From: Brachybacterium sp. EE-P12 | Lineage (GTDB): Bacteria; Actinomycetota; Actinomycetes; Actinomycetales; Dermabacteraceae | Assembly (NCBI RefSeq): GCF_003711805.1 | Contig: NZ_QXCP01000006.1 | Span: 333,047 to 397,046, forward strand | Length of the DNA stretch: 64,000 nucleotides | Reading direction: 5' to 3' | In this document: positions 1-64,000 of the stretch, in pieces | How positions within the stretch are numbered: position 1 is the first letter of the stretch | Layout of the letters: the number at the start of each line of letters is the position of its first letter | Translations under genes and position numbers: made by a program | Notes under the pieces: model-generated | Database searches by the model: none | Seen by the model: only the letters and a program-made list of their open reading frames with translations | What the model was told of the DNA's origin: nothing

Positions 1-2
1 GT

Positions 3-176
3 CAGGAGGTCACGCCCGGAGAGCCGATCGCCCGCTGCGGGAACTCGGGCAACAGCACCGAACCGCATCTGCATCTGCAGGCCATGACCGCTGCAGAGCC
101 CCGGTCCGCCCGGCCGGTCGCGTTCACCTTTCCCGGCGGGCTGCCACGCAACGGCACCGTGGTGCAGGTGCAGTGA
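3..176 (+). CDS. M23-family peptidase, C-terminal fragment (5' end outside window)
   Basis: An open frame enters from the left edge and stops at TGA 174-176. The visible 57 residues contain GEPIARCGNSGNSTEPHLHLQ-like sequence; the GNSGNST turn followed by the HLH triplet is the zinc-binding end of LytM/M23 endopeptidases, which cleave peptide cross-links in peptidoglycan. The first catalytic motif and any signal peptide lie upstream of the window, so length and export cannot be judged. Identification rests on this one motif, which is quite specific. The gene is separated from lepA by about 125 bases with no obvious terminator hairpin. Confidence 0.8.
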   Translation, partial: QEVTPGEPIARCGNSGNSTEPHLHLQAMTAAEPRSARPVAFTFPGGLPRNGTVVQVQ

Positions 177-300
177 CTGCCGCCGTGTGACGTCCGCCGG
201 AGGTGCCGGGACGAGGGCGGTCCGCCGGCGTGATGCGTGAGACCATGGGTCGATGCCCGGCGTGCGCTCGCGCGCCCGGCTCCCATCGACGAGAGGACGA

Positions 301-2184
301 ATGCCGGTGACTCCGAGGATCGCTGCCGATGAGGCCCTGGACATCCAGCCCGCATCGACGCCCCAGGAGCGGCTGCGCAACTTCTGCATCATCGCGCACA
401 TCGACCACGGCAAGTCCACCCTCGCCGACCGGATGCTGCAGATCACCGGCATCGTCGAGGAGCGGGCGATGCGCGCCCAGTACCTCGACCGCATGGACAT
501 CGAGCGCGAGCGCGGCATCACCGTGAAGAGCCAGGCCGTGCGCATGCCCTGGCAGGTCGACGGCGTGGACTACGCCCTGAACATGATCGACACCCCCGGG
601 CACGTGGACTTCACCTACGAGGTCTCCCGCTCCCTCGCCGCCTGCGAGGGCGCGATCCTGCTGGTCGACGCCGCCCAGGGCATCGAGGCGCAGACGCTCG
701 CGAACCTGTACCTCGCGATGGAGCACGACCTCACCATCATCCCGGTGCTGAACAAGATCGACCTGCCGGGCGCGGAGCCCGAGAAGTACGCGGCCGAGAT
801 CGGCCAGCTCGTCGGCGTGGACCCCGAGGAGGTGCTGCGCGTCTCCGGGAAGACAGGCGTGGGCGTGCCCGAGCTGCTCGACCACGTGGTGCGCACCCTC
901 CCCGCCCCCGAGGGGCAGGTCGAGGCGCCCTGCCGTGCGATGATCTTCGACTCCGTCTACGACACCTATCGCGGCGTGGTCACCTACGTCCGCGTGGTCG
1001 ACGGGTTCCTGAGGTCCCGCGACCGGATCGACATGATGTCCACCGGCGCCCACCACGAGCTGCTCGAGATCGGGGTGAGCTCCCCGGAGCCGCACCCCAC
1101 CCAGGGGATCGGCCCCGGCGAGGTCGGCTACCTCATCACCGGCGTGAAGGACGTGCGCCAGTCCAAGGTGGGCGACACGATCACCACCTCCGTGCGCGGG
1201 GCCGAGGAGCCGCTGGCGGGCTACGCCGACCCCAAGCCGATGGTGTACTCCGGCCTGTTCCCGATCGACGGCTCGGACTACCCGATCCTGCGCGACGCCC
1301 TGGACAAGCTCAAGCTCAACGACGCGGCTCTCGTGTACGAGCCGGAGACCTCGACCGCCCTCGGCTTCGGGTTCCGCGTCGGCTTCCTGGGGCTGCTGCA
1401 CCTGGAGATCGTCCGCGAGCGGCTCGAGCGCGAGTTCGACCTCGACCTCATCTCCACCGCCCCGTCCGTCGTCTACGACGTGGTGATGGAGGACGGCACC
1501 GAGGTCGAGGTGCTGAACCCTTCCGACTTCCCCGAGGGGAAGGTCCACTCGATCGCCGAGCCCGTCGCCCGCGCCACCATCCTCGTTCCCAGCGAGTTCA
1601 TCGGCGCGGTCATGGAGCTGTGCCAGTCCAAGCGCGGGAACCTCGGCGGCATGGACTACCTCAGCGAGGACCGCGTCGAGCTGCGCTACACGCTGCCGCT
1701 GGCGGAGATCGTCTTCGACTTCTTCGATCAGCTGAAGTCGAAGACCCGCGGCTACGCCTCCCTCGACTACGACGTCTCCGGCAGCCAGACCGCCGATCTC
1801 GTCAAGGTCGACATCCTCCTGCAGGGCGAGCCGGTCGACGCGTTCAGCGCGATCGTCCACCGCGACAAGGCCTACTCCTACGGCGTCGACATGTCCGGCA
1901 AGCTCAAGAACCTCATCCCGCGCCAGCAGTTCGAGGTCCCGATCCAGGCCGCGATCGGCTCGCGCATCATCGCCCGCGAGAACATCCGCGCCATGCGCAA
2001 GGACGTGCTCTCGAAGTGCTACGGCGGCGACATCTCCCGCAAGCGCAAGCTGCTGGAGAAGCAGAAGGAGGGCAAGAAGCGCATGAAGAACATCGGCTCC
2101 GTCGAGGTGCCGCAGGAGGCGTTCATCGCCGCGCTCTCCTCCGACGCCGCCGAGCCCTCGAAGGACGAGAAGAAGAAGAAGTGA
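301..2184 (+). CDS. lepA: Elongation factor 4 (LepA), ribosome back-translocating GTPase
   Basis: 627 residues, the usual LepA length. The G-domain begins early with P-loop AHIDHGKST near residue 32, then DTPGHVDF near 97 and NKID near 151, followed by the EF-Tu-like domain 2, the EF-G-like domains and the LepA C-terminal domain ending in a basic, lysine-rich tail. EF4 binds ribosomes and remodels stalled or mistranslocated complexes. ATG 301 is chosen because a GAGAGGA ribosome site lies five bases before it; an in-frame ATG at 253 lacks one. The stop overlaps the GTG of the next gene, so lepA, the MOSC gene and hemW probably form one operon. Confidence 0.97.
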
Positions 2185-2966
2185 GCACCCCGCCCGGTCC
2201 CCTGCCCGAGTCGGCGCCGCGTCGCCTGGACCCGCTCGAGGTCGCGCTCGAGCCGGGAGGGGGACGTCTCGGCGCCGTGTGCACCGTCGCCCAGCTCTTC
2301 GAGGTGCGCGAGCGCTCCCTCATGAGCGGCATCGACAAGCGCCCGGCCGACGGGCCCGTCACCCTGCTCACCCACGGCGTGCTCGGTGACGTCCAGGGCG
2401 ATCGCGAGCACCACGGGGGGATCTTCAAGGCCGTCTACGCCTACTCGCGCGAGGTGCGCGAGGCTTACGCCGCCGCGCTCGGCAGCGAGCTGCCCGACGG
2501 GTTCTTCGGCGAGAACCTCGTCACCGTCGGCCAGGACACCGACCATGCCGTGATCGGGGAGCGCTGGCGGATCGGTGGCGCCGAGCTCGAGGCGACCTGC
2601 CCCCGCAACCCCTGCGGCACCTTCGCCGCCTGGATGGGGGACCGGCGCTGGGGCCGCGCCTTCACCGAGCAGGGACGAGCCGGCGCCTACTTCCGCGTGC
2701 GCGTCGAGGGCGAGGTGCGCGCCGGGGACACGATCGAGGTGCTCGAGCGTCCCGAGCACGGCGTGACCATCGCCGACGCCTTCGTCGGCCTGGACGCCGC
2801 GCAGGCCGGCGCGCTGCTGGACTGGGCCGAGGAGAGCGGCACCGTGCTGTACGACAGCCTCGCCGGCGCGGCGCTGCGGGTCCTCTCCCGCGGCGGCCAG
2901 GAGCGGGACTTCCCGGACCGGCTGCGCTCCACCGGCCGAGGGCTCGGGCTCGGCATGGGGCTGTGA
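2181..2966 (+). CDS. MOSC domain protein, YiiM-like
   Basis: 261 residues starting at a GTG that overlaps the lepA stop codon (GTGA), which indicates translational coupling. The central region with [27 protein letters not shown] and a cysteine in [10 protein letters not shown] matches the MOSC fold of the YiiM family, whose members bind molybdenum cofactor through a conserved cysteine and detoxify N-hydroxylated bases or move the cofactor. No iron-sulfur or flavin domain is fused to it. The specific substrate cannot be read from the sequence. Genes of this family often sit alone, so the link to lepA and hemW may be only transcriptional. Confidence 0.85.
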
Positions 2967-2970
2967 CCGC

Positions 2971-4119
2971 ATGACGGCGCTCTCCGCCTACATCCACGTC
3001 CCCTTCTGCGCCGTGCGCTGCGGGTACTGCGACTTCAACACCTACACCAACGCCGAGCTCGGCGGCGGCGGGTCCCAGGCCGAGTACGCGGACAACGCCA
3101 TGGCGGAGATGGACCTGACCCTCGCCGCGGACCGCGCGGCCGGGTACGAGTACGTGGAGATCTCGACCGTCTTCTTCGGCGGCGGCACGCCGACGCTGCT
3201 GCCCGCCGACGACCTGGTCCGGATGCTCGACCACCTCCGCTCCCTGGTCCCGCTCGCCCCCGGCGCCGAGGTCACCACCGAGGCGAACCCCGACTCGGTC
3301 ACCCGCGCCTCGCTCTCGCGCCTGGCCGACGGCGGGATCACACGCGTCTCGATCGGCATGCAGTCCGCGGTCCCGTCGGTGCTCGCGACCCTGGACCGCA
3401 CCCACGACCCCGAGCGGGTGCCGCAGGTGGTGCAGTGGGCGAAGGAGGCCGGGCTCCAGGTGAGCCTGGACCTGATCTACGGCACGCCGGGGGAGACCCT
3501 CGCCGATGTCGAGACCTCCGTGCGCGCGGCCCTGGCCTGCGAGGTCGACCACCTCTCCGCCTACTCCCTGATCATCGAGGGCAACACTGCCATGGCTCGG
3601 CAGCTGCGCCGCGGCGAGCTCGAGGCCCCCGACCCCGACGACATGGCCGACAAGTACGAGCTGGTCGACGACCTCGCCGCCGCGGCGGGCCTGTCCTGGT
3701 ACGAGGTCTCGAACTGGGCCCGCACCCCCGAGCACCGCTCCCGCCACAACCTCGCCTACTGGCGCGGCGGGGACTGGTGGGGGATCGGCCCCGGCGCGCA
3801 CCGCCACCGCGACGGACTGCGCGCCTGGAACGTCAAGCACCCCAGCCGCTACGCCCGCATGCTCGCCACCGGCGAGCTGCCCGTCGCCGACTCCGAGCAG
3901 GTCGCCGCCGAGGACAGGCTCGTCGAGCGGATCATGCTCGAGCTGCGCATCGCCGACGGTCTCTCCGTCGACGTGGTCCCCGCCGAGCGCCGCGACATGC
4001 TCGCGATCCACCGCGACCGCGGTCACCTCGACCCCGAGGCGCTGACGGCAGGACGCGCTGTGCTCACCCGTGAGGGCCGGCTGCTGGCCGACGCGGTGAT
4101 CCGTGACCTCGTGCCCTGA
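2971..4119 (+). CDS. hemW: Radical SAM heme chaperone HemW (coproporphyrinogen oxidase-like)
   Basis: 382 residues. The N-terminus carries the radical-SAM cluster motif CAVRCGYCDF (CxxxCxxC, residues about 12-19), followed by FFGGGTPT and the SAM-binding stretch, and ends with a HemN-type C-terminal domain (WWGIGPGAH, then a winged-helix segment). HemW proteins have the CxxxCxxC form and pass heme to apo-proteins; true HemN has an extra cysteine that is not seen here. The ATG lies four bases after the MOSC stop, and a long perfect hairpin follows, so this is the last gene of the lepA operon. It is often found next to lepA and hrcA in actinobacteria. Confidence 0.93.
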   Translation: MTALSAYIHVPFCAVRCGYCDFNTYTNAELGGGGSQAEYADNAMAEMDLTLAADRAAGYEYVEISTVFFGGGTPTLLPADDLVRMLDHLRSLVPLAPGAEVTTEANPDSVTRASLSRLADGGITRVSIGMQSAVPSVLATLDRTHDPERVPQVVQWAKEAGLQVSLDLIYGTPGETLADVETSVRAALACEVDHLSAYSLIIEGNTAMARQLRRGELEAPDPDDMADKYELVDDLAAAAGLSWYEVSNWARTPEHRSRHNLAYWRGGDWWGIGPGAHRHRDGLRAWNVKHPSRYARMLATGELPVADSEQVAAEDRLVERIMLELRIADGLSVDVVPAERRDMLAIHRDRGHLDPEALTAGRAVLTREGRLLADAVIRDLVP

Positions 4120-4132
4120 GCCCCGCAGACAT

Positions 4133-4171
4133 GCAGGAGCCCCGGGATCGAGAGGATCCCGGGGCTCCTGC
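4133..4171. terminator. Bidirectional terminator between hemW and the DUF4870 gene
   Basis: A perfect 17-bp inverted repeat (4133-4149 and 4155-4171) encloses the five-base loop GAGAG. It sits in the 89-base gap between two convergent stop codons, so it can end transcription from both sides. There is no long T tract, as is common in high-GC genomes. Confidence 0.85.
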
Positions 4172-4208
4172 GCGGTGGCGGCCTCGTGGGCTCAGCCGGC
4201 GAGGCGGG

Positions 4209-5099
4209 TCACTTCACGAGGCGGATGTTGATCGGGTAGTTCCACCACTCGCCCTGGTTGGCCTTCACCGCGCCGATGATGGCGAAGATGATGTGCAGCA
4301 GCGCCGGCACGCCGATGAGGACGAAGAGCACGGACCCAATGCCGAAGGTGATGATCGTGATGATGCCGAAGACGATGCCGAGCACGATCTCGGCGATCAC
4401 CGTCGCGATCGCCGCGTTCAGCGACTCCGCCGCGTTGTAGCGGACGAAGCGGTCGCGGTCCTTGTAGACCAGGAAGATGATCAGCGGCCCGAGCCAGCCG
4501 AGGAAGCCGGCACCGATCACGTAGCCCACGATCGCCGAGAGCTGCGCGAACATCGCCCACAGCCGGGAGTCGGAATCGGTGGTGGGCTGACCGGTCAGCG
4601 GGCCGTCGAAGACTCCCTTGACATGGGCGGGGGGCTGGGAGAGGGGCATGGTTCCTCCGGGGACGGTCTGGGCCTGGGGGGCCGGGTACGGGGTGGGATG
4701 CTGCGGGGAGCCCGACGGCTGCTGCGCGGCGGGCTGCTGGCCGTAGGGCTGCTGCTCATGCGGTGGCTGCTCGTGCGGAGGTCGGCCGTGGGGCGGCGGC
4801 GTCGCCGACGAGCCGGGAGCGACCGGCGTCGCCCCCGCAGGTGCGGCGTAGGGGTCGTAGGGGTGCTGTGCGGGATCCGAGGTGGGACTGCCCGGCTCGC
4901 TGGGCGCATAGGGGTCCGGGGCGTCGACGTCGAGGAGCTCCGAGGTCGTGGATGCGGTGTGCTCGGGATGCTCTGCCTGCTCGGGCTGCTCCGACGGCAC
5001 TGCCGGCGCGGACTGCTCGGGCTGTTCGGTCTGCGGGGCCGGGGCGGGCGTGCCGGGGGCGGCGCCGAACGGATCGTGCGGGTGCGGAGTCTGGCTCAT
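4209..5099 (-). CDS. DUF4870 membrane protein with long proline/glutamine-rich N-terminus
   Basis: 296 residues. Roughly the first 185 are disordered, rich in Pro, Gln, Ser and acidic residues, with repeated PYGQQP/PHEQQP-like words. The last 110 residues hold three hydrophobic segments with the DUF4870 signature (WAMFAQLSAI, LIIFLVYKDRDRFVRYNA, NQGEWWNYP). DUF4870 proteins are small bacterial membrane proteins of unknown role; the disordered tail probably lies in the cytoplasm. ATG 5099 is preferred over an upstream in-frame ATG at 5171 because GAGGA precedes it. The gene is monocistronic and convergent with hemW. Confidence 0.85.
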   Translation of the reverse strand: MSQTPHPHDPFGAAPGTPAPAPQTEQPEQSAPAVPSEQPEQAEHPEHTASTTSELLDVDAPDPYAPSEPGSPTSDPAQHPYDPYAAPAGATPVAPGSSATPPPHGRPPHEQPPHEQQPYGQQPAAQQPSGSPQHPTPYPAPQAQTVPGGTMPLSQPPAHVKGVFDGPLTGQPTTDSDSRLWAMFAQLSAIVGYVIGAGFLGWLGPLIIFLVYKDRDRFVRYNAAESLNAAIATVIAEIVLGIVFGIITIITFGIGSVLFVLIGVPALLHIIFAIIGAVKANQGEWWNYPINIRLVK

Positions 5100-5229
5100 G
5101 GTTCCTCGTGTCCTCTCGGGCCGACGCCGGGCCGGCCCCTCGGGTGATGGATTCACCCTAACGACGGTCATCGGGCGTGGTCAGCGCGGCCCGCCACCGG
5201 ATCCGACGGGGGATATCCCCCGGGGCGCA

Positions 5230-6126
5230 TCAGCCCTGCTCGACGGTCACGAAGTCGATGAGCTCCTCGATGCGGCCCGAGAGGGTCGGTTCGACGTCGG
5301 CGTAGGAGCGCACCGTGGAGAGGATCCGCTTCCAGCCCAACCCGATGTCGGCCTTGTCCTGATGGGGCCAGCCGAGCGCAGCGAGCGTGCCCACCTTGAT
5401 GTCCGTGCCCTTGGGGATGTGCGGCCACTCCCGCAGGCCGACGCGGGCGGGCTTGACGGCCTGCCACACGTCCACGTACGGATGGCCGAGCACGGTGACG
5501 TTCCCGCGCGCGCCGGGCAGGGCCATCACCTCGGCGGCGATGCGGGACTCCTTCGAGCCCTTCACGAGATGGTCGACGAGGATGCCGAGCCTCCGGCCGG
5601 GGGAGGGGCCGAACTCCGCCACGCGCTCGGCGAGGTTGTCGGCGCCCTCGAGCTGCTCGACGACGATCCCCTCGATCCGCAGGTCGTGGCCCCACACCTT
5701 CTGCACGAGCTCCGCATCGTGGGTGCCCTCGACCCAGATCCGGGAAGCGCGGGCGGTGCGCGCCTTCGCCCCCTCGACGTACACCGAGCCGGAGGCGGAG
5801 CGCTTGCGGACGGGCGCCTGCTGCGCCGCCTGCGGGCGGGTGAGCACGACGGGCTTCCCGTCGATCATGAAGCCCGGCCCGAGCGGGAAGGTGCGGCGTC
5901 GGCCGCGACCGTCCTCGAGCTCGACGATCAGCTCCCCGGCCGTCTTCTCCACGCGCGTGACCGCGCCGGTGAAACCGGTCGAGGCCTCCTCCACCACGAG
6001 ATCCCGCTGTGCGGGGACCTCCCGTGCGACGGGGCGCCGGCGGTGATGGGCGGGCGGGCCGGAGGAGAGCACGTCGGAGCCGTAGCGGTCGGGGAAGCGA
6101 GCAGACGGTGTGGACACGGCGGACAC
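5230..6126 (-). CDS. DUF3097 family protein, actinobacterial conserved
   Basis: About 298 residues if translation starts at GTG 6126 (GTG 6117 is an alternative; neither has a good ribosome site, so leaderless translation is possible). Recognisable segments are YGSDVL near the N-terminus, RIWVEGTHDAELVQKVWG, GILVDHLVKGSKESRIA and the C-terminal WKRILSTVRSYADVEPTL. The middle part resembles a Toprim-like nucleotide-binding fold (E..D/DH..K pattern), but no activity is established for the family. It is divergent from hrcA and the two genes share a 126-base promoter region containing the CIRCE element, so HrcA might also affect this gene. Confidence 0.85.
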   Translation of the reverse strand: MSAVSTPSARFPDRYGSDVLSSGPPAHHRRRPVAREVPAQRDLVVEEASTGFTGAVTRVEKTAGELIVELEDGRGRRRTFPLGPGFMIDGKPVVLTRPQAAQQAPVRKRSASGSVYVEGAKARTARASRIWVEGTHDAELVQKVWGHDLRIEGIVVEQLEGADNLAERVAEFGPSPGRRLGILVDHLVKGSKESRIAAEVMALPGARGNVTVLGHPYVDVWQAVKPARVGLREWPHIPKGTDIKVGTLAALGWPHQDKADIGLGWKRILSTVRSYADVEPTLSGRIEELIDFVTVEQG

Positions 6127-6178
6127 TGTAATGCCGTGGCGAACGCCTCCCTGCGGGGCACGCCGCGGACGCGTACGA

Positions 6179-6205
6179 TTGGCACTTGGCATGGGAGAGT
6201 GCCAG
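6179..6205 (+). promoter_or_regulatory. CIRCE operator (HrcA binding site)
   Basis: TTGGCACTT, nine spacer bases, then GAGTGCCAG. This matches the CIRCE consensus TTAGCACTC-N9-GAGTGCTAA in both arms and has exactly the conserved nine-base spacing. A TACGAT hexamer at 6174-6179 could be the -10 box, which would put the operator over the transcription start. It lies 47 bases before hrcA, so HrcA probably represses its own hrcA-dnaJ operon until heat shock. Confidence 0.88.
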
Positions 6206-6252
6206 GTGCCGGGCGGCCCCGGCACACGATCACGCGGCAGGAGGTGAACGAC

Positions 6253-7254
6253 ATGGACGACCGCAAGCTCCAGATCCTCGGAGCCATCGTCGAGGACTAC
6301 GTCTCCACCCGCGAGCCCGTCGGCTCGAAGTCGCTCCTGGAGCGTCACGAGCTGGGCGTCTCCGCGGCGACCGTCCGCAACGACATGTCCGTCCTCGAGG
6401 AGGAGGGGCTGATCCACCAGCCCCACACCTCCGCCGGCCGCGTCCCCACGGACAAGGGCTATCGCGCCTTCGTCGACCACGTCGCGACCGTGAAGCCGCT
6501 CTCTCCCGCCGAGAAGCGCGCCATCCGCAGCCTGCTCGAGGACGCGGGCGACGTCGAGGAGCTCCTGGCCCGCACCGTGCGCCTGCTCGCCCAGCTCACC
6601 CAGCAGGTCGCAATGGTGCAGTACCCGGCCCGGCGGCAGGCCCGCATCCGCCACGTCGAGCTCGTGAAGGTCGCCGACTCGCTGCTGCTGGTCGTGCTGA
6701 TCACCGAGTCCGGCCGCGTGGACCAGCGCACCGTGCCGGTGATCGCCGGCCGCCCCGCCGAGTACTACGCGGTGCTGCGCGACCAGCTGAACCGGGCCGT
6801 CGCGGGGCGCGAGGTCACCGATCTCGCCGCACCCCTGACCGACTTCCTCGAGACGCTCCCGGTGCCCGAGCGGCCCGCCGCCGCCGAGGTCGCCGAGTCC
6901 CTCGCGGCCCTCGCGGCGACCCGCGCCGAGGACCGCATCATGATGGCGGGCACCGCGAACATCGCCCGCTCCGCCCAGGACTTCGCCCGCGACGTCGAAC
7001 CACTGCTGGACGTGCTCGAGGAGCAGCTGGTGCTGCTGCGTCTGTTCACCGAGATGCACGTCTCCCCGGGCGACGTCCAGGTGCGCATCGGCTCCGAGCT
7101 GCACGAGCGGGCGCTGCACCAGGCCGCGCTCGTCGGCGCGGGCTACGGCGCCGGCTCGCATCTGGCGATCCTCGGCCCCAGCCGGATGGACTACGCCGCC
7201 GGCATCTCGACGGTCCAGGCCATCGCCCGCTACGTCTCCCGATTCCTCGAATGA
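6253..7254 (+). CDS. hrcA: Heat-inducible transcription repressor HrcA
   Basis: 333 residues. An N-terminal winged helix (LQILGAIVEDYVSTREPVG, then VSAATVRNDM and TSAGRVPTDKGYR) is followed by the HrcA GAF-like and insert domains, ending in GPSRMDYAAG. HrcA represses chaperone operons by binding CIRCE and depends on GroEL for folding. ATG 6253 has AGGAGG eight bases upstream. A CIRCE site lies in its promoter. dnaJ follows after 72 bases and rsmE, phoH, ybeY and era come next, the standard actinobacterial arrangement. Confidence 0.96.
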   Translation: MDDRKLQILGAIVEDYVSTREPVGSKSLLERHELGVSAATVRNDMSVLEEEGLIHQPHTSAGRVPTDKGYRAFVDHVATVKPLSPAEKRAIRSLLEDAGDVEELLARTVRLLAQLTQQVAMVQYPARRQARIRHVELVKVADSLLLVVLITESGRVDQRTVPVIAGRPAEYYAVLRDQLNRAVAGREVTDLAAPLTDFLETLPVPERPAAAEVAESLAALAATRAEDRIMMAGTANIARSAQDFARDVEPLLDVLEEQLVLLRLFTEMHVSPGDVQVRIGSELHERALHQAALVGAGYGAGSHLAILGPSRMDYAAGISTVQAIARYVSRFLE

Positions 7255-7326
7255 CCGCGCCGGCGGGCCCACGCGCCCGTCGCCGGCCGTCACCGACCTC
7301 CGATCCCCTGTGAAGGACCCACGCCT

Positions 7327-8448
7327 GTGAACGACGACTACTACGAGCTGCTCGGCGTCTCCCGCGACGCCTCGACCGAGGAGATCAAGAAGGCGTACCG
7401 CAAGCTCGCCCGCACCCTCCACCCGGACGTGAACCCGGACCCGGAGGCCGCGGAGAAGTTCAAGAAGGTCTCCCAGGCGTACGAGACCCTCTCCCACGCC
7501 GACAAGCGCCGCCAGTACGACATGGGCGGCGGCCCGGGCATGGGCGGCTTCCCCGGCGGCGGCGGGGGCTTCGACTTCAACGACATCTTCGACATGTTCG
7601 CCGGCGCCTCCGGCATGCGCGGCCGCAGCCAGGGCCCCGTCCCGCGCCAGCGCCGCGGCGGCGACGTCCTGCGCCGCGTGAAGGTCGACCTGCGCGAGGT
7701 CGTCTTCGGCACCGAGCGGGAGGTCACCTTCCGCACCGCCGTGCTGTGCGAGCGCTGCTCCGGCTCCTGCTGCGAGCCCGGGACCAGCCCCACGCGCTGC
7801 ACGGCCTGCAACGGCTCCGGCCACGTCCAGCGCGTGCAGCAGTCCCTGCTCGGCCAGATGGTGACCATGGCGCCCTGCCCCACCTGCGAGGGCCACGGCG
7901 ACGTCATCGACAGCCCCTGCACCGCCTGCTCCGGCCACGGCCGCACCGCCACCGAGCGCAGCGTCACCGTGCGCATCCCCTCCGGCGTCGAGAACGGCAC
8001 CCGCATCCAGCTGCGCGGCGAGGGCGAGACCGGCGAGGCCGGCGGCCCCTCCGGAGACCTCTTCGTCGAGCTGTCGGTCAAGGACCACGAGATCTTCGAG
8101 CGCGTCGGGGACGACCTCGTCACCACCATCGCGGTGCCCATGACCACCGCCGCCCTCGGCGCGACCATCCCGCTGGACACCTTCGACGGCGAGCAGGAGC
8201 TCGACGTCCGCGCCGGCGCCCAGCCGGGCGAGGAGATCCTCCTCAAGGGCCTCGGCGTCACCCCGCTGCGCCGCGAGCGCCGCGGCGACATCCGCGTGGT
8301 CCTGGACGTGGACGTGCCCACCTCCCTCTCCGAGGAGGAGCGTGAGCTGCTCGAGAAGTTCGCGGCCCTCCGCGGCGACGAGACCACCCGGCGAAAGGGC
8401 CACAGCGGCCCCTTCGCGAAGCTCCGCGAGCGCCTCCAGAACCTCTGA
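7327..8448 (+). CDS. dnaJ: Chaperone DnaJ (DnaJ2 type)
   Basis: 373 residues from GTG 7327 with GAAGGA upstream. Order: J domain with the HPD motif (residues about 33-35), a short Gly/Phe linker containing [16 protein letters not shown], the cysteine-rich zinc domain, then two C-terminal beta domains. DnaJ stimulates the DnaK ATPase and hands over unfolded clients. The zinc domain has four CxxCxGxG repeats, but the first reads CERCSGSC: the final glycine is replaced by cysteine, giving CC in a row, while all the metal-binding cysteines remain. Its position behind hrcA marks it as the HrcA-regulated copy rather than the dnaK-operon copy. Confidence 0.96.
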
Positions 8449-8467
8449 CCCGGGAGCGCCCGCCGCG

Positions 8468-9256
8468 ATGCCCAGCACCCCGCCCGGATTCCTGATCCTC
8501 GACGACGCCCTGGCCGCCGCCCGCGAGGGTGATCAGGTCACGCTCGCCGGGGACGAGGGCCGTCACGCCGCGAAGGTCGCCCGGATCGGCGTGGGGGAGC
8601 TGCTGCTGCTCACCGACTCCCCTGGCCGGCAGGTGCTCGCCGAGGTGACCGCCGCCCGCAAGGAGTCGCTGGACCTGCAGCTCCTCGCGGACCCGTCCCC
8701 GGCGGTGCAGCGCCTGCCCCGCCTCGCCCTCGTCCAGGCCCTCGCCACCGGAGGCCGCGACGAGCAGGCCGTCGAGTCCGCGACCGAGCTCGGCGTGGAC
8801 CGGATCGTGCCCTGGATCGCGAAGCGCTCCGTGTCCGTGTGGCGAGGGGAGAAGCTCGTCAAGGGCCGCGCGAAGTGGGAGGGCACCGCCCGCGCCGCCG
8901 TCAAGCAGTGTCGTCGACCCGGCATCCCGGAGGTCGATGCGCCCGTGACCACGGCCGGGCTCGTCGAGGACCTGCGCGCTCGCGCCGCGGACGGGGCGCT
9001 CGTGCTGGTGCTGGACGAGCAGGAGTCCGTCGGCCTGATGAGCATCGCCGCTGAGCTGCGCGGCGCGAGCGAGTCCGGGATCGAGGAGATCGTGGTGGTG
9101 GTCGGCCCCGAGGGTGGGATCGATCCGGCCGAGCTGGAGGCGCTGCGCGAGGTCGGTGCCCGTACCGTGCTGCTGGGCCCCGAGGTGCTGCGCTCCTCCA
9201 CCGCCGGCCCCGCAGCCCTCGCGGTGCTCAGCGCGCTCGTCGGCCGCTGGGGCTGA
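8468..9256 (+). CDS. rsmE: 16S rRNA (uracil1498-N3)-methyltransferase
   Basis: 262 residues. An N-terminal PUA-like part with the EGRHAAKVARI motif is followed by a SPOUT methyltransferase domain with the knot motifs VVVGPEGGIDPAEL and LGPEVLRSSTAGPAAL, which bind S-adenosylmethionine. RsmE methylates U1498 of 16S rRNA in the assembled 30S subunit. ATG 8468 begins the family-like protein; the ribosome site GGGAG is weak, and the gene follows dnaJ by only 19 bases, suggesting co-transcription. Nothing unusual is seen. Confidence 0.93.
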   Translation: MPSTPPGFLILDDALAAAREGDQVTLAGDEGRHAAKVARIGVGELLLLTDSPGRQVLAEVTAARKESLDLQLLADPSPAVQRLPRLALVQALATGGRDEQAVESATELGVDRIVPWIAKRSVSVWRGEKLVKGRAKWEGTARAAVKQCRRPGIPEVDAPVTTAGLVEDLRARAADGALVLVLDEQESVGLMSIAAELRGASESGIEEIVVVVGPEGGIDPAELEALREVGARTVLLGPEVLRSSTAGPAALAVLSALVGRWG

Positions 9257-9354
9257 ACACGGCCGCTCGCTCCTCCTCGACCCGCTCCCGCGCTTCCCGA
9301 CCTCGACGCGCCGCGGCCCAGGGGCCGGACACGCCGTGCCCGATACGACGAATG

Positions 9355-9500
9355 CACCGTTCTCCGGCGCCCAGGCCAGATTCCCGTGTACTCGTCGAGC
9401 ACCCATCGGCGTGTCCGGCGGTACGCGCGCGCTGAACGCGAGAACACCGATCTCCGGCGGTGCAGCCAGATATCAGTGTGCTCGGTGGGAGTGTCCGGGG
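9355..9500 (+). repeat. Two imperfect direct repeats in the rsmE-FMN reductase gap
   Basis: In a 252-base gap without genes, the block at 9355-9420 and the block at 9446-9500 share an ordered set of words: ACCG-TCTCCGGCG, then CCAGAT, then GTGT-CTCG, then GTGTCCGG. The second copy is about ten bases shorter. No open frame or clear hairpin explains them. They could be a dispersed repeat family or paired protein-binding sites near the 3' ends of the two convergent genes. Confidence 0.5.
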
Positions 9501-9508
9501 AGTCCCGC

Positions 9509-10051
9509 TCAGCCGACCGGGGCGAGCACCTTCGACTCCACCGCGGCCAGCGCCGTCTCGAGCGCGGCGTTCTTCTCCTCGGAGACGAACAGCTCGCCCT
9601 CGACGGAGAGATCCTCGCGGAAGCCGAGGCCGACGGTGCCGAGCACGTCGGCACCCACGCGACCCATCAGCGTCTCCAGCAGCGGCAGCACCTCGTTCGC
9701 CGCGTTCCAGCCGTAGCCGACCAGGACGGTGGGCAGGTTCTCCCACTCGCCGTAGAGGAAGTCGATCGCGTTCTTCAGAGCGCCGGGATAGGAGCCGTTG
9801 TACTGCGGGGTGAGGATCACGATCGCGTCGAGCGCATCGATCCGCTCGGCCCAGCTGCGGCCGTGATCAGTGGTCTTCTCCGCCCCGGACTTCGGGGAGG
9901 TGGGCTCGTCGAAGGAGGGCAGGGCGACCTCGCGCAGGTCGATGAGGTCGATATCGAAGCGGTCGTCGGCGGCGGCGGAGACCCACCGGGCCACCTTCTC
10001 GCCGACACGGTTCGGGCGGGCACTGCTGAGGAGGATTCCGAGCTTCGTCAT
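9509..10051 (-). CDS. NADPH-dependent FMN reductase family protein
   Basis: 180 residues. The start MTKLGILLSSARPNRVGEKV is the FMN phosphate-binding loop of flavodoxin-like NAD(P)H:FMN reductases, and VILTPQYNGSYPGALKNAID is the second flavin-binding motif of the family. Such enzymes supply reduced flavin or reduce quinones and azo or chromate compounds; the real substrate cannot be read. The gene is convergent with rsmE and divergent from the HIT gene, with no good ribosome site upstream of the ATG. Confidence 0.9.
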   Translation of the reverse strand: MTKLGILLSSARPNRVGEKVARWVSAAADDRFDIDLIDLREVALPSFDEPTSPKSGAEKTTDHGRSWAERIDALDAIVILTPQYNGSYPGALKNAIDFLYGEWENLPTVLVGYGWNAANEVLPLLETLMGRVGADVLGTVGLGFREDLSVEGELFVSEEKNAALETALAAVESKVLAPVG

Positions 10052-10138
10052 AGTGCTTAAAAGTTCTCATATCTCTCGGGTGAACCCCAAGCCGGAGTGG
10101 CATGCATCGCCGGCACGGGGAGGGGCGCATCGCTCCCG

Positions 10139-10144
10139 TAGACT
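10139..10144 (+). promoter_or_regulatory. Candidate -10 box of the HIT-phoH-ybeY-era operon, leaderless
   Basis: TAGACT ends seven bases before ATG 10152 and no ribosome site precedes that ATG. This spacing puts the transcription start at or next to the start codon, as expected for a leaderless actinobacterial mRNA. No convincing -35 box was found. Confidence 0.45.
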
Positions 10145-10151
10145 CGCGTCC

Positions 10152-10526
10152 ATGGGTACGAGCGTCAACGAGCACGACACACTGCGTCACGATCCCGACT
10201 GCATCTTCTGCAGGATCGTCGCCGGGGAGATCCCCTCCGAACGGGTCCACGAGGACGAGCAGGTGATCGCCTTCAAGGACCTGCATCCCCAGGCCCCCGT
10301 CCACGTCCTCGTCGTCCCCCGCGAGCACCGCCGCGACGTCACCCAGCTCGCCGAGGACCCGGCGCTCCTCGCCCACACCGCGACCGTCGCCGCACAGGTC
10401 GCCGCCGAGCAGGCCGACGGCGAGTTCCGCCTCGTGTTCAACACCGGCACCAGCGCCGGACAGACCGTCTTCCACGTGCACGCGCACGTCCTCGCGGGCG
10501 GGAAGCTCGCAGAAGGAGAACTGTGA
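10152..10526 (+). CDS. HIT-family hydrolase (HINT-like)
   Basis: 124 residues. [16 protein letters not shown] at the N-terminus and the catalytic histidine triad HVHAH near residue 112 define the HIT superfamily of nucleotide hydrolases and transferases, which cut phosphoramidate or nucleoside-phosphate bonds such as AMP-lysine. The two cysteines of CxxC could bind zinc. Its stop overlaps the GTG of phoH (GTGA), so the genes are translationally coupled. Expression probably begins at a leaderless promoter just upstream. Confidence 0.92.
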
Positions 10527-11575
10527 CAGACCCCCTCAGCCCGGCCCCCGGACGACCCCCGGAGGTCCACGAGCGCAGGCTCGCGATCCCCGACCACCTC
10601 AGCCCCTTCCAGGTGCTCGGCGAGAACGACCAGGCGCTGGCCGCGCTCGAGGACGCGGTCCCGGACACGGACGTGCACGTCCGCGGCCACCAGGTGACCC
10701 TGCGCGGCACCGAGGACGCGCTGCGTCGGGGCGAGCACATCATGCGCTCCCTCATCGAGCTCGCCGGCACCGGCCAGCCCGTCACGGCCGAGGCCGTCCA
10801 GCGCGCCGCGAACCTCTTCGGCGACGAGCGGGCGAGCGGCCGCAAGCTCGAGGAGGTGCTCTCACGCACGATCCTGTCCTCCCGCGGGCGCACCATCCGC
10901 CCCAAGACCGTCGGCCAGAAGAGCTACATCGAGGCGATCGAGTCCTCGACGATCACCTTCGGCATCGGCCCGGCCGGAACCGGCAAGACCTACCTCGCCG
11001 TCGCCATGGCCGTGCAGAAGCTCCTGAGCAAGGAGATCAACCGCATCATCCTCACCCGCCCGGCCGTCGAGGCGGGGGAGCGGCTCGGCTTCCTGCCCGG
11101 CTCGCTGAACGAGAAGATCGACCCCTATCTGCGGCCCCTCTACGACGCGCTGCACGACATGCTCGACCCCGAGTCGATCCCGCGGCTCATGGGGGCCGGC
11201 ACGATCGAGGTCGCGCCGCTGGCGTACATGCGCGGCCGCACCCTCAACGACGCCTTCATCATCCTCGACGAGGCGCAGAACACCACGCCCGAGCAGATGA
11301 AGATGTTCCTCACCCGCCTGGGCTTCAACTCCACCATGGTGGTCACCGGCGACGTCACCCAGGTGGACCTGCCCGGCGGGAACCAGAGCGGGCTGCGCGT
11401 GGTGGAGAACGTCCTGTCCGGCATCGACGACATCTCCTTCTGCCGCCTCTCCTCCCGCGACGTCGTCCGCCACCGCCTGGTCAGCGACATCGTCGAGGCC
11501 TACGGGCGCTGGGAGATCGGACCCGGCGGCAACCGCGACGCCCGCCATCGCACCACCAAGGGGAACCGCGCATGA
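10523..11575 (+). CDS. phoH: PhoH-like ATPase
   Basis: 350 residues from GTG 10523, preceded by AGAAGGAGAA. The N-terminal part is a KH-like segment; the ATPase core has Walker [10 protein letters not shown] near residue 148 and Walker [22 protein letters not shown], then the sensor [12 protein letters not shown]. Members are predicted RNA helicase-like ATPases, and the family is linked with YbeY by gene neighbourhood. The stop overlaps the ATG of ybeY (ATGA). Length and motifs are normal for the family. Confidence 0.94.
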
Positions 11576-12033
11576 CCATCGAGATCCGCAACGAGACCAC
11601 CGCCGTCGTCGACGAGCGCGAGTTCGTCGAGCTCAGCCGCTTCGTCTTCGAGGCGATGCACCTCCACCCCGCCACCGAGATGTCGATCATCTTCGTGGAC
11701 GAGGAGGCGATGGAGAAGCTGCACGTGCAGTGGCTGGACCTGCCCGGCCCGACCGACGTGATGAGCTTCCCGATGGACGAGCTCACCCCCGGCAGCCCCG
11801 AGCACCCTGCCCCCGAGGGGCTGCTCGGCGACGTGGTCGTCTGCCCGAGCGTCGCCGCGAAGCAGGCCGCCGAGTCCGGCCACAGCGCCGTCGAGGAGAT
11901 GCTCCTGCTGACCGTCCACTCGATTCTCCACCTGCTGGGCTACGACCACATGGAGGAGGATGAGCGCACTGAGATGTTCGATCTCCAGCGCAAGCTCCTG
12001 CTCACCTTCCTCGCCTCGCGACCGAGCACCTGA
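11572..12033 (+). CDS. ybeY: Endoribonuclease YbeY (16S rRNA 3' maturation)
   Basis: 153 residues. The zinc site [11 protein letters not shown] (H-x3-H-x5-H pattern, residues about 117-127) is the hallmark of YbeY, a single-strand-specific endoribonuclease acting in 16S rRNA 3'-end processing and ribosome quality control. The upstream [14 protein letters not shown] and [11 protein letters not shown] segments are also conserved. Translation is coupled to phoH by a 4-base overlap. A 121-base gap without any hairpin leads to the CBS-domain gene. Confidence 0.95.
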
Positions 12034-12154
12034 CCGTCGCGATGACCCAGCCTGACCAACCTCCCGAGCACCGCGCCGCGCCGTCCCTCCCATCGGCCCC
12101 GCGCGGTGCGGTCCCCACCTCCGGTCCCGCGACCGTTCCTCCGAGGGGTCGCCC

Positions 12155-13498
12155 GTGAGCGCGCTCGGCCTCGCCCTGATCCTGCTCGTCCCGCTGGCCC
12201 TCGCCGGCGGGATCGTCTCCGCCGTGCTCACCGCTGTCGACGCCGCCCAGCTCGCCGTCAGCCGCCACACCCTGGAGAAGGCGACCGCCGAGCGGCCCGC
12301 GGCGGTGCGGGAACGCATCCTGCACCAGCACGCCGACGCCGGACGCACGCTCGCCTCGGTCTCGCTCGGCCGCGTGCTCGGCGAGACGGTCATGGTCACG
12401 GCGATCGCCGCGATCTGCTTCTCCGCGCACGCCGAGCTGCGGCCCGGCGAGGGATGGGCGCTGCCGCTGCTGGCCACCCTCCTGATCGCCGGGTTCATGG
12501 CGCTGGTGATGCTCGCGATCTCCCCGCGCACCATCGGCCGTCGACGTGCCGAGTCGGTGCTGATCTCCGCTCGCGGCCTGGTCGCGGTGATGCGCTGGGC
12601 GCTGTGGCTGCCCGCCGGCGCGCTGGCGAACCTCGGCGCGTCCCTCGCCTCCCGGGCCGGCAGCCAGGAGGATCCGGAGGAGCGGGCCGAGAAGGCCCGC
12701 CGCAACGTGGACCGCGCCCTCGAGGACGAGCACGTCCGCGACGGGGAGCGCGACATGATCCAGGGCGTCTTCGACCTGCGCGGCACGATGGTGCGCGAGC
12801 TGATGGTGCCGCGCCCCGACATGGTCACGATCACCGTGGACTCGAGCGCCGAGAAGGCGATGCGCCTGTTCGTCCGCTCCGGCTACTCGCGGATCCCCGT
12901 GATCGGGGAGAACGTCGACGACCTGCGAGGCATGCTGTACGTCAAGGACGTCATGCGCGCCATCCACTCACCCTGGGACCCCCGCCCCGAGCGTCCCGTC
13001 CGCGAGGTCATGCGCCCGGCACGCTTCGCCCCGGAGTTCGTCGCGGCCGACGAGGTGCTGCGCCAGATGCAGACCAGCCACGTGCACATCACCGTGCTCG
13101 TGGACGAGTACGGGGGAGTGGCCGGCATCGTGACCATCGAGGACGTCCTCGAGGAGATCGTCGGCGAGATCGCCGACGAGCACGACCGCCGCGAGCCGGA
13201 GATCGAGGACCTCGGCGAGGGCCGCTACCGCGTCCCCGCCCGGGCGAGCCTGTCCGAGGTGGGCGAGCTGTTCGATCTCGACATCGACGACGACGACATC
13301 GACTCCGTCGGGGGACTGCTCGCCAAGACCACCGGACGGGTGCCGATCCCCGGCAGCACCGCCAGCGCCCACGGACTCAACCTCGAGGCCGACCGCACCG
13401 CCGGACGGCGCAAGAGGCTCTCCACCGTGATCGTCAGCAGGACGAGCACGCACGACGAGAGCCCCGACAAAGACCAGGAGGACCCCCATGAGCGCTGA
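12155..13498 (+). CDS. CNNM/CorC-type transporter-associated protein with two CBS domains
   Basis: 447 residues from GTG 12155. An N-terminal CNNM membrane domain with about three or four hydrophobic segments (residues 1-150) is followed by a CBS pair (from RGTMVRELMVPRPDMVTI to GGVAGIVTIEDVLEEIVGEI) and a C-terminal CorC/HlyC domain. Proteins of this layout export or regulate magnesium and cobalt and are often mislabelled hemolysins. The final ten bases overlap era in another frame. It belongs to the ybeY-era operon, a common actinobacterial order. Confidence 0.92.
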   Translation: MSALGLALILLVPLALAGGIVSAVLTAVDAAQLAVSRHTLEKATAERPAAVRERILHQHADAGRTLASVSLGRVLGETVMVTAIAAICFSAHAELRPGEGWALPLLATLLIAGFMALVMLAISPRTIGRRRAESVLISARGLVAVMRWALWLPAGALANLGASLASRAGSQEDPEERAEKARRNVDRALEDEHVRDGERDMIQGVFDLRGTMVRELMVPRPDMVTITVDSSAEKAMRLFVRSGYSRIPVIGENVDDLRGMLYVKDVMRAIHSPWDPRPERPVREVMRPARFAPEFVAADEVLRQMQTSHVHITVLVDEYGGVAGIVTIEDVLEEIVGEIADEHDRREPEIEDLGEGRYRVPARASLSEVGELFDLDIDDDDIDSVGGLLAKTTGRVPIPGSTASAHGLNLEADRTAGRRKRLSTVIVSRTSTHDESPDKDQEDPHER

Positions 13499-14471
13499 GA
13501 CACCGCACACCGGCACCGACGAGAACAAGCCCGGACAGGTCGTGCACCGGTCGGGCTTCGTCGCGCTCGTCGGCCGACCGAACGTCGGCAAGTCCACCCT
13601 CACGAACGCGCTCGTCGGCGAGAAGGTCGCGATCACCTCGACCAAGCCGCAGACGACCCGACGCGCGATCCGCGGCATCGTCACCCGCGAGGATTCCCAG
13701 CTCATCCTCGTGGACACCCCGGGCGTGCACCGGCCCCGCACCCTGCTCGGGGAGAGGCTGAACGACCTGGTGCGCGAGACTCTCGGCGAGGTCGACGTGG
13801 TGGGCTTCTGCCTCCCCGCCGACCAGAAGATCGGCCCCGGCGACCGGTTCGTCGCCGAGGACCTGGTCGAGATGCGCACCGGGCGGCGCGGGCCGCGCGT
13901 CGTGGCGATCGTCACGAAGATCGACCTCGTGGGGCGCGATGCGCTCGCGGAGCACCTGATGAGCGTCGACCAGCTCATGGACTTCGACGAGATCGTGCCG
14001 ATCTCCGCCGTCAAGGGCGAGCAGATCGACGTGCTCATGGATGTCATCTCCGCCCAGCTGCCCGAGGGACCCCAGCTCTACCCCGACGACCAGCTCACCG
14101 AGGAGTCCCGCGACGACCGCATCTCCGAGCTGATCCGTGAGGCGGCGCTGGAGGGAGTGCGTGACGAGCTTCCTCACTCGATCGCGGTCGTGGTCGAGGA
14201 AGTCGTCGAGGTCGACCCCGACGGCGACGCGTTCACCGAGGTCGAGCCCGGCACGGGACGCCTCGTGGTGCGGGCCACCCTGTTCGTCGAGCGCGACAGC
14301 CAGAAGGGCATCATCATCGGCCGCGGAGGCTCTCGGCTCAAGGAGGTCGGGTCCCGGGCGCGGCGCGAGATCAACGCGCTGCTGGGCCGCAAGGTGCACC
14401 TCGACCTTCGGGTGAAGGTCGCCAAGGAGTGGCAGCGGGACCCGAAGCAGCTGGGCCGTCTGGGATTCTGA
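13488..14471 (+). CDS. era: GTPase Era, 30S ribosome assembly factor
   Basis: 327 residues. G1 GRPNVGKST near residue 29, G2 in TTRRAIRG, G3 DTPG, and G4 TKID lead into a C-terminal KH domain with the GRGGS RNA-binding loop. Era binds the 3' end of 16S rRNA and checks 30S maturation, which fits its place behind ybeY. ATG 13488 has AGGAGG seven bases upstream and overlaps the CBS gene. No terminator-like hairpin is apparent after the stop. Confidence 0.97.
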   Translation: MSAETPHTGTDENKPGQVVHRSGFVALVGRPNVGKSTLTNALVGEKVAITSTKPQTTRRAIRGIVTREDSQLILVDTPGVHRPRTLLGERLNDLVRETLGEVDVVGFCLPADQKIGPGDRFVAEDLVEMRTGRRGPRVVAIVTKIDLVGRDALAEHLMSVDQLMDFDEIVPISAVKGEQIDVLMDVISAQLPEGPQLYPDDQLTEESRDDRISELIREAALEGVRDELPHSIAVVVEEVVEVDPDGDAFTEVEPGTGRLVVRATLFVERDSQKGIIIGRGGSRLKEVGSRARREINALLGRKVHLDLRVKVAKEWQRDPKQLGRLGF

Positions 14472-14662
14472 TCCGGCGGGGGCGGTACAACAGGCTGGGT
14501 CTGTTCTCGGGGTGCGGCGTGACGGCGCGACGCCGCGGCGCCGACGGAGCGGGTGGACCCGAGCGGACGGAGTTGTCCACAAAACCGGCATCCGATGGCG
14601 GCGCACGTGTGTGCCTGGCTACGGTGGGGTGATCCGTCCCACCCCTCGGAAGGCACCACCCC

Positions 14663-15307
14663 ATGCCCCGACGCCTCCTCAGCGCCGCCGCAGCCTGCAC
14701 TCTCCTCCTCGGTCTCGCCGCCTGCGGCGAGGGAGGGGAGGGCCCGGTCACCACACCACCGCCGAAGATCGACATCAGCGGCCCCAGCGATGGCGGAGGG
14801 GACTCCGGGCCCAGCGATGGCGGGGGAGACGAGGCCTCGCCGAATGCTGCGCCGGATGTGCCTGCGCCGGACCCTGCGGACTATCCCGGGATGGACGAGA
14901 ACACGCCGGAGGGTGCCGAGCAGGCGTTCCGGTACTACGTTGCGGTCTCGATGTGGGCGCATCAGACCGGGGATGATGAAACGCTGCGTGCACTCGAAGG
15001 GTCGCAATGCGGGGGCTGTAGAGACCTCAATAGCGACTTGCCAATACTTCAGGCGGAAGGAAAGTATTGGGGAGACCTTTCGGTGGGTGACGACTTTCTT
15101 CAGGCCTTTAAAGGGGAAGTCTATGATCAGGAAGTGAGTTACCACTTCGTCCTCTCTGAGCACTCGGAGCCCAACTTTGAGGATGGGGGAATGAAGAGTG
15201 TTGGCGAGACAGAGTATGTAACTACAGGTGGAATGGTTTGGGGCGCCGAGGGGTGGGTCGTTGAAGGGCTTCAGGGGGAATGGGGTTCCGATGCTTTCGA
15301 ATCGTGA
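14663..15307 (+). CDS. DUF6318 family lipoprotein
   Basis: 214 residues. The N-terminus has a charged start, a hydrophobic core and lipobox LAAC, so the mature protein would begin at cysteine about 21 and be lipid-anchored outside the cell. A Gly/Ser/Asp-rich linker with a doubled GPSDGGG word precedes the DUF6318 domain, seen as YPGMDENTPEGAEQAFRYY. Its function is unknown. From about 14980 the base composition falls sharply and codon use changes inside the gene, while its first half is high-GC like the chromosome. It overlaps the next gene by 17 bases, and the pair is probably co-transcribed from a TACGGT box near 14620. Confidence 0.82.
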   Translation: MPRRLLSAAAACTLLLGLAACGEGGEGPVTTPPPKIDISGPSDGGGDSGPSDGGGDEASPNAAPDVPAPDPADYPGMDENTPEGAEQAFRYYVAVSMWAHQTGDDETLRALEGSQCGGCRDLNSDLPILQAEGKYWGDLSVGDDFLQAFKGEVYDQEVSYHFVLSEHSEPNFEDGGMKSVGETEYVTTGGMVWGAEGWVVEGLQGEWGSDAFES

Positions 15308-16478
15308 GGGCCGTCGGCGTATTCGTCTGATTGCTTGTTTGGTTGCACTGCTTGCGGCGTTCGCATTTGCTGCAGGCGCGCCTACACCTGCATTCGCGGA
15401 AGAGTCTGAAACTAGTGATGGGTCGTCGGAGGGTGGAGGCGGCCACGGCCCGGCGGACGCTGGCGACGGCCGTCGAGGGACGGCTACTGATGACGGGTTT
15501 TTGTTAGGGCAGTCTGAATACAAGAAAGCCTCACAAAATGGCAACAAAAACGCAACGCCTGACAATATTGGGTCGGAACCTGAAGGTGCGTCTAGTTCCG
15601 CCGACGTTGAGGGTGCGTCTCCTGTGGTGCCTGACTTCATCACTCGCCTAGTACGTAAGCCGGATCATGGTGAGTTTAACTGTCACGGAAACACATGCAT
15701 GGCGTCGCGTAACACCTGTGTGGCTGCTCCGGATTACGAGATGATCAACGATGTGCCTTATGCGTCTCCTCGCTCCTCAGGGCCGCGAGCGGAAGGTTCG
15801 GTGACATACGAGTCGATCACGCGGGATACGGAGTCGGGTGAAGATTCGAGCAACGGGTATACCTGCCAGGTGCCGTCGACTCCGACTCCTCGAACGCCAG
15901 CAGCCGGTGCGGCCGCGGGTGGCGAGATCGAGGAGCCTGAGCCCGTGGTGATCGTGGTGACGCGGAGCGACTTCGCGAAGCTGCCGGTGGAGCCGTCGGT
16001 GGCGAGCGCGGGGCCTGAGCGTGGCTGGTTGCCGACCGGGATGGTGAACGTGCTGCATGCGGAGTCAGAGGTCCAGACGCTCGAGACGGAGCTCTTGGAC
16101 ACGCCGGTGGCGGTGAGGGCGATCCCGACGTCGTATCACTGGGATCTCGGGGACGGAAACACGATCACCACCTCGAAGCCGGGCAAGCCGTACCCGTCGG
16201 AGGAGGTGTCGGCGACGTATTCGGGGGAGGGCTGGTACGACGTCACGCTGACCACGACGTTCGCCGGGCAGTTCTCCGTCGACGGCGGGGAGTGGGAGGA
16301 CATCGACGGGACGATCGAGGTCGAGTCCGAGCCGATCGCCCTGTACTCGAAGTCCCTCGAATCGCGCCTGGTGAACCCCGACGTCCCGCTCGACGAGGAC
16401 GAGGACCCCATCGTGCCGGAGCGCACCGCAGACACCGAGGGGCCCCAGGACCCCGAGGCGCGGAACCGCGAGATCTGA
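15291..16478 (+). CDS. Secreted PKD-domain protein paired with the DUF6318 lipoprotein
   Basis: 395 residues from ATG 15291 (an upstream ATG at 15228 is inside the previous gene). Signal peptide: RRRIRLIACLVALLAAF core with cleavage near PAFAEE. A long low-complexity Ser/Gly/Asp region follows, then a C-terminal PKD-like beta-sandwich (SYHWDLGDGNTITT and GWYDVTLTTTFAGQF). Four cysteines around residues 120-190 could form disulfides. PKD domains mediate contact on cell surfaces. DUF6318 and PKD partner genes are recurrent in actinobacteria but their job is unknown. The first 200 codons or so are low-GC with adenine-rich words, and the last 200 are high-GC, so the gene looks mosaic. Confidence 0.8.
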   Translation: MLSNREGRRRIRLIACLVALLAAFAFAAGAPTPAFAEESETSDGSSEGGGGHGPADAGDGRRGTATDDGFLLGQSEYKKASQNGNKNATPDNIGSEPEGASSSADVEGASPVVPDFITRLVRKPDHGEFNCHGNTCMASRNTCVAAPDYEMINDVPYASPRSSGPRAEGSVTYESITRDTESGEDSSNGYTCQVPSTPTPRTPAAGAAAGGEIEEPEPVVIVVTRSDFAKLPVEPSVASAGPERGWLPTGMVNVLHAESEVQTLETELLDTPVAVRAIPTSYHWDLGDGNTITTSKPGKPYPSEEVSATYSGEGWYDVTLTTTFAGQFSVDGGEWEDIDGTIEVESEPIALYSKSLESRLVNPDVPLDEDEDPIVPERTADTEGPQDPEARNREI

Positions 16479-16587
16479 TCCCGGAAGGACCCGAGAGCCC
16501 AGCCGCGATGGTTGCGATGACCAGGGGGCCCATCGGCACGCGTTCGCATCGTGATCCTGGCCGAGCAGCGGAGGTGACGGTGCTAAC

Positions 16588-18530
<1,943 letters not shown>

Positions 18531-18580
18531 GCTCGGACCGTCCCGGTCGGGCCAGGCTCGGGCCAGCGGCCTGAGTGCGG

Positions 18581-18630
18581 AGCTCCTCGACGAGACGTTC
18601 CAGAAACGTGGAACAGCTCGTCGAGGAGCT
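18581..18630. terminator. Two-part terminator hairpin between leuA and the EamA gene
   Basis: A 14-bp perfect outer stem (18581-18594 with 18617-18630) encloses a two-base bulge on each side and an inner GTTCC/GGAAC stem around the loop AGAAACGT. It stands between two convergent genes and can serve both strands. There is no T tract. Confidence 0.85.
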
Positions 18631-18680
18631 TCGGGTCGGGGCGTGTCAGGTCCTGCTCCGGCGTCGCTGACGTGGGCGGT

Positions 18681-19766
18681 TCAGCCCGTGGCCGTGTCCG
18701 GCGAGCGAGGGTCGGCGGCGCGTTCGCTCGGAGCGTCCTCGCCGCGCAGGTCCTCCTCGGTGAGCACAGGCATCTCGCCGGTGAGCGTCGCGTGGGTGGG
18801 CGTGGGCAGGTCCCAGCCCGGCACCTCGTCCACCGGCTGTGGCTCCTCCTCCGGCCGGGACCGGGCCGTGAGGGTGACTCCGGCGCTCGCGACGACGACC
18901 AGCACCGCCGCGGTCACGCGCAGGGGAGTGATGCCCTGGTTCAGCAGCAGCACGCCGGCGAGCAGCGCGACCACGGGCTCGAGGCTCAGCATGATCCCGA
19001 AGACGTGCCGCGGCAGGCGGCGCAGGGCCGAGAGCTCGAGCGTGTACGGCAGCACCGAGGCGAGCACTGCCGTGCCCAGCGCGAGCAGCAGGAGCTTCGG
19101 GTCGGTGAGCCCCACCACCGCACCGGGCGCCCCGAGGGGCAGGACCGCCAGAGCGCCGATCAGCATTGCGACCGCCAGGCCGTCCTGTCCCGGCACGAGG
19201 CGCCCCACCCGGGCACTGGTGAGCACGTACAGCCCCCAGAACACGGCTGCGACCAGGGCGAAGACGACGCCCAGCAGATCGAGCGCCGCTGCACCGGTGA
19301 GCGACTCGAGCCCGAACAGGCTCACCCCCGCCAGCGCGAGCACCACCCACAGCAGGTCGGTGCGCCGCGTGGACAGCAGCGCTGCGACCGCGAGCGGGCC
19401 CAGGAACTCGATCGCCACCGCCGTGCCCAGGGGGATCCGCTCGATCGCGGCATAGAACGCTCCGTTCATCCCGCCGACCACCACGCCGAAGGCGATCACG
19501 GCGAGCCACTGCTGGCGCGTGAAGAGGTGCGGCTTCGGGCGCACGATCAGCAGCAGCACGAGCGCCGCGAGACCGAGCCGCAGCGACGTCGTGCCCCAGG
19601 AGCCGATCGCGGGGAACAGATGCGTGGCCAGCGCCGCCCCGAACTGGAGCGAACAGCAGGAGGCGAGGATGAACATGATCGGTGTCAGCGGCACCCCGCC
19701 CGAGGCGCCCGGGGCGGAGGAGACGCTCTGCGACGTCGTGGGGGCGGAGGTGGGAGAGGAGGTCAC
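18681..19766 (-). CDS. EamA/RhtA-type drug/metabolite transporter
   Basis: About 361 residues from GTG 19766, though the first hydrophobic segment begins around MFILASCC some 30 residues later and a later start is possible. Ten hydrophobic segments in two EamA repeats are visible (GMNGAFYAAIERIPLGTAVAIEF in the first half, LPYTLELSALRRLP and LSLEPVVALLAGVLLLNQ in the second), matching the RhtA threonine/homoserine exporter branch. A charged cytoplasmic tail of about 55 residues is present. It is divergent from a LysR-type gene that begins fewer than 100 bases away, so that regulator probably controls this exporter. The substrate, an amino acid or other metabolite, is inferred from the family only. 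Confidence 0.88.
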   Translation of the reverse strand: MTSSPTSAPTTSQSVSSAPGASGGVPLTPIMFILASCCSLQFGAALATHLFPAIGSWGTTSLRLGLAALVLLLIVRPKPHLFTRQQWLAVIAFGVVVGGMNGAFYAAIERIPLGTAVAIEFLGPLAVAALLSTRRTDLLWVVLALAGVSLFGLESLTGAAALDLLGVVFALVAAVFWGLYVLTSARVGRLVPGQDGLAVAMLIGALAVLPLGAPGAVVGLTDPKLLLLALGTAVLASVLPYTLELSALRRLPRHVFGIMLSLEPVVALLAGVLLLNQGITPLRVTAAVLVVVASAGVTLTARSRPEEEPQPVDEVPGWDLPTPTHATLTGEMPVLTEEDLRGEDAPSERAADPRSPDTATG

Positions 19767-19845
19767 GCCTCCACTGTGCCCTTCGAATCCCGCCGGGTCC
19801 AGCGATGGTTCACGACGTGTACCGTGAAGCAGAGTCGAACAATCA

Positions 19846-19857
19846 GGGGGGGGGGGG
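19846..19857 (+). repeat. Run of twelve guanines at the LysR start
   Basis: Twelve consecutive G bases end five bases before ATG 19863 and supply the only possible ribosome-binding purines for the LysR gene. The last G also begins an in-frame alternative GTG start. Homopolymer runs of this length slip readily during replication, so spacing and binding strength may vary between cells. Confidence 0.8.
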
Positions 19858-19862
19858 TGCGC

Positions 19863-20789
19863 ATGCTGAACCTGCACCGGCTGTTCCTGCTGCGAGAACT
19901 GCGCAGGCTGGAGACGATGTCCGCGATCGCGAGGGAGCACTCGATGTCGCCGTCGGCAGTCTCCCAGCAGCTCTCCCAGCTGGAGAGGGAGGCCGATGTC
20001 ACCCTGTTCGAGCAGTCAGGCAGGCGCGTCGTCCTCACCGACGCCGGTGTGCGCCTGGCCCGACGCGCCGAGGAGATGCTCGGCCTGATGGAGTCCGCCG
20101 AGGCGGAGCTCGTCACCGCCCAGGGCGAGGCCGGGGGCGTGCTGCGCATCGCGTCCTTCCAGACCCCGCTCATCGCCCTGGCCCCGGTCGCGGTCAGCGT
20201 CCTCGAGCAGCGCCATCCCGATCTGCGGATCGAGATCGCCCAACGAGAGGTCGACGAGGCCTATGACGGGCTGCTGTCCCACCGCTTCGACGTGATCCTC
20301 GGCGAGGAGTACCCGGGCGGGCAGCAGGTGGTGCGGCGCGGTACCGACCGCGAGCGCCTGCTGCGGGACCCCCTGCTCCTCGTCGTCCCCGACCACGGCG
20401 CCGCAGCCGATGCGCAGAGCCTCCGCGACCTCGCCGAGATGCCCTGGGCCCTCGATCCCGAGGGCACCCGCACCGGCGCCTGGGAGCGAACCTACCTGCG
20501 CACGGCAGGGATCGAGCCGTGGGTCCGCTTCGACACCCCCGACCCGCTGCTGCAGGTGCACCTGGTGCGCTCCGGCCACGCCGCCGCCTTCGTCCCCGGG
20601 CTCATCGCGGCCGAGCACCTCGGCGGCACCCGCGTGCTGCGCCCGCCGGGCGATCCCCATCGAGGTCTCTACACCGCGGCGCGGGCCGGCGCGCGCGAGC
20701 ATCCCGCACTCCTCGCCTTCCGTGCGGCGCTGCTCGAGGCGGCCGGGGCCCTCGGCGACCTCCCCGGCCTCGAACGGCTGGGAGCCTGA
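19863..20789 (+). CDS. LysR-family transcriptional regulator
   Basis: 308 residues. An N-terminal winged helix-turn-helix (LFLLRELRRLETMSAIAREH, then SPSAVSQQLSQLEREADVTLF) joins a LysR substrate-binding domain (GVLRIASFQTPLIALAPVAV, DVILGEEYPGG, HAAAFVPGL). Such proteins bind a small ligand and usually activate the divergent gene, here the EamA-type exporter, a typical regulator-exporter pair. ATG 19863 and GTG 19857 are both possible starts; a G12 run directly precedes them. The ligand is unknown. Confidence 0.9.
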   Translation: MLNLHRLFLLRELRRLETMSAIAREHSMSPSAVSQQLSQLEREADVTLFEQSGRRVVLTDAGVRLARRAEEMLGLMESAEAELVTAQGEAGGVLRIASFQTPLIALAPVAVSVLEQRHPDLRIEIAQREVDEAYDGLLSHRFDVILGEEYPGGQQVVRRGTDRERLLRDPLLLVVPDHGAAADAQSLRDLAEMPWALDPEGTRTGAWERTYLRTAGIEPWVRFDTPDPLLQVHLVRSGHAAAFVPGLIAAEHLGGTRVLRPPGDPHRGLYTAARAGAREHPALLAFRAALLEAAGALGDLPGLERLGA

Positions 20790-20831
20790 GCTGCCTGAGC
20801 CGTTCGAGCCGTCCGGGTGTCCCGAGCCTGT

Positions 20832-20849
20832 TATCTTGAGATCAAGATA
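20832..20849 (+). promoter_or_regulatory. Perfect palindrome upstream of the trans-aconitate methyltransferase gene
   Basis: TATCTTGA-GA-TCAAGATA is an exact 8-bp inverted repeat with two central bases, ending 21 bases before ATG 20871. This AT-rich motif in a GC-rich genome resembles operators of MarR-family regulators in actinobacteria. It overlaps the place where the -10 region or transcription start should be, so binding would block the gene. The regulator is not identified here. Confidence 0.6.
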
Positions 20850-20870
20850 TCCCGAGCGAGAAGGGCCGCG

Positions 20871-21635
20871 ATGACGCACACCTGGAACCCGGAGCAGTAT
20901 CTGCGCTACGGCGACGAACGAGCTCGGCCGTTCCTCGACCTCACCGCCCGGATCGGGGCCGAGCGCCCGGGCCTCGTCGTCGACCTCGGCGCCGGGCCCG
21001 CGACGCAGACCCGCCTGCTCGCCGAGCGCTGGCCGGGGGCCGAGGTGCTCGCCGTGGACTCGAGCCCGGAGATGATCGCCCGGGCCGACCTCGTCGAGGG
21101 ACTCACCGCCGTGCACGGCGACCTGCGCACCTGGACCCCGCCGGGCGAGGTGGACGTGCTCGTGACCAACGCGGCGCTCCAATGGGTGCCCGGACATCTC
21201 GACGAGATGCCGCGGCTTGCCGGGATGCTCGCCCCCGGCGGGTGGTTCGCGATGCAGGTACCGGGCAACTTCGACGAGCCCAGCCACACGATCCGCCGGG
21301 ACCTCGCCGACCAGGAGCCCTATGCCGCGCACCTGCAGGGCATCGCCTCTCCCGCCTCGTACGACGCCGCCACCTACCTGCGCGCGCTCCAGGGGGCCGG
21401 GCTCGAGGTCGACGCGTGGGAGACCGTCTATCTCCACGTGCTGCACGGCCCCGACCCCGTCTTCGAATGGGTCTCCGGCACGGGCGCCCGGCCCACCCTG
21501 CAGGCGTTGCCGGAGGCGCTCCGCACCGAGTTCGAGGAGGAGTTCAAAGCTCGTCTGCGCGAGGCCTATCCCGAACACGGGCACGGGGTCGTGCTGCCCT
21601 TCCGACGCGTCTTCGCCGTCGGCCGCCGCCACTGA
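20871..21635 (+). CDS. tam: Trans-aconitate 2-methyltransferase
   Basis: 254 residues. MTHTWNPEQYLRYGDERARPF at the start and the SAM-binding motif VVDLGAGPATQTRLLAERWP, followed by AVDSSPEMI and TNAALQWVPGH, are typical of Tam, which methylates trans-aconitate, a by-product that inhibits aconitase. The C-terminal SGTGARPTLQALPE and LPFRRVFAVGRR segments also fit. ATG 20871 gives the normal N-terminus. A perfect palindrome lies in its promoter. The gene is monocistronic and convergent with thpR. Confidence 0.93.
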   Translation: MTHTWNPEQYLRYGDERARPFLDLTARIGAERPGLVVDLGAGPATQTRLLAERWPGAEVLAVDSSPEMIARADLVEGLTAVHGDLRTWTPPGEVDVLVTNAALQWVPGHLDEMPRLAGMLAPGGWFAMQVPGNFDEPSHTIRRDLADQEPYAAHLQGIASPASYDAATYLRALQGAGLEVDAWETVYLHVLHGPDPVFEWVSGTGARPTLQALPEALRTEFEEEFKARLREAYPEHGHGVVLPFRRVFAVGRRH

Positions 21636-21675
21636 GACGGATGCGCACAGCCGAGGCGGGTCCGCGCCGGTGCCG

Positions 21676-22278
21676 CTAGCCGCCCAGCGGGACCACGCCG
21701 AGCACCTCGTGCAGCGGCCCGCCCGAGCGTCCCTGACCGAGCTGCGAGGCCACCAGCTCCACCTCCCGGGCCACCCAGACCGGGCTGCGGTACACCGACA
21801 GCGTATGCACCGCGGCCTCGAGCACGAGCCGCGTGGGGTCCGGCGGCGGTTCCTGCCCGCGCCGGCGCCGGCGAGGCGGTCGCGGGGCCCGTGCCGAGAC
21901 CCGCGCGAGGGTGAGATGGGCGCGACGCCGGGTCCGGGCCTCCACGGCGTCCTCGCCCAGCAGCGGCTCCGCCATCAGCGCCGCGAGCGCCTGCGTCTGC
22001 CCGCCCACCCCCGCCCAGAGCGTGCGATGGGCGAACACCCCGGCCCCGGCCAGCTCGAGACGCAGCGGAGCATGAGCGGCCGCCAGCTCCGCGAGCCGGC
22101 CGAGCGTCTCCTCCACCGACCCCTCCGGCAGGTCCGCGCGGAAGGCGAGAGTGAGATGCCACTGCGCGGGATCCGTCCACCGCAGCGAGAGGCCGGAGCT
22201 CGCCCGCACGTCCTCGAGCGCCGCCTCGAGGGAGCCGAGCACCTCGGGCGGGGGTCGCAGCGCCGCGAAGACCCGCAT
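21676..22278 (-). CDS. thpR: RNA 2',3'-cyclic phosphodiesterase (2'-5' RNA ligase family)
   Basis: 200 residues. MRVFAALRPPPEV begins the protein as in the LigT/ThpR family, and the two catalytic HxTx motifs are present as HLTLAF (residue about 41) and HLTLAR (about 130). Enzymes of this 2H phosphoesterase family open 2',3'-cyclic phosphates on RNA ends or reverse 2'-5' ligation. A basic, arginine-rich insertion follows the second motif and could bind RNA. The ecsC gene upstream ends 32 bases away on the same strand, so they may share a transcript. Confidence 0.87.
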   Translation of the reverse strand: MRVFAALRPPPEVLGSLEAALEDVRASSGLSLRWTDPAQWHLTLAFRADLPEGSVEETLGRLAELAAAHAPLRLELAGAGVFAHRTLWAGVGGQTQALAALMAEPLLGEDAVEARTRRRAHLTLARVSARAPRPPRRRRRGQEPPPDPTRLVLEAAVHTLSVYRSPVWVAREVELVASQLGQGRSGGPLHEVLGVVPLGG

Positions 22279-22309
22279 CGCTCCGCCTGCCGTGGCCGGT
22301 CCCGCCGCG

Positions 22310-23029
22310 TCAGCCGACGGGCGGGAAGCCCGTGGTCGCGGCCTCGGCGATGCGGCGCAGCTGCCTGCGGTCCGAGAGCGCGCCGAGCACGCCGCCGAGG
22401 CCCGGGATCGCCTTGCCGAACAGCCGCGCCGAGCGCAGCCCGAAGCGACGGATGAGCCGCCCGCCGACGGCCTGGACGATCGCGGAGTGCGGGGAGTCGG
22501 GCAGGCGCCCGGCCACGCCCCGGACGGCCGCGCCGGCCACCGGCCCCAGTCCGAGGGAGCTCAGCACGTCCCCGGACTCCTCGCCGAGCAGCGCCGCGAG
22601 CACCCGCACACGGACCTCCTGGTCATCGAGGTCGTAGCCGCGCACCACGGCGATCGCGCCGACCATGCGGGTGGACTGGATGTAGAACTCCATCACGTTG
22701 GTCGGCAGGAGCACCGGCAGGGTCACCACGCCGCCCAGGCCCGTGAGGAGGCCGGCCGCCATCACGCCCCGGCGGTGCGAGCGGATGATGCGCCGCACCG
22801 CGCGCTCGGGGTGCTTGCGGGCCCGGCCGCGCTGGGCCTTCCGCGCGACCTGCGCGGCCGAGGAGTAGGTGAGCTTCCCGTCCAGGCCGATGTCGCGGAC
22901 GGTGTCGATCATGCGCTGCACGGCGCCCGTGGGCTCCGCACCGATCTTCTCGGTGCGCGCCTCCTTCATCGCCTGGCGTGCCGTCGTCCGGGCCGCATCG
23001 TCGCGGCGCAGCATCCCGAAGATCCCCAT
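22310..23029 (-). CDS. EcsC family protein
   Basis: 239 residues from ATG 23029 with GGGAGG upstream. The segment RRHRRGVMAAGLLTGLGGVVTLPVLLPTNV, with neighbouring FYIQSTRMVGAIAVVRGYD and the C-terminal GKAIPGLGGVLGALSDRRQLRRI, matches EcsC family proteins, predicted peripheral or short-segment membrane proteins of unclear role, named after the third gene of the Bacillus ecs operon. No ABC transporter genes are adjacent here. It is divergent from recO across a 195-base gap that contains no visible ORF. Confidence 0.82.
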   Translation of the reverse strand: MGIFGMLRRDDAARTTARQAMKEARTEKIGAEPTGAVQRMIDTVRDIGLDGKLTYSSAAQVARKAQRGRARKHPERAVRRIIRSHRRGVMAAGLLTGLGGVVTLPVLLPTNVMEFYIQSTRMVGAIAVVRGYDLDDQEVRVRVLAALLGEESGDVLSSLGLGPVAGAAVRGVAGRLPDSPHSAIVQAVGGRLIRRFGLRSARLFGKAIPGLGGVLGALSDRRQLRRIAEAATTGFPPVG

Positions 23030-23224
23030 CGGGCCTCCCTCGTCATCGTCGTCGATGCCGCGCCGCCGCTGCGGGCGCGACGCGCCCATCATGCCGCGCC
23101 GGCCCCGCTGCGGCACCCAGGCGGACCGACCGGTGGGACGCGGAGCAGGGGTGAGCGAGGTCCCGTCGACGTCGGCGCCCGCCTCCGCCGACCCGTCGGG
23201 CCCGCGGCGTACTCTCGGAGCACC

Positions 23225-23959
23225 ATGTCCAGCAAGCTCTACCGTGACGACGCGATCGTCCTGCGCACCCACCCGCTGGGCGAGGCCGACCGCATCATCA
23301 CCCTGCTCACCCGCCGCCACGGGAAGGTGCGCGCGGTCGCCAAGGGCGTGCGCCGCACCGGCAGCCGCTTCGGCGCCCGGCTCGAGCCGTTCACGCTCGT
23401 GGACGTCCAGCTGCACGCCGGGCGCAACCTCCACACCGTCACCCAGGTCGTCACGATCGAGGCCTTCGCCATCGGCATCACGGCGGACTACTCGCGCTTC
23501 ACCGCCGCCAGCGCGATGCTCGAGACGACCGACCGGCTCACCGACGAGATGGTCGACCCCTCCCAGCGCGGCTTCCTCATGCTGGTCGGCGCGCTGCGCG
23601 CCCTGGCCGAGGGGCGCATCGCGCCGCCGCCCGTGCTGGACTCCTTCCTGCTGCGCACCCTCGCCGTCTCCGGCTGGGCGCCCGAGCTGCGGGTCTGCGC
23701 CTCCTGCGGGGCGGAGGGTCCGCATCACGCCTTCGACGTGCGCGCCGGCGGACTGGTGTGCACGCCCTGCCGTCGTCCCGGCGCGATCGCCGTGCGCCAG
23801 TCCACGATCGAGCACATGATCTTCCTGCTCGCCGGGGACTGGGAGAATGTCACCGATGCGGAGGAGACCGTCCAGCACGAGGCCGGCCGGCTCATCTCCG
23901 ACACGGTGACCTGGCACCTCGAGCGCTCGGTCCGCTCCCTGCACTACGTCGAACGCTGA
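23225..23959 (+). CDS. recO: DNA repair protein RecO
   Basis: 244 residues. The N-terminal OB fold begins [20 protein letters not shown]; the C-terminal part has the four-cysteine zinc site CASCG...CTPC. RecO loads RecA on single-stranded DNA coated by SSB, together with RecR. ATG 23225 follows a TACTCT box at 23210-23215 that could be the -10 element. The downstream uppS gene starts 47 bases later; recO-uppS order is standard in actinobacteria. Confidence 0.95.
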
Positions 23960-24006
23960 GCACCATCCCGGGGCCGCCCGCGGCCCGCACGATCCAGGAG
24001 GACCCC

Positions 24007-24840
24007 ATGCCCGGTGCACCCCGTCACGGGTACCAGGAGCCGTTCGCCCACCCCAGCGGCGCACAGCCCCCGCAGCTGCCGACCCCCACGATCCCGCGGC
24101 ACGTCGCCGTGGTCATGGACGGCAACGGCCGCTGGGCCAACCGGCAGGGCCTGCCCCGCACGGCCGGTCACGAGGCGGGGGAGGCGGCGCTGCTGGACGT
24201 GGTCGCCGGCGCGCTCCAGATCGGGGTGACGCACCTGAGCGCCTACGCCTTCTCGACCGAGAACTGGAAGCGCTCCCCGGACGAGGTGCGCTTCCTCATG
24301 GGCTTCTCCCGCTCCGTGCTGCGCCGCCAGCGCGACACCCTCGACTCCTGGGGCGTGCGGATCGTGTGGATCGGACGGGAGCAGCGTCTGTGGGGCTCGG
24401 TGATCCGGGAGCTCAAAGAGGCAGAAGAGCGTACTCGCGAGAACACCCGCATGACGCTGTACATGTGCGTGAACTACGGCGGGCGTGCCGAACTCGTCGA
24501 CGCCGTGCGGGAGATCGCCGAGGAGGCGCGGGCGGGCCGGCTCAAGGGCTCCGGCATCAGCGAGCGGACCATCCAACGCCATCTGATCGACCCGCACATG
24601 CCCGAGGTGGACCTGTTCCTGCGCACCAGCGGCGAGCAGCGCACCTCGAACTTCCTGCTGTGGCAGGCGGCCTACGCGGAGCTCGTGTTCGTGCCCGAGC
24701 TGTGGCCGGACGTGGACCGGCTCGTGCTGTGGCGGGCGGTCACCGAGTACGCGCGCCGCGACCGGCGGTACGGGGGAGCGGTGGATGCTCCCGCCGCGGC
24801 GGCGGCCGAGAGCACGGAGGGTCAGTCCGCGGGGGTCTGA
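24007..24840 (+). CDS. uppS: Isoprenyl transferase (undecaprenyl/decaprenyl diphosphate synthase)
   Basis: 277 residues, long-chain Z-prenyltransferase. [19 protein letters not shown] contains the catalytic aspartate, and [16 protein letters not shown] and [15 protein letters not shown] are the substrate-binding motifs. It extends isoprenoid chains to make the lipid carrier for peptidoglycan. ATG 24007 has AGGAGG upstream. The last 19 bases overlap the convergent DedA-like gene. This is the housekeeping enzyme; two shorter, differently motifed relatives sit in the island at 56231 and 58161. Confidence 0.96.
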
Positions 24841-25436
24841 GCCGCCCGATCGCACCCGGCGGACGCCTCGTCGGCCGTCACGGTCTCGTCGGCCCTCGCG
24901 GTGCCGTCGGCCGACGCGGTCTGCGCCGCCGGCTCGGCGGCGCTCTCGGCGAGGGCGTCGACCACCGTCTCGCGCACCCCGGTGCGGCGACGGTGGCGCA
25001 GCACGAGGGCGACGAGGAGGACCAGCAGGGCCAGCACGGCGACGGCGCCGGCGGGGGAGACCAGGAACAGCTCGAGCCATCCCGCCACGGCCACGAGCCC
25101 CACGGTCGCGTAGATGACGGCCCAGGCGAGGCCGCCGACGGCGAGCGCGGGCAGGTAGCGCTTCGCGGGCATCCCGGTCAGGCCCGCCGCCGCGTTCGCC
25201 GCGGTCTGGAAGCCGACGGTGAGGAAGCTCAGCGCCACCACCCCCGCGCCCCAGCGGTTCACGAGCACGGTCGCCCGCTGCACGCCCGGGGACTCGAGCA
25301 GCGTCTTGACCCGTCCCCGGTTCGCCGCGCGACGGGCCCCGCGGCCGAGCAGATAGGTGCCGCCCGCGCGCGCCCAGATCACGACGTACAGGAAGCCGAT
25401 CGCGGGCAGCAGCGGCAGGCCCTGGACCCAGTCCAT
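24822..25436 (-). CDS. DedA/VTT-domain-like membrane protein
   Basis: 204 residues. The N-terminal part ([20 protein letters not shown], then [20 protein letters not shown] and [11 protein letters not shown]) resembles the VTT/SNARE-associated core of small DedA-like proteins, predicted lipid scramblases or transporters, with four or five hydrophobic segments. The C-terminal 50 residues are charged and Ala/Asp-rich. Translation is coupled to the zur gene by a TGATG overlap. Whether it helps zinc control is unknown. Assignment to DedA is by pattern only. Confidence 0.7.
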
Positions 25437-25891
25437 CACCGGCCCGTCACCTCCTCCGCGTCGGCGTCCTCGATGCCGTCCTCCTCGTCCTCGGCGTCCT
25501 CCACGGCGGTGCGGGAATGCTCCTCGCACAGCCCGAAGACCTCCAGGGTGTGGTCCAGCTCGGTGAAGCCGTGCTCGCGGGCGATCGCGGTCATCGACGC
25601 CTCCAGCCGCGGGGCGAGGAACTCGACGGTCCGGCCGCACTCCCGGCACACCAGATGATGGTGGTGGCCGGTGTCCTCGCACTGCCTGTACAGGGACTCG
25701 CCGTCCCCGGCCACGAGCACGTCCAGCCGACCGGCACGGGAGAGCGCCTGCAGGTTCCGGTACACGGTCGCCAGGCCCACGGTCTCCCCGTCGGCGCGCA
25801 TCTGCTCATGGATCTGCTGGGCGCTGCGGAAGTCCGCCTGCCGGGAGAGCGTCTCGAGGATCGCGGCGCGCTGGCGGGTGTTCCTTTGCAT
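25436..25891 (-). CDS. zur: Fur-family zinc regulator (Zur)
   Basis: 151 residues from ATG 25891; GTG 25897, six bases upstream, has a better-placed GGGAG and may be the real start. Winged helix (TRQRAAILETLSRQADFRSAQ, GLATVYRNLQALSRAGRLD) plus the dimer domain with HHHHLVCRECGRTVEF and the structural cysteine pairs CREC and C-terminal C. The position next to znuABC and a Zur-type palindrome upstream of znuA make Zur more likely than Fur. With zinc bound it should repress zinc uptake. A tail rich in Asp and Glu follows residue 130. Confidence 0.88.
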   Translation of the reverse strand: MQRNTRQRAAILETLSRQADFRSAQQIHEQMRADGETVGLATVYRNLQALSRAGRLDVLVAGDGESLYRQCEDTGHHHHLVCRECGRTVEFLAPRLEASMTAIAREHGFTELDHTLEVFGLCEEHSRTAVEDAEDEEDGIEDADAEEVTGR

Positions 25892-25926
25892 GGCCACATT
25901 GTCTCCCACCCGCGGCGGGACCTCCA

Positions 25927-26850
25927 TCACTGGTGGGAGGAACCACGCAGCGGCACGGGCGCGGCGCCCGGGGTGCTCGGCCCGGGGCCGCCCACCGGGG
26001 CGCGACGGCGCGCCGAGCGCAGCGAGCGGGTGAGCAGTCCCAGCACGTACACCCCGATCGTCAGCAGCACGATCACGCCGCCGGGCGGCAGGTCCACGTA
26101 CACGGTGACCAGCAGGCCGCCCACGGCGCACAGCACCGCGATGACCATGGCGGTGCGCATCGTGCGGGCGAAGCCGACCACGAGGTGCTGGGCGGCGGCG
26201 ACCGGCACGATCATCAGCGCGGAGACCATCAGCGCGCCCACGATCCGCATCGACAGCGTCACCGTCAGCGCCGCCATCACGGCGATCAGCACATTCACCG
26301 TCCGCACCGGCAGCCCGGACGCGCGGGCGAACTCGTCGTCGGCCGTGACCGCGGACAGAAGCCCTGACAGCCCCACCCCGATCGCGAGCACCACCACGGC
26401 CAGGACCAGGGCGATCACCATGTCCAGGCGCGTCACGGTCGACAGGGACCCGAAGAGATAGCCCATGAGGTTCTGGGAGGTGCCGCCGGCGAGCTGGATG
26501 ATCACGACGCCGCCGGCGATGCCGCCGTAGAACAGGATCGCCAGCGCCACATCACGGCTGGTATGGCTGATCTCGCGCACGTACTCGATCATCACCGCCC
26601 CGATCACGGAGGCGGCCAGTGCCCCCGGGATCGCGAGCAGGTCAGCGGGGGTGGCCGCGAGCCAGGCGCCGACGAGCCAGCCGACGGCCACACCCGTCAG
26701 CGCGACGTGCCCGAGCCCGTCGCCGAGCAGGGAGAGCCGCTTCTGCACCAGATAGGTGCCGACGACGGGGGCGGTCAGCCCGATGAGCACCGCGATGATG
26801 AGCGGATAGCGCAGCAGCTCGGAGGTGAGGATGTCCAACGTCGAGATCAT
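25927..26850 (-). CDS. znuB: Zinc ABC transporter permease
   Basis: 307 residues with about eight hydrophobic segments of the ABC-3 family (ISTLDILTSELLRYPLIIAV, GLGHVALTGVAVGWLVG, SALMIVPVAAAQHLV). It forms the membrane channel for metal delivered by ZnuA. The start overlaps the znuC stop (ATGA). The gene ends 35 bases before zur on the same strand, so znuA-znuC-znuB-zur can be one transcript. The cytoplasmic tail is Pro/Gly-rich. Confidence 0.92.
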   Translation of the reverse strand: MISTLDILTSELLRYPLIIAVLIGLTAPVVGTYLVQKRLSLLGDGLGHVALTGVAVGWLVGAWLAATPADLLAIPGALAASVIGAVMIEYVREISHTSRDVALAILFYGGIAGGVVIIQLAGGTSQNLMGYLFGSLSTVTRLDMVIALVLAVVVLAIGVGLSGLLSAVTADDEFARASGLPVRTVNVLIAVMAALTVTLSMRIVGALMVSALMIVPVAAAQHLVVGFARTMRTAMVIAVLCAVGGLLVTVYVDLPPGGVIVLLTIGVYVLGLLTRSLRSARRRAPVGGPGPSTPGAAPVPLRGSSHQ

Positions 26851-27611
26851 GCGGGGTGGATCTCCTGTCCCAGGCATTCGTCCAGCGGGGCGGCATCCTC
26901 CGGATGGCCGTGCCCGGGGTCCAGCCGCGGCCGCTCGCTCACGGGGCCGTCGTGGACCACCCGTCCGTGGTCGAGCACGACGGCGCGGCTGATGTCGTCG
27001 GTGAGCGGACCGGTCTCGTGCAGGACCACGAGCAGGGTGGTGCCGCGCGCGGAGAGGTCGCGGAAGAGGGCGGCGATGAGCTCCTGGGTGGGCGTGTCCA
27101 CCCCGGAGAAGGGCTCGTCGAGCACGAGCAGCTCGGGATCACGCACGAGGGCCCGGGCGATCATCACCCGACGGCGCTGTCCTCCGGACATGCGGGTGGT
27201 GGGCCGGCCGGCGAGGTCGGCCATGCCGACGGCCTCGAGCGCGGCATCGATCCGGGGATCGCGGACGCTCGGCCACCAGCGGCGTGCGGTGAGCAGGCCG
27301 CTGGCCACGGTCTCCCGCGCGGTCGCCGGGATGGATCCGGTGTCGGCGGACTCCTGCGGGACGTAGCCCAGCCCGTCATGGGCGAGGCCCTGGGAGACCG
27401 GGCGGCCCAGCAGGCGGGCGGTGCCGCTCTCGAGGGGCAGCACCCCCACGACGGCGCGCAGCAGCGTGGACTTGCCCGAGCCGTTGGCGCCCAGGAGAGC
27501 GACGAGCTCGCCGGCGTCGATGCGCAGATCGACGCCGTGCAGCACGCGCTGCGCTCCGCGGGCGACGTTCGCACCGTGGACCTCGACGACCGGTGCGGCC
27601 TGCTCGCTCAC
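26847..27611 (-). CDS. znuC: Zinc ABC transporter ATP-binding protein
   Basis: 254 residues from GTG 27611, overlapping the znuA stop. Walker A GANGSGKST, the signature MSGGQRRRVMIARAL (usual form LSGGQ), and Walker B LLVLDEPFSG are complete. It powers zinc import with ZnuB and ZnuA. The last 25 residues are an acidic, histidine-containing tail. The operon order and Zur box support zinc rather than manganese, though the family covers both. Confidence 0.93.
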   Translation of the reverse strand: MSEQAAPVVEVHGANVARGAQRVLHGVDLRIDAGELVALLGANGSGKSTLLRAVVGVLPLESGTARLLGRPVSQGLAHDGLGYVPQESADTGSIPATARETVASGLLTARRWWPSVRDPRIDAALEAVGMADLAGRPTTRMSGGQRRRVMIARALVRDPELLVLDEPFSGVDTPTQELIAALFRDLSARGTTLLVVLHETGPLTDDISRAVVLDHGRVVHDGPVSERPRLDPGHGHPEDAAPLDECLGQEIHPA

Positions 27612-28606
27612 GCCCAGCTCTCCGTGAGGGCGGTGCAGTTGCTTCTCATGACGGCAGGGTAATCGGCGTCCGGGGACTGCTGGGTCTCTAGGTTGTCGAG
27701 CTCGGCGCTGTCGATCCCGAGGTTCTCGGCGAGGGTCTGGGCGACCTTCGGCGAGGCGGTCGCCTCGAAGAAGATCGTGGTGACGTCCTCCTCGCGCACG
27801 ACGTCCTCGAGCGCGAGGAGGCGCTGCGGGGAGGGCTCGGTCTCGGGGTCGATGCCGGAGATCCCGACCTGGTGCAGGTGATACCGCTCGGCGAGATAGG
27901 TGTAGGCAGCGTGGCTGGTGATGAAGGTGCGTCGCTCCTCGGTGACCTCCTCGAAGGCCGCGGTCAGCTCGGCGTCGAGGTCCCCGAGCTCCTCGCGCAC
28001 CGCCGCCGCGGCGGCGGTGAACTCCTCTGCGTTCTCGGGGGAGAGCTCGGCCAGGCGCTCGGCGACCGCGTCGCCGAGGTCCGCCATGCGCACGGGGTCC
28101 TGCCAGAAGTGCGGGTCGTTCGGGCCGTGGTCGTGGCCCTCGTGCCCCTCCTCCTCGGCGCCCTCGTCCGCGTGCTCGGCGTGCTCGGCCTCGCTCTCCC
28201 CGGCGTGGCCCTCCTCGACGCTGCCCGCGTCCGCGGGCAGCAGAGTGATCACCGAGGAGACATCGAGCACGTTGTCGCCCTCCTGGGAGGCGATCGCGTC
28301 GTCGAGGGCGGTCTGGAAGCCCGGGATCTGCAGCACGAGGTCCGCCTGCTCGATGAGGAGGGTCTGCTTCACGGAGAGCTCGAGACCGTGGGCGTCGGCG
28401 CCGGGCGTGGTCAGGTCGGTCAGGGCGACGTGCTCGCCGCCGATCCGCGTGACCAGGAAGCTCAGCGCATAGGCCGAGGTCACCACGGTCAGGCCGTCCC
28501 CGTCGGCCTCGTCCTCCCGGCCGCAGGCGGACAGCAGCGCGGCCCCTGCGCCGAGTCCGAGGGCGGAGAGCAGCGTGCGGCGGCGGAGCATGGGAGCAAG
28601 CGTCAT
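27608..28606 (-). CDS. znuA: Zinc-binding lipoprotein of the ZnuABC importer
   Basis: About 332 residues. The secretion signal LLSALGLGAGAALL ends in lipobox LSAC, so the protein is lipid-anchored. The cluster A-1 fold shows TTPGADAHGLELS, a Glu/His-rich metal loop (HAEHADEGAEEEGHEGHDHG) and NDPHFWQDPVRM, all typical of zinc-binding proteins. ATG 28606 or ATG 28591 may be the start; longer versions would run through the Zur box, so they are unlikely. No ribosome site is seen, so a leaderless transcript is possible. Confidence 0.92.
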   Translation of the reverse strand: MTLAPMLRRRTLLSALGLGAGAALLSACGREDEADGDGLTVVTSAYALSFLVTRIGGEHVALTDLTTPGADAHGLELSVKQTLLIEQADLVLQIPGFQTALDDAIASQEGDNVLDVSSVITLLPADAGSVEEGHAGESEAEHAEHADEGAEEEGHEGHDHGPNDPHFWQDPVRMADLGDAVAERLAELSPENAEEFTAAAAAVREELGDLDAELTAAFEEVTEERRTFITSHAAYTYLAERYHLHQVGISGIDPETEPSPQRLLALEDVVREEDVTTIFFEATASPKVAQTLAENLGIDSAELDNLETQQSPDADYPAVMRSNCTALTESWA

Positions 28607-28620
28607 GACAATCATTCTCA
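28606..28620 (-). promoter_or_regulatory. Zur box of the znuACB operon
   Basis: TGACAATCATTCTCA matches the actinobacterial Zur palindrome (TGAAAATCATTTTCA type) with symmetrical TGA/TCA ends. It abuts the znuA start, covering the region where the -10 box and transcription start must lie. Zinc-loaded Zur would shut off the operon. Confidence 0.8.
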
Positions 28621-28741
28621 CGAGCGTCGGGGCGGCGCGCAAGTCGAGCGGGGCGCGTCGGCCCTGCGCGTGGGGACGCTCACACCTCGTCGATGACTAT
28701 GCTGGAGCGGTTCCGACCGCACCGTCACCAGGAGTCTCCCC

Positions 28742-30133
<1,392 letters not shown>

Positions 30134-30144
30134 GCACGACCCAC

Positions 30145-30198
30145 GGCCGACGGGGCCGACGGGGCCGACGGGGCCGACGGGGCCGACGGGGCCGACGG
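30145..30198 (+). repeat. Six perfect tandem copies of a 9-bp unit after glyS
   Basis: The unit GGCCGACGG is repeated six times without change, starting 12 bases after the glyS stop, and a partial seventh copy follows. It does not encode anything in a supported frame. Tandem copies of this kind change number easily and could serve as a strain marker. Confidence 0.95.
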
Positions 30199-30202
30199 GC
30201 CT

Positions 30203-30244
30203 ATGGCGGCACGAGGTGGCGATATCGCCACCTCGTGCCGCCAT
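30203..30244. terminator. Perfect 42-base palindrome, likely glyS terminator
   Basis: The 21 bases 30203-30223 are exactly complementary to 30224-30244, with GATATC at the centre. As RNA this folds into an 18- or 19-bp stem with a tiny loop on either strand. Its place 69 bases after the glyS stop suggests termination. The complete lack of spacer also fits a cruciform or protein-binding site. Confidence 0.65.
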
Positions 30245-30312
30245 GGGCCGGCCCGTGACACGGCGGGGCGGGGCGGCGACGTGGCGACTCCGCGCGTGGC
30301 AGAGTGCAGCCC

Positions 30313-31353
30313 ATGACCCGCATCGCCGGCCTCGAGCTGTCCGCCGCCTATCACGAGCAGGTCGTCGCACCGCTGCTGGAGCGCGGGCTGCCCGGGCTCC
30401 CGCACGCCGCGGCGCGACTGGGCTCCGGGTCGGACGTGCTCGGATTCGACGACGAGCAGTCGCGCGACCACGACTGGGGGCTACGGCTCACGCTGCTGGT
30501 CGAGGGCGGCGCGGCCGCGGAGGTCGACGCGCTACTCGAGCGGGAGCTGCCGGCCACCTGGCGCGGGCTCCCCACGCGCTTCGCGACCACCTGGGACCCG
30601 GTGGTCCGCCAGCGGGTCGAGGTCGCCTCCGCCGGGGACTTCGCCGCCTCCCGGGTCGGGATCGTGCCGCAGCGGCTCGTCGGCGCCGAGCCCCTCGAGC
30701 TCGAGGACTGGCTCCAGCTGACCGGACAGGCGGCGCTCGAGGTGACGGCCGGGGCGGTCCTCCACGACGGCCCGGGCGTGCTCACCGCGATCCGCACGCG
30801 GCTCGCGCAGTACCCGGAGGACGTGCGCCGGTACGCGATCGGCGCGGACTGGACCCGCATCGGCCAGGAGCTGCCGGACGTGGGACGCGCCGGGCTGCGC
30901 GGCGACGAGGACGGCTCCGCCGTGATCGCCGCGCGCCATGTGCGCACCCTGCTGCATCTCGCCCATCTGCTGCATCGCCGGTGGGCGCCGTACGGGAAGT
31001 GGCTCGCCCGCTCCGCCGCCGCGCTCCCGGGCGGGGACGCCTTGCGCACGGCCGTGCTCGAGGTGCTCGGCGCGCCCGACTGGCGCACCCGGCAGCAGAC
31101 CCTCGCCGCGGCGATCGAGCACGTCGCCGCGACCCAGGGCCGGGTGGGACTGCCCACCCTCGACCCCGCCACCGAGGCCTTCTTCGACCGCCCCCACGTG
31201 GGGCTCCGAGGGCTCCCGGAGCTGCTCGCGCAGGAGATCGTCAACCCGGACGTGCGAGCGTTGCGGCCCGGGATCGGCACCGCGGAGCAGATCAGCGACC
31301 ACGTGAGCGTGCTGGTCGACCCCGCGCTGCGCCGACGGCTCGTCGGCGGCTGA
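30313..31353 (+). CDS. DUF4037 domain protein, nucleotidyltransferase-like
   Basis: 346 residues from ATG 30313. RLGSGSDVLGFDDEQSRDHDWG near residue 40 resembles the G-S...D-x-D arrangement of minimal nucleotidyltransferases, and DUF4037 forms the C-terminal part (PYGKWLARSAAALPGGD). Members are thought to modify a small molecule or RNA, but this is not proven. The serine-aspartate catalytic pattern seems intact. It has no close partner gene: glyS ends with a terminator upstream, and the clpP pair has its own promoter region. Confidence 0.72.
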   Translation: MTRIAGLELSAAYHEQVVAPLLERGLPGLPHAAARLGSGSDVLGFDDEQSRDHDWGLRLTLLVEGGAAAEVDALLERELPATWRGLPTRFATTWDPVVRQRVEVASAGDFAASRVGIVPQRLVGAEPLELEDWLQLTGQAALEVTAGAVLHDGPGVLTAIRTRLAQYPEDVRRYAIGADWTRIGQELPDVGRAGLRGDEDGSAVIAARHVRTLLHLAHLLHRRWAPYGKWLARSAAALPGGDALRTAVLEVLGAPDWRTRQQTLAAAIEHVAATQGRVGLPTLDPATEAFFDRPHVGLRGLPELLAQEIVNPDVRALRPGIGTAEQISDHVSVLVDPALRRRLVGG

Positions 31354-31387
31354 GCCAGCCCCCTGCCCTTCTGATCCTCTGCTCTGC

Positions 31388-31412
31388 GCTGATCCGTCCC
31401 GGGTTGATCAGC
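31388..31412 (+). promoter_or_regulatory. Inverted repeat upstream of the clpP pair
   Basis: GCTGATC and GATCAGC form a 7-bp inverted repeat with 11 bases between, about 52 bases before the clpP ATG; another CTGATCC lies just before it. This may be the operator for the PopR-like regulator encoded downstream. It does not match the published Streptomyces PopR palindrome closely, so the assignment is tentative. Confidence 0.35.
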
Positions 31413-31463
31413 ACGGGGCGGAGAAGGGGATCGCCGGGCCCGGCGGCGACGCAGTCTGGGGCC

Positions 31464-32129
31464 ATGACCACTGACACCCTCCCTCCGCCCCGACTCCAGG
31501 ACGCCGAGAGCCCCGCCCCGGAGCCCCTCGGCAGCCTGACCGCCACCAGACTCCTCCACCAGCGCGTGCTGCTGCTGGATCGCGAGCTCGAGCAGGTGGG
31601 CGGCGCGGCGCTGGCCGCACAGCTGCTCCTGCTCGCCGCCGAGGACCCCGCCGCCGACATCACCCTGCTGATCAGCTCCCCCGGCGGACTGGTGCCCGCG
31701 ATGCTCGCCATCGGCGACCTGATGGACCTCGTCCCCTGCGACGTGCGCACGGTGGCGCTGGGCATGGCCTACAGCGCCGGGCAGTACCTCCTCACCCAGG
31801 GCACGCCCGGGAAGCGATACGTGCTGCCCCGCTCCCAGGTGCTCATGCACCAGGGCTCGGCCGGCTTCGGCGGCAGCGCCGCCGACATCGAGCTGCAGGC
31901 CGAGGACCTGCGCCGCAACCGCGACCTGCTGATCCGCCTGACCGCCGAGCGCACCGGGCAGAGCGAGGAGACGATCGCCCGGGACTCCGAGCGGGACCGG
32001 ATCTGGGACGCCGAGGGCGCGGTCGCCTACGGCTTCGCCGACCACGTCGCCCGCGACCTCGGCGAGATCCTGCCGCTCGGATCGACCGGCTCCCGGGGCC
32101 GCACCGCGGGGATCGGCGGCGGGCGATGA
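31464..32129 (+). CDS. ClpP-family serine peptidase, active-type subunit
   Basis: 221 residues. The catalytic serine is seen in GMAYSAGQYLL, the histidine in QVLMHQGSAG, and the aspartate in SERDRIW, so the triad is intact although the serine motif differs from the usual AASMGA. The N-terminal 35 residues are a Pro-rich extension. It resembles the stress-linked ClpP3/ClpP4 pair of Streptomyces rather than the housekeeping ClpP1/ClpP2. The stop overlaps the ATG of the second clpP gene (ATGA), so equal production of both is expected and a mixed ring is plausible. Confidence 0.9.
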   Translation: MTTDTLPPPRLQDAESPAPEPLGSLTATRLLHQRVLLLDRELEQVGGAALAAQLLLLAAEDPAADITLLISSPGGLVPAMLAIGDLMDLVPCDVRTVALGMAYSAGQYLLTQGTPGKRYVLPRSQVLMHQGSAGFGGSAADIELQAEDLRRNRDLLIRLTAERTGQSEETIARDSERDRIWDAEGAVAYGFADHVARDLGEILPLGSTGSRGRTAGIGGGR

Positions 32130-32728
32130 GCAGCTACACCATCCCGTCGGTCATCGAGCGCACCCACACCGGGGCCGAGCGCAGCGCGGACGTCTTCTCC
32201 CGTCTGCTCAGCGACCGCATCGTCTACCTCGGCACCCCGGTCGACGACGGCGTCGCGAACACCGTGATCGCCCAGATCCTGCACCTGGAGAACGACTCCG
32301 CCGACGCCCCGATCCATCTGTACCTCAACTCCTCGGGCGGGGACGTGCAGGCGGTGCTCGCCATCTACGACACCCTCGCCTATGTGCGCAGCCGCGTGGC
32401 GGTGACCTGCATCGGCCAGGTCATCGCCGCGCCCGTGCTGCTGCTGGCCGCGGGGACCCCGGGGATGCGCTGGGTGCTGCCGCACACCCGGGTGGTGCTC
32501 CATCCGCTCGAGGCGCAGGGCCGCGGGGCGGTGCCCGATCTGATCCTGGCGACCGAGGAGGTGCAGCGGCTGCGCGGCGATCTCGAGACGCTCCTGGCCG
32601 AGCACTCCGGGCAGCAGCGGGAGAAGGTGCGGCGGGACCTCGAGCGCGAGCGCGTGCTGGATGCGTCCGCAGCCGTCGACTACGGCCTGGCCGACGAGGT
32701 GCTGCTCAGGCGGCCGCGAGCAGGGTGA
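32126..32728 (+). CDS. ClpP-family subunit with degraded catalytic triad
   Basis: 200 residues, coupled to the upstream clpP. The nucleophile region reads GQVIAAPVLLLAAG where active ClpP has GxAASMGAxLLAAG, so serine is replaced by alanine. The histidine survives in VVLHPLE, but the aspartate position reads LERERVL instead of xERDRxL. It is therefore probably inactive and structural, completing a mixed 14-mer with the active partner. The handle region and helix contacts look normal (RVAVTCIGQVIAAP, DYGLADEVL). The 3' end overlaps the convergent regulator gene by 23 bases. Confidence 0.88.
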   Translation: MSSYTIPSVIERTHTGAERSADVFSRLLSDRIVYLGTPVDDGVANTVIAQILHLENDSADAPIHLYLNSSGGDVQAVLAIYDTLAYVRSRVAVTCIGQVIAAPVLLLAAGTPGMRWVLPHTRVVLHPLEAQGRGAVPDLILATEEVQRLRGDLETLLAEHSGQQREKVRRDLERERVLDASAAVDYGLADEVLLRRPRAG

Positions 32729-33128
32729 CGCCCGGCGCCCCGGGCGGCGAGGGTGCGCCCCGGAGCTGCACAGCACCGGGGCCGCGCGCCCCGGCCGCGG
32801 CGCCGTGCGAGCCGTCGGGCGAGGAGCGCAGGTCGAGCACGGCCGCGCCGGCCTGCCGCGCGGTGCCGCTGCGGTCCTCGGCGTGCAGCAGGGAGGCGTC
32901 GGCCGCGCGGAGCAGGAGCAGCGGGACCTCGATACCGAGGGCGCCGAGGATCGCGGCGAGCAGCTCCGAGGAGGGGTCCTTGCGTCCCCGCTCGACATCG
33001 GAGAGATGCTGCATGGACACCCCGGCCGCGGCCGCGACCTCGGCGAGGGTGCGGCGCTGCCGGTGCCTCTCGGCCCGCAGCTCCGCCCCCATCAGCTCCC
33101 GCAGCAGCGGCTCGAGGTGAGAGTCCAT
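32706..33128 (-). CDS. PopR/ClgR-like XRE regulator with degradable AAA tail
   Basis: 140 residues. An XRE helix-turn-helix near residues 15-60 (RTLAEVAAAAGVSMQHLSDV, ERGRKDPSSELLAAI) is very close to ClgR and PopR of actinobacteria. The protein ends LLAAA. In Streptomyces PopR, C-terminal alanines mark it for ClpP1/P2 degradation, which releases clpP3 clpP4 expression; the same circuit is inferred here because a second clpP pair is adjacent. A TAGTCT hexamer seven bases before ATG 33128 suggests a leaderless transcript. Its 3' end overlaps the second clpP gene. Confidence 0.85.
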   Translation of the reverse strand: MDSHLEPLLRELMGAELRAERHRQRRTLAEVAAAAGVSMQHLSDVERGRKDPSSELLAAILGALGIEVPLLLLRAADASLLHAEDRSGTARQAGAAVLDLRSSPDGSHGAAAGARGPGAVQLRGAPSPPGAPGVTLLAAA

Positions 33129-33265
33129 GTCGAGGAGACTACGGTCACCGCGGGCGGCGCGTCAGGGGCTCCGCTCTGGGCGGAAGCGCCCTGCTGCGGG
33201 ACGGCTCGCACCGGCAGGAGAGAACGCACCCCGGCGGGAAGGCTCACCTCGGAGGGACGGCGAGC

Positions 33266-34360
33266 TCAGGGCAGGGCGACCAGCAGATGCGGCAGGACGT
33301 GCCGGGCGAAGGTGTCGAGGATCCGGGTGCTGTCCTCGAGCGGGGAGCCGGCGGGGAGCACGAGCGCGATCTCGTCGGCCTCGAGCACCACCGGGTCCGC
33401 CAGCAGCGCCTGCGCGACGGCGACCGGCTCGTCGAGCACCACCTTCCCGTAGACCGCGCTGCGACCGCCGAGCTCGGTGCGGCGATGCTCGGCGAGCACC
33501 CCGGGCTCGGCGGAGCGCTCGCGCGGGATCAGGGTCGTGTATCGCTCGAGCTCGGCCTCGTCCCGGACGGGCAGCATCTGCCGGCTGACCATGACCCGGC
33601 CCTCGCCGTTCCCGGAGGCGCGAGAGGCCTCGCGATAGGCGCGCAGCGCCTCGAGCTGGAGCTGCTCGAAGGACCGCCCGGAGCCGTCGTCCGGAGCCAT
33701 GGTCGCCAGCTGCAGGCCCAGGCCCAGTCGACCCGCCATCGCGGCGCGCTCGGGGCTCGCCGCCCCATAGGCGAGGCGCTCGCGCAGCCCCGGTGCCTGC
33801 GGCTGCAGGCGCAGCGGTGCCCCCGGCTCGACCTCCTCGACATGCGCATCGGCGCCTGCGACGATCTCCCCGTCGACGAAGGAGAGCAGGTCGTGCAGGA
33901 TCCGGTCCACGTGGTCGCGGTGGTCGCCGTGCTGGGTCCCGAAGGCACGGGCGTACATCGCGTCGTGCGCCGAGTAACCGGGGCCGAGGCCGGCACGCAG
34001 CCGCCCGCCGGTCAGCAGATGCGCGGTGGCCAGGTCCTCCGCGAGCCGGCCGGCGTTCTCGAAGCGCAGCGGGATCACTGCGGTGCCGAGCTCGATGCGC
34101 TCGGTGCGCTGGGCGAGAGCGGCGAGGAACAGCAGAGGCGAGGACAGGGCCTGCTGCAGGTGCCGCACTCGCACATAGCCCGCGTCGTAGCCGAGCGCCT
34201 CGGCGGCGCGGAACAGCGAGGACCCTGCGTCCAGATCGCCGTGGTCCACCTGGGCGACGACGGCGATGCGCGGGGCGGCGAGCCCGGCGGCGGTCGCGTC
34301 GGCCGCGCGGGTCGCGCCCGAGGGATCTGAAGGGGATCGGTCAGCGGGGGATGTCATCAT
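33266..34360 (-). CDS. LLM-class flavin-dependent oxidoreductase (luciferase-like)
   Basis: 364 residues from ATG 34360 with AAGGAGG six bases upstream; a second ATG directly follows. The bacterial luciferase-like barrel is seen in RIELGTAVIPLRFENAGRLAED, GRLRAGLGPGY and the HVDRILHDLL segment. Such enzymes use FMN or F420 to oxidise varied substrates; nothing in the sequence fixes which. The first 40 residues are an Ala/Asp-rich linker not typical of the barrel. It stands alone, with the popR-like gene 137 bases downstream on the same strand. Confidence 0.85.
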   Translation of the reverse strand: MMTSPADRSPSDPSGATRAADATAAGLAAPRIAVVAQVDHGDLDAGSSLFRAAEALGYDAGYVRVRHLQQALSSPLLFLAALAQRTERIELGTAVIPLRFENAGRLAEDLATAHLLTGGRLRAGLGPGYSAHDAMYARAFGTQHGDHRDHVDRILHDLLSFVDGEIVAGADAHVEEVEPGAPLRLQPQAPGLRERLAYGAASPERAAMAGRLGLGLQLATMAPDDGSGRSFEQLQLEALRAYREASRASGNGEGRVMVSRQMLPVRDEAELERYTTLIPRERSAEPGVLAEHRRTELGGRSAVYGKVVLDEPVAVAQALLADPVVLEADEIALVLPAGSPLEDSTRILDTFARHVLPHLLVALP

Positions 34361-34560
34361 GCCGCGCCTCCTTCGGGTGATGTCCTCGGCGATCGGCGGC
34401 ATCCGGCGCCGGGGAGTGGTGCCGATGCCCCATTCTCCCTCGCCCGGGCTCGCCCGGAAGGGGACCGAGGACCCGGAGCGGTCCTCCCCACCGCGGCTCG
34501 ATGCACATCACCTCCCAGGGCCTCCCGAACGTCCGCCCAGGATGGGACAATCCAGGGACG

Positions 34561-35793
34561 ATGACGCTTCTGATCGAGACCCCGCCCACCGCTCCAGCCC
34601 CCGCCGGCCCCTCGTCGGCCCCCGGCCCGGAGCGGGCTCGGCGACCCCTCACGATCGGGAACCTCACCGTCGACACCCCGGTGATGCTCGCCCCCATGGC
34701 GGGAGTGACCAACATGGCCTTCCGCGTGCTCTGCCGCGAGTTCGGGGCGCTGCACAGCCTGGACGACGGCGGGCTGTTCCCCACGGAGATGGTCACCACC
34801 CGCGCGCTCATCGAGGACCATGCCGAGTCCTGGCGCCTGCTGCGCATGGACTCCCGCGAACGGCCCCGCTCCGTGCAGCTGTACGGCGTGGACCCCGCGG
34901 TCGTGGCCCGCTCGATCGAGATGATCCTCGAGCGTGACGGCGCCGACCACATCGACCTGAACTTCGGCTGCCCCGTCCCCAAGGTCACCCGCCGCGGCGG
35001 CGGCGGGGTGCTGCCCTGGAAGGACGAGCTGTTCACCCGCATCCTGCGCGCCGCGGTCGACGCGGCCGAGGACGTGCCCGTGACCGTCAAGACCCGCAAG
35101 GGCGTGGACGACGACCACCTCACCTACCGCGACGCGGGCCTCATCGCCCAGGAGGTCGGCGCCGCCGCGATCACCCTCCACGGCCGGACCGTGAAGGAGC
35201 AGTACTCCGGCACCGCCGACTGGACCTCGATCGCGGACCTCAAGCAGACCGTCACCGACATCCCCGTGCTGGGCAACGGCGACGTGTGGTCCGCCGAGGA
35301 TGCGCTGCGGATGATGGACGAGACCGGCGCGGACGGTGTCGTCGTGGGCCGAGGCTGTCAGGGCCGCCCCTGGCTCTTCGCGGATCTCGCGGCCGGCTTC
35401 TCCGGCAGCGCCGAGCGGGTCCGCCCCGGCCTCGGGGACGTCGCCCGCATCCTGCGCCGCCACGCGGAGCTGCTCACCGAGTTCTACGAGAGCGAGGATC
35501 GCGGGGTGAAGGACCTGCGCAAGCATGTCGCCTGGTACTTCAAGGGCTATCCCGTCGGCGGCGACATGCGCCGGCGGCTGGCGACCATGGAGTCCCTCGC
35601 CGACCTCGACGAGAAGCTCGCCGAGCTCGACCTCTCCGCCCCCTACCCGGGCACCGACGTCGAAGGCCCCCGCGGCCGCACCGGTCATCCCCGCAACGCC
35701 ACGGTCCCCGCCGGCTGGATGGACTCCCGCGCCCTGTCCGACGAGCACCGCGCCCGCCTCCACGAGGCCGAGCTCGACATCTCGGGCGGCTGA
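34561..35793 (+). CDS. dusB: tRNA-dihydrouridine synthase
   Basis: 410 residues. VMLAPMAGVTNMAFRVLCREFG begins the FMN barrel; DLNFGCPVPKVTRRGGGG contains the catalytic cysteine, TVKTRKGVDDDHLTY and GNGDVWSAEDA bind the flavin. The enzyme reduces uridines in tRNA D-loops using NADPH. ATG 34561 lies 60 bases inside the longest frame and gives the normal start; no strong ribosome site is seen. dgt follows after 3 bases and dnaG 4 bases later, a compact operon typical of actinobacteria. Confidence 0.94.
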   Translation: MTLLIETPPTAPAPAGPSSAPGPERARRPLTIGNLTVDTPVMLAPMAGVTNMAFRVLCREFGALHSLDDGGLFPTEMVTTRALIEDHAESWRLLRMDSRERPRSVQLYGVDPAVVARSIEMILERDGADHIDLNFGCPVPKVTRRGGGGVLPWKDELFTRILRAAVDAAEDVPVTVKTRKGVDDDHLTYRDAGLIAQEVGAAAITLHGRTVKEQYSGTADWTSIADLKQTVTDIPVLGNGDVWSAEDALRMMDETGADGVVVGRGCQGRPWLFADLAAGFSGSAERVRPGLGDVARILRRHAELLTEFYESEDRGVKDLRKHVAWYFKGYPVGGDMRRRLATMESLADLDEKLAELDLSAPYPGTDVEGPRGRTGHPRNATVPAGWMDSRALSDEHRARLHEAELDISGG

Positions 35794-35796
35794 GCG

Positions 35797-37119
35797 ATGA
35801 CCACGCAGACCCCCGCCACGGCCGTGCCCCCGGCCGGGTACACCGACCACGACCTCGAGCGCTGGGTCCCCGAGCCCCCGAAGTCGAGGACCCGCACGCC
35901 CTTCCAGCGCGACCGCGCCCGCGTGCTGCACTCCTCGGCCCTGCGCCGCCTCGGCGCGAAGACCCAGGTGCTCGGCGCGGGAGCGAACGACTTCGTGCGC
36001 ACCCGCCTCACCCATTCCCTCGAGGTCGCGCAGGTGGGACGCGACATCGGGGCCGAGCTCGGCTGCGATCCGGAGGTCGTGGACGCCGCATGCCTCTCCC
36101 ATGACCTCGGCCATCCGCCCTTCGGCCACAACGGCGAGAAGGTCCTCGACGACATCGCCCGCGACTTCGGCGGCTTCGAGGGCAACGCCCAGACCCTGCG
36201 GCTGCTCACCCGGCTCGAGCCCAAGGTGATCGGCGAGCAGCGGCCCTACGGTCTGAACCTGACCCGCGCCTGCGTGGACGCGGCGATCAAGTATCCGTGG
36301 GCGCGCGGGGAGGGCCCCGACCCCTCCTCGCCCAAGTTCGGCACCTACGCCGACGACCACGAGGTCTACGCCTGGGCTCGCGAGGGCTCCGTGCCAGGAC
36401 GGAAGTGCTTCGAGGCGCAGGTCATGGACCTCGCCGACGACATCGCCTATTCCGTCCACGACATCGAGGACGCGATCACCGGGCGCACCATCGATCTCGG
36501 CCGGCTGCGCGAGCCGATGGAGCGCGCGGCCGCGCTCTACGTGGTCCAGGACTGGTACATGCCCCACGAGAGCATCGACGCGCTGGACGAGGCGCTCGCG
36601 CGCCTCGAGGCGGAGCCCTCGTGGCTGTCCGCCTTCGACGGGTCGATGCGCTCCGCCGCGGCGCTGAAGGACATGGCCAGCCAGCTCATCGGCCGGTTCA
36701 CGAACGCCGCGATCACCGCGACCCGCGCCGAGCACGACACCGCCCCGCTGTCCCGCTACGGCGGCGACGTCATCGTGCCGGAGCAGACCCATCTCGAGAT
36801 CGCGGTGCTCAAGGGGCTCGCGGCCGCGTACGTGATGTCCTCCGCCTCCCAGCAGCCCGTCTACGAGGCGCAGGAGGAGATCATCCGCGATCTCTACTCC
36901 CGGCTGTGGCACACCGGCACCCAGCATCTCAGCCCCCTGTTCGCCGAGCTGTGGCAGCAGGCGGCCGACGACGACGCGCGCCGTCGCGTGATCGTGGACC
37001 AGATCGCCTCCTACACCGACGTCACCGCCCGTCGCCTGCACGAGGTGCTCTTCGATCGCACCCTCACGCATGTCACCGCGGCGGACATGCCCCTGCCCGG
37101 ACTCGGATCGGAGCTCTGA
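35797..37119 (+). CDS. dgt: Deoxyguanosinetriphosphate triphosphohydrolase-like protein
   Basis: 440 residues. The HD domain is complete: RTRLTHSLEVAQVGRDIG (first histidine), CLSHDLGHPPFGHNGE (HD pair and following histidine), and ADDIAYSVHDIEDA (last aspartate). dNTP triphosphohydrolases convert dGTP and other dNTPs to nucleosides plus triphosphate, balancing precursor pools. The RVLHSSALRRLGAKTQV motif is typical of the type-2 subfamily. It is sandwiched between dusB and dnaG with 3- and 4-base gaps. Confidence 0.95.
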   Translation: MTTQTPATAVPPAGYTDHDLERWVPEPPKSRTRTPFQRDRARVLHSSALRRLGAKTQVLGAGANDFVRTRLTHSLEVAQVGRDIGAELGCDPEVVDAACLSHDLGHPPFGHNGEKVLDDIARDFGGFEGNAQTLRLLTRLEPKVIGEQRPYGLNLTRACVDAAIKYPWARGEGPDPSSPKFGTYADDHEVYAWAREGSVPGRKCFEAQVMDLADDIAYSVHDIEDAITGRTIDLGRLREPMERAAALYVVQDWYMPHESIDALDEALARLEAEPSWLSAFDGSMRSAAALKDMASQLIGRFTNAAITATRAEHDTAPLSRYGGDVIVPEQTHLEIAVLKGLAAAYVMSSASQQPVYEAQEEIIRDLYSRLWHTGTQHLSPLFAELWQQAADDDARRRVIVDQIASYTDVTARRLHEVLFDRTLTHVTAADMPLPGLGSEL

Positions 37120-37123
37120 GCGG

Positions 37124-39109
37124 GTGGCACAGGGACTGATCCGACGCGCCGACGTGGACCTCGTGCGCGAGCGCTCCCGCCTGGACGAGGTGGTCTCCGA
37201 GCACGTCACCCTGCGCACCGCCGGGATCGGCTCGATGAAGGGGCTGTGCCCCTTCCACGACGAGAAGACCCCCTCGTTCAACATCCGCCCTCAGCTCGGC
37301 CATTGGCACTGCTTCGGCTGCGGCGAGGGCGGGGACGTGATCTCCTTCGTCCAGAAGATCAACCACCTCAGCTTCGTCGAGGCTGTCGAGCTGCTCGCGG
37401 GGCGCTACGGCGTCCAGCTGCACTACGAGGAGAGCGAGGGCGGTCGCGGGGACCGTCCCGACTTCGGGACCCGACGCCGTCTGATGGACGCGCACGCGAT
37501 CGCGGAGGAGTTCTACCGCGAGCAGCTCTCCGCCCCGATCGCCGAGGTGGGACGGCGATTCCTCACCGAGCGCGGCTTCGACCAGGCCGCCGCCGAGCGC
37601 TTCGGCGTGGGCTTCGCCCCCGAGGGCTGGGACTCGCTGACCTCGGTGCTGCGCGGGCGCGGCTTCACCGAGGAGGAGCTCACCGCCAGCGGTCTCGTCT
37701 CCCAGGGGCAGCGCGGCGTCTACGACCGCTTCCGCGGCCGGCTCGTGTGGCCGATCCGCGACATCACCGGCAAGACCATCGGCTTCGGCGCCAGGCGGCT
37801 GCTCGAGTCCGACCAGGGCCCGAAGTACCTCAACACCCCCGAGACCGCGATCTACCACAAGTCCTCGGTGCTGTACGGGCTGGACCTCGCCCGCAAGGAG
37901 ATCGCCTCCCAGCACCGGGTGGTCGTGGTCGAGGGGTACACCGACGTGATGGCCGCTCACCTGGCAGGGGTCACCACCGCCGTGGCCTCCTGCGGCACCG
38001 CGTTCGGGGCCGAGCACGTGAAGATCGTGCGCCGCGTGATGGGGGACTCGAACCCCTCGGCCGGGCTGCGGCTGAACACCGACGGGAAGGGCCTGGCCGG
38101 CGAGGTGATCTTCACCTTCGACGGCGACGCCGCCGGGCAGAAGGCAGCGCTGCGCGCCTTCGAGGAGGACCAGCGCTTCGTCGCCCAGACCTACGTCGCC
38201 GTCGAACCGGGCGGGATGGATCCCTGCGACCTGCGCATCCAGCGCGGGGACGAGGCGGTGCGGGAGCTGATCGAGACCCGTCGGCCGCTGTTCGAGTTCG
38301 CGATCCGCACCGCGATCTCGCAGGTCGACCTCGACACCGTCGAGGGGCAGGTGACCGCGCTGCGGATGGCCGCACCGGTCGTGGCCCGGATCCGGGACCG
38401 CGCGATGCGACCCGAGTACGCGCGGCGCCTCGCCGGCTGGCTCGGCATGGAGGAGCGCACCGTGCTGCGCGCCGTGCACGACGCCGCCCGCGCCGAGGGC
38501 CGGGGAGGGCACCGGGCCGAGGAGACGCCGCTGGAGCGAGCGGGGGAGCGGCCGGGTGGTCCCGGCGCCGACGGCGCCGACGGAGGCGAGCAGGCGGTGC
38601 CCATGCCGCGCCTGGCCGACGTGGTCAGCCCGCGCGACCCGGTGGGACTCGTGGAGACCCAGTCCCTCGCGGTGATGCTGCAGGCGCCCAGGCTGCTGGA
38701 CGCCGAGCGGGTGGCGGCCCTGCCCGACGACTCCTTCCACGTCCCCGCCCTCCAGGGCGTGTGGGATGTGATGCTCGCCGCGGGCACGCTCCTGGACGCG
38801 GTCGCAGGGGAGCTGCCCGCCGCCCGCTATCTCGAGCAGGTCCTCGAGATCGCCGGGGAGACGGTGCGGCCGCTGATCGTCGAGATCGCGAACCTCGACC
38901 TCCCGGCCCGCAGCGAGGAGGCGCTGGGCCGGCTCGGGGTCTCGCTGCTGGACCGGCTCAGCGAGCTGTCGATCACCCGCGAGTACTCGGTGCTCAAGCA
39001 GCGCCTGCAGCGTACCGACCCCTCCGATGCCGAGCGGTACCAGGAGATCATGTCGCGCCTCGCGCAGGTGCAGGGCAGGCGCCGCGCGCTGCGCGGTCCG
39101 AGCGACTGA
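37124..39109 (+). CDS. dnaG: DNA primase
   Basis: 661 residues from GTG 37124. The N-terminal zinc site is CPFHDEKTPSFNIRP to HCFGCGEGGD (CHC2 type), followed by the Toprim catalytic core (VVVVEGYTDVMAAH, FTFDGDAAGQKAA) and a C-terminal DnaB-binding region. It makes RNA primers for replication. A Gly/Ala-rich linker with repeated GADGADGG lies before the C-terminal domain. The last 62 bases overlap the oppositely oriented DedA gene. Confidence 0.96.
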   Translation: MAQGLIRRADVDLVRERSRLDEVVSEHVTLRTAGIGSMKGLCPFHDEKTPSFNIRPQLGHWHCFGCGEGGDVISFVQKINHLSFVEAVELLAGRYGVQLHYEESEGGRGDRPDFGTRRRLMDAHAIAEEFYREQLSAPIAEVGRRFLTERGFDQAAAERFGVGFAPEGWDSLTSVLRGRGFTEEELTASGLVSQGQRGVYDRFRGRLVWPIRDITGKTIGFGARRLLESDQGPKYLNTPETAIYHKSSVLYGLDLARKEIASQHRVVVVEGYTDVMAAHLAGVTTAVASCGTAFGAEHVKIVRRVMGDSNPSAGLRLNTDGKGLAGEVIFTFDGDAAGQKAALRAFEEDQRFVAQTYVAVEPGGMDPCDLRIQRGDEAVRELIETRRPLFEFAIRTAISQVDLDTVEGQVTALRMAAPVVARIRDRAMRPEYARRLAGWLGMEERTVLRAVHDAARAEGRGGHRAEETPLERAGERPGGPGADGADGGEQAVPMPRLADVVSPRDPVGLVETQSLAVMLQAPRLLDAERVAALPDDSFHVPALQGVWDVMLAAGTLLDAVAGELPAARYLEQVLEIAGETVRPLIVEIANLDLPARSEEALGRLGVSLLDRLSELSITREYSVLKQRLQRTDPSDAERYQEIMSRLAQVQGRRRALRGPSD

Positions 39110-39770
39110 CCCGGCTCGTCCCGGCTGGGGAAGCACACCCGGTCCTGGCAGGGGCAGCGCGCCGCGGCCCGGCCGCGGCGGCCCGTCGGGCCCTGATCCT
39201 CCGCACCAGCTCGAGGGCCCCGCCGAGCGCGAGGGCGAGGCCGATCCCGAGCGCGACGCCCAGGAGCGGGTTCTGCGCGAAGGCGAGCCCGCCCAGCATC
39301 CCGATGCCCACGTAGTACAGCGACCACGTGAGCGAGGCCAGGGAGGAGAACAGCACGAAGGTGCGGCGGGGCATGCCGGTCGCACCTGCGGTGAGGTTCA
39401 CGGCCGTGCGCGCACCGGGCACGAAGCGGGCCCCGAGGATGATCACGGCACCGCGGGTGCGCAGCGCCGCCTCCGTCCTCCCGATCACCGCTCCCGCGAT
39501 CCGGCGCTCGCGCAGCCGACGTGCCCACGGGCCGGCTCCACGCCCGACATGATGGGCGAGCACGTCCCCGAGCAGTGCCCCCGCCCACGCCGCCACGACC
39601 AGCAGCGCGGCGGAGGGGCTGCCGGTGACGGCGAAGGTCCCCGCGGTGAGCACGACCGTCTCCGCCGGCACCATCGGCACCAGCGAGTCGCCCACGGCGA
39701 GGACCAGCACGAGCAGGAGCAGCCAGGGCGAGGCCATGAGCGTCTCGGCGAGGGCGAGGATGCTGTCCAT
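39048..39770 (-). CDS. DedA family membrane protein
   Basis: 240 residues, about five hydrophobic segments. VGDSLVPMVPAETVVLTAGTFA and the amphipathic ARFVPGARTAVNLTAGATGM are the VTT/SNARE-associated hallmarks, with conserved glutamate in PAE and arginines in ARFVPGAR. DedA proteins flip undecaprenyl phosphate or phospholipids and support membrane potential. The last 45 residues are a basic, low-complexity tail encoded opposite the 3' end of dnaG, an antisense overlap of 62 bases. Confidence 0.9.
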   Translation of the reverse strand: MDSILALAETLMASPWLLLLVLVLAVGDSLVPMVPAETVVLTAGTFAVTGSPSAALLVVAAWAGALLGDVLAHHVGRGAGPWARRLRERRIAGAVIGRTEAALRTRGAVIILGARFVPGARTAVNLTAGATGMPRRTFVLFSSLASLTWSLYYVGIGMLGGLAFAQNPLLGVALGIGLALALGGALELVRRIRARRAAAAGPRRAAPARTGCASPAGTSRVSRSDRAARGACPAPARGAT

Positions 39771-39993
39771 GCTGCGTCTCCGGGGTAGTGGGCGAACACC
39801 TGGTCGAACCCTTCCGACGCTAGGCGCCGGCAGGTGCCGGGCACCGCCCTGCAGGCCGTGCGGTTCCCGGCGGGGACCTGCGCCCGGACCCTGCAGGAAA
39901 CCCCCTGGGGCGGCGTCGCCGCGCTTGGTAGCGTCGGCCGCCTCAGGCCCGGCCGCCTCTCGCCGCCGCCCTCCCGATCATCCCGGAGACCCG

Positions 39994-41166
39994 ATGTCGC
40001 TGCCCTCCCGCCCCGGCGCCGCCGTGCCGCGCGGCCCCCTGCGCCTGCTGCGCCGGGCCGTGCGTCAGGTGCTGGGCACGCTGGGCGGTCTGGTGCTCGG
40101 CCCGCTGCTGCTGCTGGCCTGGCTGGTCTCGCTGCTGCGTCGGCAGGGCCTGCTGGATCGCGTGCGCGACCTGGAGATGCGGCGCCTGCGCCGCTCCTAT
40201 CAGCTCCGGCCGGAGCAGCCCGAGGACCACGTCCTCGTCGGCGCGCGGATCCCGCTGTGGGCGCTGCTGATGACGCTCGCGGGCTGGCTCATGCTCGAGG
40301 TGCTGATGCTCGCGATCGCCGTGGTGCTGGGCAGCCTCGCCCAGTCCCTGTCCGGCTCCTTCGTCACGCTGAGCTTCGACCTGTGGGTGCTCAGCCGGCC
40401 GGCGCCGCTGGTCATGCTGGTGCTGGGGCCGGGGAGCCTGCTGGTCACAGCGCTGTACGCCGAGGGCGTCGCCTGGCTGCTCGCCGCCGTGCTGGGACGC
40501 TGGACGGCGGTCGCGCGCGCGGACGCCCTCGAGCCGCGCCTGCACCAGCTGCTGGTCACCCGCCGCGGCGTCGTCCTCGCGATCGACGACGAGCGCCGAC
40601 GGATCGAACGGGACCTGCACGACGGCGTGCAGCAGAACGTGGTCTCCCTGTCGGTCACGCTCGCCCGCGCCCGGCGCAGCCAGGATCCCGAGCGCGCCGC
40701 CGCGCTGCTCGCCCAGGCCCACGCCCAGTCCCAGGAGCTGATCGAGGAGGTGCGCCAGGTCGCCTGGCGGGTGTACCCCACCGCGCTGGACGAGCACGGC
40801 CTCGCCTCCGCCCTCGACGGGATCGCCGCCACGAGCCCGCTGCCTGTGCGGCTGGAGACGGCGATCGGCCACGAGCTGCCGCCCGCGGTGGAGTCGGCCG
40901 CCTACTTCGTCGCCCGGGAGGCGGTCACCAACGTGGTCAAGCATGCGGCGGCCTCCGAGGTCGAGGTCGAGGTGCGCACCGCGCCGCTGCACGGCCGCCG
41001 CGGCGTGCGCCTCGTGGTGCGCGACGACGGGATCGGCGGCGCGGACCCGGAGGGCGGCGGGCTCCAGGGCCTGGCCCGTCGGGTCGCGGCGCTGGACGGT
41101 ACCCTCGAGGTGGACAGCCCCGCCGGCGGTCCCACCGCCATCACCGCGGAGATCCCCAGTGACTGA
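39994..41166 (+). CDS. Two-component sensor histidine kinase (HisKA_3 type)
   Basis: 390 residues. Hydrophobic segments near residues 28-50 and two more around 90-150 anchor it in the membrane, followed by the phosphoacceptor helix ERRRIERDLHDGVQQNVVSL (histidine near residue 209) and an ATPase domain with YFVAREAVTNVVKHA (N box), DDGIGGADPEGGGLQGL (G1/G2). There is no obvious extracellular sensing domain, so it may sense the membrane itself. Its end overlaps the GTG of the response regulator, so the two form an operon. The signal is unknown. Confidence 0.93.
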   Translation: MSLPSRPGAAVPRGPLRLLRRAVRQVLGTLGGLVLGPLLLLAWLVSLLRRQGLLDRVRDLEMRRLRRSYQLRPEQPEDHVLVGARIPLWALLMTLAGWLMLEVLMLAIAVVLGSLAQSLSGSFVTLSFDLWVLSRPAPLVMLVLGPGSLLVTALYAEGVAWLLAAVLGRWTAVARADALEPRLHQLLVTRRGVVLAIDDERRRIERDLHDGVQQNVVSLSVTLARARRSQDPERAAALLAQAHAQSQELIEEVRQVAWRVYPTALDEHGLASALDGIAATSPLPVRLETAIGHELPPAVESAAYFVAREAVTNVVKHAAASEVEVEVRTAPLHGRRGVRLVVRDDGIGGADPEGGGLQGLARRVAALDGTLEVDSPAGGPTAITAEIPSD

Positions 41167-41917
41167 GCCGAACACCCCCGACGCACCCGATGCCCGAGAG
41201 CCCGCGCAGCCGCGTGACGGGATCGTCCTCGCCGACGACGCCGTGCTGCTGCGCGAGGGCGTGCGCAGCCTCCTGGAGGACGAGGGGCACACTGTCCTCG
41301 CCGCCGTCGGCGACGGAGAGCAGCTGCTCGAGGAGGTCCGTCGCCATCGCCCGCGGATCGCGATCGTCGACGTGCGCATGCCGCCCACCCACACCGACGA
41401 GGGGCTGGTGGCGGCCCTCGCCATCAAGCGCGAGCTGCCCGAGGTGGGGGTGCTGATGCTCTCCCAGCACGTCGCCCGCGAGTACGCGACCGAGCTGCTG
41501 GGCGCGGAGACGACGGGCATCGGCTACCTGCTCAAGGACCGCATCACCGAGATCGACGGCTTCCTCGACGCGGTGCGGCGCGTCGCCGAGGGCGGCACCG
41601 TCATCGACCCGGCGGTGGTGCGCGCCCTGCTGCGCAGCCCCGAGCAGCGACGGGCCGTGGAGCGTCTCAGCCCGCGCGAGCTCGAGGTGCTCGAGGTGAT
41701 GGCCGAGGGGCTCTCGAACCGGGGGATCGCCGAGCGGCTGCATCTGTCCGTGAGCACGGTCGAGAAGGCGGGCAGCGCGATCTTCGACAAGCTCGATCTC
41801 AGCGGTCAGGAGCAGGGCAGCCGCCGTGTGCTGGCGGTGCTGCGCTTCCTCGAGTCGCGACACGGCCTCGAGGGGGCTCCGGGAGCGGCCGATGCGTCCG
41901 GGCGGCGACCTCGTTGA
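41159..41917 (+). CDS. LuxR-family response regulator (NarL type)
   Basis: 252 residues from GTG 41159. Receiver domain: acidic pocket LADDAVLLREG, phospho-accepting aspartate in IVDVRMPP (near residue 71), LKDRI lysine. The LuxR-type HTH is LSPRELEVLEVMAEGLSNRG, then LHLSVSTVEKAGSAIFDKL. It is coupled to the histidine kinase gene by overlap. The 3' 119 bases run opposite the end of the CHAD gene, so expression of one could interfere with the other. Targets are unknown. Confidence 0.94.
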   Translation: MTEPNTPDAPDAREPAQPRDGIVLADDAVLLREGVRSLLEDEGHTVLAAVGDGEQLLEEVRRHRPRIAIVDVRMPPTHTDEGLVAALAIKRELPEVGVLMLSQHVAREYATELLGAETTGIGYLLKDRITEIDGFLDAVRRVAEGGTVIDPAVVRALLRSPEQRRAVERLSPRELEVLEVMAEGLSNRGIAERLHLSVSTVEKAGSAIFDKLDLSGQEQGSRRVLAVLRFLESRHGLEGAPGAADASGRRPR

Positions 41918-42782
41918 CCAGGTCCCGCTGACGGGCGGCGAGCGCCGCGCGGAGAACGGCCAGGCCCCGCAGCGCTTCAGGCGCGGAGGTGACCGCGGCG
42001 GGTGCGGCGTGAGCCGCCCCGACTCCCGCGCCCTCCGCCTCGAGCTCGTCCAGCAGGCCGAGGGCGATCTCGAGGTCCTGGATCAGGCCCAGCTCCTCCT
42101 GCACCGCCTCCGCGCGCTCCCGGTGGTGAGCGGCGGCGGGCTCGGCGGCGAGGAGCTCCGCGGCGTACCGCCACCGCTTGGCGGCCTTGCGCGCCGAATG
42201 CAGCGCGGCGGGATCCGCGCCCGCAGCCCGCAGACGCCGACGGGTGAGCGCCTCGGCCTCGCCGAGGGCCTGGGCGACGTCGAGCCTCGGCAGGGACGGG
42301 GGAGTGCGCGACCAGTCCTGCAGCAGCGTCGCCGCCTCCTGCCAGCGCGGAGCCTCCGCGGCCGGGGCGAGCGCTGCCAGCGCCGCGGCGCGGCGTGCGG
42401 CGAGCTCGTGCTCGAGGAGGGCGCGGAGCGGTGCGGCGGCGGGATCAGGGGTGAGCTCGTCGGCGGCCGGGAGCAGCAGCTCGGAGAGCACGTCCACGTC
42501 CCGCACCGCCCCGAGCACGAGGGCCACCTCCTGCAGCGCGGCGTCGACCGCGGTGGGGTCCGCGACGAGGGCGGGGAGGGTGCGCACGGTCGCCCTCAGC
42601 CTGCGCAGCGAGGTGCGGGAGTCGTGGACGACCTCGACGGGCAGGTCGCCCCCGCGTCGCCGCATCGCCTCGAGCGCGCGGGCGGCGTGCAGGCGCAGGT
42701 AGTCCTCCGGCGCCCCGCCCTCGGCGCCGGAGCGCGGCGTGCTCCGCGGACCCGGCGCCGGCGGGCTCGGCCGGGTGCTCAC
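41799..42782 (-). CDS. CHAD domain protein
   Basis: 327 residues from GTG 42782. The helical CHAD domain is seen in EVVHDSRTSLRRLRATVRTL and LHSARKAAKRWRYAAELLA, with conserved histidines and basic residues that bind polyphosphate. CHAD proteins attach to polyphosphate granules. No CYTH triphosphatase domain is fused. Translation starts on the stop codon of the cupin gene (GTGA), so the two are coupled. Its C-terminal 39 codons overlap the response regulator on the other strand. Confidence 0.85.
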   Translation of the reverse strand: MSTRPSPPAPGPRSTPRSGAEGGAPEDYLRLHAARALEAMRRRGGDLPVEVVHDSRTSLRRLRATVRTLPALVADPTAVDAALQEVALVLGAVRDVDVLSELLLPAADELTPDPAAAPLRALLEHELAARRAAALAALAPAAEAPRWQEAATLLQDWSRTPPSLPRLDVAQALGEAEALTRRRLRAAGADPAALHSARKAAKRWRYAAELLAAEPAAAHHRERAEAVQEELGLIQDLEIALGLLDELEAEGAGVGAAHAAPAAVTSAPEALRGLAVLRAALAARQRDLVNEVAARTHRPLPEPPRGRVATRGSAAPPAHGGCPAPDR

Positions 42783-43150
42783 TCCTCGGAGAGATCCGGG
42801 GCGAGGACGTAGTCGTGCAGGGCTCCCTCGAGCCCCTCGGCGACCGCCGCGGACAGCAGCAGCACCGTGTCCTCGACGGCCACGACCTTCCGGCGCAGCT
42901 CCGGCAGCTCGTGCAGCTCTCCCTGCTGGATGACGAACGGCTCGGGCGCCTCGACGCGGATCGCGCCGTGCAGCACGTAGATCGAGGCGGGCACCTCGGA
43001 CTCGTGCTCGGTGAGCTGGGTCCCCTCTGTCAGCGACAGGATCGTCTGCTGGAGGGTGGCGCGCCGCACGACGCCCTCGGAGTGGAAGCCGGTGCCGGAG
43101 CCCCGTGCCGCATCGATGGAACGGGTGATGATGGGGGTCAGCGCGACCAT
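42779..43150 (-). CDS. Small cupin-domain protein
   Basis: 123 residues from ATG 43150, with GAGGAGGAA upstream. A compact beta-barrel pattern shows LTEHESEVPASIYVLHGAIRV followed by QQGELHELPELRRKVVAVED, the two cupin motifs, though the metal-binding histidines are partly replaced. Comparable proteins act as small stress or sensory cupins; no substrate can be given. It is first in a two-gene unit with the CHAD gene and is divergent from a MarR gene, which may regulate it. Confidence 0.78.
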   Translation of the reverse strand: MVALTPIITRSIDAARGSGTGFHSEGVVRRATLQQTILSLTEGTQLTEHESEVPASIYVLHGAIRVEAPEPFVIQQGELHELPELRRKVVAVEDTVLLLSAAVAEGLEGALHDYVLAPDLSEE

Positions 43151-43239
43151 GATGGATTCCTCCTCGGTGATGGATCCTCCTGCCAGTATCCGTCGGGAGG
43201 GGCGAAAGGTCATGCCCTTCACCCGGACGGTCGCTCCTG

Positions 43240-43264
43240 CACCTCGCGGGACGCTCGCGAGGTG
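43240..43264 (+). promoter_or_regulatory. Inverted repeat between the cupin and MarR genes
   Basis: CACCTCGCG and CGCGAGGTG form an exact 9-bp inverted repeat separated by seven bases, in the 156-base gap between divergent genes. This is a natural place for the MarR protein to bind and repress itself and the cupin-CHAD unit. A TACGCT box at 43274-43279 may be the marR -10 element. The link is positional. Confidence 0.55.
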
Positions 43265-43306
43265 GCGGGGCGTTACGCTCCAGGGACGAGGAACGAGGAC
43301 GAGGCG

Positions 43307-43873
43307 GTGCACGTGGACGAGACCGAGCCGGGCGACGGCCACGAGGGCTACTGGTATCCCGAGCACGGCTCCGCGGTCGAGCTGCTCTCCGCGCTGCGCG
43401 CCTACCAGGCGGCCCACACCGCCCTGCGCCGACGGATGAGCGCCGAGATGGCCATGAACACCACCGATCTCGCCGCCCTGCGGCACGTGATCGCCCACGA
43501 GCGGCGCGAGGAGCCGCTGACCCCGCTGGCGCTCGCGCGGCTGCTGCGGATCTCCGGGGCCTCCACCTCGAAGCTGCTGGACCGCCTCACCGCCTCGGGC
43601 CATCTCCGCCGCGCGCCTCACCCGCACGACGGCCGCTCGAGCGTGGTCCTCGCCACCGCGCACGGGCACGCCCAGGTGCGCGAGCGTCTCACCGGGATGC
43701 ACCGGCGGATGCAGGAGACCGCCGAGCTGGTGCCCGAGAGCGCCCGGCGCGAGACGGCCGCGTTCCTGCGCGGTATCGCGCAGGTGCTGGAAACCGAGAG
43801 CAGCTCCTCCGCCCCGCTCTCACCGGCCTCGCCTCCCTCGACCGCGTCGTCGCCGGTGCCGCCCGAGAGCTGA
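43307..43873 (+). CDS. MarR-family transcriptional regulator
   Basis: 188 residues from GTG 43307 (GTG 43313 is also possible). Winged helix: MNTTDLAALRHVIAHERREE, LTPLALARLLRISGASTSKL, LDRLTASGHLRRAPHPHDGR, the DxR wing being HDGRS. The C-terminal 30 residues are Ser/Pro-rich and disordered. MarR proteins respond to phenolic or oxidising compounds. A 9-bp inverted repeat lies just upstream. It is convergent with the MMPL exporter gene, 44 bases away. Confidence 0.9.
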   Translation: MHVDETEPGDGHEGYWYPEHGSAVELLSALRAYQAAHTALRRRMSAEMAMNTTDLAALRHVIAHERREEPLTPLALARLLRISGASTSKLLDRLTASGHLRRAPHPHDGRSSVVLATAHGHAQVRERLTGMHRRMQETAELVPESARRETAAFLRGIAQVLETESSSSAPLSPASPPSTASSPVPPES

Positions 43874-43917
43874 TCCGCCGGGGCGCCTCCCAGCCCGCCC
43901 CGGTCGGCGCGCGTCGC

Positions 43918-46140
43918 TCAGTCCGCGCCGCGGCGCCACAGCCGCGAGGGCCACCACACCGACCGGCCGACGTCGAGCACGAGTGCCGGGACCAGCAGGG
44001 TGCGCACCACGAAGGTGTCCAGCAGCACTCCGAGCGCGACGATGAACGCGATCTGGGCGAGGAACAGGATCGGGATCACCCCGAGCGCCGCGAAGGTGGC
44101 CGCGAGCACGAGCCCTGCCGAGGTGATCACCCCGCCGGTCACGGCCAGGCCCCGGGTCACTCCCTCGGCGGTGCCGTGGCGCAGCGTCTCCTCCCGCACC
44201 CGTGTCATGAGGAAGATGTTGTAGTCGATCCCGAGCGCGACCAGGAACACGAAGCCGTACAGCGGCACCGCGGGATCCGCGCCGGGGAAGTCGAGCACGT
44301 GGTCGAAGACGAGCGCGGAGATCCCGAGCGCCGATCCGAAGGAGAGCACGGTCGTCGCGATCAGCAGCACAGGGGCGAGCACGGCGCGCAGCAGCGCCAT
44401 GAGGATCGCGAGGATCACCGCCAGCACCACCGGGATGATGAGGTTCCGGTCGTGCACGGAGGCGTCGTTGGTGTCGATCGCGGTCGCGGTGACCCCGCCG
44501 ACGAGCGCCTGGGAACCGTCCGCGGCGAGCTCCGCCCGCAGCGAGCGCACCGTCCGCTCGGCGGCCGCGGAGTCCGGGGCGTCGGCGAGCGTGCCCTGGA
44601 GCAGCACCTGGCCGTCGACCACGGTCGGCTCGGGGGCGGGGGTCCCGGGCGGGCCGGCGGCCTGGACGCCGTCCTCCGTGACGGCTGCGGAGCCGCTGGG
44701 GGCGTCCTCGGCGCTGACGGTGACCGCGTCGATGTCGTCGTCGGCCAGGAGCACCGCCGCCGCGGCGTCGAGGTCGTCCTGGTCGGTGATCACCTGCACG
44801 GGCGAGCCGGCGCCCGCAGGGAAGTGCTCGCCGAGGGCGACCTGTCCGTCGCGGGCGGAGGACTCGCCGAGCACGAGATCGGACTGCGCGACGCCGGAGG
44901 CCTCCAGCTGGGGAAGGCCCAGGCATGCCGCGCCGAGCACGAGGGCGGTGAGGATCCACAGCGGGCGCGGACGGCGACGCACTGCGGCCGCGACCCGACC
45001 CCATGCCCCGTGGGCGGCCAGGACCGTGTCCTCGTCGGCCTCGCTCTGCGGTGCGGTGCCCGCCTCGTCGTGCGGCAGGGGGCGGCGCGGCCAGAACGCG
45101 ACGCGCCCGCACAGCAGCAGCGCCGCGGGCAGCAGCGTCAGCGCCGCGAGCATCGCGCTGAGGATCCCGAGCGCTGCGACGGGGCCCAGTGCACTGTTGG
45201 AGCGCAGGTCCGACAGCAGCAGGCACAGCAGTCCCGCGATCACGGTCCCGCCCGAGGCGAGGACCGGCTCGATCGTGCCGCGCAGCGCCGCGCGGGTCGC
45301 CTCGGCGCGATCTCGATGGGAGCGCAGCTCGTCGCGATATCGCGCGACGTACAGCAGCGAGTAGTCGGTCGCCGCGCCGATCACGAGGATGAACAGGATG
45401 CCCTGCGTCTGCCCCGACAGCAGCAGCACCCCGGCGTCCGCCAGGTGCCAGATCGCCAGCAGCGCCACGCACAGGGCCGACATCGCCGTCGCGAGCACGA
45501 TCAGCGGCAGGAGCGGGGAGCGGTGGACGAGCACGAGGATGACGAACACCGCCGAGAGAGCGACCCCGAGCAGCAGGCCGTCGATCCCTGCGAAGGCCTC
45601 GCCGAGATCTGCGGAGAACCCCGCGGGCCCGGTGACGTGCGCGTCGAGGGAGTCGGGGAGGTCCGCGTCCAGGGTGTCGGCGACGTCGGCGGTGACCGCG
45701 CCGAGATCCGCGTCCGGGTCCAGGGGCACGAAGGCCTGGACGGCCAGGCCGTCCTCCGAGGGCAGGGCGGGGGAGATCTCCGAGCCCACCCCCTCCAGGG
45801 AGGAGAGGTCCTCGAGGGCGTCGGTGATCTGCGCCGTGGTGTCCTCGTCGATCTGCTCGGGCGAGGTGATCACGATGATCGCGGGGATCGCGTCCGAGCC
45901 CGTGAACTCCGGCGCCAGGTGGGAGACCTCGGTCGCCTCCGCGGAATCGGGAAGATAGGCGGCCGCGTCGTTGGAGGAGACCTCGTCGACCCGTCCGAAG
46001 TAGGGCCCGCCCACGGCAGCGCCGAGGAGCCAGACGAGGATCAGCAGCGGCGGCAGCACGAGGCGCAGCAGGCGAGGGAGCCGACGTCGGCGACGATGGG
46101 TGTGCCCGTCGGGGCGGGCGTCGTGCGTGCTGGATTCCAT
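43918..46140 (-). CDS. MMPL/RND-type membrane exporter
   Basis: 740 residues from ATG 46140, with GGAGGG upstream. Two halves each have a large outer loop and a cluster of five or six membrane segments, twelve in all. Motifs such as GAATDYSLLYVARYRDEL and ALGIDYNIFLMTRVREE are the family's proton-relay DY pairs in each half. MMPL proteins export lipids, siderophores or drugs; which applies here is unknown. The N-terminus is arginine-rich. No TetR gene is adjacent, and the nearest regulator is the MarR gene at its 3' end. Confidence 0.92.
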   Translation of the reverse strand: MESSTHDARPDGHTHRRRRRLPRLLRLVLPPLLILVWLLGAAVGGPYFGRVDEVSSNDAAAYLPDSAEATEVSHLAPEFTGSDAIPAIIVITSPEQIDEDTTAQITDALEDLSSLEGVGSEISPALPSEDGLAVQAFVPLDPDADLGAVTADVADTLDADLPDSLDAHVTGPAGFSADLGEAFAGIDGLLLGVALSAVFVILVLVHRSPLLPLIVLATAMSALCVALLAIWHLADAGVLLLSGQTQGILFILVIGAATDYSLLYVARYRDELRSHRDRAEATRAALRGTIEPVLASGGTVIAGLLCLLLSDLRSNSALGPVAALGILSAMLAALTLLPAALLLCGRVAFWPRRPLPHDEAGTAPQSEADEDTVLAAHGAWGRVAAAVRRRPRPLWILTALVLGAACLGLPQLEASGVAQSDLVLGESSARDGQVALGEHFPAGAGSPVQVITDQDDLDAAAAVLLADDDIDAVTVSAEDAPSGSAAVTEDGVQAAGPPGTPAPEPTVVDGQVLLQGTLADAPDSAAAERTVRSLRAELAADGSQALVGGVTATAIDTNDASVHDRNLIIPVVLAVILAILMALLRAVLAPVLLIATTVLSFGSALGISALVFDHVLDFPGADPAVPLYGFVFLVALGIDYNIFLMTRVREETLRHGTAEGVTRGLAVTGGVITSAGLVLAATFAALGVIPILFLAQIAFIVALGVLLDTFVVRTLLVPALVLDVGRSVWWPSRLWRRGAD

Positions 46141-46234
46141 GGACCCTCCGTCCGAGCTCGACGCTAGCACTGTCTCACAGATCGTTAGAGCGGCGATGTA
46201 TGTTCGGGGTGAGTCGACAGCGGAAGGCAGACCC

Positions 46235-47638
46235 ATGCGGATCGAGACCCGGCACGAGCTCGCCGCCTCGCCGGAGAGGGTACGGCAGTGGATGGAGCGT
46301 CCCGGAGCCCTCGTCCGGCTCACCCCGCCCGGCCTCGGCGGCCCCGAGAATCCGGACGACGGCGGGGTCCGGGCCGGTCGGCTCGTCCCCGTCCGCCTCG
46401 GCCCTGCCGTGCTGCCCGCTGCGCTGCGTCCTCGATGGCTGCTCCGTCACGCCGAGGAGCCCTGTCCCGGTCTCGGCGAGGGGGAGCTGCGCTTCGTCGA
46501 CCGGCAGGTCCGCGGGCCCTGGCGCACCTGGCGCCACGAGCACGCCGTGGAAGCGGCGGAGGCCGGCACGACGATGGCGGATCGGCTCGAGATCGAGCTG
46601 CCCCGTGGCCTCTCCGCCCTCGAGACTCTGGTCGAGCGCTCCGTGCGCGAGCTGCTCGCCTTCCGGGCACGTCAGCTGCGGGACGACCTCGCCTTCCACG
46701 CTCGCTGGGACGGCACCCCGCGGCGCACGATCGCGATCGCCGGCGCCTCCGGGCTCATCGGCACCCAGCTCGCCGCCCTCCTCACCACCGGCGGTCACAC
46801 CGTGCTGCGCATGGTCCGGGGCCGGGCGGCCGGCCCCGGGGAGATCGCGTGGGACCCCTCAGGAGGCCGGCTCGACCCCGCCGATCTCGAGGACGTGGAT
46901 GCGGTCGTCAACCTCGGCGGCCGCTCGATCGCGACCCGCTGGACCGCCTCCGCGCGCCGGGAGATCCGCGATTCACGCCTCGCCGGGACGGATCTTCTGG
47001 CCCGGACCCTCGCCGGCATGGACGACGGACCCTCCGCCCTGGTCCAGGCCTCCGCGATCGGCATCTACGGACCCCGGCGGCCGGGCGAGCGGCTCGAGGA
47101 GACCTCGACTCCGGGGACGGGCTTCCTCGCGGAGGTGGTGCGGGACTGGGAGGCCGCGACCGAGCCCGCCCGCTCCGCAGGTCTGCGCGTCGCGCTGCTG
47201 CGCACCGGCATCGTGCTCTCCGACGGCGGGGGATCCCTGCTGCCCCAGCTCCCGCTCTTCCTCGCCGGCGTCGGCGGGCGACTCACCGTCCGCGATGCCC
47301 GGCTCTCCTGGATCACGCTCGACGACATGGTGCGAGCCCATGCCCATGCGGCGCTCTCGAGCACGGCGGAGGGGCCCCTGAACGCGGTCGCCGCCGGCAC
47401 CGTCACCGCTGGGGAGTTCGCTCGTGCTCTCGGCACGGTGCTGCGCCGGCCCGCCCTGCTGCCCGTCCCGGCCGCCGGGCCGCAGCTCGCGCTCGGACGC
47501 GACGCGGCAGACGAGCTGATCCGCACCGACCAGGACGTGTGCGGGGACCGGCTCGCTGCGAGCGGGCACGAGCTCGCCCACCCCGAGCTCGAGGGAGCGC
47601 TGCGTCATCTGCTGCGCCGCAGCGCGGAACGGGTCTGA
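46235..47638 (+). CDS. SRPBCC-epimerase fusion protein (TIGR01777 family)
   Basis: 467 residues. The first 150 residues form a SRPBCC-like lipid-binding domain (METRHELAASPERVRQWMER-like start). An NAD(P)-binding SDR-type domain follows with TIAIAGASGLIGTQLAALL, DAVVNLGGRSIATRW and QASAIGIYG, and a DUF1731 C-terminus. The family is sometimes labelled SulA-like epimerase and has no proven substrate. ATG 46235 has GGAAGG upstream; the longest frame would start inside the divergent gene's promoter. It is divergent from the MMPL gene. Confidence 0.85.
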   Translation: MRIETRHELAASPERVRQWMERPGALVRLTPPGLGGPENPDDGGVRAGRLVPVRLGPAVLPAALRPRWLLRHAEEPCPGLGEGELRFVDRQVRGPWRTWRHEHAVEAAEAGTTMADRLEIELPRGLSALETLVERSVRELLAFRARQLRDDLAFHARWDGTPRRTIAIAGASGLIGTQLAALLTTGGHTVLRMVRGRAAGPGEIAWDPSGGRLDPADLEDVDAVVNLGGRSIATRWTASARREIRDSRLAGTDLLARTLAGMDDGPSALVQASAIGIYGPRRPGERLEETSTPGTGFLAEVVRDWEAATEPARSAGLRVALLRTGIVLSDGGGSLLPQLPLFLAGVGGRLTVRDARLSWITLDDMVRAHAHAALSSTAEGPLNAVAAGTVTAGEFARALGTVLRRPALLPVPAAGPQLALGRDAADELIRTDQDVCGDRLAASGHELAHPELEGALRHLLRRSAERV

Positions 47639-47658
47639 GGAGGTTCTCCTCGCTCCGG

Positions 47659-47672
47659 TGCACATATGAGCA
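47659..47672 (+). promoter_or_regulatory. SorC-type operator before the sugar ABC operon
   Basis: TGCACATATGAGCA is a near-perfect palindrome of the TGCTCATATGAGCA type known for SorC/DeoR-like sugar regulators. It lies about 30 bases before a TAGGGT hexamer (47701-47706) and 111 bases before the first permease gene. The regulator encoded at the end of this operon is a SorC-family protein, so autoregulation of the whole cluster is likely. Confidence 0.65.
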
Positions 47673-47782
47673 GTGCGCCGGCACGTCCGAGCGAACTGGT
47701 TAGGGTGGACGCGGAACAGATCAGCCCCACGCCGTTCCGCGGCGCCGCCGGCAGGAGCACCGCCGCTCCGGAAGGACCCTCC

Positions 47783-48691
47783 ATGACACTGCGCGCCCCG
47801 GAGCGCCCGGCCCGTCGGGCACGGCGCCGTCGCGGCTACGCGCTGTTCGCCCTGTTCGCCTTCCCGAATCTGGCCCTGATCGCGGTCTTCGCCTACTGGC
47901 CGATCCTCGCGAACCTCTACCTGAGCCTGACGAGCTGGGACTTCATCTCTCCCGAACCGCTGTACGTGGGGCTGACGAACTACACCTCGATGCTGGCCTC
48001 GCCCTCCTTCCACAAGGTGCTGTGGGTGTCCGTGGTGTGGGTGGTGGTCGTCGTGGGCATCAGCCTCGTGCTCGGGGTGCTGCTGGCCCTGCTGTTCTCC
48101 CGGAAGCTGCCCGGCACCTCCGCCGTCACCGGCATCGTGTTCACCCCCCACGTGGTCTCCGGCGCGGCGATCGCCGTGGTGTGGCTGTTCATCTTCGACC
48201 CGAACTACGGCCTCGCGCGCGTGGTCTTCGAGGCCTTCGGCGCCGACTCCCCGGACTGGACCACCGACGCCGACTGGGCCCTGCCCGCGCTGCTGATCGT
48301 CTCGATCTGGAAGGGCGTCGGCTTCGTCTCGATCGTCTACCTCGCCGGGATCCAGGGGCTGCCCACCGATGTGCTCGAGGCGGCGCGGCTGGACGGTGCG
48401 GGACCGGTGCAGACCTTCCTGCGGGTCATGCTCCCGCTCCTCTCGCCCACCACGTTCTTCCTGGTGATCACGCAGACCATCGGCGCCTTCCAGGCCTTCG
48501 ACATCATCGCGGTGATGACCAGCGGAGGCCCCGCGTCGGCCACCACCACGCTGAGCTGGTTCATCTACGAGCAGGCCTTCCTGCGCTCGAACGTCGGCCT
48601 CTCCGCGGCTGCGGGCACGGTGATGTTCGTGCTGCTGATGCTCATCACCGCGCTGCAGTTCCGGTTCGTGGAGAAGAGGGTGCACTACTGA
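47783..48691 (+). CDS. ABC transporter permease, UgpA-like
   Basis: 302 residues with six hydrophobic segments. The cytoplasmic EAA loop reads LPTDVLEAARLDGAGPVQTF, which touches the ATPase. Together with the second permease and the binding lipoprotein it forms a carbohydrate-uptake-1 importer; no ATPase gene is in the cluster, so a shared MsiK-like ATPase is expected from actinobacterial practice. The neighbouring glpQ gene suggests glycerol-3-phosphate or glycerophosphodiester substrates. ATG 47783 has GAAGGA upstream. Its stop overlaps the ATG of the next permease. Confidence 0.9.
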   Translation: MTLRAPERPARRARRRRGYALFALFAFPNLALIAVFAYWPILANLYLSLTSWDFISPEPLYVGLTNYTSMLASPSFHKVLWVSVVWVVVVVGISLVLGVLLALLFSRKLPGTSAVTGIVFTPHVVSGAAIAVVWLFIFDPNYGLARVVFEAFGADSPDWTTDADWALPALLIVSIWKGVGFVSIVYLAGIQGLPTDVLEAARLDGAGPVQTFLRVMLPLLSPTTFFLVITQTIGAFQAFDIIAVMTSGGPASATTTLSWFIYEQAFLRSNVGLSAAAGTVMFVLLMLITALQFRFVEKRVHY

Positions 48692-49617
48692 TGACGAACC
48701 CCACGACCACCCGGCCCGCGGACCCTCGCGGCCCGCTCGCCGACGATGCCCGGCGGGCGACGCCCTCCCGCCGCTGGGCACGCCGCTCCCACGCCCCCAA
48801 GCGCTCCTGGTGGGGACACCTGCTGCTGATCGCCGTGGGGCTGGTCTTCCTGATCCCGCTGTACATGCTGCTGACCACCTCGTTCAAGACGAACGGCGAG
48901 ATCTACACCTGGCCGATGACGTGGCTGCCCTCCGAGCTCACGTTCGACAACGTGCGCGAGGCCTGGCGGATCGCCCCGTTCGGGGACTTCCTGAAGAACT
49001 CGCTGATCGTCACCGTGGTCGGCGCGACCCTCAAGGTGCTGCTGGCGATCTTCGCGGCCTACGCCTTCGCCTTCCTGCCCTTCCCGGGCAAGAGATGGCT
49101 GTTCGTGATCATGCTCGGCGCGCTCATGGTCCCCGGCCACGTGACGCTGCTGGTCAACTACATCACGATGGGCAACCTCGGCCTGATCAACACCTATGCG
49201 GGCCTGATCCTGCCCGGCGTCGCCTCCGCCTTCGGCACCTTCCTGCTGCGCCAGCACTTCATGTCCCTGCCCGCCGAGGTCTTCGAGGCGGCCGAGGTCG
49301 ACGGCTGCGGACACCTGCGCCGCCTGCTCTCCTTCACCCTGCCGATGTCGATCCCGGCGGTCGCCACAGTCGCGCTGGTCGCGGTGATCGATGAGTGGAA
49401 CAACTTCGTGTGGCCGCTGATCATCACCAACTCCGTCAACATGCGCACCCTGCCGATCGGCCTGATGTACCTCAAGTCCAACGACGGTCTCACCAACTGG
49501 GGCGTGCTGATGTCCGGCACTCTCATCGTCGTGCTGCCGATGCTGCTCGTCTTCCTGTGCGCGCAGCGCTACATCGTCTCCGGCCTCACCGGCGCGGCCG
49601 CCGGCAGCGGACGGTGA
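48691..49617 (+). CDS. ABC transporter permease, UgpE-like
   Basis: 308 residues with six hydrophobic segments. The EAA loop is LPAEVFEAAEVDGCGHLRRL. An N-terminal cytoplasmic stretch of about 45 residues is rich in Arg, Pro and Thr. It pairs with the UgpA-like permease, with one-base stop/start overlap (TGATG). The next gene, the solute-binding lipoprotein, starts 29 bases downstream after a GAGGAGAA site. Confidence 0.92.
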   Translation: MTNPTTTRPADPRGPLADDARRATPSRRWARRSHAPKRSWWGHLLLIAVGLVFLIPLYMLLTTSFKTNGEIYTWPMTWLPSELTFDNVREAWRIAPFGDFLKNSLIVTVVGATLKVLLAIFAAYAFAFLPFPGKRWLFVIMLGALMVPGHVTLLVNYITMGNLGLINTYAGLILPGVASAFGTFLLRQHFMSLPAEVFEAAEVDGCGHLRRLLSFTLPMSIPAVATVALVAVIDEWNNFVWPLIITNSVNMRTLPIGLMYLKSNDGLTNWGVLMSGTLIVVLPMLLVFLCAQRYIVSGLTGAAAGSGR

Positions 49618-49646
49618 GCGCCGTGCATCGACTCTCGAGGAGAACC

Positions 49647-51032
49647 ATGGCCGACGATCGTGCCCGCACCTCTCGTGCGCGTCCCGCCGCAGCCTCCCCG
49701 TCGCGCAGGCAGCTGCTCGGCGCAGGGCTGCTCGCAGCCGGCACGCCGCTGCTCGGCGGATGCTTCGGGCTCGGCGAGACCGAGGGCCTGGTGCTCGAGC
49801 AGCCCGGCGGTCATGTGCCCGCCGAGTTCGAGGACCGACAGCGGGTCGTGATCTGGAGCGCCTACACCGCGCACAACGCCGAGGTGATCGCCGCCAACAT
49901 CGACGCCTTCCACGCCGCGCAGGACGAGATCTATGCCGAGGTGCAGATCTTCGACAGCTACGACGGCGTGGAGTCCAAGCTCTCCGCGAGCCTGCAGGCC
50001 AGGCAGGTGCCGGACATCGTCGTGCTCAGCGACGTGGTGTGGAACCGGTTCTACCTCGCCGAGGCCCTCGAGCCGCTGACGGGTTATTTCGACACCTCCT
50101 TCGACACCGACGCCTTCGACGAGCGGTTCCTCGACGAGGGCACCGTCAAGGACGACATCTGGTGGGTCCCCTTCGGCCGCTCGACGCCGCTGTTCTACTA
50201 CAACCGCGAGATCTTCGAGGCCGTGGGGCTGCCGGACCGGGCCCCGGAGACCTATACCGAGTGGTCCGAGTGGGCGAAGGAGGTCGACGGCCTCGAGTTC
50301 GACGGCAACCGGGTGCGGATGCGGGCATACATCGGCGGGGACGACTGGTACTTCTCCGGGGCGATCCGGGCCTTCGGCGGCGCCTACTCAGATGGACTGG
50401 ACATGACGCTGACCACCGAGGAGTCGATCGCCGCCCTCGAGTACGACCGCAAGTTCATCCACGACGACGGCTACGGCTATCTCGCCGCGGACGCCACGGG
50501 CGACTTCACCTCCGGCGCCTGCGCCACCGTGCTGCAGTCCACCGGCACCCTCTCGGGGATCAAGGAGGCCGCGACCTTCGACTTCGGCTGCGGCTTCCTG
50601 CCGCAGGAGGTCACCACCGGTGTGCCCACGGGCGGCGGCGGGCTGTCGATCATGCGCTACGCCTCCGCCGAGCGGAAACAGGCCGCCTGGGAGGTCATCA
50701 AGTTCCTCTCCAGCGGGCAGGCATCGGTGGACTGGACGCTCGGCAGCGGGTACGTGCCCTGCACGAAGGACGCCGTCGAGTCGGAGGAGATCGCGCAGCG
50801 CTCCGCGGAGGATCCCCGCTACCAGGTCGCCATCGACCAGCTGGCGATCGCGCAGGGGCCCGACATCGCCCGACGCTTCGTCCCCGAGATGATCGTCGAG
50901 GCCAAGAACGCCATCCAGTCCGTCTACTCGGCCGGAGAGGACGCCGAGAAGGTGCTGACCCGGATGGAGAAGGAGCTGGAGCCGGCCGTGGACCGGGTCC
51001 GGGAGAAGTACGAGCAACGAGTGGGAGAGTGA
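49647..51032 (+). CDS. Extracellular solute-binding lipoprotein, family 1
   Basis: 461 residues. The signal has twin-arginine SRRQLLGAG and lipobox LGGC, so Tat export followed by lipidation is likely. The mature part shows the family 1 pattern: VIWSAYTAHNAEVIAANIDAF, PDIVVLSDVVW, and STPLFYYNREIFEAVGLPDRAP with conserved tryptophans. The fold and neighbours resemble UgpB, the glycerol-3-phosphate/glycerophosphocholine binder. No specificity residues can be verified. GAGGAGAA precedes the ATG. Confidence 0.91.
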   Translation: MADDRARTSRARPAAASPSRRQLLGAGLLAAGTPLLGGCFGLGETEGLVLEQPGGHVPAEFEDRQRVVIWSAYTAHNAEVIAANIDAFHAAQDEIYAEVQIFDSYDGVESKLSASLQARQVPDIVVLSDVVWNRFYLAEALEPLTGYFDTSFDTDAFDERFLDEGTVKDDIWWVPFGRSTPLFYYNREIFEAVGLPDRAPETYTEWSEWAKEVDGLEFDGNRVRMRAYIGGDDWYFSGAIRAFGGAYSDGLDMTLTTEESIAALEYDRKFIHDDGYGYLAADATGDFTSGACATVLQSTGTLSGIKEAATFDFGCGFLPQEVTTGVPTGGGGLSIMRYASAERKQAAWEVIKFLSSGQASVDWTLGSGYVPCTKDAVESEEIAQRSAEDPRYQVAIDQLAIAQGPDIARRFVPEMIVEAKNAIQSVYSAGEDAEKVLTRMEKELEPAVDRVREKYEQRVGE

Positions 51033-51038
51033 CGCGCA

Positions 51039-51788
51039 GTGAACGGGACGACAGGGACGCCGCTGATCGTGGGGCATCGGGGAGCGATGGCCCACGCGCC
51101 CGAGAACAGCCTCGAGGGCTACGCGCTGGCCGAGAGGATCGGGGTCGACGAGATCGAGCTCGACGTGCGCCTGAGCGCCGACGAGCAGCTGTTCCTGCTG
51201 CACGATGCGACGCTGGACCGCACCGCCGGGGATGACTCGGCGCGCTCCCGCGGACCCGCCGGGGAGCTGACGCTCGCCCAGCTGCAGCAGGTCGTGCTCG
51301 ACTCCGGCCGTGGCGTCGTGACGCTCCAGGAGATGTACGAGGCGACCAGCACCTTCATCCAGCTCGAGATCAAGGCCCCGGAGACGGTGCCGTACCTTGC
51401 CGCGTACTTTGCCGAGCACCCCGAGCACGCCGCGCGCACGATGCTCACGAGCTTCAAGGAGGACGCGCTGCATGAGGCCGCCGAGAAGATCCCCGGTGTG
51501 CCCCGTGGCGTGATCCGCAAGGACATGGCCCGCGCCGAGACGTTCGAGGGCGGCTGGCAGGGGCTCGTCGAGCACACCTCGGCCCAGCGGCTGTGCCTGG
51601 GCCTGTCCGGTCTCACCGAGGAGCACGTGCGGGCGATCAGGGGACGCGGGCTCGAGCTGCACCTCTGGCCCGTGCGGACGCTCGAGGACATGCGCGAGGC
51701 GATGCGCCACGGCGCCGACGGCATCACGGCCGACGACCCTGCCGAGGCGATCAGGTGGCGGCGAGAGGTGCGGGAGGGCGATGGCTGA
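51039..51788 (+). CDS. glpQ: Glycerophosphodiester phosphodiesterase
   Basis: 249 residues from GTG 51039. GHRGAMAHAPENSLEGYALAE begins the barrel (catalytic histidine and Asn), then DEIELDVRLSADEQLFLLHDATLDRT supplies the metal-binding Glu-Asp and second histidine, and ITADDPAEA ends the fold. It hydrolyses glycerophosphodiesters to glycerol-3-phosphate and an alcohol. No signal peptide is present, so it acts in the cytoplasm on imported substrate, like UgpQ. The stop overlaps the ATG of the SorC gene by 8 bases. Confidence 0.93.
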   Translation: MNGTTGTPLIVGHRGAMAHAPENSLEGYALAERIGVDEIELDVRLSADEQLFLLHDATLDRTAGDDSARSRGPAGELTLAQLQQVVLDSGRGVVTLQEMYEATSTFIQLEIKAPETVPYLAAYFAEHPEHAARTMLTSFKEDALHEAAEKIPGVPRGVIRKDMARAETFEGGWQGLVEHTSAQRLCLGLSGLTEEHVRAIRGRGLELHLWPVRTLEDMREAMRHGADGITADDPAEAIRWRREVREGDG

Positions 51789-52743
51789 GCGAGGCCGCGC
51801 CCTGCGGTCCGGGGCACAGCTGCCCCTGGACCAGCAGATCCTGCACGTCCACGTCGCCATGCAGAACCTCGCCCACGGCCGCCCGCTCAACGAGATCGCC
51901 GAGGAGATCGGCAGGTCCCGGTTCGCCACCGCCCGCATGGTCCGGCGCGCCCGCGAGCTGGGCCTCATCGAGGTGCGGCCGACGATGCCGGTGCCGATCG
52001 ACGCGGACCTCTCCGCGCGCATCGCCCGGCAGTTCGGCCTCCGCTCCGCGCTCGTGGTCGCGACCCGCTCCACGGACGACGCGGAGGTGCGCGAGGCGCT
52101 CGCCTCGGTCACCGCGCGCTACCTCAGCGAGACGGTGGAGGAGGACGACGTGCTCGGCGTCGCGCCCGGCCGCACCCTCGCCCGCGCCTCCCGCGAGATC
52201 GACCAGCTGCCCAGCGCCGATGTGGTCCAGCTGACCGGCATCGGCTGGCCGCGGCTCGAGGAGGGCGCCGAGGTGGTCTCCGCCATCGGTCGTGCCGCCG
52301 GCGGCGCGACCTTCCCGCTGTACGTGCCGATCCTCATCGACCCCGAGGCCGCGCCGATCCTGCACCACCCCGCGATCACGGGGACGATGCGGAGGTTCCG
52401 CCACGTCCGGAAGGCGTTCCTCACCATCGGGGGCTGGCCGCGCTCCTCACTGCTCGCCCAGATCCTCGGCGAGAACGGGGAGCGCGCCGGCTTCGAGGAG
52501 CGAGGCGTCGTCGCGGAGATCGGCACCACGCTGCTGGACATCCAGGGGCGCACCGTCAGCGGGCTCGAAGGGCGCTTCATCGGCATCTCCGAGGAGGAGC
52601 TGCGCGCCGTGCCGCTGCGGGTCGCGATCGGAGGAGGGGAGTGGAAGCAGCAGGCGGTCCTCGCGACCCTGCGATCGGGACTGGTGAACGTGCTCATCAC
52701 CGACGTCCGCACCGCGGAGCTGGCACTCGCGGCGGAGAGATGA
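51781..52743 (+). CDS. SorC-family sugar-binding transcriptional regulator
   Basis: 320 residues. An N-terminal HTH (PLNEIAEEIGRSRFATARMV, RRARELGLIEV) is joined to a sugar-phosphate-binding domain with GVAPGRTLA, QLTGIGWPR, GEIGTTLLD-like VVAEIGTTLLDIQG and VAIGGGEWK. SorC regulators release DNA when bound to a phosphorylated sugar, here perhaps glycerol-3-phosphate or a sugar phosphate from the operon. The operator-like TGCACATATGAGCA lies before the first permease. It ends the core chromosome part; the tRNA fragment follows 15 bases later. Confidence 0.9.
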   Translation: MAERGRALRSGAQLPLDQQILHVHVAMQNLAHGRPLNEIAEEIGRSRFATARMVRRARELGLIEVRPTMPVPIDADLSARIARQFGLRSALVVATRSTDDAEVREALASVTARYLSETVEEDDVLGVAPGRTLARASREIDQLPSADVVQLTGIGWPRLEEGAEVVSAIGRAAGGATFPLYVPILIDPEAAPILHHPAITGTMRRFRHVRKAFLTIGGWPRSSLLAQILGENGERAGFEERGVVAEIGTTLLDIQGRTVSGLEGRFIGISEEELRAVPLRVAIGGGEWKQQAVLATLRSGLVNVLITDVRTAELALAAER

Positions 52744-52758
52744 GCGCCGGCGCTCTCC

Positions 52759-52798
52759 GGTGGCCCAGGCGGGGCTTGAACCCGCGACCGACGGATTA
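52759..52798 (-). tRNA. 3' half of a tRNA gene, probable island attachment site
   Basis: On the minus strand this reads TAATCCGTCGGTC, then the T arm GCGGG-TTCAAGC-CCCGC, then acceptor strand CTGGGCC, discriminator A and CC. There is no matching 5' half with D arm in the next 100 bases. Half-tRNAs of this kind mark where an integrated element displaced the 3' end of a tRNA gene. The intact copy should lie at the other end of the island, outside the window. AATCCGT would fit a tRNA-Arg(CCU)-like anticodon stem, but identity is uncertain. CCA is not fully encoded. Confidence 0.7.
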
Positions 52799-53186
52799 CC
52801 GAGCCAGTCTCTACGAAGTTCCAGGGAGTGAGCCTGCGCAGGCGCTATGACCTGGGGTGTAGTCGTCAGGTGGCCTCACCTACCATCATGAAGGTTCATC
52901 GGTTTTCACGGTGCTTCCCACTAAAACTCATACTTAACTCGTACCTTGGTGTAGAGCGGCTCTACTACAGGTAACTCGCCGGGCACCGTCAGGACGAAGC
53001 GGTCGCCGGGCACTGCAGGGTGGCGGCGCGTCAGGTGTGATGCCTCGTGACCTCTCGTGAGTGTGCGGTCCTCACCAGGTGAAACGAGTACCTGCCGTTG
53101 CCATCGCGACATGTTCCGTGATCCCCCGCCCACTTACGTGAGCACAAGGGGTCGATACGCGGCTCCGTCTAACACGGGAGGCCGCC
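52799..53186. other. Gap between tRNA fragment and excisionase-like gene
   Basis: 388 bases of lower GC than the left flank. A minus-strand frame of 70 codons (52921-53133, MGGGSRNMSRW start, ending KVRVKYEF) has no ribosome site and no family I recognise, and I do not call it a gene. No integrase is visible. A short stretch of repeated TGAGCCTGCGCAGGC-like sequence at 52829-52843 includes the palindrome GCCTGCGCAGGC. Confidence 0.4.
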
Positions 53187-53405
53187 ATGGCTCGGAAGGC
53201 GCAGGCACCGGACATCGTCAGGATGGACGAGCTGCTCACCGCACAGGAGGTCGGCGAGGCCCTCGGTCTGTCCACCGGGACCCTCGCGAACTGGCGCAGT
53301 CTCGACATGGGTCCCGGCTTCGTCAAGGTCGGAGGCCGAGTCCGCTATCGCGTCTCGAGCGTGAACGACTGGGTTGCGGAGCAGGAGCGGAAGGTGGCCG
53401 GCTGA
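53187..53405 (+). CDS. Excisionase/AlpA-like helix-turn-helix protein
   Basis: 72 residues with GGGAGG upstream. LLTAQEVGEALGLSTGTLAN, then WRSLDMGPGFVKVGGRVRYR, is the HTH_17 (MerR-like, DNA-bending) pattern of excisionases and AlpA-type activators. Such proteins steer integrase direction in mobile elements. Placement 390 bases inside the tRNA fragment is what is expected for an integrated island, though no integrase is seen in the window. It could instead be a general phage-type regulator. Confidence 0.75.
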   Translation: MARKAQAPDIVRMDELLTAQEVGEALGLSTGTLANWRSLDMGPGFVKVGGRVRYRVSSVNDWVAEQERKVAG

Positions 53406-53438
53406 CGCGGGGCCGGCCGGCTCATGCTCGCGCCTAGA

Positions 53439-53912
53439 TGTTGCGGGTCATGACGTTGTAGTCACGGAGCGGGGATGAAGGAACGGGTCCCTGACCGGCA
53501 CGATGGGTGGTGCTGAAGCCGTCCATCTGCTGGAAGAGACCCGTTCCATGACTCACCGTAATTCCCCGCTGACCCCTGCCGGAAGACTCCGCCTGGTCAA
53601 ACGTGTCGAAGATGATGGCCGACCCGTCGCCCACGTCGCTGCCGAAGCCGGCGTCGCCCGCTCGACTCTGACGAAGTGGGTCCACCGCTACCGCGCCGAC
53701 GGTGCCGAAGCCTTGGAAGACCGCACCAGCGCCCCAGCACGGAGACCCTCGCGGCCACCGATCGAGGTCCTCGAACTCATCGACGCTTGGCGGCGAGAGC
53801 ACAAATGGTCGGCCCGCCGCATCGCCCTCGAGCTCGCCTCCCACGGCCACCACTACTGCGTCCGGACCATCGGGCGCTGGCTGGAACGACTCGGGATCTC
53901 CCGCCGCCAGAC
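53439..53912 (+). pseudogene. IS481-family transposase, N-terminal remnant
   Basis: ATG 53548 opens a frame with SPLTPAGRLRLVKRVEDDGR, the HTH VAHVAAEAGVARSTLTKWVH, RYRADG and WSARRIALELASHGHHY, typical of IS481/leucine-zipper-HTH transposases. After RLGISRR near 53912 the family pattern stops and the DDE catalytic domain is missing. TGTTGCGGGTCATGACG at 53439 is a candidate terminal inverted repeat. The remnant runs into another transposase fragment of opposite orientation, so recombination between two copies has removed both catalytic halves. Confidence 0.78.
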
Positions 53913-54143
53913 CTCGATCTGTTGGATGACACAGGCGGCTGTCGCGGTACTGCTGTGGTGGGGCGTCGAAGCACGGTCTTGGAGCCCGGCTTCGCCATGG
54001 CGTCTCCACCGGTTGACCCACTTCGAAGCGCACGCGCGTGAGATGCCCATCTCGGCAGCTACGTGCGCGATCGGCCGGGTCAGGCACCGATTCACGAGCC
54101 GGCGTCGACCTTCAAGGCTCAACGGAGCATTAGCGTGCGTCAC
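53905..54143 (-). pseudogene. Second IS481-family transposase remnant, opposite strand
   Basis: From GTG 54143 the minus strand reads VTHANAPLSLEGRRRLVNRC, then HVAAEMGISRACASKWVNRW and RRHGEAGLQDR, again the IS481 N-terminal HTH, from a different relative than the plus-strand copy. It ends at VWRRE around 53915, where the other copy begins in the opposite sense; CCGCCGCC at the join is shared by both. Its start codon overlaps the stop of the MFS gene, so the element's left end is gone too. Confidence 0.75.
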
Positions 54144-55325
54144 TTGGCAGCCTCCACATTCCGTACCCGCGGGGCGATCATGCGCAGCGTGGGCAGCATC
54201 ACGAGGAGTGCGAGAGCAGTCAGCGCGGTCGCTGCCCACACGGGACCAAGGTTGCTCGAGCTCTCGAGCGCTACCGCTCCGAGCGCCGGACCAGCAGCGG
54301 CCCCGATGTTGAGAGCGGCAGTCGCGTAGGAACCACCCATGGTGGGCGCTTCCGATGCTGCGTAGAGCACTCGAGCGATCATGGTGCTTCCCACAGCGAA
54401 TGCCAGCATTCCCAGCAGGAACACCAGGACGAGCAGCGGCACGGAGTGCCCAGCAAGCACCGCGAGCAACAGCCACCCAACTAACAGGAGCGGCGCGGCC
54501 ACAACGAGGAGCGTTCGCGGGTGCTGGTCAGACAGTCGCCCGGCAATGCTGACTCCCATGAAGGACCCGATGCCGAACAACACCAGAGCCACCGGTACCC
54601 ACACCTGGCCCAGACCCGCTGTCCCGGTCACGACCGGCGCGAGGAACGTAAACGCGGCGAAAGTCCCCGCCATTGACCAGCGCAGCGAGCAGCATCGCCG
54701 TGAAAAGGCGGGGCACGCGGAGCTGCGCCAACTCGAAGGCGAGAGACAGGCCATCGTTGGCTTCGTCCTGCGTGTCTCTCGGCTGTGGACGGATCCCGGT
54801 GAGGATGCCGATTGCAGCAGGAACGCACAGGAAGGCTACCGCCCAGAACGTGGCCCGCCATCCCAGCGCCGTGCCAAGTAGAGCCCCCGCGGGAACACCG
54901 GCGACCATGGCGATCGTGGTGCCCGAGAGGAGGATGGCAAGAGCGCGGCCCTTCCGGCTGGGGGCCACGAGGCGGGTCGCGGTGCTGAGTGCAACGGCCA
55001 GGAACCCGGCGTTAGCAACCGCAGCAACCACACGAGTTGCGAACAGCACGGAGAAGGTCTCGGCAGTGGCGGCGACGACGTGACAGGCAGCGAAGATGAC
55101 CACGCACCCGAGCAAGGTGGTCCGGGCGGGCCACCGACGGGTGAGAGCTGCCATGGCGGGCGCACCGAGAATCATCCCGACCGCAAAGGCAGAGGTGAGT
55201 AACCCAGCTGTGCCGACAGAGACACCGACACTGGCGGCGATGTCTGGCACGAGGCCAGCAAGCATGAACTCAGATGTGCCCATGGCAAAGACAGCCAGGG
55301 CAAGCAGGTAGAGGGCGAAGGGCAT
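54140..55325 (-). pseudogene. Chloramphenicol exporter-like MFS gene with one-base frameshift
   Basis: Start ATG 55325 gives MPFALYLLALAVFAMGTSEF, then AGLLTSAFAVGMILGAPAMA, as in the Cmx/CmlR chloramphenicol MFS family (12 membrane segments). After AALVNGG the frame is lost; a second frame continues as TFAAFTFLAPVVTGTAGLGQ and runs to the stop at 54140. Removing one G from the GGGG run at 54665-54668 restores a single protein of about 395 residues. This may be a real inactivating insertion or a sequencing error. If repaired, the protein would export chloramphenicol or a related drug. A leader ORF and hairpin precede it. Confidence 0.85.
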
Positions 55326-55433
55326 GGAGGGCTCCGAGGAACGAGAACGAAAAGAGGGAAACGTCTCGTCACCACGGCCAGCGCCCAGGGAGCTGCCCAA
55401 GAGCCCGCTCAGCGCACAGGCGCAGGCGGCGGG

Positions 55434-55508
55434 TTAAGGACTCAGGAGGTCTGGGGGGCTGACGGTGTGACCGAAAGCCCCCTGAGTGTCTGATTCAGGG
55501 CACGCCAT
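55434..55508 (-). CDS. 24-residue leader ORF before the MFS gene
   Basis: ATG 55508 begins MACPESDTQGAFGHTVSPPD and stops at TAA 55434, 108 bases before the MFS start. GAGGAGC gives a strong, very close ribosome site, and TAGGGT just upstream could be a -10 box. A hairpin (55441-55486) is fully inside this reading frame. Chloramphenicol-type exporter genes are known to have short leader ORFs on which a drug-stalled ribosome changes mRNA folding; that role is inferred here. Confidence 0.5.
   Translation of the reverse strand: MACPESDTQGAFGHTVSPPDLLSP
55441..55486 (-). promoter_or_regulatory. Attenuator-like stem-loop in the MFS leader
   Basis: Nested pairings: CTCAG/CTGAG at the ends (55441-55445 with 55482-55486), GGGGCT/AGCCCC inside, and CGGT/ACCG around GTG at the tip. 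The structure overlaps the leader ORF, so a translating ribosome would open it. It lies about 115 bases before the MFS ATG. Confidence 0.55.
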
Positions 55509-55677
55509 GCTCCTCACCCTACCGACGCTCCCTCAACACTGCACATCCTTTGCGCGCGCCGCGGCATCGTCATCAACGTCCTGCCCCGCAACAACTAGTA
55601 GCCGACCCCAGGGTCTGCGTCGGTCGAGCGGGCCCTGTGGCGATGGCGCACCCGTCCGCGAAGCCGCTCGCTCGAAG

Positions 55678-55998
55678 TCACGACCCGGCAGGATCAGGGA
55701 GCACCGGACGCATGAACGTGCGCTCATAACGGAGCACGCAGCCGCTGTCGTCTCTGATTCTATCGGCAGCGATGAAGTCGGGGTCGACGCCGAATCGTGC
55801 ACGGTACGCCTCATAGGTTGCGAACGAGTCGAACGAGAACAGTGCCATCGCTCGATCGCTGGCGCCCTCGCTTGGCAGGAAGTATCCGTGATGCATTCCG
55901 TCATGCTTGTTGACCAGTGCCATCCACGCGCGTCCGAACCGCTCGAACTCGGCGGCCTTCGCGGGGTCGATCGTGTATTCCACGACGCAAGTGATCAT
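55678..55998 (-). CDS. NIPSNAP-like small protein
   Basis: 106 residues. MITCVVEYTIDPAKAAEFERF, FGRAWMALVNKHDGMHHGYF and DRAMALFSFDSFATYEAYRA match the NIPSNAP dimeric ferredoxin-like fold found across bacteria. No enzymatic role is proven. It stands between the MFS gene and the first copy of the structured repeat and is transcribed on the minus strand. Nearby genes give no clue to its job. Confidence 0.78.
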   Translation of the reverse strand: MITCVVEYTIDPAKAAEFERFGRAWMALVNKHDGMHHGYFLPSEGASDRAMALFSFDSFATYEAYRARFGVDPDFIAADRIRDDSGCVLRYERTFMRPVLPDPAGS

Positions 55999-56086
55999 GA
56001 CGCCACACTAGAACACGTGCGCCCGGTGGGATGGGACTGCCGAGGCTCCCAGTGGTCTCGCTGACCACACGTATGGCATCCCGAAT

Positions 56087-56211
56087 GGGTATACCCCACG
56101 GCGCAGATCTGTCACGGAACTGCCGTTTTGGACCCTGTGTGACGGGGGAGCCTACGGCGGCGTAGCTGTCACGCAGGGTGGCCCTTAACGGGACAGGACT
56201 GTCCAGTTGAG
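56087..56211 (-). repeat. Structured island repeat, copy A
   Basis: A 125-base noncoding unit 19 bases after the first cis-prenyltransferase stop. Parts, in plus-strand order: palindrome GGGTATACCC (56087-56096); hairpin 56133-56143 with 56168-56178 (11 pairs, one G-T) enclosing a stem CTACG/CGTAG (56152-56156, 56161-56165); terminal palindrome 56184-56196 with 56199-56211 around GGACAG/CTGTCC. Copies B and C keep the same order and spacing. Confidence 0.85.
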
Positions 56212-56230
56212 GTCGCTTACCGCGGGTGCG

Positions 56231-56959
56231 CTACGTTGTCGCCCGGCCGCGCTTGGTGGCGTAGTAGCTGAGCGCATCGTCGAGGTCAGACTCGCTTAAC
56301 GCCGGCCACGGGTGCTGCACGACGTAGAGCTCGGCGCTCTTGGTCTGCCAGGGGAAGAAGCCCGAGGTGCGACTGTCCCCGCCGGTGCGGATGATCAGGT
56401 CGATGTCCTTCACTGGGCCACCGGCAAGCTGCTCCGAGACCGCTTCCACGGTGAGGTCGTCGAGCTCCCCGGTCGCGAGGTGGAGGATGGCGCGCTGAAC
56501 GGCAGAGACGATGTCTGCGTGAGCGTCGTAGCCGATAGCGAGCGTGAGATGCCGGGGCCGATCGGACGTTTCCTGGATCGCGCGCTCGAGCGCTGCTCGG
56601 GCCGAGGCAGGAAGCAGGTCCAGATCGCCACTGACGTGGAGCTGCCAACTCTGAGCCGCCTTCACCCGGTGCGGGATGATCTCCTCGATCAGCCTGAAGA
56701 GGTAGCGGACCTCTTGGGAGTCACGCTTGCGGATGTTGTCGGCGGACAAGACGTAGGCGCTGGCATGGTCGATGCTCCGTGCGCTGAGCCAGGCCATGAA
56801 ATTGGAGAGGTGCTCCGCCCCAGCCTTGTGGCCGAAGCCCACGTCAACATGCCGTTGAGCCTTCGCCCAGCGTCGATTGCCGTCCATGATCACCCCGATG
56901 TGGCGTGGCCGCGGGACGGCCAGAGATGCAGGCCGGCTCGACGCGTCGCGGAGTTCCAT
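56231..56959 (-). CDS. Short cis-prenyltransferase, island copy 1
   Basis: 242 residues. RHIGVIMDGNRRWAKAQRHV carries the catalytic aspartate, SAYVLSADNIRKRDSQEV replaces the housekeeping AYAFSTENW motif, and RTGGDSRTSGFFPWQTKSAE binds diphosphate. The YVLSxDN type is found in short-chain Z-prenyl synthases (for example mycobacterial Z-farnesyl synthase), so a C15 or similar product is inferred. A TACGGT box just before ATG 56959 suggests a leaderless mRNA. A near-copy lies at 58161. Each copy is followed by the structured repeat. It is separate from the chromosomal uppS. Confidence 0.88.
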   Translation of the reverse strand: MELRDASSRPASLAVPRPRHIGVIMDGNRRWAKAQRHVDVGFGHKAGAEHLSNFMAWLSARSIDHASAYVLSADNIRKRDSQEVRYLFRLIEEIIPHRVKAAQSWQLHVSGDLDLLPASARAALERAIQETSDRPRHLTLAIGYDAHADIVSAVQRAILHLATGELDDLTVEAVSEQLAGGPVKDIDLIIRTGGDSRTSGFFPWQTKSAELYVVQHPWPALSESDLDDALSYYATKRGRATT

Positions 56960-57194
56960 GACCTCACCGTAGGACGCACAGCACGCCGGCGACCGGTGTC
57001 CGCAACAGTATCGACAGGATCTCCATCAACGGACGCTTCCAGCATCCCGTCGACGGGGCACCCATCCCGTACGGGTGTCTCACTGGCGCAGCTGTCACTC
57101 ACGGCCAAGGCGTCGGGCGCGGCCTGCTCCCTACCGCCCCACACCCCATCTGCGGTGGCTGAGACGGCTAGCGAGGGGCGGACGCGGCTACCGA

Positions 57195-57223
57195 TTGACT
57201 TTCGATAGATAGCGATTGATACT
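57195..57223 (+). promoter_or_regulatory. Promoter of the DUF2975-HTH pair
   Basis: TTGACT (57195-57200), exactly 17 bases, then GATACT (57218-57223), six bases before ATG 57230. This is the best sigma-70-like promoter in the window and predicts a leaderless transcript. Repeated GATA words (CGATAGATAG, TTGATA) between and over the boxes may be a site for the HTH protein encoded second. Confidence 0.65.
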
Positions 57224-57229
57224 CAACGC

Positions 57230-57706
57230 ATGACTCGTGGCCTCGCTCGAACCCTTCAAGTCGTTGCCGTCCTCTCGGGCCTCGGCCTCCTCTTCGCCCA
57301 AGTCGTGGTCGTGCCGGTGGTCTCCGGGTGGATGGCAGACGCGTACCCGGAGTTCGCTTGGGCACGCTGGCAGCTGGCCATCTCGCTGATCGCCTTCCTG
57401 GCCTGCATCCAAGCCACACTGCTGGCCACATGGGAGCTGCTGGGCCGCGTTGCTCGTGACGAGATTTTCGACGCTGAGGCACGGCGGTGGGTCGATGTCA
57501 TCCTCGGCGCCCTCGGTGCCGGATGGTGCATCGCTCTGGTCACCAGCGCATGGCAGACGATCCAGGGTGTTTCTGCTCCGTGGATCGTCCTGACCGAGTT
57601 GCTCAGTCTGATGGTCGGTCTCGCTGTCGTCCTGCTGATCGTCGTCCTCAGAGGCCTACTCGTCCGAGCGACCGCGCTCAAGGTCGAGATGGATGCGGTT
57701 GTCTGA
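57230..57706 (+). CDS. DUF2975 family membrane protein
   Basis: 158 residues with four hydrophobic segments (LQVVAVLSGLGLLFAQVVVV, LAISLIAFLACIQATLL, ILGALGAGWCIALV, LLSLMVGLAVVLLIVVLRGL). The internal RDEIFDAEARRWVDV motif is the DUF2975 signature. The family is found with YozG-like HTH genes; function is unknown. A consensus-like promoter ends six bases before the ATG. The HTH gene begins 3 bases after the stop. The pair is placed between the two cis-prenyltransferase copies and is transcribed in the opposite direction. Confidence 0.85.
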   Translation: MTRGLARTLQVVAVLSGLGLLFAQVVVVPVVSGWMADAYPEFAWARWQLAISLIAFLACIQATLLATWELLGRVARDEIFDAEARRWVDVILGALGAGWCIALVTSAWQTIQGVSAPWIVLTELLSLMVGLAVVLLIVVLRGLLVRATALKVEMDAVV

Positions 57707-57709
57707 GCG

Positions 57710-57964
57710 ATGGCCATCGTCAGTCGCATTGATGTGGAACTCGCTCGACAGAAGATGAGCGTCGGGGAGTTCGCCGATCGGGTGGGCATCACGCCGGCCA
57801 ACATCGCAGTACTCAAGAACGGTCGCGCCAAGGCCGTCCGCCTGTCGACGCTGGATGCGATGTGCCGCGTGCTCCAATGCCAGCCGGGCGACCTGTTCGA
57901 GTGGATCGACGACGAAACTGAGGACGCAGATGCCGGCGATACCGGCATCAATGACTCCCGGTGA
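57710..57964 (+). CDS. YozG-like XRE helix-turn-helix regulator
   Basis: 84 residues. Cro/C1-type HTH: VELARQKMSVGEFADRVGIT, PANIAVLKNGRAKAVRLSTL, CRVLQCQPGDLFEW. YozG-type proteins accompany DUF2975 membrane proteins and are presumed to repress the pair, perhaps with the membrane partner sequestering the regulator. The acidic C-terminus ends in NDSR. Its 3' end is 52 bases from repeat copy B. Confidence 0.87.
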   Translation: MAIVSRIDVELARQKMSVGEFADRVGITPANIAVLKNGRAKAVRLSTLDAMCRVLQCQPGDLFEWIDDETEDADAGDTGINDSR

Positions 57965-58016
57965 CCAAGAGTCTGGGCGGCGAAGATCCGAGCGGGCCGA
58001 ACGGCGCGTCCTGAAT

Positions 58017-58141
58017 GGGTATACCCGAGTGAGCAGATCTGTGTCAGATTGGCGGTTTTGGACCCTGTGTGACGGGGGAACCTACGGCGGCGTAGCTGTC
58101 GCGCAGGGTGGCCATTAGTGGGACAGAATTGTCCAGTTAAG
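58017..58141 (-). repeat. Structured island repeat, copy B
   Basis: Same length and order as copy A: GGGTATACCC (58017-58026); hairpin arms CCCTGTGTGAC and GTCGCGCAGGG around the unchanged CTACG/CGTAG stem; terminal palindrome around GGACAG/TTGTCC. In the outer stem an A of copy A is G here, changing one T-A pair to T-G without breaking it. It lies 19 bases after the second cis-prenyltransferase stop. Confidence 0.85.
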
Positions 58142-58160
58142 GTCGCTTGCGGCGGGTGCG

Positions 58161-58871
58161 CTACTTTGTCGCCCGGCCGCGCTTGGTGGCGTAGTAGCTG
58201 AGCGCATCGTCGAGGTCGGACTCGCTGAACGCCGGCCACGGGTGCTGCACGACGTAGAGCCCGGCGCTCTTGGTCTGCCAGGGGAAGAAGCCCGAGGTGC
58301 GACTGTCCCCGCCGGTGCGGATGATCAGGTCGATGTCCTTCACTGGGCCACCGGCAAGCTGCTCCGAGACCGCATCCACGGTGAGACCGTCGAGCTCCCC
58401 GGCTTTGAGCTGGAGAACGGCGCGCTGAACGGCAGAGACGATGTCTGCGTGAGCGTCGTAGCCGATAGCGAGCGTGAGATGCCGGGGGCGATCTGACGTC
58501 TCCTGGATCGCGCGCTCGAGCGCTGCTCGTGCCGGGGCAGGAAGCAGGTCCAGATCGCCACTGACGTGTAGCCGCCAACTCTGAGCTGCCTCCACCCGAT
58601 GCGGGATGATCTCCTCGATCAGCGTGAAGAGGTAGCGGACCTCTTGGGAGTCACGCTTGCGGATGTTGTCGGCGGACAGGACGTAGGCGCTGGCGTGGTC
58701 GATGTTCCGGACGCTGAGCCAGGCCATGAAGTTGGAGAGGTGCTCTGCACCGGCCTTGTGGCCGAGGCTCGCGTCAAGGTGCCGTTGAGCCTTCGCCCAG
58801 CGTCGATTGCCGTCCATGATGATCCCGATGTGACGTGGCCTCGGGAGGGCGGAACGGTCGCGGCGATCCAT
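58161..58871 (-). CDS. Short cis-prenyltransferase, island copy 2
   Basis: 236 residues, close paralog of the gene at 56231 with scattered substitutions (for example LDASLGHKAG for VDVGFGHKAG, and QLKAGELDGLTVDAV for HLATGELDDLTVEAV) and a shorter N-terminus. All catalytic motifs are kept (VIMDGNRRW-type IIMDGNRRWAK, YVLSADNI, RTGGDSR). Both copies have CCTACGGTGA or similar just before the ATG, a possible leaderless -10 box. Similarity covers the whole gene and the 3' repeat, so gene and repeat were duplicated together and then diverged under constraint. Confidence 0.88.
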   Translation of the reverse strand: MDRRDRSALPRPRHIGIIMDGNRRWAKAQRHLDASLGHKAGAEHLSNFMAWLSVRNIDHASAYVLSADNIRKRDSQEVRYLFTLIEEIIPHRVEAAQSWRLHVSGDLDLLPAPARAALERAIQETSDRPRHLTLAIGYDAHADIVSAVQRAVLQLKAGELDGLTVDAVSEQLAGGPVKDIDLIIRTGGDSRTSGFFPWQTKSAGLYVVQHPWPAFSESDLDDALSYYATKRGRATK

Positions 58872-58955
58872 GGCGTCACCGTAGGGCTCGACGCGCGCCC
58901 GCGACCGGAGTTCGCCGCGGTGTTGACAAGATCTACACGGACAAGCGCGACTCCG

Positions 58956-59369
58956 TCAGTGCAGCAGTTCGGCACCGAGCGCAGCCCAGGCCGTGGTGTT
59001 CGGTGGAAGGCTCCGGTGGGGGTGCCATTCCACGGCGTTGACTTCGTCGGGCTGGGCTACGCGCGGCTCTCCGAGCACGTCACCCTCGAACAGCAACCGC
59101 ACGACGTGTTGCTGTGAACCGCCGCCGGCCTCGAAGAGTCCGCTGTGGACACCGAGCAGTGCGCCGATGGCCACCTCGCAGCCCGTCTCCTCCCGGACCT
59201 CGCGGACAGCAGCGTCGCGGGGGTGCTCTCCGAATTCCGCCCCGCCGCCTGGCAATGTCCACATCCCGTACGCCGGTCCCGGCGACACCTGGTGCGCCAG
59301 CAGGATCGCCCCATCCCGGCGAGACACGACGTAGGCGCAAACACGGACCGAGCTTCCCAGTTCATCCAT
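58956..59369 (-). CDS. NUDIX hydrolase
   Basis: 137 residues. The Nudix box is complete: GGGAEFGEHPRDAAVREVRE followed by ETG (GX5EX7REUXEEXGU, residues about 42-64). ILLAHQVSPGPAYGMWTLPG precedes it. Such enzymes hydrolyse nucleoside diphosphate-linked compounds, including damaged nucleotides; substrate unknown. An IS21-family element is inserted 53 bases upstream of the ATG and has probably cut off the original promoter. Confidence 0.9.
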   Translation of the reverse strand: MDELGSSVRVCAYVVSRRDGAILLAHQVSPGPAYGMWTLPGGGAEFGEHPRDAAVREVREETGCEVAIGALLGVHSGLFEAGGGSQQHVVRLLFEGDVLGEPRVAQPDEVNAVEWHPHRSLPPNTTAWAALGAELLH

Positions 59370-59482
59370 GCCCCACAGTCTGAACCGCCGGAACGCAGAG
59401 CGGGCGGAGGCGTGTCGCCGCCGGGTGAAAACTGACCCCTATGCGACGGATGAATCTTGACCCCCTGCATCACTCTTGGAGG

Positions 59483-60763
59483 ATGATCGCAGTGGAGGAT
59501 TGGGCAGAGATCCGGCGTTTGCACCGGTCGGAGAAGGTTCCTATCAAGGAGATCGCCAGGCGTCTGGGCATCGCGCGAAACACGGTGCGTTCCGCGTTGG
59601 CGTCCGACGCACCGCCGGAGTATCAGCGGGCGCTCAAGGGCTCGATTGTGGATGCGGTCGAGCCTCAGATCCGAGCGCTGCTCGCTGAGTTCCCGAGGAT
59701 GCCGGCAACGGTGATCGCGGAACGGATCGGGTGGGAGCGCTCACTGACGGTCCTCAAGGAGCGGGTCAGGGAGCTGCGGCCGCTGTTCCTCGAAGCGGAC
59801 CCGGTCGACAAGCTCGTCCATCATCCCGGGCAGACCACGCAGTGTGATCTGTGGTTCCCCGAGCCACGGATCCCGGTCGGTGGCGGCCAGGTCGCGATGC
59901 TGCCGGTGCTGGTGATGACGCTGGCGTTCTCGAAAGTTATCGCAGCCCAGATGATCCCCTCCCGCACTGCCGGCGACATCCTGGCGGGCATGTGGTCGAT
60001 CATCCACTCCCTCGGCGGGGTCACGAAGACTCTGTGGTGGGACCGGGAATCCGCGATCGGCGGCAGAGGACGCCCCTCCCCACCGGCAGCTGCGTTCGCG
60101 GGCACCCTGGGAACCCGGATCGTGCTCGCCCCACCACGGGACCCGGAGACCAAGGGCATGGTCGAGCGGACCAACGGATATCTGGAGACCTCGTTCCTCC
60201 CGGGCAGGGCATTCACCTCGCCCCAGGACTTCAACGCCCAGCTCGGCGACTGGCTGCTGCGCGCGAACCAGCGGATGGTGCGGTCCCTGGCCCCGGCCAC
60301 CGGGTCAGGGGCCGGTGGCCGGCCGGTCGACGTGCTGGGCAGAGACCTTGCAGCGATGACGGTGCTGCCCCCGGTGGCACCGACGACCGGGACCCGGTCC
60401 CGGATCCGGTTGGGCAGGGAGTACTACGTGCGGTTCGAGACCTGCGACTACTCCGTCGACCCCCGCGTGATCGGCAGGTTCGTCGACATCATCGTCTCTC
60501 TCGAGCAGGTCCGGGTCACCTGCGAGGGCAGGGTCGTGGCGCTGCATGAGCGCTGCTGGGCGAAGCGGCAGGTGATCACCGACCCCGAGCACGTCGCGGC
60601 CGCTGCCGTGCTCCGTAGCGCCTATCAGAAGGCCACCAGCAGAGATCGAGGACCCCGGGCCCATGCGGACGGGCACCTCGTGCAGATGCGCGCCCTGCCG
60701 GACTACGACGACCTGTTCGGCATCGACTTCCACGCTCCCGACCACTCGACAAGGACCAGCTGA
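59483..60763 (+). CDS. istA: IS21-family transposase IstA
   Basis: 426 residues from ATG 59483 (TTGGAGG upstream). N-terminal HTH (EIRRLHRSEKVPIKEIARRL, GIARNTVRSAL), then an RNase H-like DDE domain: aspartate in TTQCDLWFPEP, aspartate in LWWDRESAIG, glutamate in ETKGMVERTNGYLETSF. A C-terminal beta domain follows. It cuts and joins DNA with the help of IstB. The stop overlaps the ATG of istB. All catalytic residues are present. Confidence 0.93.
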   Translation: MIAVEDWAEIRRLHRSEKVPIKEIARRLGIARNTVRSALASDAPPEYQRALKGSIVDAVEPQIRALLAEFPRMPATVIAERIGWERSLTVLKERVRELRPLFLEADPVDKLVHHPGQTTQCDLWFPEPRIPVGGGQVAMLPVLVMTLAFSKVIAAQMIPSRTAGDILAGMWSIIHSLGGVTKTLWWDRESAIGGRGRPSPPAAAFAGTLGTRIVLAPPRDPETKGMVERTNGYLETSFLPGRAFTSPQDFNAQLGDWLLRANQRMVRSLAPATGSGAGGRPVDVLGRDLAAMTVLPPVAPTTGTRSRIRLGREYYVRFETCDYSVDPRVIGRFVDIIVSLEQVRVTCEGRVVALHERCWAKRQVITDPEHVAAAAVLRSAYQKATSRDRGPRAHADGHLVQMRALPDYDDLFGIDFHAPDHSTRTS

Positions 60764-61554
60764 TGACCACTACGACCATTCCCGAGAAGGACCCAGGCTC
60801 ACAGATCACCTATCTGGCGAGGGTGTTGAAGACCCCGACGATCACCAGGGTGTTCGAGGACCTCGCCGAGACCGCTCGTGACCAGGCCTGGAGCCACGAG
60901 GAGTACCTCGCCGCGGTCCTGGCCCGGCAGGTCGCCGAGCGCGAGGAGTCCGGAGCTCGGATCCGGATCGGCGGCGCGCACTTCCCGCAACTGAAGACGC
61001 TGGAGGACTTCACGATGGACCACCAGCCCTCGCTCCGCCGGGACATCCTCGCGCACCTCGCGACCTGCACGTTCATCCCCAAGGCCGAGAACGTAGTGCT
61101 CCTGGGGCCACCCGGGGTGGGCAAGACCCACCTCGCGATCGGTCTGGGACTGAAGGCCGCGCACGCGGGCTATCCGGTCTTGTTCGACACCGCGACCGGA
61201 TGGCTCGCCCGCCTCCAACAGGCCCACGCGACCGATGGCCTGGACAAGGAGCTGAAGAAGCTGCGGCGCTACAAGCTGTTGATCATCGACGAGATCGGCT
61301 ACATCCCCTTCGACGCGACCGCAGCGAACCTGTTCTTCCAACTCATCGCCGCCCGTTACGAGCAGGGCTCGCTGCTGGTCACCTCGAACATGCCGTTCGG
61401 GAGATGGGGCGAGATCTTCGGCGACGACATCGTCGCAGCCGCCATGATCGACCGCCTCGTCCACCACGCCGAGGTCCTCACCCTCTCCGGCGACTCCTAC
61501 CGCACCCGAGCCCGCCGCGAGCTCCTGAAGACGACCACAACCAACACGAAGTAG
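60763..61554 (+). CDS. istB: IS21-family helper ATPase IstB
   Basis: 263 residues, coupled to istA by one-base overlap. AAA+ motifs: Walker A GPPGVGKTHLAIGLG near residue 112, Walker B LLIIDEIGYIPF, and the C-terminal arginine-rich RTRARRELLK. IstB forms oligomers on DNA, chooses targets and activates IstA. Intact length suggests that the element can still move. Confidence 0.94.
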   Translation: MTTTTIPEKDPGSQITYLARVLKTPTITRVFEDLAETARDQAWSHEEYLAAVLARQVAEREESGARIRIGGAHFPQLKTLEDFTMDHQPSLRRDILAHLATCTFIPKAENVVLLGPPGVGKTHLAIGLGLKAAHAGYPVLFDTATGWLARLQQAHATDGLDKELKKLRRYKLLIIDEIGYIPFDATAANLFFQLIAARYEQGSLLVTSNMPFGRWGEIFGDDIVAAAMIDRLVHHAEVLTLSGDSYRTRARRELLKTTTTNTK

Positions 61555-61682
61555 ACAAACACCACCCCGACAGAGGGGTCAAAATTCAGCCGTCGATAAG
61601 GGGTCAATTTTCACCCGCCGTTGACAGAGGCGAGGCGTGCGAGCATTCCGCCCATCAGCCCCTGAGTCACGGAGGTTCGTGC

Positions 61683-61997
61683 ATGAGTGCCCCCAACCGG
61701 CCCAGAGTGGTCTGCCTATGCGGTTCGCTGCGCTTCCAGAGCCTGTTCGAGTCGGAGCGGCGCCGTCTCACTACCCTCGGGATGATCGTGCTCGCGCCCG
61801 AAGCAAGCAATGGAGACCTGACCCCAGCCCGACGTGAAGCTCTGGGCGAGCTGCATCTACGTCGTATCGACCTGTCGGACGAGGTGCGAGTGGTGAGCGA
61901 AGGCGGATACCTCGGATCGGCAACACAGCGTGAAATCGCGTACGCGCGAGAGAGGGGCAAGGGCATCAGCTCAGTGGACCCAACTCTCCACCTCTGA
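61683..61997 (+). CDS. Nucleoside 2-deoxyribosyltransferase-like protein
   Basis: 104 residues with GGAGG six bases upstream. VVCLCGSLRFQSLFESERRR, GMIVLAPE and the SDEVRVVSEGGYLGSATQRE, then IAYARERGK, are the nucleotide-binding pattern of the nucleoside 2-deoxyribosyltransferase-like fold (also DUF4406). The serine of GS and the glutamate of RE fit the active site. It may process modified nucleotides; the activity is unproven. The IS21 element ends 65 bases upstream, so its promoter may be new or lost. Confidence 0.78.
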   Translation: MSAPNRPRVVCLCGSLRFQSLFESERRRLTTLGMIVLAPEASNGDLTPARREALGELHLRRIDLSDEVRVVSEGGYLGSATQREIAYARERGKGISSVDPTLHL

Positions 61998-62037
61998 TGC
62001 CGTCAGCCTGCCTCCGTTTTGTCCCCGGCCGAGCTGC

Positions 62038-62051
62038 GCCATAAACGGTCG
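62038..62051 (+). repeat. 14-bp direct repeat, copy 1, after the ParB-like gene
   Basis: GCCATAAACGGTCG just beyond the stop of the minus-strand ParB-like gene. The same 14 bases recur at 62434-62447, before its start. Confidence 0.8.
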
Positions 62052-62059
62052 GTGATGGG

Positions 62060-62407
62060 TCAGGCCTCTCTGGCCTCCCATGCGGCGATGAGCACCCGAT
62101 GATCCGCATCGGCCATCGGCTTTGCGTGGCCAGGTCTCGGATGCTCGGGCAGCTGATGGAGCGTCACCGGAACGTGCTCTAAGCCGAGGCGCAGAGCCAC
62201 GGCGATTCTGTGGTTCCCGTCGACGGTTGCAAACGCCTGATTGAACCTGAGATCGAGCGGCACGAGGATGCCGCGCTGACCGATGTCAGATGTGAGGCGG
62301 TCGAGATGTGCGGGTGTGTCTACCAGTGCTGAACCGACGACCTCGCGGTCCACGGCTCGGTACCGAGCCACCAGGTCGGTGGGGAGCTGGACGGCGGCGC
62401 TTCGCAT
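62060..62407 (-). CDS. ParB-like domain protein
   Basis: 115 residues from ATG 62407 (a longer frame to 62521 would run through the flanking repeat). HLDRLTSDIGQRGILVPLDL, then FNQAFATVDGNHRIAVALRL and GLEHVPVTLHQL, resemble the ParB/sulfiredoxin-like N-terminal domain, which binds nucleotide through the GNHR motif. No DNA-binding HTH follows, so a partitioning role is unlikely; stand-alone copies act as nucleases, kinases or unknown. The gene is flanked by exact 14-bp direct repeats. Confidence 0.7.
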   Translation of the reverse strand: MRSAAVQLPTDLVARYRAVDREVVGSALVDTPAHLDRLTSDIGQRGILVPLDLRFNQAFATVDGNHRIAVALRLGLEHVPVTLHQLPEHPRPGHAKPMADADHRVLIAAWEAREA

Positions 62408-62433
62408 CGCGTGAGCGTACCCAGCGAGCCTGT

Positions 62434-62447
62434 GCCATAAACGGTCG
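62434..62447 (+). repeat. 14-bp direct repeat, copy 2, before the ParB-like gene
   Basis: GCCATAAACGGTCG again. Here it is part of a longer imperfect palindrome, 62432-62457, with arms GTGCC..AAACG and CGTTT..GGCAC around GT. The first copy keeps only the left arm. Confidence 0.78.
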
Positions 62448-62562
62448 TTTCCGGCACAGTCGGCCAAGGCGATGTGGAGCGGTGCCGTAAATGTAGGGCG
62501 GGTCGAGAACCGTTGCGGCACGGCTACGCTCCGGTCCTGAACTTCGGCACAACTAAGCCGGC

Positions 62563-63279
62563 TCAGGTCCAGGTGCTTGTTTGCTCGACGCGGAACCGGA
62601 CGAAGTCGACGGGTGACTCCGGCTGGATCGCGGGGTAGTGGCCGCGAAGCCCGTTCTGTAGGTCCGCGGCGACCATGCCGCCCTCCTGCTCCGCATCCTC
62701 ATCGGTGAGCTGATCAAGCCTCTTCGACTCGACGGATTCGATGACACCGCGGAGGCGCTTATATCCTTCATCAAACTCGAAGAGCAGCCACGCGGGACCC
62801 ACCGCGCAGGGGTCATCGAATCGGGTGGTCGCCGTCTTGCTGCCGTCGAGCACCGCGTCGTAGTAGCGCGGGTTGAATCGAACGACCCGCTCGGGCGCCG
62901 CTTCCGGGGAGTTGTACGCGTGCGGCAACAGCTTCCGCACCGGCACCAGATCCGGCTCGCCGTCACCCGGGACGATCACCAAGCAGTCGGGATGCTGGTC
63001 AAGGAGTACTTGGCGGCATCGGCCGCACGGGGCGATCACCCCGCGACCGCGGTCGCCCACGGCCACCATCGTGACGAGCGGGCCCGCGGCGGCGGCCTGA
63101 CCGAGCACGACGAGCTCGGCGCATGGGCCGCCGGTGAAGTGGAAGACGTTGACTCCGGCGTAGATGCGCCCCGCAGTGTCCATTGAGGCAGCTGCGACCG
63201 TGTGGTTCGAGTCGCCGGGAAGGAGGTCGAGCTGCCTGAGGGCCGCATCTAAAACTCGCTGCTGAGGTGGGTAAAGCAT
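62563..63279 (-). CDS. Cytidine deaminase fused to an ASCH domain
   Basis: 238 residues from ATG 63279. The N-terminal half has the deaminase zinc site: CAE in GGPCAELVVLGQA and PCGRC in APCGRCRQVLLDQHPD, of blasticidin deaminase/CDA type. The C-terminal half (RFNPRYYDAVLDGSKTATTR, then WLLFEFDEGYKRLRGVIESV) is an ASCH domain, an RNA- or nucleoside-binding fold that includes the N4-acetylcytidine amidohydrolase YqfB. The fusion suggests a two-step action on modified cytidines, an inference. The gene begins 59 bases after repeat copy C. Confidence 0.83.
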   Translation of the reverse strand: MLYPPQQRVLDAALRQLDLLPGDSNHTVAAASMDTAGRIYAGVNVFHFTGGPCAELVVLGQAAAAGPLVTMVAVGDRGRGVIAPCGRCRQVLLDQHPDCLVIVPGDGEPDLVPVRKLLPHAYNSPEAAPERVVRFNPRYYDAVLDGSKTATTRFDDPCAVGPAWLLFEFDEGYKRLRGVIESVESKRLDQLTDEDAEQEGGMVAADLQNGLRGHYPAIQPESPVDFVRFRVEQTSTWT

Positions 63280-63337
63280 GGCCCGAGTATCGCACTGGCC
63301 TTCAACAGTATTTGCGGCACCGAGGTTCCGTAACGCT

Positions 63338-63463
63338 GGGATATACCCCACGGCGCAGATGTGTCACGGAAGTGCCGATTCGGACCCTGTGGGACGGGGG
63401 AGGCTACGGTGCCGTAGCTGTCTCGCAGGGTGATGCTTAACGCGACAGAAGTGTGCAGTTGAG
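63338..63463 (-). repeat. Structured island repeat, copy C
   Basis: 126 bases, one base longer in the first palindrome (GGGATATACCC). The hairpin arms CCCTGTGGGAC and GTCTCGCAGGG still pair at all 11 positions counting two G-T pairs, around CTACG/CGTAG; loop differs (GTGC). The terminal palindrome is weaker (CGACAG/GTGTGC). It follows the phosphotransferase stop by 34 bases and is unrelated to prenyltransferase genes here. Confidence 0.8.
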
Positions 63464-63497
63464 GTTAGAGGAGCGTCCTAGCGCGGGGTGACGGGTC

Positions 63498-64000
63498 TTA
63501 CGGTCGCACTGCCCTGAGCTCGCGCCGCCATCTGCCTGGCCAACCATCGCGGACCCACGATGCGTGCGGTTCGTGATGGTGAGAGCCGAGCCACTCGACC
63601 TCTTCGATGGCTTGCTCGTGGCGCGCAGTCGCACGCTCCGCGACCTCGAAGGGGTCTTCCCAGCCGTAGCCCTCCAGTAGGGCGGCGGCGCGGGCATCGG
63701 CCTCGCGCCGATCGGTGGCACTAAGTTCGGGTATCGGGCGGATCGGAACAGGCACGGTCCATAGGAGGGCGTACGCGATGTCGCTGGCGGGGTCAGCGGG
63801 TCGTGCCGCGTCCCAGTCGAATAGTCCTACGGCGCGACCATCCAGCCAGGCGAAGTTCCCGGGTTTTGGGTCACCGTGGCACACCGTGATCGACGACGTG
63901 TGCGGAACGGACCAGCAGGCTTCTGTTGGTGGTGAATCGCCCCGGGTCTGGTGGAGGCTCTGAATCCACGGGAGGATGAGGAGCATGGCAGCACCGAGGA
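63498..64000 (-). CDS. Aminoglycoside phosphotransferase-like protein, C-terminal part
   Basis: The minus-strand frame is open through the right edge (in-frame codons before ATG 63986 have no stop), so the 5' end is outside. VCHGDPKPGNFAWLDGRAVG contains the catalytic HGD...N motif, and LFDWDAARPADPASDIAYAL the second metal-binding aspartate of the APH/choline kinase fold. Usual substrates are aminoglycosides or small alcohols; nothing here decides. The product ends with a basic tail LRAVRP. Repeat copy C follows the stop. Confidence 0.85.
   Translation of the reverse strand, partial: LGAAMLLILPWIQSLHQTRGDSPPTEACWSVPHTSSITVCHGDPKPGNFAWLDGRAVGLFDWDAARPADPASDIAYALLWTVPVPIRPIPELSATDRREADARAAALLEGYGWEDPFEVAERATARHEQAIEEVEWLGSHHHEPHASWVRDGWPGRWRRELRAVRP

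Follow-up and report, generated by a model that had tools for sequence, protein, structure and literature searches.

The window, that is, the whole analysed stretch of 64,000 nucleotides, contains three copies (A, B and C) of an element of about 137 bases each, and the genes around them can be divided into cassettes, of which A and B run from S1 centre to S1 centre (S1 being the crossover-type dyad of the element), their boundaries being inferred from these centres. Cassette A (56092..58021, 1,930 bp) comprises the element, an undecaprenyl diphosphate synthase-type prenyltransferase gene on the minus strand (56231..56959; PF01255, 6e-52) and, on the plus strand, genes for a DUF2975 protein (57230..57706; PF11188, 4e-24) and a Cro/C1-type HTH regulator (57710..57964; PF13443). 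Cassette B (58022..63343, 5,322 bp) comprises the element, a second minus-strand prenyltransferase gene (58161..58871), assigned by homology to the unit of A (88.7% over 950 bp), a NUDIX hydrolase gene (58956..59369, minus strand; PF00293), an insertion with the plus-strand istA/istB ORFs (59441..61554), which from their sequence we take to be IS21-like, two ORFs without a Pfam match, and a minus-strand gene for a cytidine-deaminase-like + ASCH protein (62563..63351; PF04266, 7e-9; PF00383, 6.8e-5, below cut-off), whose longest ORF overlaps S1 of element C and whose start position is provisional. Cassette C (63344..64000) is formed by the element and an APH-family phosphotransferase gene (63498..63998, minus strand; PF01636) with its 5' end cut off, the contig (C17) ending at window base 64000. 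Left of S1 of element A lies a NIPSNAP-domain gene (55678..55998, minus strand; PF07978). Pfam misses numbered 9 of 39, and Tn3 tnpA was absent among the proteins scanned.

A preliminary description of this DNA had reported three copies of a structured element with the same order and spacing of parts, each 19-34 bases after a minus-strand stop codon, and both statements were borne out: the copies were found in place, with a mean column identity of 82% when aligned with their flanks, and the distances agree with the 17, 17 and 32 bases between the redefined element ends and the minus-strand ORF ends (56231, 58161 and 63498). The conserved unit begins about 10 bases further left than described. 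The prenyltransferase beside A and the phosphotransferase beside C were confirmed by Pfam, and the gene beside B is the homologue of that of A. A search of the own genome with the element as query returned exactly three copies (best E-value, 1.5e-64); the repeats are not chance matches.

Element A (56077..56213, plus strand), located 3' of the first prenyltransferase gene, begins with S1 (56077..56106, centre between 56091 and 56092, PWM score of 22.0), where breakpoints suggest that crossover takes place. It is followed by a site-II-like dyad of 36 bp (56110..56145, TGTC...GACGG) with a half-site resembling resolvase res, a 20-bp spacer (56146..56165) whose CTACG/CGTAG palindrome is the inner stem of the preliminary description, a site-III-like dyad (56166..56196) and a terminal palindrome (56184..56211), previously likened to an attC core. 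Elements B (58007..58143; S1 58007-58036, site II 58040-58075, site III 58096-58126) and C (63329..63465; S1 63329-63358, site II 63362-63397, site III 63418-63448) are, as A, of type I and on the plus strand, and in all copies of the window the S1, site II and site III dyads measure 30, 36 and 31 bp. S1 has a GGGGTATACCCC centre, which in element C reads GGATATACCC. Its two central bases are AT in the majority of Brachybacterium sites and AC in those of Corynebacterium and Winkia.

In general, the element (E) is built as S1, site II, spacer and site III, and the resolvase's own res site (R) as site III, site II, spacer and S1; therefore, E has R's kinds of parts, and its crossover dyad lies at the opposite end. 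R and the E copies of the window each have three dyad subsites whose outer ends are of the TGTC type. In Tn3-type res sites, site III adjoins the resolvase gene tnpR and the crossover site I is distal, according to the available text of PMC7157771 and PMC12217951; this holds for R, whereas E has the reverse order and no resolvase gene. The R profile matches E2 over approximately positions 45-126, E2 and the R of one subclade have CCCTATTGGGAACCG in common, and the R of the other subclade match the E1 half-site CCCTGTGGGACGG at 9-10 of 13 positions. Fusions of R and E with one common S1 occur in three genomes: G032 (with an intact resolvase), G022 and G034. On this sequence evidence, each E appears to be a rearranged Tn3-type res site made of S1, site-II-like and site-III-like dyads. 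In 51 loci totalling 897,505 bases, the S1 PWM identified 68 sites, with no site at a score of at least 9 in the reversed control; since it was trained on 52 element-linked sites, it is independent mainly for R.

Resolvase genes were located by tblastn. An S1 scoring at least 11.5 lies upstream of 10 of the 11 distinct genes for clade resolvases (those at 51% identity or more to the query). Its distance from the start is 85-109 bp in eight genes and 297 and 326 bp in two others; the remaining gene is a pseudogene with R 719 bp away. None of the 12 resolvases of the genus at 34-46% identity reaches this score (one weak site scores 9.1, and the upstream region of L146 is cut short), and elsewhere in the order (43-52% identity) an S1 of at least 11.5 was found in 4 of 24 loci, one of them 604 bp away. 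The two clade members scanned have PF00239 and HTH_7, and the clade resolvase aligns with the Tn552/Sin, Tn3 and gamma-delta resolvases, which, like the clade system, combine a small serine resolvase with a three-dyad site. The differences are that E is solitary, lacks a resolvase gene, has the crossover dyad at the site III end and is arrayed with genes in between. A scan of viral contigs with the resolvase returned 15 relatives.

The element family is present in 22 of the 38 genomes of the genus; the search with the window's element as query gave a match in 20 of 198 genomes, own genome included. It comprises two types, I and II, whose members are about 80% alike within a type and which differ from each other to the right of S1. 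The cargo consists of mixed small genes (NUDIX, GNAT, HIT, methyltransferase, APH). A pattern scan of named genomes gave 30 stretches, many in unrelated phyla, as expected by chance; E profiles backed those of five Brachybacterium records and one Actinomycetes MAG (L084), the remaining ones having at most 18.3 bits or no E-profile match (no match for two Kocuria stretches). Plasmid searches with element A and with the phage-scaffold element gave no match.

Homology between cassettes stops at S1. Alignment ends fall within 30 bp of S1 in 17 of 186 cases versus 0.85 expected, a count in which the loci were chosen for their elements, both directions were counted and some ends are IS/Tn insertions. 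Clean switches were seen in window A/B, L033/L114, L047/L112, L047/L160 and L113/window B. As an example, L033 and L114 are 99.95% identical over 2,140 bp, with nothing similar left of GTATACC. The HTH-regulator region of cassette A has its homologue in L113 next to a type II element, and the comparison of window B with L113 shows left partners exchanged between elements of types I and II. The left partners in L241 and L114 lack the left half-site and have no common homology left of GTAYAC, and in the pair L039_4786/L113_11991 the switch occurs a few bases left of the S1 centre. A MITE/ERIC-like repeat, considered for its 127-bp length, was dropped since the homology ends at a single point on one side.

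The elements also have a polarity. In all nine contigs with separate R and E, all E (17 of 17) point one way, in the order R, gene-E, gene-E, with R weak or partial in three of the nine (G014, 36 bits; G017, 28; G037, 25, cut by the contig end). Integrons too have a platform site with gene-site cassettes in a single orientation behind it, a likeness and not membership. The three fusions of R and E have the opposite cassette orientation, and E located 22-29 kb from R in G032 are of mixed orientation. Gene direction relative to E is a bias, not a rule: it was judged on Pfam-checked neighbour genes (10 toward E, 4 away) because the simple ORF caller is noisy (for full elements, 14 toward, 7 away and 1 none in type I; 7 toward, 9 away and 2 none in type II).

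A further case is provided by plasmids of two bacterial orders, from Corynebacterium and Winkia, in which a 2.43-kb cassette with an MFS transporter lies between two S1 centres and is identical at 2425 of 2435 positions (99.6%). The bases just left of it are identical at 59 of 161 positions (37%), R to its right at 86 of 119 (72%), and the ORF plus resolvase at 751 of 851. Both plasmids also have the same replicon cluster and, some 1.7 kb left of the cassette, a 1.3-kb block identical at 99.8%; they are thus mosaics of related plasmids, not strangers.

Taken together, we consider it likely that the elements are res-like sites ending exchangeable cassettes, and that a Tn3-type serine resolvase inserts and removes them, cutting at the S1 centre. 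The clade resolvase, encoded in relatives beside its own matching R, would bind E, its action on which is inferred from the sequences; recombination between the S1 of a cassette circle and the S1 of R would lead to insertion, and between the S1 of neighbours to removal. Insertion could occur in both orientations because the S1 centre is nearly symmetric. The array of the window would be an orphan, since a search of the assembly showed neither R nor a clade resolvase. Counting against the model, resolvases generally favour deletion over integration, the accessory sites of E stand in reversed order relative to S1, and a clade resolvase is lacking in 14 of the 22 genomes of the genus that carry E, among them that of the window. 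The exceptions described above in orientation, left half-sites and switch position, the weak or partial R and the mosaic nature of the two plasmids speak against it as well.

Alternatively, the elements could be plain res sites left by integrated plasmids or lost Tn3-like transposons, with the neighbouring genes as a side effect, which we regard as unlikely. R with its resolvase does occur on plasmids (e.g., a Brachybacterium avium plasmid), the Corynebacterium and Winkia plasmids have backbone in common, and toxin-antitoxin modules are swapped at res site I among members of the Tn3 family, as the available text of PMC7157771 describes. However, E differs from R in subsite order and stands without a resolvase gene, it repeats in one polarity with other genes between, and a discrete cassette is much more similar between two plasmids than are the platforms that carry it. 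Still less probable is that the dispersed repeats are mere short homology through which ordinary homologous recombination reshuffles genes. The similarity within a type, a 575-bp near-identical duplication in one element pair of G027 and the 14 E-bearing genomes without a clade resolvase would be in line with it, but the switches end at S1 and not across the element, types I and II swap left partners despite differing right of S1, the left partners of L241 and L114 offer no common homology, and the polarity toward R is left unexplained.

The layout and cassette content of the elements, and the GTTGAG/CTTAAC likeness noted in the preliminary description, would fit attC sites of integrons that have diverged and are mobilised by a tyrosine integrase, but this reading is scarcely credible. 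No genome of the 38 in the genus has an IntI (TIGR02249) over cut-off (best, about 82 bits), a search in which all 14 control genomes likewise score below the cut-off, and no tyrosine recombinase was found in 41 loci by a motif scan with a regular expression. The subsites are of serine-resolvase type and resemble the clade res, and by eye the motif is better read as the site-III-like right arm plus a further half-site. The attC reading was thus rejected, and the cassette idea itself gained from the unrelated genes, the switching of neighbours at one point of the element and the integron-like polarity; it also survived in relatives the question of whether the copies are limited to the prenyltransferase and phosphotransferase lineages.

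Selection on a folded form, previously proposed from pairing kept while bases change, weakened with more members. Pairing is real, with 91% of type I cells paired in the two helices described (at most 46% in the slid control), and is expected of inverted DNA sites too; covariation is near shuffle level. For these helices in type I, 418 of 500 shuffles had at least as many doubly changed pairs as observed, 57 attained the covariation score, 22 the proportion of paired cells and 27 the count of double-change cells, support that is weak at best. The alifold covariation term is -0.13 for type I and +0.31 for type II, whose predicted fold differs, and the pair of the outer stem for which co-variation had been described (T-A, T-G, G-T; alignment pair 56/87) is unformed in 11 of the 25 members lettered there, among 26 of type I. 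An attC site is an imperfect hairpin that has R and L boxes and recombines in folded single-stranded form; in the elements, these boxes were judged by eye. An explanation by terminators or by small structured RNAs at the 3' ends of genes was rejected as highly implausible: hairpins can form and many copies of type I are located immediately 3' of a gene, yet Rfam gave no match in the window, and S1 adjoins resolvase genes and marks the ends of recombination.

The textbook example of a gene-cassette system is the integron, based on one tyrosine integrase family. The arrays resemble integrons in having a platform site, gene cassettes that each carry a site for recombination, a single polarity, orphan arrays and mixed small genes, and differ in the candidate serine resolvase in place of IntI, a double-strand dyad site without a common attC fold, and insertion in both orientations. 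With slightly less assurance than for the cassettes themselves, we think that this is probably a second independent integron invention, in which actinobacteria collect, stack and exchange cassettes by a plasmid-type serine resolvase, with R as the platform and a res-derived E whose crossover dyad moved to the far end, in two or more resolvase subclades, each with a site type to match, and with cassettes passing between bacterial orders on plasmids. If true, cassette capture evolved more than once, the islands of lower third-position GC in Brachybacterium would be explained, and the question arises of how reordered accessory sites could turn a resolvase to gene capture; S1, E and R also offer a short searchable signature for cassettes in actinobacterial genomes and plasmids.

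The resolvase and the res parts are of known kinds, and no description of the array system was found in open-licence PMC papers. The pdif modules differ from E in their 28-bp Xer sites and host tyrosine recombinases, and we know of no platform with polarity among them. Their likeness to E cassettes is that, in the available description from Acinetobacter plasmids, genes lie between recombination sites (XerC/XerD) and are thought to be mobile. Swapping of neighbouring gene modules at res site I in the Tn3 family is also similar, but takes place within transposons with tnpA, and the available text of PMC7157771 describes no solitary-site arrays. Finally, transposons with a TniA-type DDE transposase and a resolvase insert into E; these are kin of the Tn5053/Tn402 res-site hunters (PMC7765201, available text) and visitors to E, not the cassette system. 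A reversed-pattern control for their ends gave two matches; in the genus, 4 of 17 ends lie inside E by profile (two belonging to one transposon), and two more, with weak profile scores, lie within about 75 bp of an S1-like GGGTATACCCC.

The three window copies of the element noted in the preliminary description exist and are mutually similar, and our search of their own genome returned these three and no others. Of the 38 Brachybacterium genomes, 19 (the window's own among them) carry type I elements related to these copies, as does one further genome of the 198 searched; a second type (type II) gave matches in 16 of the 38. With the G020 matches and the type II match of G035 set aside as res sites of resolvases, 22 of the 38 genomes contain at least one element, in some cases only part of one (e.g., G021). 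In a wider sample of the order, type I was present in 19 and type II in 15 of 396 genomes, nearly all Brachybacterium. Outside the genus, strong matches came from G045, of the same family, and G127, of the same order; four other matches there and two inside Brachybacterium (G026 and G036) are weak.

The element is made of inverted pairs of one half-site, about CTGTCnCGCnGGGGT. A crossover-type dyad of 30 bp with the centre GGGGTATACCCC, hereafter S1 (starting at 56077, 58007, and 63329 for window copies A, B, and C), has a 36-bp site-II-like pair 3 bp beyond it; a 20-bp spacer, which contains a CTACG/CGTAG palindrome, separates this from a site-III-like pair of 31 bp. A Tn3-type res is described as having three subsites, each consisting of inverted 12-bp binding sites, with site I cleaved at its central 2 bp (PMC12217951, PMC7157771), and the element follows the same plan of inverted-pair subsites. 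The hairpins described earlier are present and correspond to these dyads, and their proposed folding as strands is weakly supported: the covariation score and the double-change pair count do not stand out from shuffles, whereas the observed paired cells and double-change cells are reached by 22 and 27 of 500 shuffles, a different fold is predicted for type II, and the co-varying pair cited in favor of folding fails in 11 of 25 sequences. A type I element with a second S1 1.8 kb away was also seen in MT835720.1 (L242 7987-8136), a scaffold from human faeces filed as phage.

Weak element-like matches were found directly upstream of serine resolvase genes. The query resolvase, which aligns over its full length with the solved Tn552/Sin, Tn3, and gamma-delta resolvases, has matches in 17 of the 38 genus genomes (E 1e-20 or better). 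Eleven distinct resolvase genes are 51% or more identical to the query. In ten of these, an S1 lies no more than 700 bp upstream, 85-109 bp ahead of the start in eight and 297 and 326 bp ahead in two; the 11th is a pseudogene in G022, whose res site (R) is 719 bp off. For 12 less closely related resolvases from the genus, no S1 reaches 11.5 (one scores 9.1, and the upstream stretch in L146 is short). The order in R is resolvase gene, site III, site II, spacer, and S1. Its alignment with the type II element spans site II, the spacer, and a half-site, and in this element S1 occupies the end where R has site III. Type II and the R of one resolvase subclade have the site II half CCCTATTGGGAACCG in common, and the type I half CCCTGTGGGACGG is matched at 9-10 of 13 positions by the R of the other. 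Identity is 49-59% between the subclades and 75-81% and 87-93% within them, with a resolvase gene of a B. avium plasmid standing apart (64-66% to the second subclade). Since both cassette types are found with both kinds of R, the matching of element and R types is not strict. The resolvase beside R is intact in G032 and G033:C5 and broken or a fragment in G011, G015, and G022; beside some other R none was seen. On the B. avium plasmid contig G022:C3, ARAGORN placed a tRNA gene (tRNA-Ile, gat; L161 18356-18445) four bases from site I of R, and two loci from other families of the order (L187 and L188) have resolvases with a strong S1 108 and 84 bp upstream.

Exchange at S1 was assessed by comparing the 400-base halves on either side of each S1 centre. 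The right halves are alike and the left halves unlike in window copies A and B (91%), L039 2562/4786 (100%), L047 18590/L160 4718 (87%; both are R), and L051 141/L113 11991 (99.4% over 155 bp). The L047 11219/L112 8062 pair follows the same pattern (92% on the right), with a cassette end as the left half of one locus and a resolvase R as that of the other. The left halves are alike and the right halves unlike in L113 2604 and window 58007 (88%; type II versus type I) and in L039 4786/L113 11991 (98%). In the remaining pairs, both sides are alike, an IS or transposon accounts for the difference, or resolvase sites are compared with one another. Moreover, G016 and G024 have 2,140 bp in common at 99.95%, ending mid-S1 at GTATACC, with no likeness past it. 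Of 186 interior alignment ends across all loci, 17 fall within 30 bp of an S1, against 0.85 expected under a uniform distribution, counting both directions of a pair, including some IS or transposon ends, and with loci picked for their elements. In L039 11953-12176 (G027:C27, near 112,034), a type II (-) and a type I (+) element stand head to head on one S1, which would be expected if a near-symmetric centre recombined in the other orientation. At L114 9810 and L241 2874, outer cassette ends meet, at GTAYAC, DNA that lacks the left half-site, perhaps because the cassette entered at a secondary site or the half-site was lost later. L042 4988-9096 and L049 8094-8684 come from two related species and have both flanks in common, but what separates a worn R from the element is 4.1 kb long in L042, with four genes matching Pfam, and 0.6 kb in L049.

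Using the fused R and type II element of G032 as query, we recovered three plasmid records, from Corynebacterium kefirresidentii, C. diphtheriae, and Winkia neuii. The C. kefirresidentii and W. neuii plasmids each carry a type II element, a TetR-type regulator, an MFS transporter, a small ORF, and a resolvase. Between the GTACACCC centres their cassettes are identical at 2425 of 2435 positions, while just to the left only 59 of 161 alignment columns match and, to the right, the R stretch matches at 86/119 and the next ORF plus resolvase at 751/851; therefore, likeness between the plasmids is much higher in the unit bounded by the S1 centres than in the two platforms around it. The same plasmids have a 1.3-kb block, 99.8% identical, about 1.7 kb leftward, and a replicon cluster in common, and are thus mosaics of related plasmids. 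Among the matches listed for the C. diphtheriae plasmid (CP103906.1), the MFS/TetR cassette query is 98.6% identical at three places, and the match to the element begins at most 4 bases from the S1 centre.

The polarity of arrays was determined with profiles for both element types and R, on contigs where R and elements are separate and within 20 kb (G011, G014, G015, G017, G028:C14, G029:C12, G033:C5, G035, and G037:C526). S1 faces away from R in all 17 elements of these nine contigs, R being weak or partial in three (G014, G017, and G037) and a partial R-like match in G031:C18 being left out; the order is therefore R, gene-element, gene-element. Three contigs (G022, G032, and G034) have R and an element on one common S1, a reverse insertion that the near-symmetric centre would allow, and in G032 elements at 22-29 kb from R are of mixed orientation. 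As the window elements are on the + strand, the polarity rule places the expected R rightward, where the contig ends 535 bases past copy C. The window assembly contains no R (best match E 0.26) and no resolvase above 39% identity to the clade query, and the window array is an orphan or unfinished one. In the proposed mechanism, the resolvase would bind the element, cassettes may move as circles, and the reordered accessory sites could favor insertion. Within the open-licence literature, our searches turned up no account of cassette arrays based on a serine resolvase.

Of 39 proteins scanned in or beside cassettes, 30 had a Pfam match and nine had none. The matches comprise prenyltransferase, DUF2975, HTH, NUDIX (3), ASCH/deaminase, APH (2), GNAT (4), AAA_33, FAD-binding, MarR, GntR (2), LysE, glyoxalase, MFS, HAD, methyltransferase (2), HIT, DUF218, erythromycin-esterase family, MerR, NIPSNAP, and DUF4062. 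Among the right-hand neighbour genes checked, 10 point toward the element and four away. Third-position GC is mostly ~0.7-0.8 in cassette genes and often 0.85-0.97 in chromosomal flank genes.

Transposons with a Mu-type DDE transposase and a resolvase were found inserted into elements. Their ends were searched genus-wide, avoiding the bias of chosen loci, which gave 17 ends in 8 of the 38 genomes (two matches for a reversed-pattern control). Four ends, from three transposons, lie inside an element by profile, two more, with weak profile scores, are no farther than about 75 bp from a GGGTATACCCC site, and 11 have neither. Such an insertion taste fits a resolvase site, since Tn5053-family transposons are described as res-site hunters (PMC7765201). 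In L033 12699-16868, a 4.2-kb transposon with a DDE transposase, a resolvase, and a cadmium-transporter-family gene splits one element in two, its flanks having no clear target duplication.
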